NCBI GenBank assembly: GCA_003223295.1
Contig: QHYM01000127.1
Location: 1-35,204, forward strand
Direction: 5' to 3'
Source: Acidobacteriota bacterium
GTDB taxonomy: Bacteria; Acidobacteriota; Terriglobia; Acidiferrales; UBA7541
DNA length: 35,204 nucleotides
Below the pieces are notes generated by a model, which searched no databases, was not told the origin of the DNA, and saw nothing but the letters and a program-made list of their open reading frames with translations. How positions within the stretch are numbered: position 1 is the first letter of the stretch; each line of letters opens with the position of its first letter. Both the position numbers and the translations under genes were made by a program. Below are positions 1 through 35,204 of this stretch, piece after piece.

Positions 1-292
1 AATCCAGTTTTTGAGAAATTTGTGGTCGAAACGGCATAGTAATGAACGTACTAGTGAGCCCCGGAGGATATCATCCGGACATAGCGCCTTTATTGGTGCC
101 AGATGAATCAGCCCGGCCGATTGCCAAAGAGGGAAGAGGAGGTCAAGTCTTAAGCTAGCACTGACCGCGTCCTCCCAAGAACCGCTTTCTGAGCGGGCGG
201 TAACAATTGGGCGGCGTGGCAAGTCTGCCTTTCAAGTCTCAGGTTTCGCGGGTATGGCGCTGCTACGGACGTTCCTGGCGTAACATACCGCC
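1..292. other. Leading intergenic stretch, nothing recognised
   Basis: No convincing coding frame, RNA gene or repeat was found here. A short inverted repeat (CCGGA...TCCGG near 60-80) has no T-tract. The region directly before the ATG at 293 lacks a clear Shine-Dalgarno sequence. Confidence 0.4.
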
Positions 293-1076
293 ATGAACAA
301 AACGCAGTCGTTCTTTCGGAACAAGGCAGTGCTCGTTACGGGAGCTTCTTCCGGGATCGGCGAGGAGCTAGCGTGGCAATTAGGCCAAGCGGGCGCGAAG
401 CTGACGCTGGCCGCGCGGCGCAAAGAGTTGCTCGCAAATCTGGCACAGCGGAGATTTGCAAGAAGCCGTGGCGGAAACCGTGCGGCAGTGGGAAAAACTG
501 GATGTGGTGATTGCCAACGCCGGGTTTGGAGTGGTCGGCCCGTTGAAGAAGCTCTCCGTGGAAGACTACCGGCGGCAGTTCGAGACCAATGTCTTCGGAG
601 TGTTGCGAACGATTTACGCAGCTTTGCCGGAGATCGAAAAGAACAAAGGCAACATAGCCATCATCGGAAGCGTTTCGGGATGGGCCGCGAGTCCGAGCGC
701 TTCGCCCTATAACATGAGCAAATTTGCCGTGCGTGCGCTGGCGAATGCCATCACGCCGGAACTGCGGCTCTCAGGGGTGAGAGTGACGCTCATCAGCCCG
801 GGCTTTGTGGTCAGCGACATCCGGCGCGTGGACAATCAAGGGAAATTCCATGAGGGAGCCAAGGAGCCTATCCCCGCATGGCTGGTGATGAGCACGGACA
901 AAGCCGTGCGGCAGATTCTGCGCGCCATTGCGCGAGGAAAGCGCGAAACCATCATCACGGGGCACGGCAAGGCTTTGGTCTTCCTCGAGCGGTTCATGCC
1001 CTGGATGCTTCGCGCCGTGTTCAGAAGAATGGCGGCGGGCCGGGGAGGTTACCGTCGGGAAGCCAAAAGCAGCTGA
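293..1076 (+). pseudogene. Short-chain dehydrogenase/reductase, broken by an internal deletion and frameshift
   Basis: This is an NAD(P)-dependent SDR of the classical Rossmann type. The first frame, from ATG 293, carries the cofactor motif TGASSGIG (about residues 17-24) and runs to LANLAQ at about 448. The second frame, usable from about 450, reads GDLQEAV, then the NAG motif (IANAGFG), the catalytic Ser in GSVSGWAAS and YNMSK (the YxxxK pair), and continues to the stop at 1076. Intact SDRs have roughly 12-20 residues between these two points, the segment containing strand beta-3 and the acidic DxT motif. The lesion is therefore a short deletion that also changes frame, rather than a single base change. 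Neither half could fold as an SDR alone. The gene ends 4 nt from the convergent PilZ gene. The exact substrate class cannot be told. An assembly error is the main alternative to a real pseudogene. Confidence 0.8.
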
Positions 1077-1080
1077 TCGC

Positions 1081-1968
1081 CTACTCGTTCGGCGGCTTGG
1101 ATTTTCCCGGCTCTTTCTCGGGCCCTTCCTCAGGGAGCGCAACGCGCCAGATGTCTTTCTCGTCTTGCAGGCCAAACACGCCAACTTGATTGGCTTCTGT
1201 GGTTCCGACGTGACCGATCCACACCACGCGAAACCTCTTTTTCCGCCAAAGCCGCCGCACCTCGATGGTTTGCCCGGGAGAAGTGAGGAAGCCAATCCCG
1301 TCAAGGCGCGCACCATTCTGGCTGAGGTCGATGGTATAACTGCTCTGCTTGAACGGATGCCCACGCGAATCTGTTCCTTTGACCACCACGCGCAGCGTCT
1401 TGGGTACGCGCTGTTGTTTGCGGGACCCGCGCCAGAAATCGGGGATCGGGCGTTTGAACGCCAGTCCGATTTTGGTTTCGCGGTCCGAGTACGAGTCAAG
1501 ATAGACCACCCGGACCGCCTGCTCCAGACCATTGCTTCTTCGCATGAGAAATACGGAATCGCCGATCGCTAGCTTGGTTTTGAGCATCACCAGTGCACCG
1601 CTGGCGTTCACCATCTGTGTTTCCGTTTCTTCGTGGAACGCGCCGTGGTCCTTCGTGAAACCGTAGACCACCACAGGAATGCGAAGAGGCATGCGTTCGC
1701 TGGAACGCGGGGTTTTCTTTGTCGTTTCGGTGGAGACGGGATTGGCAAAGGTCAAGGAGGTTTTTTGGGCGGAGGGTGGTTTTTCATCCAGCGGAGCTAT
1801 GCCAATCACTTCTTTGGGGCTGCCGCTCTGAGCACCGTGCTCGCGGCACTTGAAGTCCCACGTTTGTTGTTGGATCTGCTCGTAGGTTTCCTGACGGTCC
1901 GCGAGCGTGACCCAAGAGTCGGCTTCGCAAAGGGGACAACGCAGCCGGATGGCAAAATTTCCAGGCAT
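1081..1968 (-). CDS. Tandem PilZ-domain protein
   Basis: This 295-residue cytoplasmic protein carries two PilZ-like domains, the family that binds cyclic di-GMP. The N-terminal 60 residues have two Cys pairs-like positions (LRCPLC and FKCREH) that could form a small zinc ribbon. The first PilZ region begins at RMPLR (an RxxxR motif) followed by a partial NxSxxG element (VNASGAL). The second begins at RVPKTLR and has a complete D/NxSxxG element (DLSQNG), so the second domain is the better candidate for c-di-GMP binding. The ATG at 1968 was chosen because AGGA lies about 9 nt upstream on the minus strand; the longer open frame to 2241 would run into the start of the divergent gene at 2186. No output domain is visible, so its target is unknown. 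Confidence 0.75.
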   Translation of the reverse strand: MPGNFAIRLRCPLCEADSWVTLADRQETYEQIQQQTWDFKCREHGAQSGSPKEVIGIAPLDEKPPSAQKTSLTFANPVSTETTKKTPRSSERMPLRIPVVVYGFTKDHGAFHEETETQMVNASGALVMLKTKLAIGDSVFLMRRSNGLEQAVRVVYLDSYSDRETKIGLAFKRPIPDFWRGSRKQQRVPKTLRVVVKGTDSRGHPFKQSSYTIDLSQNGARLDGIGFLTSPGQTIEVRRLWRKKRFRVVWIGHVGTTEANQVGVFGLQDEKDIWRVALPEEGPEKEPGKSKPPNE

Positions 1969-2185
1969 CCCAATTTTCCTGTGATTCAAGCATACCCTGA
2001 GCCGGCCAACGGGCGTGTGCTTGCCAGGAGGATCTGCGTCGAAAAGTAAATGGGCGAAGGTACGCCGGCGGATCACGGCTAGCTTTAGGGCGCTGTAACT
2101 TTTGTGCAGTTTTGGACTCGTATGAGGTGCAAGGGCAGAGCTGCGAAAACGGCTCACCAAAAATCCATGCACAGGAGAGATTCGA

Positions 2186-2585
2186 ATGGTTGGCAAGATC
2201 AGAGCAGGGCTGGCATTTGCGGCGCTAGCAGCGGCATTCACATTTTCATCGCCGGTTCATGCGCAAGACGACATGAAGAAAGACAGCATGAAGCACGACC
2301 AGATGATGCAAGACGACAAGATGATGCGCGAGACCAAGACGCAAGGATTTCAAGACTTCGAATGGGCCGGACGTGCATGTGGTGCTGGTGGCGGCCAATG
2401 CGGGCGACGCGAAGTCTCTGAAGAGCGACACGGAAAGGATCGAACTCGGAAAGCTGAAGGGGAATGAAGGTGATCAGAACTACGAAATTCCTGCGGGGAC
2501 GGACTTGACGAGGTTCGGCGCCGTGCTGATTTATTGCGAAAGGTTCAACGCGGTGTTTGGCGTGGCGACGCTGGATAAGTTCTAA
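2186..2585 (+). pseudogene. Secreted DM13-domain protein, broken by internal deletion
   Basis: The first frame, from ATG 2186, encodes a clear signal peptide (cleavage near VHA-QDD, residue 26) and a Met/Asp/Lys-rich stretch (DDMKKDSMKHDQMM). It is then lost after about 2350. A different frame resumes with KTSNGPDVHVVL at about 2352 and continues through KGNEGDQNYEIP and IYCERF to the stop at 2585. This second half matches the C-terminal half of the DM13 protein encoded next door at 2653-3159. By comparison with that paralogue, about 30 residues of the DM13 domain are missing at the junction. DM13 domains are thought to act in redox or electron transfer at the cell surface. The Met-rich stretch might bind metal, but that is speculation. 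Confidence 0.75.
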
Positions 2586-2652
2586 CAAACTCAAACAAGA
2601 AAGCAGCGGACCGGGCAGGGAGACCTGCCCGATTCCTTTGCCGGAGGAAAAA

Positions 2653-3159
2653 ATGAACACGAATGGAAAATCCCGGGTTTCGCGGAAGAAGTGGGTCGTT
2701 GGTGTGATTAGCGTACCAGTCCTGGTGGGAGCGTGGTGGGCATTCCGGCCGGAGAAGCTCTTTATCAACGAAAGAGTGACTGAGGCGGCGCCGTTTGCCG
2801 CGAATTCGGGGCCACAACCTATTTACACAGGAAAGCTGGAAGGGAAAGCCCATGCCACAAACGGACGCGCGACCATTTATGAGTCGACAGAAGGCAAGCG
2901 ATATCTGCGGCTTTCCGATTTGACAACGTCGAACGGGCCCGACGTGCACGTTGTACTGGCACGCGCGGAGGACAAGGCCCTGCAGCAGGAGATCGTCGGG
3001 GGCAACCTTGATGGCCTGGAGCTGGGTTCTCTAAAGGGAAACAAAGGCGACCAGAATTACGACTTGCCGACGACGGCGGACTTGAAGTATCAGGCGGTGG
3101 TGATTTACTGCGAACGATTCCACGCGATTTTCGGAGTGGCGCGGCTGGAGAAATTCTGA
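2653..3159 (+). CDS. Membrane-anchored DM13-domain protein
   Basis: This 168-residue protein has one N-terminal transmembrane helix (about residues 14-30, after a basic RKK) and an extracytoplasmic DM13 domain from about residue 58 to the end. Family-typical elements are GKLEGKAHATNGRATIY, SNGPDVHVVL, KGNKGDQNYDLP and IYCERFHAIFGVARL. The single Cys in IYCERF is shared with the broken upstream paralogue. ATG 2653 was chosen over an upstream in-frame start because GGAGGA lies 6 nt before it and the helix then sits at the N-terminus. It probably arose by tandem duplication with 2186-2585. Its partner and substrate are unknown. Confidence 0.8.
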   Translation: MNTNGKSRVSRKKWVVGVISVPVLVGAWWAFRPEKLFINERVTEAAPFAANSGPQPIYTGKLEGKAHATNGRATIYESTEGKRYLRLSDLTTSNGPDVHVVLARAEDKALQQEIVGGNLDGLELGSLKGNKGDQNYDLPTTADLKYQAVVIYCERFHAIFGVARLEKF

Positions 3160-3174
3160 AGCAAAAGGCCGGAA

Positions 3175-3204
3175 CGCGGCCCAGGCGGGCTGCGGCCGTT
3201 TTTT
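3175..3204 (+). terminator. Rho-independent terminator between DM13 and sigma factor genes
   Basis: An 8-bp stem (3175-3182 with 3187-3194, one G-T pair) encloses the loop AGGC and is followed by GCCG and six T residues. It ends only 3 nt before the ATG of the sigma factor gene, so it occupies the place where that gene's ribosome binding site would be expected. Confidence 0.65.
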
Positions 3205-3207
3205 GAA

Positions 3208-3834
3208 ATGCGGAACAAGAGCACAGAAGAGACGGAGCTAATCGCTCGGATTGTAGCGGGCGAGAAGGAACTGTTTCACGAGCTGATCCGGCCGTACGAA
3301 CGAATGGTGTACTTGACGGTGTTTTCGATCGTGAAGAATGAAGCTGACGCGGAAGACGGAGTGCAGGAAGCGGTAATTAGCGCGTATCGGCATCTGGGAT
3401 CTTTTCGCGCAGAGGCTAAGTTCAGCACGTGGCTGACGACGATAGCCATCAACGAAGGGCGGAAGCGGCTGCGGAAGGCCAAGGACGCCGCCGAGGATTC
3501 GATTGACGAACCGACCGACGGGCAGGAAGGCGATTACACTCCCGCACCGTTGACGGATTGGCGGGAGATTCCGCTGGAGGCGCTGGAACGCAAGGAATTG
3601 CGCGAGGCGCTGCGCAGGGCGGTCGCCGGGCTTCCCGACATTTATAGACAGGTCTTTACACTGAGAGACCTGGAAGAACTGAATATCGAGGAAACTGCGG
3701 AGGCGCTGGGACTGAACCCAGGCGTCGTGAAAGTGCGGTTGCACCGCGCGCGCATCCTGCTCCAGAAACAATTGGTCCCTTTCCTCAAGACCGCGGTACC
3801 CGCGCGGAGGAGATTCTTCGGGAGGGCCCTATGA
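3208..3834 (+). CDS. ECF-type RNA polymerase sigma factor (sigma-70 family, RpoE-like)
   Basis: This 208-residue protein directs RNA polymerase to a specific promoter set. Region 2 spans about residues 22-95, with the region 2.2-2.4 core around DAEDGVQEAVISAYRHLGSF and FSTWLTTIAINEGRKRLR. An acidic linker follows. Region 4 spans about 135-195 (LPDIYRQVFTLRDLEELN, then a helix-turn-helix ending VKVRLHRAR). The stop overlaps the start of the zinc-finger anti-sigma gene by ATGA, so the two are translationally coupled. The start at 3208 is set by the domain boundary; no Shine-Dalgarno sequence is visible because a terminator hairpin and T-tract lie directly upstream. Confidence 0.92.
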   Translation: MRNKSTEETELIARIVAGEKELFHELIRPYERMVYLTVFSIVKNEADAEDGVQEAVISAYRHLGSFRAEAKFSTWLTTIAINEGRKRLRKAKDAAEDSIDEPTDGQEGDYTPAPLTDWREIPLEALERKELREALRRAVAGLPDIYRQVFTLRDLEELNIEETAEALGLNPGVVKVRLHRARILLQKQLVPFLKTAVPARRRFFGRAL

Positions 3835-4091
3835 AGCTCGACTGCAAACACGTGTGGGAACGCATTTCGGAATATATCGACGGAAGCGTCGACGCCCAAC
3901 TGCGCGAAGATATCGAGCGGCACTTGGAACACTGCGAAATTTGTTCGGCGATCCTGGATTCGACTCGAAATATTCTGATCTTGACTGCGGATGACCGTAC
4001 GTTCGAATTGCCTGTGGGCTACAGCGAGAGGCTGCATGAGAGACTGGCGAAGGAAATAGAGAGTTCCGGGAAGGATTTAAAGAAAGAGTGA
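3831..4091 (+). CDS. Zinc-finger (ZAS-type) anti-sigma factor
   Basis: This 86-residue soluble protein contains the H-x3-C-x2-C motif (H31, C35, C38, in HLEHCEIC) plus an upstream Cys5, the zinc-binding anti-sigma pattern. Such domains bind the cognate ECF sigma factor and often respond to oxidation or thiol stress. There is no transmembrane helix, so unlike many anti-sigma factors it would act in the cytoplasm. Its start codon overlaps the sigma factor stop (ATGA), which supports the pairing. Which signal it senses cannot be told from the sequence. Confidence 0.85.
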   Translation: MKLDCKHVWERISEYIDGSVDAQLREDIERHLEHCEICSAILDSTRNILILTADDRTFELPVGYSERLHERLAKEIESSGKDLKKE

Positions 4092-4113
4092 GACGAAAAG
4101 GAGTAAGCGGAAA

Positions 4114-4376
4114 GTGTTGGAAGAGTGTAGTCAGTATAGGTTTGAAGAATTGAAGAAGGAGCTGGCGAGAGAGTTTGAAAAGACAAAACAAGTGGCGCAC
4201 AAACTCATCGACGATTTAACCGTGATCAGAGGATACGCCGAGATCATGGTCATGCGAGGCGATGGGGCCAAACCCAGTGTGAATTTCGGAAGATCCTTGC
4301 TCGAGCCAAACAATCCATGAGGATGTTGCAGGATTGTATTGCGAATCTGCAAGAGGTCGGACGTAGATATTCCTAA
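4114..4376 (+). pseudogene. Small stand-alone HisKA (DHp)-like protein, frameshifted
   Basis: From GTG 4114, a helical stretch with heptad-like charge pattern leads to AHKLIDDLTVIRGYAEIM. This resembles the H-box of histidine kinase dimerisation domains, with the candidate phospho-acceptor His at residue 29. That frame stops at 4320. From about 4281 the neighbouring frame (-1) continues as FRKILARAKQSMRMLQDC and ends at the TAA at 4376, which is the expected second helix of a DHp hairpin. Joined, the product would be about 87 residues with no ATPase domain. It lies 22 nt after the anti-sigma gene and could be part of that regulatory unit. No slippery heptamer is visible at the junction, so an indel is likelier than programmed frameshifting. 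The HisKA assignment is by motif only. Confidence 0.5.
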
Positions 4377-4408
4377 CAGGTGGAAGTCGCGGCCTTGGGA
4401 GCAAGTCC

Positions 4409-4720
4409 TCAGCGGCCGGGGAACAGGATGCGATGAGCGACAAATTCGGCCGCAAGTAGGAAAAGAGTGATTATCGAGAGGGTGAATTGAAGCCACACGG
4501 ACGCTTTCTTCCGCTTAGACTGAGGCTGCAAACGCCATGCTGCGGCGGGACGTCTCTGCAGTCTCCAGACTTGCCAGAGAACAACAAGATTCAGGAGTGA
4601 GCCGGCCAGCGCAAAGATCATCATCGGGATGCGGACTGCGCCGATGTGCACGCGGTCCGCCAGCTTCAGCGCGCCTGAGGCCGCGGTGAAGGCCCCGATT
4701 CCTATCAACAGTTCCGGCAT
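4409..4720 (-). CDS. Small integral membrane protein, unknown function
   Basis: This 103-residue hydrophobic protein has about three predicted membrane segments: an N-terminal one (about 4-24), a central one (IPMMIFALAGSLLNLVVLW, about 31-50) and a C-terminal one (LQFTLSIITLFLLAAEFVA). A basic, Gln/Arg-rich cytoplasmic loop lies between the second and third. It starts 22 nt after the glgB stop on the same strand, so it is probably co-transcribed. No family was recognised and nothing ties it to glycogen beyond position. Confidence 0.6.
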   Translation of the reverse strand: MPELLIGIGAFTAASGALKLADRVHIGAVRIPMMIFALAGSLLNLVVLWQVWRLQRRPAAAWRLQPQSKRKKASVWLQFTLSIITLFLLAAEFVAHRILFPGR

Positions 4721-4742
4721 CTTTGCGGTTCCGTGAACTCTA

Positions 4743-7031
4743 TCAAGATTTCGGCTTCCACTTCAAAAAGACGGCGGCGAGGGGCGGGAGGGTGAGAACG
4801 AGGGAGTGTGAACGACTCTGCGCGGGCTGCTCGGAGGCATCCTGGCCGCCGGCATTGCCAACGTTCGAGCCGCCGTAGTGAGCGGCATCCGTATTGAGGA
4901 TTTCGCGATAGTAACCCGGCTGTGGGACGCCCAGACGATACCCCTCGCGGACAACCGGCGTCGCGTTAAGCACCACAAGGATCAAATCTTCCGACTTCTT
5001 GCCGCGGCGAATAAAGCTGAGCACGCTATTGTCAGCGTCGTTGGCGTCAATCCATTCGAAACCGTGCCAGTCGAATTCAACCTGGTGAAGTGCGGGTTCT
5101 GACGCGTAAAGGTGATTCAAATCGCGGATAAGAGTCTGCACACCGCGATGCGAATCCCATTGCAGCAAATGCCAGTCAAGGCTGCGGGCTTCACCCCACT
5201 CGTGGCGCTGTGCAAATTCCTGGCCCATAAAGAGAAGTTTCTTTCCTGGATGTGCGTAGTGGTAGCTATACAGCAGGCGCAGATTGGCAAACTGCTGCCA
5301 CAAATCGCCGGGCATTTTGTGGAGCAGCGAGTTTTTGCCGTGGACAACTTCATCGTGAGAAAAGGGAAGAACGAAATTCTCCGTGAACGCATAGAGCATC
5401 GAGAAAGTGATCTTGTTGTGCTCGTATTTACGATGGATCGGATCGTGCGAGAAGTACTTTAGGGTGTCGTTCATCCAGCCCATGTTCCATTTAAAGCTGA
5501 AGCCGAGTCCGCCGAGATAGGTCGGACGGGAGACGGCGGGCCATGCTGTGGATTCTTCGGCGATGGTGAGAATACCGGAAAATTTGCCGTGAGCGACTTC
5601 GTTCATGCGCTTGAGAAATTCGATGGCCGGGAGATTCTCGCGGCCACCAAATTGATTCGGAACCCACTCGCCGGGTTTTCGCGAGTAGTCGAGATAGAGC
5701 ATGGAAGCGACGGCATCCACGCGAAGGCCGTCGATGTGATACTTGTCGAGCCAGAAGAGCGCGTTGGAAATCAAATAATTTTGCACTTCGTTGCGGCCGT
5801 AGTTGTAGACGAGCGTGCCCCAATCGGGATGCGCGCCCTGGCGCGGGTCGGCGTGCTCGTAGAGGTGGCTGCCGTCAAACTGCGCGAGGCCGTGAGCGTC
5901 GCGCGGGAAATGCGCGGGAGTCCAATCGAGAATCACGGCGATGCCGGCCTGGTGGCAGCGGTCGACGAATTCCATAAATTCCGCGGGCGTGCCAAAGCGG
6001 CTCGTGGCCGCAAAGTAGCCGAGCGTCTGGTAGCCCCAGGAGCCGTCATAGGGATGCTCCATGATGGGGAGCAGTTCGATGTGGGTGTAGCCGAGTTCCT
6101 TAACGTAGGGGATGAGTTGGTCGCCAAGTTCGCGATAGGTGAGCCAGCGATTGTGATCTTCCGGAACGCGGCGCCACGACCCAAGATGGACCTCGTAAAT
6201 GGAGACGGGGGACTGAAACCAGTTTTTCCCGGAGCGTTGTGAAAGCCAGTCCGCATCATTCCAGCGATGGTTCTCCAGATTGGCGACGATGGAACCGGTG
6301 TTTGGGCGCAGCTCGGAGCGAAACGCATAAGGATCGGCTTTGAGCGGAAGCATGTTTCCCGCAGGGCCGATGATTTCAAATTTATAGATGGCGCCTTCGG
6401 CAAGCTCGGGAAGAAAAATCTCCCAAATGCCCGACGAACCGCGAGCGCGCATGGGATGGACGCGGCCGTCCCAGCGATTGAAGTCACCAACAACGCTGAC
6501 GCGCTGGGCGCTAGGGGCCCAAACGGCAAAGTGAACGCCGCGAACGCCTTCGAGGGTGAGGAGATGCGCGCCGAGTTTCTGGTACGTGTCGTAATGGCGT
6601 CCCTCGCCCATGAGATACAGATCAAACTCTGTGAGAACACACGGGAAAGCGTAGGGGTCGTAGACTTCGAAAGATTCGCCGTAGTGCGTGCGGCCTTGAA
6701 TCTTGTACATCGTGGGAGCAGGCGCGGTCGTTTGGCCTGATGCCAGGATGGCTTCGAAAAAGCCCTCGGGACGCAGTTTCGCAGCTTCGACAATTCCGTC
6801 AGATGTAGGCGTGGTGTTTTCTGATGCGGGCGATTGCAATGAGATGCGCGCTTTCTCAGCCCAAGGGACGAAGAAGCGCACCGCCCAACCGCCGTCCACC
6901 GCGTGTGGCCCGAGAAGACCGAAAGGATCGGAATGACGCCCTGTTAGCAACGCTTCAATCTGAGAATGGAGGCGCGGATCGCGGGGAGCGATCGATTTCG
7001 AGTGCGAGGCAGCGGCGCGATGTTCGGGCAA
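4743..7031 (-). CDS. glgB: 1,4-alpha-glucan branching enzyme
   Basis: This enzyme introduces alpha-1,6 branches into glycogen. In order there is an N-terminal CBM48-like module (DPFGLLGPH...), a second CBM48 (about residues 160-235, VHFAVWAPSAQRVSVVGDFN), the GH13 barrel and a C-terminal beta domain. Numbered from the start used here, GLRVDAVASM holds the nucleophile Asp439, TIAEEST the acid/base Glu492, and SHDEVVHGK the third carboxylate Asp560. The spacing equals that of E. coli GlgB (53 and 121 residues). The start is uncertain: TTG at 7031 has GGAGG 8 nt upstream, while a longer TTG start at 7082 has no ribosome binding site; no ATG is available. No other glycogen gene lies in this window. 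Confidence 0.95.
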   Translation of the reverse strand: MPEHRAAASHSKSIAPRDPRLHSQIEALLTGRHSDPFGLLGPHAVDGGWAVRFFVPWAEKARISLQSPASENTTPTSDGIVEAAKLRPEGFFEAILASGQTTAPAPTMYKIQGRTHYGESFEVYDPYAFPCVLTEFDLYLMGEGRHYDTYQKLGAHLLTLEGVRGVHFAVWAPSAQRVSVVGDFNRWDGRVHPMRARGSSGIWEIFLPELAEGAIYKFEIIGPAGNMLPLKADPYAFRSELRPNTGSIVANLENHRWNDADWLSQRSGKNWFQSPVSIYEVHLGSWRRVPEDHNRWLTYRELGDQLIPYVKELGYTHIELLPIMEHPYDGSWGYQTLGYFAATSRFGTPAEFMEFVDRCHQAGIAVILDWTPAHFPRDAHGLAQFDGSHLYEHADPRQGAHPDWGTLVYNYGRNEVQNYLISNALFWLDKYHIDGLRVDAVASMLYLDYSRKPGEWVPNQFGGRENLPAIEFLKRMNEVAHGKFSGILTIAEESTAWPAVSRPTYLGGLGFSFKWNMGWMNDTLKYFSHDPIHRKYEHNKITFSMLYAFTENFVLPFSHDEVVHGKNSLLHKMPGDLWQQFANLRLLYSYHYAHPGKKLLFMGQEFAQRHEWGEARSLDWHLLQWDSHRGVQTLIRDLNHLYASEPALHQVEFDWHGFEWIDANDADNSVLSFIRRGKKSEDLILVVLNATPVVREGYRLGVPQPGYYREILNTDAAHYGGSNVGNAGGQDASEQPAQSRSHSLVLTLPPLAAVFLKWKPKS

Positions 7032-7141
7032 CGGCGGAGCCTCCAGTGGCTGACCAACATTCAACGCGCCGCCGGAAGGCAAGATTCAGCAACACAGCGG
7101 CCGTCCCTTGAATTCTAGGGGTGTTCGCAAGCAAATGCCAA

Positions 7142-7333
7142 TCATTGGGATCGGTCTAGATCGGTCTTGGCGACCTTGCCGCCCTGCAGCAACAATTCGC
7201 CGAGGTGAACGCGTTTTCCCCGCTTTCCAGGAGCACTTGGTTGAGATCGGCCGTGGAGAGATGGCCTCGTTCGCGGAGTACTCCCCTAACCGCCTTTTCT
7301 TCATGAAGACACGCTCGTACCCGGATAAGTAGA
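7142..7333 (-). pseudogene. Eroded fragment resembling the N-terminal domain of GspE/PilB-type ATPases
   Basis: On the minus strand, one frame (about 7333-7213) reads GVLRERGHLSTADLNQVLL. The next frame (about 7216-7142) reads KRVHLGELLLQGGKVAKTDL and ends at a TGA. In order, these look like the repeated unit of the type II secretion ATPase N-terminal domain (LGELL...G.I....L). No single frame joins them and no ATPase domain is present. Part of the 555-nt gap upstream of glgB is thus explained as a decayed gene. The match is short and made by eye, so chance resemblance cannot be excluded. Confidence 0.35.
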
Positions 7334-7412
7334 GGGATCCGGGAATACTTCCCAAGCGGAAGGGGGGATACGGCCAGTTCAAAGTATCACCGTTTTGAGA
7401 ACTTGGGTACTT

Positions 7413-7464
7413 GTGCGCGTATTGGTGCGCGTATTGGTGCGTATTGGTGCGTATTGGTATATAC
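7413..7464. repeat. Short tandem repeat, GTGCG(CG)TATTG
   Basis: Two 12-nt units GTGCGCGTATTG (7413-7436) are followed by two 10-nt units GTGCGTATTG (7437-7456). The array ends in the palindrome GTATATAC (7457-7464). It lies about 105 nt upstream of the promoter of the BNR-repeat gene. Its 10-nt period is near one helical turn, so it could be a protein-binding array or simply a slippage-prone microsatellite. Confidence 0.85.
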
Positions 7465-7568
7465 GCGGGCAGAGGGCAAGTCTCTGGATCTGGGCTTGAG
7501 GAGCAGTTTGTAGAAAGAGGCGGGCAATTCCCGGTGGACCGTCGGTCGAATCGGCATGTCTGTCGCTA

Positions 7569-7597
7569 TTGACCTCAGGTGGAGCTGCAAGTATCAT
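7569..7597 (+). promoter_or_regulatory. Sigma70-type promoter for the BNR-repeat gene
   Basis: The -35 TTGACC (7569-7574) and -10 TATCAT (7592-7597) are each one mismatch from consensus and separated by exactly 17 nt. The predicted start of transcription is near 7604, giving a 5' leader of about 34 nt before ATG 7638. Confidence 0.6.
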
Positions 7598-7637
7598 CCG
7601 CGCAATTCCAGGCAAAATTGAAGAGTGAGGTTTCGCC

Positions 7638-10600
7638 ATGACGAAGCGAGTGGGCTTGGTTTCTTTTGTGGGAGCGATTGCAGTCTTCTGTGCCGCGGGC
7701 TTGGCGCCCGCCCAGCAGCCGCAGATCAGTCCTGATGTGTACAACGAAATGAAATTCCGTTATATCGGGCCAGTGGGAAATCGCGCGACCGCGGTCGCGG
7801 GGATCCCCGGCAATCCCAATGTCTATTACCTAGGCGCGGCGTCGGGAGGGATTTTCAAATCCACCGACGGCGGCATCCGCTGGGATCCGATTTTTGACGA
7901 CCAGCCGGTTTCTTCGATTGGCTCGCTGGCGGTGGCCGCGAGCGACGCGAATATCGTGTGGGCGGGAACCGGTGAGTCGTTTATCCGAAGCCACATTTCC
8001 GTCGGCAGCGGGATTTACAAATCTTTGGACGCGGGGAAGACCTGGAAGCTGATGGGGTTGGAAAAGACCGGACGAATCGGGAATGTCGTGATTGACGCGC
8101 ATAACCCGGACATCGTTCTGGCGTGCGCGCTGGGGCACGCGTACGGCCCACAGCCGGAACGAGGCGTGTTCCGCACCACCGACGGCGGGAAAAACTGGGA
8201 AAAAGTTCTGTTCGTCGACGAGAACACCGGTTGCTCCGACATGGGCATGGATCCCAATAATTCGCGTACTTTGTTTGCAGGAATGTGGCAACTGGAAATT
8301 CACACCTATGGCCGCCGAAGCGGCGGACCCGGCAGCGGGTTGTTCAAGTCCACGGACGAGGGAGCGACGTGGAAACGTTTGGAGGGTCACGGGCTGCCCC
8401 ATGCCCCGGTGGGGAGAATTGCCGTCCGCGTGGCGCCGAAAGATTCGAATCGCGTTTACGCGCTGATCGAAACCGGCGATGGCGTACCGATGGACGGCAA
8501 GCCCACGCAAAGCGGGCAATTGTGGCGTTCCGATGACGGCGGAGAAAATTGGCAACTGGTCAATTCAGACCGGCAAATTCGCGGGCGCACGCACTATTAC
8601 ACGCGCGAGGAGATTTCCCCCGACAATGAAAACGAAGTTTATTTCTTTACTTCGGCTTTTTCGAGAACCCTCGACGGAGGGCGTACGCTGACGAACATGC
8701 CTGCGACTCCGGGTGGAGACAATCACGAAATGTGGATTGATCCCGCCAACGGGGACCGCATGGCGGTGGTGAATGATGGCGGCGTGAGCATCTCCGTCAA
8801 TCGCGGACATTCCTGGGACCGCATTCAACTGCCTATCGCCCAGATTTATCACGTGACGCTGGACGACCAGATTCCTTACTTCGTGTACGGAAACCGGCAG
8901 GACGGTCCATCGTTCCGCGGGCCAAGCAACAGCTTGCAATTTGGCGGCTTCGGAGGCGCACAAATCTCGCGGGGTACGTGGCATCCCGTGGCCGGTAGCG
9001 AAAGCGGTTTTGCGACTCCCGATCCTGTGGACAACACCATCATTTGGTCAACCGGAACGGGCGCCGGCAGCGTTGGCGGTTCTGTCGCGCGCTTCGATGA
9101 AAAAAATCACCAAGCCAGGGAAGTGGAAGTGTGGCCTGAGACAGTCTCGGGGGCGAGCGCCGCCGAAGTGAAATACCGCTTCAACTGGGAATTTCCCGTG
9201 ACCATTTCCCCGCATGACCACAACAAGGTTTATGTGGGCAGTCAGTTCGTGCACGTCACCACCGACGGCGGCAATAGTTGGCAAATTATCAGTCCGGACC
9301 TGACCCGAAACGACAAGAGCCGGATGCAAATCTCCGGCGGGCTCACGCCGGACAATATCGGCGTGGAATACGCGGGAACCGTGTTTGCGATTGCGGAATC
9401 GCCGAAAGAAGCCGGCGTGATCTGGGCAGGGACCAATGACGGCTACGTGCAAATCACGCGTGATGGCGGGAAGAATTGGACCAACGTCACAAAAAACATT
9501 CCGAATCTTCCGGATTGGGGAACCGTGAGCAATATCGAAGCCTCCCGCTACGATGCCGGGACTGCTTATATCACCTTGGATTTTCACCAGATGAACAATC
9601 GTGATCCGTTCGCCTATAAGACAACGGACTATGGGAAAACGTGGACGGCCATCACCAACGGAATCCCGCACAGCATGCTGAGCTACGCGCATTGCATTCG
9701 CGAGGACCCCGCGCGCAAAGGCCAGCTCTACCTTGGAACAGAGAACGGGCTCTACATTTCATTCGACGATGGAAAGAACTGGCAGTCGTTGCAAAGCGGT
9801 TTGCCGCACGCTCCCGTCTATTGGATCGCCGTGCAGGAGCGCTTCCACGACCTCGCGCTGGCGACGTACGGGCGCGGATTCTGGATCCTGGACGACATCA
9901 CGGCGCTCGAGCAGGTGACGTCGGAAATCCTGGCCACCAATGCGCATTTATTCGCTCCGCGCGATGTGTACCGCTTTCGGCCCGTCGCGCAGCCCGCGGC
10001 CGTTTCCTATGACCCGACGGCGGGGCACAATCCGCCTTACGGCGCGCCCATTAATTTCTATTTGAAGTCGAAGCTGGGCGAAAAAGACCGCGTGCGATTG
10101 ACGATCAGCGACGCTAGCGGAAAAACTGTGCGCGAAATCGAATGCCACGCGGCAAAAGAGGAAGGCGCTCGAAGGCCCGTGGGCCGAGGCGGCCCAGGCG
10201 GAGGCGGCGGTGAAGAAGGCGAGGGCGGTCCGCCGTGCGAAGTGAAGCCGGGCATCAACCGCGTCTGGTGGAACCTCGAATCCGAACCTGGCACGGAGGT
10301 TAAATTAAGAACCAGTCCTCTGTATGCCCCGGACGTGAAGATGGGACCGGAAGGTTGGCGGCCGGCTCCCGACGCGGGCCGCATTTCTCTTCTCGAGCCG
10401 CCTGGAACTTACACGGTGACGCTCACGGTGGGCGAAGAAAAGTTCACTCAGAAACTCAAAGTCCTGAAGGACCCGCATTCCGGTGGGACGGAGAGCGACA
10501 TCCAGACGCAGATGCAATTCCTCACCGGCTTGCGCGACGAAATGAATGCCATTGCCACGAGTGTGAATCCGATTGAATCGATTCGCGCGCAGCTTGCCGC

Positions 10601-10961
10601 ACTCGAGAAAGAACTGGGGACCGATGATACCGGCAAAGCCATTCGTAAAGCGGTCGATGAATTGGCGGAAAAGCTGACAAGCTTGGAGGAAAAAATCCTG
10701 CAGCTCAAGCTGACCGGAAAGGGGCAGGACTCCACGCGGTGGCCGCCGATGCTGGCGGCCAAAATCGCCTACCTTGCCGAAGAAACGGGCAGCTCTGATT
10801 TCTCGCCGACGACCCAGCAAGTGGCGGTTGGAGAAGAACTCAAAAAGCAGGGCAACCAATTTCAGCAGGAGTATCTGCAAATTCTGGCCAAAGACGTGAC
10901 TCCGTTCAATGCCATGCTGCGGGAGAAGAACATTCCGAATATCATCGTCAAGATGCCGTGA
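7638..10961 (+). CDS. Secreted BNR/Asp-box repeat protein (sortilin/VPS10-like beta-propeller)
   Basis: This 1107-residue exported protein has a signal peptide (cleavage near APA-QQ, residue 25). About eleven Asp-box repeats of the S/T-x-D-x-G-x-x-W type follow between residues 73 and about 715, for example KSTDGGIRW, KSLDAGKTW, RTTDGGKNW, VTTDGGNSW, ITRDGGKNW and KTTDYGKTW. These build one or two beta-propellers. ATYGRGFWILDD marks the end of the propeller region. A Gly-rich linker lies at about 848-866 and a charged, probably coiled-coil tail at about 955-1040. Such proteins are often annotated as glycosyl hydrolases, but no catalytic residues of a sialidase are evident, so protein or glycan binding is equally likely. 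GAGG precedes the ATG. The gene is followed by a gamma-glutamyltransferase 45 nt later. Confidence 0.85.
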   Translation: MTKRVGLVSFVGAIAVFCAAGLAPAQQPQISPDVYNEMKFRYIGPVGNRATAVAGIPGNPNVYYLGAASGGIFKSTDGGIRWDPIFDDQPVSSIGSLAVAASDANIVWAGTGESFIRSHISVGSGIYKSLDAGKTWKLMGLEKTGRIGNVVIDAHNPDIVLACALGHAYGPQPERGVFRTTDGGKNWEKVLFVDENTGCSDMGMDPNNSRTLFAGMWQLEIHTYGRRSGGPGSGLFKSTDEGATWKRLEGHGLPHAPVGRIAVRVAPKDSNRVYALIETGDGVPMDGKPTQSGQLWRSDDGGENWQLVNSDRQIRGRTHYYTREEISPDNENEVYFFTSAFSRTLDGGRTLTNMPATPGGDNHEMWIDPANGDRMAVVNDGGVSISVNRGHSWDRIQLPIAQIYHVTLDDQIPYFVYGNRQDGPSFRGPSNSLQFGGFGGAQISRGTWHPVAGSESGFATPDPVDNTIIWSTGTGAGSVGGSVARFDEKNHQAREVEVWPETVSGASAAEVKYRFNWEFPVTISPHDHNKVYVGSQFVHVTTDGGNSWQIISPDLTRNDKSRMQISGGLTPDNIGVEYAGTVFAIAESPKEAGVIWAGTNDGYVQITRDGGKNWTNVTKNIPNLPDWGTVSNIEASRYDAGTAYITLDFHQMNNRDPFAYKTTDYGKTWTAITNGIPHSMLSYAHCIREDPARKGQLYLGTENGLYISFDDGKNWQSLQSGLPHAPVYWIAVQERFHDLALATYGRGFWILDDITALEQVTSEILATNAHLFAPRDVYRFRPVAQPAAVSYDPTAGHNPPYGAPINFYLKSKLGEKDRVRLTISDASGKTVREIECHAAKEEGARRPVGRGGPGGGGGEEGEGGPPCEVKPGINRVWWNLESEPGTEVKLRTSPLYAPDVKMGPEGWRPAPDAGRISLLEPPGTYTVTLTVGEEKFTQKLKVLKDPHSGGTESDIQTQMQFLTGLRDEMNAIATSVNPIESIRAQLAALEKELGTDDTGKAIRKAVDELAEKLTSLEEKILQLKLTGKGQDSTRWPPMLAAKIAYLAEETGSSDFSPTTQQVAVGEELKKQGNQFQQEYLQILAKDVTPFNAMLREKNIPNIIVKMP

Positions 10962-11006
10962 GGGATGCTCTTTCAGATTTTGAGAGAAACCGGGAAGGAC
11001 AAAACC

Positions 11007-12686
11007 GTGCGAATTGTTCGCGGATGGATATTCGTTTTTCTCGCTGGTGCGATGTTGACGGGAAATAGTTACGGGCAAGACCGCAGCCAGACGCGCTCCA
11101 TGGTGATTTCGCGCAATGGGATTGTCGCTGCGGAATCGCCGTTGGCGGCGCAGGCAGGCGTACATATTCTCGAACACGGCGGCAATGCCGTGGATGCGGC
11201 CATTGCCACGAACGCCATGATGGGCGTGGTCGAGCCGATGATGAACGGCATTGGCGGAGATTTATTCGCCATCGTGTATGACGCCAAGGCCAACAAGCTC
11301 TACGGACTAAACGCCAGTGGCTGGGCGCCAAAGGGGTTGACCATCGAGTATTTGCAGAAGCAGGGAATTCGCAGCATGCCGCAACAAGGAGTGAATGCCA
11401 TCACCGTGCCGGGAGTGGTGGATGGTTGGCAGAAGCTAGCCGACAAGTTTGGGCGCAAGAAATTGGCGGAAGATTTGGCCGCAGCCATTCGAACGGCGCA
11501 GGACGGATTTCCCGTGCCCGAATGGACCGCGGCGTATTGGGCGGCGTCCGCCGATTACCTGCGCATGGACGACGCGGCAACGAAGACGTATCTGCCAGGT
11601 GACCATGCGCCCAAAGTGGGGGAAGTGTTTCGCAATCCTGATTTGGCATGGTCCCTCGAGCAGATCGCGCAGCACGGAAGGGACGCGTTCTATAAAAGCG
11701 AGATTGCGACAAAGATTTTGGAATCGATGAAGCGGCACGGCGGGCCGATGGTGGAGGCGGACCTTGCGGATTTCTCCAGCGAATTCGTCGAGCCCATTTC
11801 GACGACGTATCGTGACTGGACGGTCTACGAGTTGCCGCCCAACGTGCAGGGCCTCGCAGCCCTGGAGATGCTCAACATCATGGAGACGTTTCCTCTGGGG
11901 CAGAAAGATTGGGGATTCGGTTCGACCAACGCCCTGCATGCCATGATCGAGGCAAAAAAACTGGCGTATTCGGATTTGCTGAAATACATCGGCGACCCAC
12001 GAAAGCAGAAACTGCCGGTGGGTACGCTGCTTTCGAAAGAGTGGGCCGCACAGCGCGCGAAGCAAATCGATGCCGACCACGCGAACTGCGACGTTGCCGC
12101 CGGAGAAATACCGGCCGGGAACGACACCACGTATTTGAGCGTAGTGGACCGTGAAGGGAACATGGTGTCGCTGATTCAGAGCAATTACGAGTCGTTTGGA
12201 TCGGGCGTCGTGGCAGCGGGCACAGGTTTTGCGTTGCACGATCGTGGCGGCCTTTTCTCGCTGGACCCCGCATCGCCAAATGCCCTGGCGGGAAGAAGGC
12301 GGCCCCTGCATACGATTATCCCGGCGTTCGCACAGAAGGGCGACACGCGCGTGGCGTTCGGAATTATGGGCGGTTGGAACCAATCGCAGGCGCACGCGCA
12401 ATTCATGGCCAATCTGGCGGACTTCAAGATGAACATTCAGGCAGCGATGGAAGCACCGCGATTCACCAAACGTTCGTTCAGTGGTTGCGACGTGACGATG
12501 GAAAACCGGGTTGCACAAAAGGTGCGCGACGAACTGACCGCCAGGGGGCACAAGATCGAATTGAAAGGAATGTTTACAAGCGGGGTGGGCGGCGGACAGG
12601 CGGTGATGCGCGACTTCGCCACAGGCGTTAACTACGGCGCGTCCGACCCTCGCAAAGACGGCCAGGCAGTGGCGGAATTGCCATAG
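11007..12686 (+). CDS. ggt: Gamma-glutamyltransferase (gamma-glutamyltranspeptidase)
   Basis: This Ntn-hydrolase cleaves gamma-glutamyl bonds of glutathione and related peptides, normally in the periplasm. The precursor of 559 residues has a signal peptide (MRIVRGWIFVFLAGAM..., cleavage near SYG-QD). It carries the large-subunit signature AAESPLAAQAGVHILEHGGN, then the autoprocessing site GNDTTYLSVVD, where the first Thr (residue 374) becomes the N-terminal nucleophile of the small subunit. MVSLIQSNYESFGSGVV and the Gly-Gly pair in FGIMGGWNQ are also typical. GTG 11007 was chosen because GGAAGGA lies 7 nt before it and it yields a standard signal peptide; an upstream ATG at 10965 sits only 3 nt after the previous stop. 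It is probably co-transcribed with the BNR gene. Confidence 0.92.
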   Translation: MRIVRGWIFVFLAGAMLTGNSYGQDRSQTRSMVISRNGIVAAESPLAAQAGVHILEHGGNAVDAAIATNAMMGVVEPMMNGIGGDLFAIVYDAKANKLYGLNASGWAPKGLTIEYLQKQGIRSMPQQGVNAITVPGVVDGWQKLADKFGRKKLAEDLAAAIRTAQDGFPVPEWTAAYWAASADYLRMDDAATKTYLPGDHAPKVGEVFRNPDLAWSLEQIAQHGRDAFYKSEIATKILESMKRHGGPMVEADLADFSSEFVEPISTTYRDWTVYELPPNVQGLAALEMLNIMETFPLGQKDWGFGSTNALHAMIEAKKLAYSDLLKYIGDPRKQKLPVGTLLSKEWAAQRAKQIDADHANCDVAAGEIPAGNDTTYLSVVDREGNMVSLIQSNYESFGSGVVAAGTGFALHDRGGLFSLDPASPNALAGRRRPLHTIIPAFAQKGDTRVAFGIMGGWNQSQAHAQFMANLADFKMNIQAAMEAPRFTKRSFSGCDVTMENRVAQKVRDELTARGHKIELKGMFTSGVGGGQAVMRDFATGVNYGASDPRKDGQAVAELP

Positions 12687-12927
12687 CTGTGAAATCCCTT
12701 GCGAAAGATCCCGGTCGCAGGGCGTCAGGCTTGCGCAAGAGAGTTCCCTCGGTGAGCTTCCAAGAGGAAGATTGCTGCCATTCAGGGTCTCGTTGCCTGG
12801 CGCCATGGCGAAATATCGTGCTGATAATAAATGACTTAGCTCAGCTATCCTTGGTGGCAGAATTGCACCTGTCCTTTCGACCAGGGTGCGCCGCCCGCAG
12901 CCGAGCGACCTGGACGTGGAGATTCCC

Positions 12928-13314
12928 ATGGGACCCGTTCGAGTCGCACCGGGCCTTCTGCGCCTTCTGCCGCTTGCCGCTCTTTTGCTTGTTCTGACTC
13001 CTGCAAGTCCCGCGCAAACCGCGAGCGTTTCCGGCCGCTACCAGTGCACGCAAGCCAAAATGAAGGGCAAAGTCATTGCCTGCAACGCCGCGCCGCTGAT
13101 CTTGAAGAATGACGGGCACTTCGAATTGCGCGGCTGGGAAGGAAGCTATCTTGTCAATGGACAGTGGGTGGAACTGTCGGATTCCCTGATCAAGACGCGC
13201 GCGAAAATCGAGCCCGGGCACAAAATCGTGCTGCGCTACTTCGGGAAGCACGGGTTCGTGGACATGACCTATGAGCGCCGCGTAGTAGAGCTCGGAAAAA
13301 CGGCGCTGAGCTGA
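12928..13314 (+). CDS. Small secreted protein, unknown function
   Basis: This 128-residue product has a signal peptide (LLRLLPLAALLLVLTP, cleavage near SPA-QTA). The mature part contains two Cys residues (YQCTQ and IACNAAP), which could form one disulfide. The rest looks like a small beta-rich domain (HFELRGWEGSYLVNGQWVEL). ATG 12928 has GGAG about 7 nt upstream and places the signal peptide at the N-terminus; a longer frame from 12886 has neither. No family was recognised. Confidence 0.6.
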   Translation: MGPVRVAPGLLRLLPLAALLLVLTPASPAQTASVSGRYQCTQAKMKGKVIACNAAPLILKNDGHFELRGWEGSYLVNGQWVELSDSLIKTRAKIEPGHKIVLRYFGKHGFVDMTYERRVVELGKTALS

Positions 13315-13320
13315 CCGGCG

Positions 13321-13470
13321 ATGGAAATCAGCTTGAATTCTGTTTTGTTCGAAGAGCTCAAGGACAAGCCAGACGGCGGAGCCGAGGCCCGCATCGTGAT
13401 TATTCGCGAAAGCCGGAATCCGGATTCCGCGATTGGCGATGCCGCGTCAGACTTCTTTTCACCCGAGTAA
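13321..13470 (+). CDS. Possible 49-residue small protein
   Basis: The frame opens at ATG 13321, six nt after the stop of the secreted-protein gene and in the same reading frame, and ends at TAA 13470. The product begins MEISLNSVLFEELKDK, is acidic and has no signal peptide or Cys. It could be a separate small gene or the former C-terminus of the upstream gene beyond a nonsense mutation. No ribosome binding site is evident. Confidence 0.3.
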   Translation: MEISLNSVLFEELKDKPDGGAEARIVIIRESRNPDSAIGDAASDFFSPE

Positions 13471-13500
13471 ACTTTCCTGTCTGACTCCAAGAAGAGTTCT

Positions 13501-16500
13501 TCAGTTTGTTGGTGCGTGCCAGCCGCGGCCGCGAAGCACCTTGCCCGCGGTCACGCCGGTGACTTTGCCGTGATCATATTCCACTTGCCCATTCACGATG
13601 GTGAAGTCGATACCCTCGGACAACTGATCGGGCTTCACAAACGTGGCGTGATCGACGATCGTTGCCGGATCAAAGATGGTGATGTCCGCGAAGTAGCCGG
13701 GCTTCAGAAGTCCGCGGCCTTCGAGGTGTTCCCGTTGCGCGGGTAGCGAAGTGATTTTGCGGATGGCGGCCTCGAGAGGCAGAAGATGACCGTCGCGAAC
13801 ATAATGCCCGAGAAAGCGCGGCATGGAGCCCATGGTGCGGGGATGCGCATGCGCTTCGTAAGTAGGGCCGTCGAGTGACATTTCGTTGGCATCCAGGCCA
13901 ATGCTCGTCCAGGGCTGGCTGAGCCCCGTGCGCAAATCTTCTTCGCTGGCCATGAAATAAATCGCTCCCGTCTCCGCGGAGTCGGCGAGCACGAGATCCA
14001 TCAGCGTGTCTTCCGACGTTTTCTTCCAAACTTTTGCCACATCGTCGACCGTTTTCCCTTCGAACTGTTTCAATTCGGGTTTTTCCACGGAGGAAATCAG
14101 CACGCCGGCACCGCCGCCGCAATCATAAAAAAGGTTTTCCCAGTCGGGATGATCTCCGGCCAGTTCCTTTTTGATACGTGCGCGAACGGCGGGATCTTTC
14201 AGGCGTTCGAGTAACTTCTGAACGCCGCCATCCGCGACCCACGGCGGAAGGGCGGAGGCAAGCGCCGTCGCGCCAGCGGGATAAGGATACATGTCGGCGG
14301 CAATATCCAGCCCGGAATCGCGCGCATTTTGAATCGTAGCCGCGACATTCTTCATGCTGCCCCAGCGCGGCTTCCCGCTTACCTTCAAGTGAAAAACTTC
14401 CACGGGAAGATTCGCCTCGCGGCCAATTCGAATGGCCTCCGCGAGCGCAGCCATTTCCGAAGCGCCTTCGCTGCGCATGTGTGTGGCATAGAGACCGCCG
14501 TATTTGGACGCGACCTGGGCGAGTGCGATGAGCTCATCGGTCTTTGCATAAATATTTGGCGGGTAAATCAGCGCGCTGGAAACGCCCAACGCACCATCTT
14601 TCATGGCCTGCTCGACGAGCGCTTTCATCTGCTCAAGTTCGGCGGGCGTGGGTGCGCGGTCGTCGTCGCCAATGACCGCTTCACGGACCTGCGCCGAGCC
14701 GACGTATGTGCCGATGTTGAGAGGCGTTCCTTGTTTTTCCAGACGCTTGAAGTAACCGTCCAGCGTGGTCCAGTCGACGGTGAGTTTGTAATGATCTAAA
14801 AATGGCTTCATCGGCGCGATGGTTTTTTCACTTTGCGGCGCGATGGAACCACCCTCGCCCGTGATTTCCGTCGTGATTCCCTGAGAAAGTTTGCTGAGCG
14901 AGCGATTGTCGAGCAGCAAAGAGACTTCCGACTGGCCCAGCATGTCAATGAATCCTGGCGCGACGATGCGGCCCTGCGCATCGATTTCGCGTTTGGCGTG
15001 CGCATCGTGCAAGTCGCCCACCGCTGCGATTCTGTCGCCGCTGACCGCAACGTCCCCGGCGAACCACGGATTGCCTGCGCCGTCGACGATGTGGCCGTTG
15101 CGAATGAGGAGATCGTAAGCTGCGTCGGCGCTGGCAGAGCCACTGAGGTCGGCGTCATACGCGGCAGCGGCAATCTCTCCGAGCGCCTGGCCCGCAACCG
15201 TCTGCGCCGCTTCCATATCGGGAGGAAGCGTAACGTGATTGACGTAAGCTGCGAACGCCAGCTTCTGGTCGTCTTTGGTAATCACATAGCCGACCAGGCC
15301 CTTGCCGTTGAGCATCAATTTGCTGTTGAGCTTGTCTTCCGAGCCGAACGTCCCCGTTTTTGCGAACACATGGCCTGCGCCCACCGAATTAGTCTGAATT
15401 TTTGCGAGCGTCCCGTCTTTGCCGAGGATGGGGAGCGCTTTGAAAAAAACCTCATAATCGGGCCGCGTACTCCAATACGTTAGGTAATGCACCATGAAGT
15501 CGGGGCTGAAGAGGTCGGCCCAATCTCCGCCAGCGCCATCCCCTTGGCCGGCGCCGGAAAGGTCGAGCTTCACAGCCTGCAAAAAGTCGTGCTCGACATG
15601 GAATCCCGCATCGAGCGGATTCTTCGTGTCTTTTGCCACGAGAGCGCCGAGCAGATACGGACCCATTCCCGCATGCAGATTTTGGCTGACCTTCAGCGTG
15701 ACCTTGATTTCTTCGGAGAGCGGAGGAGAAACGTGCTCAGCAACTTGGTTTTCCGCAGTATAGAAACGCGTCAAGGGCACAAATTCGGCGGGCGCGGGAC
15801 CGGATGGAGACTTTACCTCAACGTCCGCGGCCACCAGCGCTTCGCGAAAAACCGTTTCGGCAAACTTTGTGGGTGAAGGCACAGCCACTGTCGCAGGTTG
15901 TGGCTTGAAGCCCACCGGGAGGCTTCCCGACAGCGTCACGATGATGGAGCCATCCGCGTTCGCCGCAAACTCCGGAGAATCGAACAAAGGCTTGGCTCCG
16001 GCCGCCGAAGTCATCACATGATTGACAAATTTGATGTAAGAGGTCTGAGGCGAAGTTGTGATCGAAACGGGATCTCCCTCTTTCGCGCCGGGCGTGCCAA
16101 TGAGATCGATCACGTTGTCGTTGATCATGATGGAGGACATCACCACGTTCGTGCCGCCTTCGCGCGGCCCATCAGGGAAGAGGCTCGCGTCAATCAACAC
16201 GCGGCCTTGAATTTTGTGAATGCCCTTAACGGCGACGTCTTTCGCAAGCTGCTTGATGACCGCCAGAGGATCCCCCGGCAACGCCGGGCCTCCGTACGAG
16301 TGATCTTCATCAACGAAAGCCAGCGTGCCGTCCGGCTGGATGCGATTCGAAAGATTGGGATCGCCGCTGGCCACAAGAATCAAGTCGCCCTTGAGCGTGC
16401 CGTGCTTATCGATAGGGCCAGTGCGGTAAACGCGCGTGTGGAAGCGGTAGTCTGCGCCAAGTTTCGCGAGGACCGTGCCCTCGGTAAGAGTCTTCGTCGT

Positions 16501-16737
16501 CGAAGCGGGGACAAAAAGTTTGTCGCCGTTGAGCGCATAGACAACTTTGCCGGTATCGAGCGAATAAAACTCGATGCCGAAGTTGGCGTGCGCGAATTCC
16601 GGGCGGCTCACGATCTTCTGGATGCGCTGCGCGAGCGAGTTTTCCGATTGAGCGCGAGCTGGGCCGGCCTGGAGTGCGAAGAAAAACAGAAGCAACACGG
16701 CGAAAGTGCTGAGCGTACCGCGTGTTTTGTTGTTCAA
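13501..16737 (-). CDS. Fusion: PBP4-type D-Ala-D-Ala carboxypeptidase + N-acyl-D-amino-acid deacylase-like amidohydrolase
   Basis: This 1078-residue exported protein joins two enzymes. A signal peptide (LLLFFFALQAGPARA) leads into a peptidase S13 domain (about 35-535) with all three penicillin-binding motifs: SxxK (S79-K82, VPASTTK), SxN (S351-N353, VSQN) and KTG (460-462). From about residue 541 an amidohydrolase domain of the D-aminoacylase type follows (DLLIRNGHIVDGAGNPW, APGFIDMLGQSE, YATHMRSEG, VFHLKVSG, HPRTMG). Metal ligands H753, H783 and D949 are kept. However, the usual HxH after GFID is Leu600/Gln602, and the bridging Cys of GNCG is Gly629. TTG 16737 was chosen for its AGGAGG 8 nt upstream; the longer frame overlaps the previous gene. 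It starts 35 nt after the dipeptidase stop. Likely role: trimming D-Ala from peptidoglycan stem peptides and processing the released D-amino compounds. Confidence 0.85.
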   Translation of the reverse strand: MNNKTRGTLSTFAVLLLFFFALQAGPARAQSENSLAQRIQKIVSRPEFAHANFGIEFYSLDTGKVVYALNGDKLFVPASTTKTLTEGTVLAKLGADYRFHTRVYRTGPIDKHGTLKGDLILVASGDPNLSNRIQPDGTLAFVDEDHSYGGPALPGDPLAVIKQLAKDVAVKGIHKIQGRVLIDASLFPDGPREGGTNVVMSSIMINDNVIDLIGTPGAKEGDPVSITTSPQTSYIKFVNHVMTSAAGAKPLFDSPEFAANADGSIIVTLSGSLPVGFKPQPATVAVPSPTKFAETVFREALVAADVEVKSPSGPAPAEFVPLTRFYTAENQVAEHVSPPLSEEIKVTLKVSQNLHAGMGPYLLGALVAKDTKNPLDAGFHVEHDFLQAVKLDLSGAGQGDGAGGDWADLFSPDFMVHYLTYWSTRPDYEVFFKALPILGKDGTLAKIQTNSVGAGHVFAKTGTFGSEDKLNSKLMLNGKGLVGYVITKDDQKLAFAAYVNHVTLPPDMEAAQTVAGQALGEIAAAAYDADLSGSASADAAYDLLIRNGHIVDGAGNPWFAGDVAVSGDRIAAVGDLHDAHAKREIDAQGRIVAPGFIDMLGQSEVSLLLDNRSLSKLSQGITTEITGEGGSIAPQSEKTIAPMKPFLDHYKLTVDWTTLDGYFKRLEKQGTPLNIGTYVGSAQVREAVIGDDDRAPTPAELEQMKALVEQAMKDGALGVSSALIYPPNIYAKTDELIALAQVASKYGGLYATHMRSEGASEMAALAEAIRIGREANLPVEVFHLKVSGKPRWGSMKNVAATIQNARDSGLDIAADMYPYPAGATALASALPPWVADGGVQKLLERLKDPAVRARIKKELAGDHPDWENLFYDCGGGAGVLISSVEKPELKQFEGKTVDDVAKVWKKTSEDTLMDLVLADSAETGAIYFMASEEDLRTGLSQPWTSIGLDANEMSLDGPTYEAHAHPRTMGSMPRFLGHYVRDGHLLPLEAAIRKITSLPAQREHLEGRGLLKPGYFADITIFDPATIVDHATFVKPDQLSEGIDFTIVNGQVEYDHGKVTGVTAGKVLRGRGWHAPTN

Positions 16738-16772
16738 AAGAAAGTCCTCCTCAAACGAATCCGGCAGCGCGG

Positions 16773-17903
16773 CTAATGCACCGCGCCGGCGACAGAGTCC
16801 AAACCTAGCTTTTCGAAAGGAACATTCAATATCGGGTATTCCTTCCAATCTTTGTAATCGAAGTGCCACCACTCGGCTTCATATACCGTAAAGCCCTCGG
16901 ATTCCATGGCCCGCCGCAGCAAATCGCGGTGCCAGCGCTGCAGCGAAGTGCCGCCGGGATAGTCCGGAAATGAGCGCGGCGACATTTCGTCATACGTGCC
17001 GGGCATCTCGATGGGCTTTCCTGTGGCCAAGTCGTAGAGCGTGAGATCGACGGCACAGCCGCGGTTGTGGCGCGAGCCTTGTGCGGGATCCGCAACGAAG
17101 ATTTTTCCCTCCGGCGGCGTGGCATCCCAGAAGATCTTTGTCACATACCAGGGGCGATACGCGTCGTGGATGAGCAAGCCGTAACCGAGCGGTTTCAACT
17201 TTTGCTGCACACGCAAAAGCGCCTCCGCCGCGGGCCGCTGGAGAAATGCGCGCGCCTGGGAATAAACCGGCGTGCCGAGAAAATCGTTTGCAGAGGCGTA
17301 GCGAATATCCAGATGAATCTTTGGATCGAGCGGAGCCAGTTCCACAAGATCCGGCTTGCGAAAACTCCGTGTTTCTTTCGGCGGCGTTGCCGCAAGCGCT
17401 TCGACACGCAGTTCGTCGATCGGTCGTACGACGTTAATATGCGCCGGTTGAGATGTGCCTGTATCCAGAGGGCGCTTCCCGATTGTGACGTTACCCACGA
17501 TTAGCACGGGGCTGCTGCCGGGGGAATCGATACCTAGCATGAGGGCTTGCCCGCCTTCCATCGTTTTCGGCGGCGCTGAGGGAGACGAAAGTCTTGCACG
17601 AGTTATGTAACCGGCGTCGCGAGCGTCCCCGTGCCGCTCCGAGATCCAGATAAATCCATCTTTCTCGCTGAGTACGTAGACCACCCCCACGACATTGGGG
17701 TCAAAGTGGGTATATTCACCGATCCAGAGTTTCCAGCTGTCTGGAATGTCGGAAGGCTGGGGTTCCGAAAGAAGCGTGGCAGGTGATTGCGCGTGCGCTG
17801 CACCCGCGAACGGCAAAAGAATCGCCAGCGCCAGAACTGAGATTCTCTTCAGCAATGGCCGCAGTTCAGGGCCCACCCCAGGTTTCCCCTTCGTCTCACG
17901 CAT
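16773..17903 (-). CDS. VanX/DdpX-type D-alanyl-D-alanine dipeptidase with N-terminal extension
   Basis: This 376-residue exported protein has a signal peptide (LLKRISVLALAILLPFAGA, cut near AHA-QS). The C-terminal 200 residues are an M15D zinc dipeptidase. HDAYRPW carries the substrate-orienting Arg, SRHNRGCAVD (about residues 277-287) is the SxHxxGxAxD zinc motif, and EAEWWHFDY (about 342-350) supplies the catalytic Glu and third ligand in ExxWH. Between signal and enzyme lies an extension of about 130 residues (SWKLWIGEYTHFDPNVVGVV and beyond) that I do not recognise; it looks beta-rich. The enzyme would cleave D-Ala-D-Ala released from cell wall. It sits between an RpiR regulator and a DD-carboxypeptidase fusion on the same strand. 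ATG 17903 lacks a strong ribosome binding site. Confidence 0.85.
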   Translation of the reverse strand: MRETKGKPGVGPELRPLLKRISVLALAILLPFAGAAHAQSPATLLSEPQPSDIPDSWKLWIGEYTHFDPNVVGVVYVLSEKDGFIWISERHGDARDAGYITRARLSSPSAPPKTMEGGQALMLGIDSPGSSPVLIVGNVTIGKRPLDTGTSQPAHINVVRPIDELRVEALAATPPKETRSFRKPDLVELAPLDPKIHLDIRYASANDFLGTPVYSQARAFLQRPAAEALLRVQQKLKPLGYGLLIHDAYRPWYVTKIFWDATPPEGKIFVADPAQGSRHNRGCAVDLTLYDLATGKPIEMPGTYDEMSPRSFPDYPGGTSLQRWHRDLLRRAMESEGFTVYEAEWWHFDYKDWKEYPILNVPFEKLGLDSVAGAVH

Positions 17904-17959
17904 TAGTGTTGGTTCGCGTCGGTCGCGCGTGCGAGGACAAGAAAAGTCGCACGAACGCT

Positions 17960-18829
17960 TCAAGGATTGTACCAGCGGAACCCCTTGCGTTGTTCTTCGG
18001 CGATTTCTTTCACAATCGCCAGCGTTTGTGAGCGGTGATATTGTCCCACGGCCGCGAGCAGGGAATTGAGCAGTGCGATCGGCGCAACATACGAAGCCCC
18101 GAAAGACGTCGATTCGACGGACGCCAAAAAAATCTCGTTGCACTCGCGCGCCAGCGGAGAAAGATATGTGTCCGCGATGCCCACGCAATACGCGCCATTC
18201 GCGCGGGCCTGCTCGGCGCCCTCGACGGTTTGCCGCAGCCCGCGCCGAAAACTAATCGCGATCACCAGGTCCTGCTTGTTGACGGAGCGCACCAGGTGCA
18301 GAATCCTGCCCGCGGACGTCGCCGCAAAAATCGGCAGCCCCAGCAGGCTGATTTGATATTCCAGGTAACCCGCGAGATGTGCCGCCAAATCGGCGGCAAG
18401 GATGACGATGCGCCGCGCTTCGTGGAACCGCTTCGCCAGCGCCACCAGCCGCTGCGCGTCGAGGCTGTTCTTGAGCCCCTGAAGATTTTTAAAATCCTGT
18501 TCAAGCGACTCGACGACGTGAGCCGGCACGCTGGGGTCACGCCCGCCCGACTGCATGGTGTCGAGCGAAGTGGCGAAGGCCAGGGAAAGTTCGTGGAGGT
18601 GCCGCTGAAATTCGCGGTAACTGCCGAAGCCGAGTCCGCGAACGATGCGCACGATGGTCGCCGGATCGGTGTGCAACCGCTTGGCCATCGCCCGCACGCT
18701 GAGCAACACGTATTCGCGCGGGTGCTCGAGGATCGGGCGAATGATTTCCTGCCGCTTGACGCTCAGCTGCTCGATGCGTTCGCCCAAGTGCATCGAAGCT
18801 GATGGGGATGGGCGACTATTGCGTTTCAT
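17960..18829 (-). CDS. RpiR/MurR-family transcriptional regulator
   Basis: This 289-residue regulator has an N-terminal helix-turn-helix of the RpiR type (about 14-90, VRAMAKRLHTDPATIVRIVR) and a C-terminal SIS sugar-isomerase-fold domain (about 115-260), which binds phosphosugars in this family. The E. coli relative MurR senses MurNAc-6-phosphate. The gene is first in a three-gene minus-strand cluster with two D-Ala-releasing peptidases, so control of cell-wall recycling by an amino-sugar phosphate is a reasonable inference. It begins 56 nt before the dipeptidase gene. A -35 element and a pair of direct repeats lie upstream. Confidence 0.88.
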   Translation of the reverse strand: MKRNSRPSPSASMHLGERIEQLSVKRQEIIRPILEHPREYVLLSVRAMAKRLHTDPATIVRIVRGLGFGSYREFQRHLHELSLAFATSLDTMQSGGRDPSVPAHVVESLEQDFKNLQGLKNSLDAQRLVALAKRFHEARRIVILAADLAAHLAGYLEYQISLLGLPIFAATSAGRILHLVRSVNKQDLVIAISFRRGLRQTVEGAEQARANGAYCVGIADTYLSPLARECNEIFLASVESTSFGASYVAPIALLNSLLAAVGQYHRSQTLAIVKEIAEEQRKGFRWYNP

Positions 18830-18861
18830 CAGGCGAGAGGATTGCCCAAAGTCCTACCTTG

Positions 18862-18890
18862 TGTCAACCAATTGCTCTGGTATGCTCTGG
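18862..18890 (-). promoter_or_regulatory. Putative promoter -35 and direct-repeat operator upstream of the RpiR gene
   Basis: On the minus strand, two copies of CCAGAGCA (18890-18883 and 18880-18873) are spaced by exactly one helical turn (10 nt). A perfect TTGACA (18867-18862) follows downstream. A -10 at 17-nt spacing would be CAATCC, which is weak. The arrangement suits a binding site for an activator or for the RpiR protein itself. Confidence 0.35.
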
Positions 18891-18924
18891 CGGCGCAACG
18901 GTTTTCTGCTGAATCGTTTAACCA

Positions 18925-19962
18925 TTATTTTTTCGTGGCGGCGGCTTTAATCTCCAGCCCCGGCGCGACGACCGGCTGAAGGAAAGGCATCATCGCGCGA
19001 AGCTTGGGTCCGAGTTGCTCGATTTGATGTTGCTGCTCGCGCTGACGCGTGGCCAGAAAGTTGGGGCAGCCCTTTTCGTTTTCTTCAATCCACTTCTTGG
19101 CGAAGCTGCCATCGCGAATTTCCGCCAGAATCTTGCGCATCTCCTCGCGAGTTTGTTTTGTCACAACTCGCGGCCCGGAAACATAATCGCCCTGCTCGGC
19201 GGTGTCGCTGACTGAATAGCGCATATAGCTGAGCCCGCCGCGGTAAATCAGGTCCACAATCAGTTTCAGTTCGTGCATGCACTCGAAGTACGCAACTTCC
19301 GGCTGATAGCCCGCTGCGACAAGCGTCTCGAAGCCCGCTTTGATCAATTCGCTGACGCCGCCGCAAAGCACCGCCTGCTCGCCAAAGAGGTCTGTCTCGG
19401 TTTCCTCAGTGAACGTCGTTTCCAAAACGCCGGCCCGCGTGCAACCCAGTCCTTTCGCGTAAGCGAGCGCCAATGCCTTGGCGCTTCCGCTCGCATCCTG
19501 TTCCACGGCAAGCAACGCAGGCGTGCCGCCGCCTTCGGTGAAAACTTCTCGCACACGATGACCGGGCGCCTTAGGAGCAATCATGGAAACATCGACGGTC
19601 TTTGGCGGCTTGATCGCGTCAAAGCGAATGTTGAAGCCGTGCGCGAACATCAGCGTCTTGCCCGCTTTGAGATTCGGCTCGATCGCGTCGCGATAAAGCT
19701 TCGGCTGCTTGGTGTCCGGCGCCAGAATCATGATGACGTCCGCCCACGCCGCAGCCTGCGCGGGCGTGTTGACCGTTAGCCCTTCTTTTTCGGCTTTCGC
19801 ACGCGAAGCACTGGTTTCCGGCAGGCCGACGCGCACGGTAACGCCACTGTCGCGCAGGTTGAGCGAGTGTGCATGCCCCTGCGAGCCGTAGCCGATGATG
19901 GCCACCTTCTTCGCCTGGATGAGTGCAAGATTCGCGGAGTCGTCGTAGTACAGATTAGCCAT
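18925..19962 (-). CDS. ilvC: Ketol-acid reductoisomerase (NADP+), class I
   Basis: This enzyme converts acetolactate or acetohydroxybutyrate to the dihydroxy acids, the second common step of Val/Leu/Ile synthesis. The 345-residue length fits short class I enzymes. The Rossmann motif [17 protein letters not shown] lies at about 25-41. The knotted all-helical domain includes [16 protein letters not shown] and [14 protein letters not shown], with the metal-binding acidic residues. ATG 19962 has AGAGGAA just upstream. It follows ilvN by 115 nt, the only sizeable gap in the cluster. Confidence 0.97.
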
Positions 19963-20077
19963 GGGTTCCTCTCGGTGGCCGGCACGCGGCCGAATGTGTG
20001 ATCCTCATGCGCGGAATTGTTTAGGGACGCCCGCACCCGCGTCCAAATTCTGAAGCTTTCTTCTAGAGCTAAATCAC

Positions 20078-20620
20078 TTACTTCACGCCAGAACCTGCGG
20101 ATTCGAGCGCCGAACTCTCGACCTCCAGCAACGGTGGGCGCAACAAATCGTTGCCGCGGGTCATGGAAATGCGCCCGGTGCGCGCCATCTCCAGCACGCC
20201 GAAGGGACGAAGCACTTCGAGCAGGCCATCGATTTTGTCCACCGTGCCCGACACTTCGATAATCAGTGATTCGGGAGCCACGTCCACCACGCGCGCGCGA
20301 AACACTTTAATCAACTCCATCAGGTGCGGCCGGTTCTGCTGATCGGCCGCCACTTTGATCAACGCCAGGTCGCGTTCGAGCAGGGCACGGCTGGAAATAT
20401 TTTCGGCCAGAAGCACATCCACGAGTTTCTCGAGGCTTGCTTCCAGGCGATGCGCTCCGCGTTCATCGGTATGCGCAACGATGGTCATGCGCGCGATCTC
20501 TTCGTTTTCCGTTGGTCCAACGGTAAGCGAGTCGATGTTGATCGCCAGGCGCCGCGCGAGTGAGGAGACGCGATTCAGCACGCCCGGTTTGTTTTCGACG
20601 TAGGCAACGAGTGTTTGCAT
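20078..20620 (-). CDS. ilvN: Acetolactate synthase small (regulatory) subunit
   Basis: This is the ACT-domain regulatory subunit that confers valine feedback on acetolactate synthase. The 180-residue product starts TLVAYVENKPGVLNRVSSL, the canonical ACT ligand loop, with INIDSLTVGPT following. A second ALS_ss_C domain lies in the C-terminal half (SGTVDKIDGLLEVLRPFGVLEMARTG trimmed to its core). ATG 20620 follows GAGGAG closely; an alternative ATG at 20638 overlaps the ilvB stop as ATGA and adds six residues. Either way it is coupled to ilvB. Confidence 0.93.
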   Translation of the reverse strand: MQTLVAYVENKPGVLNRVSSLARRLAINIDSLTVGPTENEEIARMTIVAHTDERGAHRLEASLEKLVDVLLAENISSRALLERDLALIKVAADQQNRPHLMELIKVFRARVVDVAPESLIIEVSGTVDKIDGLLEVLRPFGVLEMARTGRISMTRGNDLLRPPLLEVESSALESAGSGVK

Positions 20621-20634
20621 GCTCTCCTCTTTCT

Positions 20635-22347
20635 TCATGCGTCCGAAGCGGTTTCCACCAGCGGATTGTGCGGCCGGCGAATCATGTCGTGGAGCGACGC
20701 GCCCGCAGCAACCATCGGGAAAACGGAATCTTCCTGCTCCACGCGGAAATCGAGCAAAACCGTTTCTCCGGCCTCCCGCGCCCCGCGAATTCCCGGAGTC
20801 ACCTCCGTGCGTTTGGTGATGCGCTCGGCGCGGATGCCGAATGCGTTGGCCAGCGCGACAAAATCGGGTGCCACCAAAGGTGTGGCCACATAGCGCTTGT
20901 CGTAAAAGAATTCCTGCCACTGGCGCACCATGCCGAGATAGCCGTTGTTGATGATAGCGATCTTCACGTTGATTTTTTCCTGGACGATGGTGGCCAGTTC
21001 GCTCATGGTCATCTGGAATCCGCCGTCCCCAACGACTACCCAGACTTCCGAGTCGGGCTTCGCGAATTTTGCGCCGATGCCTGCGGGGAGCGCGAAGCCC
21101 ATCGTGCCGAGCCCACCGGAAGTAATCAGCGTGCGCGGGCGATCGTGATGGTAATACTGCGCTTCCCACATTTGGTGCTGGCCCACGTCGGTCACCACGA
21201 TGGCCTCGCCGCGCGTTTCCTTCCAGAGATCGTTGATGACGTGCGCGGCATAGAGATGGCCGGTGTCGGGCAAGCTCTGGATGTCGCGCACTGCGGAGTC
21301 GCCCTTCAATTCATTAATGTAGCGGATCCAGGCGCTGCGATCCCGCGTTTCGATGTGCGGAATAAGGTTCTCGATCATTTCGCGCGCGTCACCGATGAGC
21401 GCCGCATCCACTTTCACGTTCTTGTTGATTTCGGCGCGGTCAATTTCGATGTGAATCTTGCGTGCGTTCTTCGCGTAAGTGCGAAGGTCGCCCGTGACGC
21501 GGTCATCGAAGCGCATCCCCACAGCGATGAGCAAGTCGGCTTCTTGAATCGCGTTGTTCACCCACGCTTCGCCGTGCATGCCCATCATGCCGAGGTTGAG
21601 CGGATCTTTGGCGGGGAAGCCGCCGATGCCGAGTAGCGTCATCGCGACCGGGAAATTCCCCACGCGGACAAACTTTTCAAACGCTTCCATCGCGTTGGAA
21701 AGCATGATTCCCCGGCCAGCCAGAATCACTGGGCGCTTGGCGGTGTTCAACAATTCCACGGCGCGGTCAAACTCTGCCTGATCGTGATTGTTGCGGATGC
21801 GCTTTGGCGGAAGTTTCGGCGCGCAAGCGTCCCAATCAAATTGCGTGGTGGCCTGCTGCGCGTCTTTGGTGATGTCCACCAGTACTGGACCGGGGCGCCC
21901 GCCCCTGGCGATGACAAACGCCTCGCGAATCGTTCGCGCAACATCCCCGGCTTGCGTGACCACCACGTTGTGTTTGGTGATGGGCATGGTGATGCCGGTG
22001 ATGTCGATTTCCTGGAACGCGTCGGAGCCCAGAACTTTGCTGCTCACTTGGCCCGTGATGCAGACCACTGGCGAAGAATCCATCATGGCCGTGGCAATGC
22101 CCGTCACCATATTGGTTGCGCCGGGGCCCGACGTGGCCATGGCCACGCCGACACCGCCGCTGGCGCGCGCGTAACCATCGGCCATGTGTGTTGCGCCTTG
22201 CTCGTGGCGCACCAGGACGTGATGGAGTTTTGATTTACCGAGCGCGTCATAAACGGGAAGAATCGCGCCGCCGGGATAACCAAAGATTTCGCGCACGCCA
22301 AGACGCGTGAGCGTCTCGCAAAGTATTTCTGCACCGGTTAACTTCAT
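20635..22347 (-). CDS. ilvB: Acetolactate synthase large (catalytic) subunit
   Basis: This thiamine-diphosphate enzyme condenses pyruvate to acetolactate. The 570-residue protein has the three expected domains: PYR (with the activating Glu49 in [15 protein letters not shown]), a central FAD-binding domain ([10 protein letters not shown]) and the PP domain with the ThDP/Mg motif from [12 protein letters not shown] to IINN. ATG 22347 overlaps the ilvD stop (ATGA), and GAGGA lies 4 nt upstream. An upstream in-frame extension to 22491 lies inside ilvD and was rejected. Confidence 0.96.
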
Positions 22348-24074
22348 GGGGTCCTCGCATTTCGTAGAGGCTGAGCCGATGCCGTAAGAGAGGCGGGCAA
22401 CGATGTCACTGCGCCAAGAGAGGATGAAGAAACCAGCAGCGCGTACTTGGCCATCACGCCGTTCGAGAATCGTGGAGCCGGCGGCTTCCACAAAGCCATG
22501 CGCTTCTGAATTTCCGCAGCCGTAAGCCCCACGTTCAACTGGCGATTGGGAATGTCGAACGTGATTGTGTCTCCGTCAGCGATGGCTGCAATCGGGCCGC
22601 CATTCACCGCTTCGGGCGCAACATGTCCCGCCATTAGTCCGTGCGTGGCGCCGGAGAAGCGCCCATCCGTCAAGAGCGCCACCGAATCGCCCAGCCCTTC
22701 GCCCACCAGCGCGGCCGTGACGGCAAGCATTTCACGCATGCCGGGGCCGCCCTTCGGTCCTTCGTAGCGAATGACCACGACGTCGCCCGCTTTGATCGCG
22801 CCCTTTTCAACTGCTGCGAACGCAGCTTCTTCGTTGTCAAAAACGCGCGCGGGGCCGCTGAAATTCTGAAGATTGTGTCCGGCGACTTTGATGACGCAGC
22901 CTTCCGGCGCGAGATTTCCTTTCAGGATGACCAACCCGCCCGTGGGTTTGAGAGGAGCGTCGAGTTTGCGAACCACTTCTTGCTTCGGCGTTTCCTTCGC
23001 GGCGTTGGCTTCTTCGCCGAGCGTGCGGCCGGAGACGGTGAGGCAATCGCCGCGGAGAAGTCCCGCTTCCAAGAGGCGCTTCGCAACCAGCGCGGTGCCG
23101 CCTGCCGCATACAGATCGGTGGCCACGAACTTTCCACCCGGCTTCAGATCGGCAAGAATCGGAACGCGCGCACTGATGCGGTCGAAATCGTCGATGGAAA
23201 GAGGAATTGTCGCTTCGTTCGCGATCGCCAGCAAATGCAAGACAGAATTGGTGGAACCGCCTGTGGCCGCAACGCCTGCAATGGCGTTTTCGATGGCAGA
23301 TTTCGTGATGATCTTCGATGGCGTCACATTTGTGCGAAGAAGGTCGAGAACCAACTCGCCCGCGCGGTGCCCTGCTGCCGCTTTCGCAGAATCCGTTGCG
23401 GGAACGCTCGAAAGTCCCATAGGGGCGATGCCCAGGAATTCACAAACCAACGCCATGGTGTTCGCGGTGAATTGCCCTCCGCAAGCGCCGGCTCCCGGAC
23501 AAGCGGAAACCTCCAGTGATTTGAGCTGGGCGTCGCTCATGCTGCCGCGGGCGTGCGCGCCAATCGCTTCGTAAACATCCTGAATGGTGACCGCGTGGCC
23601 TTCGAATTTACCCGGCGCGATGGACCCGCCATACAAAACGAGACCGGGAATATTCAGGCGCGCCAGCGACATAATGCCGGCGGGAATGGTTTTGTCGCAG
23701 CCAACGAGAACGACAAGCGCATCGAACAAATTGCCGCGCGTCACCAATTCAATCGAATCGGTGATGACTTCGCGGCTCACCAGTGAAGCGCGCATGCCTT
23801 CGGTGCCCATGGTGATGCCGTCGGAGATGGAAACGGTGTTGAACTCGAGCGGCGTGCCGCCTGCATCGCGAATTCCTTTCTTGACGTGTTCTGCTAGTTC
23901 GCGGAGATGATAGTTGCACGGGCCAATTTCGATCCAGGTATTCGCGACGCCGATGAGCGGTTTCTGAAAATCGTCGTCTGTAAGTCCGCAAGCGCGCAGC
24001 ATGGCGCGCGCTCCGGCGCGATGGGCTCCGTCAATGAGTGCATGGCTTCGAGGTTTGAGCTGTGAGTCGGTCAC
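22344..24074 (-). CDS. ilvD: Dihydroxy-acid dehydratase
   Basis: This Fe-S enzyme forms the 2-oxo acids, the third common step of branched-chain amino acid synthesis. It is 576 residues long, with cluster-ligand Cys residues in GCDKTIPAG and [12 protein letters not shown], and the family signature [11 protein letters not shown] near the C-terminus. The start is GTG 24074, preceded by GGAGGAG at 7 nt. It is the first structural gene of the cluster. The C-terminal 20 or so residues run past the usual family end and overlap the ilvB start. An attenuator-like leader lies 56 nt upstream. Confidence 0.96.
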
Positions 24075-24129
24075 TTGCTAACTCCTCCGCTGCTGCGAAA
24101 ACGGCGTCGATTCCTAGGAAGCAAGTCAC

Positions 24130-24166
24130 AAAAAACTAAAGCCATCACCCGGGTCTGGATGATGGC
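24130..24166 (-). terminator. Attenuator terminator hairpin of the ilv operon
   Basis: Read on the minus strand, GCCATCATCC (24166-24157), loop AGACCC and GGGTGATGGC (24150-24141) form a 10-bp stem with one G-T pair. It is followed by TTTAGTTTTTT (24140-24130). It sits 56 nt before the ilvD start codon, that is, inside the operon leader. Its 5' arm is the same segment used by the competing antiterminator. Confidence 0.85.
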
Positions 24167-24207
24167 CGAATTCTTGTGGTTCGCTTTGGCTTAGGCCGCC
24201 ATCATCC
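24157..24207 (-). promoter_or_regulatory. Antiterminator hairpin of the ilv attenuator
   Basis: The segment GGATGATGGC (24207-24198) is a perfect 10-nt complement of GCCATCATCC (24166-24157), with a 31-nt loop. Pairing it would sequester the 5' arm of the terminator. The stop codon of the leader ORF (24204-24202) lies inside the first arm. A ribosome finishing the leader would block this stem and let the terminator form, while one stalled at the upstream Val/Leu/Ile codons would leave it free. Confidence 0.8.
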
Positions 24208-24321
24208 GCTGGTGCGTCCTCCTACGAGGACAAAGCCAATTCCTACAATTACGAGGGGTACTCGGCCGCTCTGAAAAACGGCGTGGCCGCCCCGCGCAAT
24301 GGTGATGGCGATGCTTCGCAT
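24202..24321 (-). CDS. Branched-chain amino acid leader peptide (attenuation)
   Basis: This 39-residue ORF from ATG 24321 contains the run VPLVIVGIGFVLV at residues 21-33, so 9 of 13 codons are for Val (5), Leu (2) or Ile (2). Four of the five Val codons are GTA, an uncommon choice in GC-rich DNA. The last control codon ends 16 nt before the antiterminator arm, a distance that suits a stalled ribosome. The design matches ilv leader peptides known from other bacteria, with no sequence homology claimed. No ribosome binding site is seen before the ATG. The best promoter would start the transcript almost at the ATG, so the leader may be read from a leaderless or near-leaderless mRNA. The peptide itself probably has no other role. 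Confidence 0.75.
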   Translation of the reverse strand: MRSIAITIARGGHAVFQSGRVPLVIVGIGFVLVGGRTSG

Positions 24322-24331
24322 ATCGCCATGA

Positions 24332-24360
24332 AGAGTATCAGGATGAGGGCGGAGAGTCAA
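24332..24360 (-). promoter_or_regulatory. Candidate promoter of the ilv operon
   Basis: TTGACT (24360-24355) and TACTCT (24337-24332) are separated by 17 nt on the minus strand. The -35 has one mismatch; the -10 is poor. Transcription would begin at about 24326-24321, next to the leader ATG. An AT-rich stretch (24361-24410) lies behind it and may act as an UP element or hold the divergent promoter (TATGAT at 24403-24408 on the plus strand). Confidence 0.4.
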
Positions 24361-24554
24361 TCAGTCAAATTAATAGTTATGTTGAATCAAATAAAAGCAA
24401 ATTATGATTGGTTGCCGTTGGGCGGCGCCGAAATACAGCTGGCGGAATGTCACGGAGATGTCATTTTTCAAGGCCGCAAAGCATCTTTGCGCGTTTCCCT
24501 ACATCTAACCGGACAAGGCTCTGCACCAGGTCTCATTTGGGTGGGAGGAAATTC

Positions 24555-25664
24555 ATGAGGCACGCGACTGGTGTGCTGGTCATTGGCGGCGGACCAGCGG
24601 GGTTGGCGGCGGCCATTGCTGCGCGAAGGAAGAGTTTTTCAGTAATCGTTGCCGATGGCGCGAAGCCGCCGATCGACAAAGCGTGCGGCGAAGGGCTCCT
24701 GCCCGGCACGCTTGCGGCGCTTCGCGAACTTGGCATCAACATACAAGCCGGCGACGGGCAGATTTTTCGGCGCATGCGCTTTATCGATGGCCGAACTGCG
24801 GCGACAGCAGAATTCCCCGGCGAAGGCGGCGTGGGTGTGCGGCGAACTGTTCTGCATCAGAAAATGGTCGAGCGCGCGGAAGAATGCGGCGTCGAGCTGC
24901 AGTGGAACACACCTGTGACCGGCATCACACAAGATGGCGCCATCGTGGGAGGAAACTCGATTCAGGCAAAGTGGATCGTCGGCGCGGACGGAGTCCATTC
25001 GCGCGTCCGGCGCTGGAGCGGCTTGGATGCCGGAGTGCATCGCGAAGTTCGTTTTGCGCAAAGACGACATTATCAAGTGCAGCTTTTGACGGACTCCGTG
25101 GAAGTTTATTGGGGACGAAAAGTCCAGGCGTACGTGACGCCGCTTGCGAACGAAGAGACTTGCGTTGTGCTGATCTCACGCGATCCGGCGATGCGTTTTG
25201 AAGAGGCGCTGCGGGAATTTCCGGTGCTTGCCGACAGTCTACAAAATGCGGAGCTGGGCAGCGTGCAGCGAGGTACGGTGACAGCAACCCGTAAGTTCGA
25301 CCGCGTGTATCGCGGAAACGTCGCGCTCGTGGGAGATGCCTCCGGAAGCGTGGACGCGATTACCGGGGAAGGCCTGGGTCTGAGTTTTCGCCAGGCCTTG
25401 GCGCTTGCTGATGGATTGGAAACGGGAGAACTCGAGAAGTACCAGGCGGCCCGTCGGCGGCTCGCACGACGGCCTCACCTCATGGCGCGGCTGCTTCTCT
25501 TGCTCGATCGGTGCGCCCCGTTGAGGAAACGCGTTCTGAGGAGCTTGGCAAGCGATGAGGACTTGTTTACACGCATGCTGACGGCGCACGTGAATGAAAC
25601 TTCTCCAGGCTTTCTTGCGGAGACCAGCGCGCGCTTGGGGTGGCGGGTCATTACCGCGCAATGA
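24555..25664 (+). CDS. FAD-dependent oxidoreductase, geranylgeranyl-reductase-like
   Basis: This 369-residue flavoprotein belongs to the p-hydroxybenzoate-hydroxylase fold. It has the N-terminal dinucleotide motif VIGGGPAGLAAAIAARR (GxGxxG at 11-16), KACGEGLLPG near residue 45 (the conserved CGxGL element of GGR-like reductases) and the second FAD motif NVALVGDASGSVDAITGEGL at about 255-274. The ATG at 24555 has GGGAGGAA at 4 nt. It is transcribed divergently from the ilv operon and followed by a YceI gene 43 nt later. The substrate could be an isoprenoid or aromatic compound. A 9-nt direct repeat, ATTACCGCG, spans its stop codon region. Confidence 0.75.
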   Translation: MRHATGVLVIGGGPAGLAAAIAARRKSFSVIVADGAKPPIDKACGEGLLPGTLAALRELGINIQAGDGQIFRRMRFIDGRTAATAEFPGEGGVGVRRTVLHQKMVERAEECGVELQWNTPVTGITQDGAIVGGNSIQAKWIVGADGVHSRVRRWSGLDAGVHREVRFAQRRHYQVQLLTDSVEVYWGRKVQAYVTPLANEETCVVLISRDPAMRFEEALREFPVLADSLQNAELGSVQRGTVTATRKFDRVYRGNVALVGDASGSVDAITGEGLGLSFRQALALADGLETGELEKYQAARRRLARRPHLMARLLLLLDRCAPLRKRVLRSLASDEDLFTRMLTAHVNETSPGFLAETSARLGWRVITAQ

Positions 25665-25707
25665 TTACCGCGTAAGGCTCATTACATCGTAAAGGGAAAG
25701 GTGAATT

Positions 25708-26340
25708 GTGAGACTGTTTCAAACCCGGCTGAGACCAGTCCTGTATTTGTGCGCGGTCTTGCTTGTGGCCTTGCCCGTGCTGATTGCGTTGCCGCAGCAT
25801 GCGGCGCCTCAGGCCGGCATTGGTCCGCTGGTCTTCGCGGTCGATCCTGCGCAAAGCACCGTGCACTGGACGCTCGGGAGTTCGCTTCACACGGTGCACG
25901 GAACGTTTGCATTGAAGCGCGGCCGCCTACAGGTCCATCCCGTAACGGGGAAGGCCAGCGGCGAAATCGTTGTGGACGCCGCCAGCGGACAGAGCGGCAA
26001 CGACGGGCGCGACAAGAAAATGCATAAAGACGTGCTTGAGAGCGGACGATTGGGAGAAATTATTTTTCGGCCGGATAGCATTACCGGAAAACTCGAAACC
26101 CAGGGAAAATCAACGATACAAGTTCACGGGCTTTTTTTACTGCATGGCAGCGAGCACGAATTAACCGTTCCGGTGGAAGCAAATCTCGCTGGCGATCATT
26201 GGAGCGGTAGCGCAAAGTTCCGCATTCCTTTTATCGAATGGGGGCTGAAGAATCCCGGCAACTGGCTGCTCAAAGTGGAGCACTCCGTCAACGTCGAGTT
26301 GGAGCTGAAAGGCACGATTCAAGCGCAAGCCGCGCAGTAG
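25708..26340 (+). CDS. YceI-family periplasmic lipid-binding protein
   Basis: This 210-residue protein has an N-terminal signal or anchor helix (about 9-30, LYLCAVLLVALPVLIALP) and a YceI beta-barrel domain. Typical elements are FAVDPAQSTVHWTLGSS at the start, then KKMHKDVLESGRLGEIIF, where the family has its H-x-x-x-x-L-x-S-x-x-F/I-F signature. The barrel usually binds an isoprenoid or amphipathic ligand. The neighbour is a GGR-like flavoprotein, so a shared isoprenoid substrate is possible. It starts with GTG at 25708. Confidence 0.8.
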   Translation: MRLFQTRLRPVLYLCAVLLVALPVLIALPQHAAPQAGIGPLVFAVDPAQSTVHWTLGSSLHTVHGTFALKRGRLQVHPVTGKASGEIVVDAASGQSGNDGRDKKMHKDVLESGRLGEIIFRPDSITGKLETQGKSTIQVHGLFLLHGSEHELTVPVEANLAGDHWSGSAKFRIPFIEWGLKNPGNWLLKVEHSVNVELELKGTIQAQAAQ

Positions 26341-26504
26341 CTGGATTCTCACATTTTCCAAATTTCTTCAAAGCAAATCCAGATAGAAACTGTCAAGGGC
26401 GTCTTGAAGGCAATGGGGAGCCTTAGGTGAGCTGAGAGGACCTGGGAAACCTGGTGTCGACGGTCACGAAGTGCTCCGCGAAAGCTGTTGTATGATTTCG
26501 GGCT

Positions 26505-27161
26505 GTGAACATGGTCCTGAATGAAGTGGAATGCCGGGTACTGGGAGCGCTCGTCGAGAAGGAAGCCGCCACGCCGGAATACTACCCGCTTTCGCTGAAC
26601 GCGCTGGTCAATGCCTGCAACCAGAAGTCGAATCGCGACCCGGTAATGAACCTGGATGAGGCGGCGGTGCGGGAAGCGCTGCATTCTTTGGAGGGGCAAT
26701 CGCTGGTCAGGTCGGTCAGCCCAGCGGACACGCGGGTGACCAAATACGAGCACCGGCTGCAGGAAGCCTACAACTTCTATCGCCACGAGATTGCCATCCT
26801 GTGCCTGTTGCTGCTGCGCGGCCCGCAAACGCCCGGGGAACTGCGAAGCCGCTCGGAACGCCTGCATACGTTTGACGACCTGGGAGCGGTACAGTGGAGC
26901 CTGCAGCACTTGATGAAGCGCGAGCCTCCGCTGGTGAAGCCGCTTCCGAGGCAGCCGGGGACGAAAGAGACGCGCTACGGCCACTTGTTGTCGGGGGATG
27001 TGGTACAGGCACAGCCGGAGCCAAGAGTGCACGCGGACGCTGGAGAGCGCTCGGTGGACGGTGACCGGGTAAGAAAGTTGGAAGAAGAAATCGCGGCGCT
27101 CAAGAACGAAATGGCGGACCTAAAACAGCAGTTCGCGCTCTTCCGAAAACAGTTTGAATAG
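26505..27161 (+). CDS. yceH: YceH/DUF480-family protein
   Basis: This 218-residue protein matches the YceH (UPF0502) pattern. It shows the N-terminal VLGALVEKEAATPEYYPLSL followed by NACNQKSNRDPVM, two winged-helix-like repeats (the second around LRGPQTPGELRSRSERL), and a C-terminal coiled coil (about 185-218, EEEIAALKNEMADLKQQF). The function of the family is not established; the wing fold suggests DNA or protein binding. The start could be GTG 26505 or ATG 26511; neither has a clear ribosome binding site. Confidence 0.88.
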   Translation: MNMVLNEVECRVLGALVEKEAATPEYYPLSLNALVNACNQKSNRDPVMNLDEAAVREALHSLEGQSLVRSVSPADTRVTKYEHRLQEAYNFYRHEIAILCLLLLRGPQTPGELRSRSERLHTFDDLGAVQWSLQHLMKREPPLVKPLPRQPGTKETRYGHLLSGDVVQAQPEPRVHADAGERSVDGDRVRKLEEEIAALKNEMADLKQQFALFRKQFE

Positions 27162-27301
27162 GATCCCGGGTTGAATGAAAGCGGCGATCAAAGGGCATTC
27201 AAAACCAGGGCGCAAGATCGATTGATCCGGGCGGAACGCGAAGGCTTTCTACGGATGGGGGGTATTCCGGGTGAATCAATCACTAGAAGTGTGAGAACCC
27301 G

Positions 27302-30097
27302 ATGATGGAACTGATGGGGAACAACTTCTATGAGCGGTTTGAAGCGACCGCCGAGCGCTTTGCCAGCCATATTGCTGTTGAGCTGGTGCATCGCGAGGAC
27401 GTTGAGAAAGTCACATACAGAGAGTTGCAGAAGCAGGCAGAAGTCGCTGCCCGATTCCTGAATTCGCGCGAGATTCAGGCAGGGGACCGATGTGCCATCC
27501 TGGCGGATAACGATATCGTCTGGTGCGCAGCTTATCTGGGAATCTTGCGGCTGGGAGCGGTGGTCCTTCCGTTCGACACGCATTACACGCCGCAACAGAT
27601 TGCCAAACTTCTCGCGGACAGCGGCGCAAAGATCATTTTCACCACAGAGCGCTATGCCGCAGTGGTCCTGGAAGCGCAGGGGTTGGCCGGCACTTCGGTT
27701 AAGTTAGGCCTGCTGCGGGGAAGCCATGCAAACTTTGAGAGCTTGCCAGAATTTGCGAATGGCGCCCGCGAGCCCCTGCCCGCCAATGTGGTAACCGCCA
27801 ACGACGCGGCAGTCATCCTTTATACGTCGGGAACGACGAGTGACCCGAAAGGCGTGGTGCTAACGCATGGGAACCTGCTGGCGGAGGCGGAGGCCGTCTT
27901 TGCGAGGTTGAAGCTGGACGAGAGCGACTCCATCCTCGGCGTGATGCCGCTCTATCATTCGCTGGCGCAGCTGGCAAATTTATTGCTGCCGTTTCTGGTG
28001 GGCGCGCGCGTAATTTACCTCGAAGAAATCAGCGCATCGGAAATGTTGAGAGCGCTGCGCGAGCACCGCCCCACGCTTTTCTGTTGCGTCCCGCAATTTT
28101 TCTATCTCATTCACCAAAGAGTGCACGGCAAGGCGGCGGAAGACGGATGGCCGCGGTCCGCACTTTTTCGCTTGTTGCTGCGGACGAACTCGTTTCTGCG
28201 CCGGTTTACCGGGGTAAATCTCGGGCGGGTTTTCTTCTCGCCGGTGCACGACGTTATTGGGAAAAAGATGCGCATTCTGGTCACGGGGGGAGCGCGATTC
28301 GATCCCACGATTGGACGCGACTTTTACAAGCTGGGCTTCAACTTGCTGGAGGCGTACGGTCTCACAGAGACATCGGGCGCGGCCACACTCACGCCCTTTG
28401 GCGAAGGAGGGCAGGGGTCTGTTGGGGAGGCCCTGCCGGGGATTGAAGTGAAAGTCGTGCCGGCGGAAAGCAGGAGCGTGGATGGGGATTCGAGCGGAGA
28501 GATTGCCATTCGCGGCCCGATTGTGATGAAGGGATATTTTCATCGGCCGGAAGCTACAGAGGAAGTAATGCGCGACGGTTGGTTCCTGACGGGGGACCTG
28601 GGGCGGCTGGATGCGCAAGGCAGGCTGAGCATTACGGGTCGGAAGAAGGAGGTCATCGTTCTGAGCTCGGGAAAGAACATTTACCCAGAGGAAATCGAGG
28701 CGCAGTACACGCAGTCACCGTTCATCCAGGAGGTTTGTGTCGTGGGAATGGCGTTGCCGGGAGAGCCCGCGGCAGAACGGTTGCACGCCGTCATCGTTCC
28801 CAATCTCGAAGTCATGCGAGAACGAAAAGTGGTGAACATGAAGGAAGTGCTGCGGTTCGACATCGAGAACATTTCGGTGCACTTGCCGGCGCACAAAAGA
28901 ATTTTGAGCTATGAGATTCAGCTGGAGCCATTGCCCCGGACGACGACGCGAAAGCTGAAACGGTTTGAGATCGAGCGGCAAGTGAGAACTCGTGGTACGG
29001 AAGTTGGTGCGGGCGAAGCGCAGGGTCAGCCTGTCAGCGAAGAGGAGGCTGCCTGGGCCGGCGATCCCGAGGTGGCGCGAGCGCTGGAAGTGATACGCGA
29101 AGCGGCGCATGACAAGAAGGCCGCCAGGGCAGCAGCGAATCTGGAGCTTGACCTCGGGCTGGATTCGATCGAAAGAGTGGAGTTGTTGACGAATCTGGAG
29201 CGATTGTTTGGCGGCAGGATGGCTCCGGAAGTGGCGCAGTCCATTTACACCGTGCGGCAGCTTGTGCAGGCAGCCCGCTCGCAAAGCAACGGCACGGGAC
29301 AGGCGGGGCCCGGCAGTGCGTGGAGCAAGCTGTTGAAGGAATTGCCGGGGAATGATCCGCTTTTCATGGACTTGCTCAAGCCTCAGCGTATGGTGATGCT
29401 GGCAGGTTTCGCAGCGCTGAAGATTTTGAATTTAGTAGCGCGCGTGCTCGTAGGGTTTCGTGTCAGCGGTGTCGAGCATCTTCCAAGTAGCGGGGCGTAT
29501 TTGATTTGCCCCAACCATGAAACCTATATTGACCCGTTTTTTCTCGCGAGCGCGGTTCCCTATCGCGTGTTCTGCAAGCTGTTTTACGTTGGCGCGAGCG
29601 AGTACTTCGCCACACCGCTGCGGCGAAAAGCGGCGAAACTGATGCATCTCGCGCCGGTGGATCCGGATGCCAACCTGATTCAGGCGTTGCAGGCCGGGGC
29701 GTTTGGGTTGCGCCACGGAAAAATTCTCGTGCTTTTCCCGGAAGGGGAGCGCTCGATAGACGGGGAAGTGAGGAAATTCAAGAAGGGGGCCGCGATTCTC
29801 GGCGCTCACCTCGAGGTCCCGATCGTTCCGGTGGCTTTCAACGGAGTATTTCCCATTTGGCCACGGAACCGCGGCTTTTCCTGGCGGGCGTTGCTGCCGT
29901 GGTTTGGGACAAGAGTACAAATTCGTTTTGGCGCGCCGATGCAACCGGCGGATCCTCCAGAAGCCGGATACTCTCACGCATGTGCAGAGGAGCATTACGC
30001 GGCTGTGACGGACGAGTTGCGCCAAACGGTGATCGAGTTACAAGCAGGTTTGCGAGCAAATAGCCTGCGAAGTAATGCAAAGACAAATTCTATTTGA
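27302..30097 (+). CDS. Fusion: AMP-forming acyl ligase + acyl carrier protein + PlsC-type acyltransferase
   Basis: This 931-residue protein joins three domains. Residues about 8-560 form an ANL-family ligase, with P-loop YTSGTTSDPKG (174-184), YGLTETSG (352-359), TGDLGRLD (430-437) and the C-terminal catalytic Lys near K551 in PRTTTRKLKR. Residues about 588-660 form an acyl carrier domain, with phosphopantetheine Ser622 in LGLDSIERVELL. Residues about 695-900 form an acyltransferase with a hydrophobic helix at 696-718, HxxxxD (H739-D744, NHETYID) and FPEGERS (812-818). The layout suggests activation of a free fatty acid, loading on the tethered ACP and transfer to a lysophospholipid or glycerol phosphate at the membrane. 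It recalls E. coli Aas, which has acyltransferase and ligase but no internal ACP. It stands alone with no clear operon partner. Confidence 0.9.
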   Translation: MMELMGNNFYERFEATAERFASHIAVELVHREDVEKVTYRELQKQAEVAARFLNSREIQAGDRCAILADNDIVWCAAYLGILRLGAVVLPFDTHYTPQQIAKLLADSGAKIIFTTERYAAVVLEAQGLAGTSVKLGLLRGSHANFESLPEFANGAREPLPANVVTANDAAVILYTSGTTSDPKGVVLTHGNLLAEAEAVFARLKLDESDSILGVMPLYHSLAQLANLLLPFLVGARVIYLEEISASEMLRALREHRPTLFCCVPQFFYLIHQRVHGKAAEDGWPRSALFRLLLRTNSFLRRFTGVNLGRVFFSPVHDVIGKKMRILVTGGARFDPTIGRDFYKLGFNLLEAYGLTETSGAATLTPFGEGGQGSVGEALPGIEVKVVPAESRSVDGDSSGEIAIRGPIVMKGYFHRPEATEEVMRDGWFLTGDLGRLDAQGRLSITGRKKEVIVLSSGKNIYPEEIEAQYTQSPFIQEVCVVGMALPGEPAAERLHAVIVPNLEVMRERKVVNMKEVLRFDIENISVHLPAHKRILSYEIQLEPLPRTTTRKLKRFEIERQVRTRGTEVGAGEAQGQPVSEEEAAWAGDPEVARALEVIREAAHDKKAARAAANLELDLGLDSIERVELLTNLERLFGGRMAPEVAQSIYTVRQLVQAARSQSNGTGQAGPGSAWSKLLKELPGNDPLFMDLLKPQRMVMLAGFAALKILNLVARVLVGFRVSGVEHLPSSGAYLICPNHETYIDPFFLASAVPYRVFCKLFYVGASEYFATPLRRKAAKLMHLAPVDPDANLIQALQAGAFGLRHGKILVLFPEGERSIDGEVRKFKKGAAILGAHLEVPIVPVAFNGVFPIWPRNRGFSWRALLPWFGTRVQIRFGAPMQPADPPEAGYSHACAEEHYAAVTDELRQTVIELQAGLRANSLRSNAKTNSI

Positions 30098-30218
30098 TCA
30101 AGGACTTCACCTTCCCCGTTCCTGCCAATCCGGCCGCGGCGGCGGTGGTTGGCATCAACCGGACATCATTTGAAAAGCCCAACCGGAGCGGTGCTTCCTC
30201 ATTATGGAACTCGGTAAC

Positions 30219-30247
30219 TTTACAATTCTCCAGTGCTCAGGCATAAG
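30219..30247 (+). promoter_or_regulatory. Candidate promoter of the alcohol dehydrogenase/SDR pair
   Basis: TTTACA (30219-30224), a 17-nt spacer and CATAAG (30242-30247) match sigma70 boxes at 5/6 and 4/6. Transcription would start near 30254, about 55 nt before ATG 30309. Confidence 0.4.
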
Positions 30248-30308
30248 AGAAGAGGAGACTCGCGCGGGCTGGTCCACAAAAAAATGGCCGCATGCTAATA
30301 GCAATTCC

Positions 30309-31352
30309 ATGAAAGCAATGCTGCTTTCCCAATATCGGCACCTTGAAATTGCCGACCTCCCCACACCGACACCTGGGCCGGGCGAACTCTTGGTCAACGT
30401 GGCCGCCTGCGGGATTTGTGGCAGCGACGTCCACGGCTATGACGGCTCCTCCGGCCGCCGCATCCCCCCGATCGTCATGGGCCACGAAGCTGCCGGGCGT
30501 GTCGCGGCCGTAGGCCCGCAGGTTCACGGCTGGTCCGAAGGCGATCGCGTCACTTTTGATTCCACAATTTTTTGCGGAACTTGTACTCACTGCTGTCGTG
30601 GAGAAACCAACCTCTGCGACCGTCGCCAGGTCTTGGGCGTGTCCTGCGCTGACTATCGTTGCGCCGGCGCCTTCGCCGAGTACGTCACAGTTCCGCAGCG
30701 AATCGTTCATCGCTTGCCGGATAGCATCCCATTCGCCGAAGCCGCCATGCTGGAAGCCGTGGCCGTCGCCGTGCACGCTGTCTCCCTTTGCCGAGTCTCC
30801 CCCGGCGATCAAGTCCTCGTTCTTGGCGCCGGAATGATCGGCCTGCTCTGCCTCCAGGCGGTGCGCGCTTTGGGTTGTACCTCGGTGTACATTGCGGATG
30901 TGGACGCTTCGCGCCTCAAACTAGCCAAGGAAGTTGGCGCGAGGGAAACGCTGCATGCCACCGGGGATGAACTTATCTCCGAGATACTCGGCCGCACGAA
31001 CGGCGCGGGCGTCGACCTGGCCATTGAGGCTGTCGGAATTGAAGCCACTGTCCGCTCCGCCGTCCATTCCGTTCGCAAAGGTGGGACCGTCACGCTTGTC
31101 GGCAACATCACTCCGGAGGTGACATTACCTCTACAAAGAACAGTGACGCGCCAGATTCGCCTCCAGGGCTCCTGCGCCTCCGCCGGTGAATACCCGCAAG
31201 CCATCAGTCTGCTGACCGGCGGAGCCATCAAGGTAAAGCCACTTATCACAGCCATTGTGCCTCTTGAAGACGGTCCACGATGGTTTGAACGGCTCTATTC
31301 CCGCGAACCAAACCTGATGAAGGTGGTCCTCACTCCAGGAACCGTTTCATGA
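30309..31352 (+). CDS. Zinc-dependent medium-chain alcohol/polyol dehydrogenase
   Basis: This 347-residue MDR enzyme is of the sorbitol/threonine dehydrogenase type. The catalytic zinc site is marked by CGICGSDVHGYD and MGHEAAG. The four structural-zinc Cys lie in CGTCTHCCRGETNLC, and the NAD(P) Rossmann motif is VLVLGAGMIGLLCLQAV. The start at ATG 30309 (MKAMLLSQ) fits the family; the longer open frame from 30204 includes the promoter region. The next gene, an SDR, begins 10 nt after its stop. Together with the convergent MFS carrier, oxidation of a sugar, polyol or sugar acid is likely. Coding-strand third positions are richer in C than in the ligase gene upstream. Confidence 0.88.
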   Translation: MKAMLLSQYRHLEIADLPTPTPGPGELLVNVAACGICGSDVHGYDGSSGRRIPPIVMGHEAAGRVAAVGPQVHGWSEGDRVTFDSTIFCGTCTHCCRGETNLCDRRQVLGVSCADYRCAGAFAEYVTVPQRIVHRLPDSIPFAEAAMLEAVAVAVHAVSLCRVSPGDQVLVLGAGMIGLLCLQAVRALGCTSVYIADVDASRLKLAKEVGARETLHATGDELISEILGRTNGAGVDLAIEAVGIEATVRSAVHSVRKGGTVTLVGNITPEVTLPLQRTVTRQIRLQGSCASAGEYPQAISLLTGGAIKVKPLITAIVPLEDGPRWFERLYSREPNLMKVVLTPGTVS

Positions 31353-31362
31353 ACCTACTCGC

Positions 31363-32178
31363 ATGACCAACAGCCTTTTTGATCTCACCGGACGGGTAGC
31401 CATCGTTACCGGAACCAGTCGCGGCCTCGGCCAGCACATGGCCCGGGCACTGGCGAATGCCGGTGCCGATCTTGTCCTCGCGAGCCGCAACCGCGATCAT
31501 TTGCTCCCCTTTGAAACGGAGATCAAGGCGCGCGGCCGCCGCGCTATATCGCTGCAACTCGATGTCCGCAGCCAGGCGAGCATTGAAAAAATGGCTGCCG
31601 ATGCCGAGACCGCATTTGAGCACCTGGATATCCTGGTAAACAATGCAGGTTGCAATGTCCGCAAGCCCGCGCTGGAAGTAACATGGGACGACTGGAACCT
31701 GATTCTCGACACCAATTTACGCGGGAGCTTTTTTGTCGCCCAAGCGGTAGCGCATTTCATGGTTCCGCGCCACTACGGCCGTATCATCAACATCGGCTCG
31801 GTCACCAGCGTCGCGGGTTATGCCGGACTTGGTCCGTACGGTGCAAGCCGCGGCGGTATCCGGCAGTTGACCATGAGCCTGGCCGATGACTGGGGCAAAC
31901 ATGGCATCACCGTGAACTGCCTCGCCCCGGGATGGTTTCGCACCGACCAGAACAAACTCCTCTATGAAAATAAAGAATGGGTCGAATATCTCTGCGATCG
32001 CATTCCCCTCAAACGCCCCGGCCTGCCCCAGGACCTAGATGCCGCCGTGGTGTTCCTCGCGGCAGAGTCCAGCCGTTACGTAACCGGGCAAACCCTGCTG
32101 GTGGACGGTGGAATCTCCACTGGCGCAACGCGCGCCTTGGTTTCTTCCGGCCCCGGCAAGCCGGCAGAACCAAGATAA
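31363..32178 (+). CDS. Short-chain dehydrogenase/reductase with Arg replacing the catalytic Lys
   Basis: This 271-residue protein resembles gluconate 5-dehydrogenase or 3-oxoacyl reductase SDRs. It has cofactor motif TGTSRGLGQ (about 17-25), DVRS, NNAG (VNNAGCN), catalytic Ser in INIGSVTSVAG, and Tyr in YGASRGGI. The last motif is YxxxR: the Lys that lowers the Tyr pKa in classical SDRs is Arg (codon CGC). APGWFRTDQ and TGQTLLVDGG are normal. It follows the alcohol dehydrogenase by 10 nt. It may be a variant enzyme or an inactive paralogue. Confidence 0.88.
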   Translation: MTNSLFDLTGRVAIVTGTSRGLGQHMARALANAGADLVLASRNRDHLLPFETEIKARGRRAISLQLDVRSQASIEKMAADAETAFEHLDILVNNAGCNVRKPALEVTWDDWNLILDTNLRGSFFVAQAVAHFMVPRHYGRIINIGSVTSVAGYAGLGPYGASRGGIRQLTMSLADDWGKHGITVNCLAPGWFRTDQNKLLYENKEWVEYLCDRIPLKRPGLPQDLDAAVVFLAAESSRYVTGQTLLVDGGISTGATRALVSSGPGKPAEPR

Positions 32179-32216
32179 AGTGCGCGTTTTCTTTTCACGC
32201 GCCTCGCGTTTGTACT

Positions 32217-33512
32217 TCATGCTGGCTCAGGTATCGGCTCGATCCGCCCCAGCAAAAACAAATATCCTGCGATCCCCACGAGCAGAAATCCTGCGGCGGC
32301 AATAAACGCTCCGGAAAAAGAATGCGTTGCCTGCCTAACGTATCCAGTAACAACTGGCGCGGCAATGCCCGCGAGTTGATTGCATAAGTTCAGGATTCCC
32401 CCCAAAGTGCCGACGCTTTCTCGAGGAGCAATCAGGGAGGGGATCGACCAACCCACCGGCGACGCAGCAGACAATCCGCTGATGGAAATGCTGATCCAAA
32501 ACAGCGCGCTTGCAACGCTGTGCGCATGTGCGGTGCCGAGTATTCCCAAACCAAACGTCGTTCCCACGATCAGCACGATCTGTCGAACGCGCGCCGGGTT
32601 CCAACCCCGCTTTATCAAGGTATCCACGAGCCAGCCACCCACGACCAGGTCGGCAATCGTTGCGAACGACCAGGGCACACTGGTATACAGAGCGGAATGA
32701 AGCAGGTCTACGTTGAGGGCGGCGGAAAGATAAGACGGGAGCCAGGTCAACAGAAGATAAAAAGTATAGTTATACGACGCGAAGCCCAGGCACAAGCCCC
32801 ACACTTTACGTTTCCCCAGCAAATAGGCCAGAGGCGCTCCCTTGGCGGCTCGCGCGCGATCCTCCGGCTGCGCCCCGCCCCTGGCGATGAAATCGCGCTC
32901 CGAGGCTTTCAGTAGTTTATCCTCGCTTGGGTTTCGGTAATACCCATAGAACAGCGCAAAATACAAAAGACTGATGAACCCCGTCGCAGCAAAAGTCCAA
33001 CGCCAGCCGAAATAGAACAACAAAAGACCGAGCAACGGTATCCCAATCGCCGAAGAGAATTTCGCCGCCGAGTCAAACATAGCCGTGGCCAGGCTGCGCT
33101 CCTTGTTGGGAAACCAGTAGCCGATGGCTTTCGCATTAGCCGGAAACGTCGGGGCCTCGCCGATCCCTAGGAGGAGACGAGTCCCAAATAGCCCGCCAAC
33201 CCCCGTCGAAATCGCGGTGGCAAAGGAAGCCACGCTCCAAATCATGGTGCTGATCACGCCTACGCGCCGGACCCCAAATCTGTCCAGCAGCAGCCCGGAA
33301 GGCAGTTGGAGCAACATGTAGGTCCAGTTGTAAGCGCCTGAGAGCCACCCAAACATCACTGCGGAAATGCCAAATGAGGCTTCAAGCGCGTTCCGCGATA
33401 CTGAAAGGTTCACGCGATCGAAATAGTTGACGAGAACTCCGACTCCCAGCAACAGGGCAATGGCCCATCGTCTTCGCGGTATTTTTTCATGGCGCGCGTC
33501 TGTCTGGAGCAA
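32217..33512 (-). CDS. MFS transporter, anion:cation symporter (ACS) type
   Basis: This 431-residue, about 12-helix transporter has the ACS/hexuronate-type features: an early NYFDRVNLS in helix 1, the loop 2-3 signature GLLLDRFGVRRV, and LLGIGEAPTFPANAKAIGYWFPNKER in helices 4-5, diagnostic of carriers for sugar acids such as glucarate, galactonate or hexuronates. It converges on the alcohol dehydrogenase/SDR pair (38 nt between stops), suggesting uptake of their substrate. The only start in frame after the upstream stop is TTG 33512, without a clear ribosome binding site, so the true start is unsure. Confidence 0.88.
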   Translation of the reverse strand: MLQTDARHEKIPRRRWAIALLLGVGVLVNYFDRVNLSVSRNALEASFGISAVMFGWLSGAYNWTYMLLQLPSGLLLDRFGVRRVGVISTMIWSVASFATAISTGVGGLFGTRLLLGIGEAPTFPANAKAIGYWFPNKERSLATAMFDSAAKFSSAIGIPLLGLLLFYFGWRWTFAATGFISLLYFALFYGYYRNPSEDKLLKASERDFIARGGAQPEDRARAAKGAPLAYLLGKRKVWGLCLGFASYNYTFYLLLTWLPSYLSAALNVDLLHSALYTSVPWSFATIADLVVGGWLVDTLIKRGWNPARVRQIVLIVGTTFGLGILGTAHAHSVASALFWISISISGLSAASPVGWSIPSLIAPRESVGTLGGILNLCNQLAGIAAPVVTGYVRQATHSFSGAFIAAAGFLLVGIAGYLFLLGRIEPIPEPA

Positions 33513-33687
33513 TACTTGTCACCGTCTTGCGGAGGTAATCATATCGTATCCCACCTTGTGTCTATCACTTCCTCGAATTGAGGCAGCCCACACCTCGAAT
33601 ACCCTTGGTCAAGAAGTTCAGGGACGCTTGGTTTGCGAAATTGCGAGGGCCGCCAGTTTGGGGAGTTTTGGACCCTGAAAGAGAAAT

Positions 33688-33715
33688 CGGGAGTCAGCCT
33701 GGTGACTAACTCCCG
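33688..33715 (-). terminator. Hairpin downstream of the tRNA-Met fragment
   Basis: CGGGAGT (33688-33694) and ACTCCCG (33709-33715) form a 7-bp stem with a 14-nt loop. Flanking AAAT and TTTC make it a weak bidirectional terminator. In the minus direction it begins 18 nt after the encoded CCA, the usual place for a tRNA gene terminator. Confidence 0.5.
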
Positions 33716-33732
33716 TTTCATCAATTGGAAAA

Positions 33733-33776
33733 TGGTTGCGGGCGTCAGATTTGAACCGACGACCTTCGGGTTATGA
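33733..33776 (-). other. 3' half of a tRNA-Met (CAU) gene, probable integration attachment site
   Basis: On the minus strand the segment runs from the anticodon loop (TCATAA, anticodon CAT) through the 3' anticodon stem strand CCCGA, variable loop, T arm (GTCGG TTCAAAT CTGAC), acceptor strand GCCCGCA, discriminator A and encoded CCA. The 5' half is absent: the bases upstream of the loop do not pair with CCCGA, and no D arm is present. A break inside the anticodon loop with an intact 3' end is the classic footprint of tyrosine-recombinase integration at a tRNA. By that geometry the element lies to the right (above 33776) and the host chromosome to the left. A weak CGGGCGTA near 33790-33800 recalls a tRNA 5' end, so a tRNA that lost its D arm is the alternative. 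Confidence 0.75.
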
Positions 33777-33851
33777 GTCGAAAATTAAATACGCCCGTCT
33801 TTGCTTTTCTACAACTTACGTACCGCTTGATCTGCCTATTTCACGGGTGTT

Positions 33852-34028
33852 TCACGCTATTTGTTCCCAATCTGTTCCCGATTTGTTCCCAATCGGATCG
33901 TAGTAGCGGCCTGCTATTTTTTCCTTCTCGTAGCGATCGAACCCCTGATAGTTAAGTGGAATAGCTTTCGTCAAGAGATTTTCCGAACGTGCTGGTTCAT
34001 TGGGCCGAAGTAGCACTTCACACCTCAC
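33852..34028 (-). CDS. Possible 58-residue ORF at the element edge
   Basis: This minus-strand frame runs from GTG 34028 to TGA 33852, ending about 75 nt from the tRNA fragment. The product looks protein-like (LTKAIPLNYQGFDRYEKEK, then GNKSGTDWEQIA at the end). It could be the C-terminal remnant of an integrase or other element gene, since recombinase genes often end beside the att site, but no recombinase motif is present. The frame is closed upstream by a TAG at 34035-34037. Confidence 0.25.
   Translation of the reverse strand: MRCEVLLRPNEPARSENLLTKAIPLNYQGFDRYEKEKIAGRYYDPIGNKSGTDWEQIA
33862..33894. repeat. Three 11-nt direct repeats, TGTTCCC(A/G)AT(C/T)
   Basis: TGTTCCCAATC, TGTTCCCGATT and TGTTCCCAATC are head to tail at 33862-33894, about 85 nt from the tRNA fragment on the presumed element side. 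Phage integrases bind short direct repeats (arm sites) at such positions. The repeats also fall within the small minus-strand ORF, so they may simply be coding repeats. Confidence 0.6.
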
Positions 34029-34151
34029 TAGCCCCTATCGGAACGATGGCACTTCGCGTGCCAGAGGTTCCTCAGATCAGTTCTGGGTTTCCCCCATATC
34101 ATCCCGAATCGGGCTGACGGGCATCTTCAAGGAACTTCTTTTCACGCAAAA

Positions 34152-34189
34152 GGGATGAGCCCTTTCCCTAAAGCTCAGCCCAAGGAGGT
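34152..34189 (+). promoter_or_regulatory. Hairpin directly followed by a near-perfect Shine-Dalgarno
   Basis: GGGATGAGC (34152-34160) pairs with GCTCAGCCC (34173-34181) except for one A-G mismatch. AAGGAGGT (34182-34189), fully complementary to the 16S rRNA tail, begins on the next base. ATG 34198 follows at 8 nt. The element marks a real or former translation start and could tune access to it. Confidence 0.45.
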
Positions 34190-34197
34190 AATCCCTA

Positions 34198-34461
34198 ATG
34201 GATGGGGAGTCCAAATTGAACTCAAGCGCCGGCCAGGACCGCCGAAAGTTCTAAGTGCGTTGTCACGCGGGAGATGCGGGGCATCTGGAAGTTGCCAGCG
34301 ATTCCGTTTCCGTGAGGGTTGGGCAAGGGATTCGCAGGGAAGGCAAAGAAGAGTTATGGAGCCCCTTGTTCGTTGAGTGTAAGGAACACGACGACGGATC
34401 CTTAGCTATTTGCCATCCCGACTGGGACGAACCTTTTGAGGAGCGCGTCCATTCAATCTAA
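34198..34461 (+). pseudogene. Small ORF with in-frame stop (or restart at GTG 34255)
   Basis: From ATG 34198, which has the best ribosome binding site in this region, 18 codons are read to a TAA at 34252-34254. The same frame continues from GTG 34255 for 68 codons to TAA 34461. The downstream part looks like a genuine protein (IRREGKEELWSPLFVECKE, DDGSLAICHPDWDEPFEERV), hydrophilic with three Cys residues. I do not recognise the family. It may be a gene with one nonsense mutation, two overlapping small genes, or a gene starting at GTG 34255 without its own ribosome binding site. Confidence 0.4.
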
Positions 34462-35204
34462 TAAATATCCCTCAAGCAACAGGCAATGATGGACCTCTTC
34501 TCCGGGGGAAATGGATAACCTCTCGCTGAGTTGCTATAGCAAGCAGCAAATTCGGCAGTCTTGGAGGCTCTTTCTCTCCGGATCATTTACCGGCTCTGTA
34601 CGTGCTGCCAAAATTTGGGCAGGTCGAAATTTAAGAGTCGGACATCTCGCACCCATGAATTTCCGTTGACAGCTGCAACTGGTTTCTGATAAATGACTTG
34701 TACGTAAGCTCGTCTAGTTCCCGAGATGAGCTCGATAGCTTTCGATCTCAAATAGAGATGAAATTCATCGAGCGTTCATTGCAAGGAAGCCACAGAGTTC
34801 ATGCGCTTGCTATAACAACCAAGAACGCCACAGCGTTGGGGTGCTTCCGACCTGGCGATCCGAATTCAGGACGTCCACGGCAGACCGCAGGTCCAAACGC
34901 CTCTATTCCCCGCTTGTCCGCGGACATTTTGGAGAGCGCGCTTTGACCTCTGGTAAAGCAAGGTCAACACCTAGAAGGGTGAGCAGGGAGGCGTGGTCGG
35001 TTTTCCGACCAACACAGCGAGAACGGAATCTGGTTCCGCTTGAACAACTTCCGTCAGCATCTTATCCACTCAATTCCATTGTCCTCCAATCCAAAGGTGA
35101 CTCCATATCAGCTCCCGCATGGCGCCTTCCGGCGCCGGTTCGACAGGATAACAAGGCGGACTCCCGTGGGTTTATGCCGCCCGAAAACAGGTGTTCTGCC
35201 TTGA
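34462..35204. other. Gene-poor end region with several hairpins
   Basis: No convincing gene was found; the longest open frame (34698-34946) has no start context and a low-complexity product. Four inverted repeats lie within about 200 nt: TTGACCT/AGGTCAA (34943-34949 and 34961-34967), TGGTCGG-TTTT-CCGACCA (34994-35011), CGGAA/TTCCG (35024-35028 and 35034-35038), and GGCGCC-TTCC-GGCGCC (35121-35136). None has a terminal T-tract. The region lies on the presumed element side of the tRNA fragment and could contain a structured RNA or recombination-site architecture. Confidence 0.4.

Follow-up and report, generated by a model that had tools for sequence, protein, structure and literature searches.

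The 35,204-nt stretch of DNA analysed here (the window; contig QHYM01000127.1 of assembly GCA_003223295.1, a draft genome of ~6 Mb in 481 contigs) carries ilvD, ilvB, ilvN and ilvC, all on the minus strand and downstream of a short region in which a leader ORF runs into two competing hairpins. Does this region control the operon by transcription attenuation, and does it stand alone in its phylum? An earlier note on this DNA had proposed a complete transcription attenuator for ilvD-ilvB-ilvN-ilvC in a probable Acidobacteriota lineage. The host is an acidobacterium of the class Terriglobia, the parts of the element are confirmed to the base, and the comparative tests were passed; we put the probability that the element is a ribosome-mediated transcription attenuator, and one of a phylum-wide Acidobacteriota family with a common switch sequence, at roughly 0.92. 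The parts, their conservation, the covariation of both helices and the match between leader codons and pathway, on which this reading draws, are all legible in the sequences themselves. The features are collected in Table 1.

Table 1. Features of the ilvD upstream region and of the operon in the window
Feature	Position	Strand	Basis or remark
-35 element TTGACT, inside conserved TATTAATTTGACTGATT block	24363..24368	-	genus alignment, near-invariant
-10 element CATCCT	24340..24345	-	genus alignment; CATNCT in most relatives
5' hairpin ATGGCGAT (24329-24322) / ATCGCCAT (24312-24305)	24305..24329	-	leader ATG in loop
Leader peptide ORF	24202..24321	-	39 codons; stop TGA 24204-24202 within arm 1
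Control codons V P L V I V G I G F V L V	24223..24261	-	V/I/L 9 of 13; rare GTA for 4 of 5 Val
Arm 1 (antiterminator 5' arm) GGATGATGGC	24198..24207	-	
Arm 2 (shared arm) GCCATCATCC	24157..24166	-	
Arm 3 (terminator 3' arm) GGGTGATGGC	24141..24150	-	
T-tract TTTAGTTTTTT of intrinsic terminator	24130..24140	-	sequence
ilvD ribosome-binding site GGAGGAG	24082..24088	-	sequence; 7 nt ahead of GTG start
ilvD, dihydroxy-acid dehydratase, GTG start	22344..24074	-	NCBIfam TIGR00110, 5e-206
ilvB, acetolactate synthase large subunit	20635..22347	-	NCBIfam TIGR00118, 2e-218; start inferred, overlaps ilvD stop
ilvN, acetolactate synthase small subunit	20078..20638	-	translation, by inspection
ilvC, ketol-acid reductoisomerase	18925..19962	-	translation, by inspection; homologous to the family's IlvC matches

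The leader ORF, which reads MRSIAITIARGGHAVFQSGRVPLVIVGIGFVLVGGRTSG from ATG 24321 to the TGA stop, matches exactly what had been claimed for it: 39 codons, nine Val/Leu/Ile codons within 13, and GTA for four of the five Val. At the sequence level it is short and clusters codons for the end product of the operon, as attenuator leaders do. ATG-initiated ORFs with at least nine V/I/L codons in 13 arose in 18 of 20,000 dinucleotide-preserving shuffles of 24130-24400. GTA makes up only 2 of 115 Val codons (1.7%) in ilvD, ilvB and ilvC (binomial p = 4.5e-7), and across the genus it accounts for 47 of the 106 Val codons in the 3' parts of the leaders, versus 6.5% in the ilvD genes of the same genomes. 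Because the tRNA for a rare codon should empty early, GTA would be a sensible control codon. The leader ATG has no clear Shine-Dalgarno sequence ahead of it. Between the end of the last GTA (24223) and the start of arm 1 (24207) lie 15 nt rather than the 16 nt given in the earlier note, the one slip in a set of positions that is otherwise right; the leader stop lies inside arm 1, as described there, and it does so in most family members.

Arms 1 and 2 form 10 perfect pairs, and arms 2 and 3 form nine Watson-Crick pairs and one G-U pair, with one further pair possible, so that both the antiterminator and the competing 10-bp terminator with its T-tract are present where they had been placed. A 10-nt three-arm arrangement of this kind was obtained in 0 of 20,000 dinucleotide-preserving shuffles of 24130-24400. 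Arms 1 and 3 are each complementary to arm 2, and both covary with it (see below), as mutually exclusive hairpins do, and the intrinsic terminator precedes ilvD, the first structural gene. Predicted fold energies are about -20.6 kcal/mol for the arm 1-2 hairpin region and about -18.6 kcal/mol for the arm 2-3 hairpin; when arm 1 is masked in folding, the terminator alone remains. Full-length minimum-energy folds leave the winner of the two hairpins undecided, as would be expected of a kinetic, ribosome-driven switch.

The switch had been called a minimal three-segment one. Its three arms are there, and "minimal" may be incomplete, as most relatives have a conserved 5' hairpin ahead of the arms, and in two of them (L021 and L030) its stem shows compensatory changes. 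In about half of the genus the 3' arm of this hairpin can also pair with arm 1 (7-10 bp, z ~2-3, a signal that overlaps the hairpin's own conservation), which is suggestive only of a protector of arm 1 like that in the four-segment (1:2/3:4) enteric type. We speculate that the hairpin may time ribosome and polymerase, or pair its 3' arm with arm 1.

A promoter-like block conserved in the genus alignment lies upstream of the leader. Nearly all aligned members of the genus have TTGACT or TGGACT, separated by a 17-bp spacer from CATNCT, and transcription would start at about 24333, ~12 nt 5' of the leader ATG. The block around TATTAATTTGACTGATT (24361-24378, minus strand) is almost invariant in the genus, exceeding what a -35 box needs, and may contain a binding site for an activator or an UP element. 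On the upstream side of the switch the neighboring gene is divergent, as judged by inspection, and hence the hairpin does not serve to terminate a gene further upstream.

Within the genus, 31 of 36 genomes have the element ahead of ilvD, among them all 24 of good quality. In an alignment of 30 upstream regions the start codon usually lies 54-68 nt past the start of the TATTAATT block, and most relatives encode a peptide rich in branched-chain amino acids (BCAA) that ends at TGA (GGA-TGA) in arm 1, often as V-V-R-I-x-P-V-x-V-R-G. Both the conservation of a Val/Leu/Ile-rich short ORF and the retention of the two stems, which the earlier note had suggested checking in homologous ilvD upstream regions, are thus seen in most relatives. 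In a few, the leader or arm 1 is degraded (L025-L028 and L032); L019 and L024 are without leader and switch, and in these the promoter block is kept, a natural deletion from which it follows that the element is not essential and which makes the two genomes useful as controls. Leader differences fall on codon positions 1, 2 and 3 in the ratio 111/99/126; with so weak a substitution bias, what is conserved in the leader is codon type and register and not a protein sequence. The arms hardly vary within the genus, which makes within-genus pair counts uninformative; in one relative (L012), arm 1 GATAATGG and arm 2 CCATTATC have changed together.

Covariance models of the switch core alone, with the leader ORF excluded (R1, then R2, built on 25 sequences), extended the search beyond the genus. 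Across 399 genomes of the class and 396 of the phylum, R2 matches fall in ~20 Acidobacteriota families, in ~15 of which a leader and a matching gene were checked; the loci include Vicinamibacterales and Vicinamibacteraceae MAGs (L055, L064), and several genomes hold two to four separate sites. With the genus and phylum matches as positive controls, the same search found the core in none of 39 genomes of other phyla. Sites were read individually and their downstream genes checked by NCBIfam and tblastn. Leaders rich in V/I/L precede ilvD, ilvB, ilvN, leuA, cimA, ilvA and pheA-ilv operons; Thr leaders, such as one ending in RPTMTRTTTITTGDSSGG, precede homoserine dehydrogenase (hom) and aspartate kinase; and Cys leaders, such as one ending in TCPRRCVACCCRQDFVCG, precede cysM and siroheme synthase (cysG)/sulfite reductase operons. 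The switch sequence in common is GG-A-UGA-UGG / CCAUCAUCC / GGAUGAUGG followed by a U-tract. Eleven covariance-model matches (L167, L171-L173, L175, L177, L179-L181, L273 and L274) were dropped as other terminators or chance, and minus-strand matches overlapping plus-strand ones were set aside as mirror images of the palindromic core.

Several sites were recorded apart from these operons. Elements with V/L-rich leaders stand ahead of LysR-type regulator genes at L185, L209 and L248, the products of which are possibly regulators of the same pathways. Glutamate synthase (gltB) follows the elements at L190 and L266, whose leaders contain Thr/Ile and not Glu or Gln. Elements with Leu/Ile-rich leaders are convergent to ilvC at L184, L186, L243 and L245 (also L279, L281 and L282), and those at L279 and L282 precede an ORF of 88-99 aa (MDGSSSTKVWMDGRLQ...). 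A second, GC-rich candidate type of BCAA attenuator was seen upstream of ilvD at L035, L087, L126 and L127, in a genome of the same order, Geothrix, a deltaproteobacterial MAG and an Obscuribacterales MAG; it has leaders such as one ending in LLVVVVVLIALIALGCGPPF and terminator arms like GGCCCCGCAYCC / GGNTGCGGGGCC, and these four loci have no Rfam match.

Leader composition follows the pathway. Over the 25 codons that lead up to the stop near arm 1, the V/I/L fraction is 0.394 in BCAA operons versus 0.155 elsewhere, the Thr fraction 0.243 in Thr operons versus 0.065, and the Cys fraction 0.26 in Cys operons versus 0.009 (20,000 label permutations, p<5e-5 in each case, p-values that overstate independence as the sites are related by descent). 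The Thr set spans ~5 families and the Cys set four sites in two families (L239, L252, L261 and L265), of which L252 lies 1.3 kb ahead of cysM with another gene likely between. When the frame is fixed by the arm-1 stop alone, the V/I/L fraction is 0.37 versus 0.11 and 0.18 in the other frames, and all four Cys leaders pass; the Thr leaders taken alone do not reach significance in this test, because several of them terminate at another stop, 5 nt beyond the first.

Both alternative helices covary, as the earlier note had proposed to check. Among 92 aligned elements (alignment A3, one row of which, the minus-strand match L031, is a mirror image), the terminator shows 40 both-sides-changed cells versus 10.4 in shuffles and the antiterminator 17 versus 4.6 (0 of 500 shuffles in each case, control (a) of the pair counts ignoring relatedness). 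The alignment was fitted to the terminator structure and the antiterminator is absent from the structure of the model, which makes the antiterminator count the cleaner of the two. Positions of arm 2 covary with arm 1 and with arm 3, which is what a shared arm would have to do.

Transcription, termination, stalling and regulation, as we infer them from these patterns, would proceed as follows. When Val-, Ile- and Leu-tRNAs are charged, the ribosome would pass the GTA-rich run to the stop codon and cover arm 1; arm 2 would then pair with arm 3, the terminator would form, and RNA polymerase would halt before ilvD. When these tRNAs are scarce, above all the one that reads GTA, the ribosome would stall in the control run, its front edge leaving arm 1 (15-54 nt downstream) free to pair with arm 2, so that the terminator would be blocked and ilvD-ilvB-ilvN-ilvC transcribed. 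Across the family, the same switch carries leaders whose codons correspond to what the operon behind it makes, be it Val/Ile/Leu, Thr or Cys.

Three other explanations deserve consideration. The hairpin might be a plain terminator preceded by a chance or unrelated small ORF, with no switching at all, a view to which the terminator lends itself as the strongest and most conserved part of the element, and which sits well with the two relatives that manage without it. Such a terminator, however, would give no account of the conservation of arm 1 and its covariation with arm 2, or of leader codons that track the pathway, and with the upstream gene divergent it would have no transcript to terminate; we consider it very unlikely. 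Nor do we expect the mainly translational alternative to be correct, in which the sequence of a nascent peptide (VVxRIxPVxVRG) itself causes the ribosome to stall, or translation of ilvD is coupled to that of the ORF: a VVRI-like core with its non-BCAA Arg does recur in the genus and in L162 and L164, yet the leader of the window itself carries G where the pattern has R, family leaders have an amino-acid type in common and not a sequence, and the leader stop lies ~127 nt ahead of ilvD with the terminator between. This alternative is the most improbable that we considered.

A leader that senses a protein or ligand (a riboswitch or an RNA-binding regulator) could use the same antiterminator/terminator pair, with the ORF incidental. 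The arms are highly conserved in primary sequence, which could mark a binding site, although one arm that pairs with two others is already restricted in its variation; and candidate ilvB leader codons in Streptomyces coelicolor were changed without effect, according to a citation in PMC1262725. Against such sensing, no Rfam family matches the element, no conserved domain resembling an aptamer lies between promoter and arm 1 apart from the leader ORF and the short 5' hairpin, and one set of arms is used for BCAA, Thr and Cys operons, in which mainly the leader codons differ. We therefore hold sensing of this kind to be highly improbable, and favor the ribosome-mediated attenuator.

Ribosome-mediated attenuators are familiar from the enteric ilvGMEDA, leu and thr operons (e.g., E. 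coli IlvL and ThrL). The Acidobacteriota elements resemble these in having a leader rich in the regulated amino acid and an antiterminator alternative to an intrinsic terminator, and some Thr leaders of the family, such as one ending in TMTRTTTITTGDSSGG, resemble ThrL. They differ in phylum, in arm sequences for which we recognised no counterpart in the enteric systems, in a stop codon at a fixed place in arm 1, and in the use of one arm sequence for operons of different amino acids. Corynebacterium glutamicum ilvBNC, with its ilvB-II motif (PMC10272879, PMC11857589), likewise combines a BCAA-rich leader with competition between antiterminator and terminator; its transcription start lies very near the leader start codon, as ours probably does, and a hairpin over the initiation site, which our 5' hairpin recalls, has been described there (PMC11857589), whereas its phylum is another, its peptide is the short MTIIRLVVVTARRLP, and no sequence relation was recognised. 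The ilvB-OMG and Leptospira ilvB RNA motifs, which have BCAA/Thr-rich uORFs upstream of ilvB and are proposed attenuators (PMC10272879), are defined by other conserved structures, which gave no Rfam match here. Actinobacterial cys leader peptides have runs of Cys codons near the stop, upstream of cys operons, and no conserved terminator was found with them (PMC1262725); the Acidobacteriota Cys leaders, unlike these, carry the arm 1/2/3 switch. Naville and Gautheret 2010 predicted premature terminators in Acidobacteria, almost none of them with an associated function, and reported leader peptides in no groups other than Proteobacteria, Actinobacteria and, as a new addition, Firmicutes (PMC2965389).

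At the gathering threshold of Rfam 15, neither the window nor 20 family members have a match, ilv-type and ilvB-OMG families included; at E 10 the window yields nothing relevant, and a weak match to Polynucleobacter-1 on the plus strand (E 0.41) was taken as chance. No paper on ilv attenuation in Acidobacteria was found among those searchable; Lopatovskaya et al. 2010 (Mol Biol 44:128) is reported to be a survey of bacterial attenuation, and an earlier prediction is possible. The suggestion that the element may be undescribed holds within the bounds of Rfam 15 and the searchable papers. The mechanism is a textbook one; what is apparently undescribed is the taxon, the switch core in common and the range of pathways, the unusual part being one sequence core across three amino-acid pathways. 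We give about even odds that a single ancestral core was copied within the Acidobacteriota with its leader codons swapped, yielding a modular, sequence-conserved, phylum-wide regulon for Val/Ile/Leu, Thr and Cys, possibly with LysR regulators and gltB, that is undescribed in the searched sources.

Acidobacteriota rank with the most abundant bacteria of soils, and the regulation of their amino-acid synthesis is little known. The family supplies a ready model with which ilv, leu, thr and cys operons can be annotated throughout the phylum. Since it is mainly the codons of the leader that differ from site to site, with a switch that hardly varies, the family offers natural replicates for measuring the effects of codon identity and ribosome position on termination.
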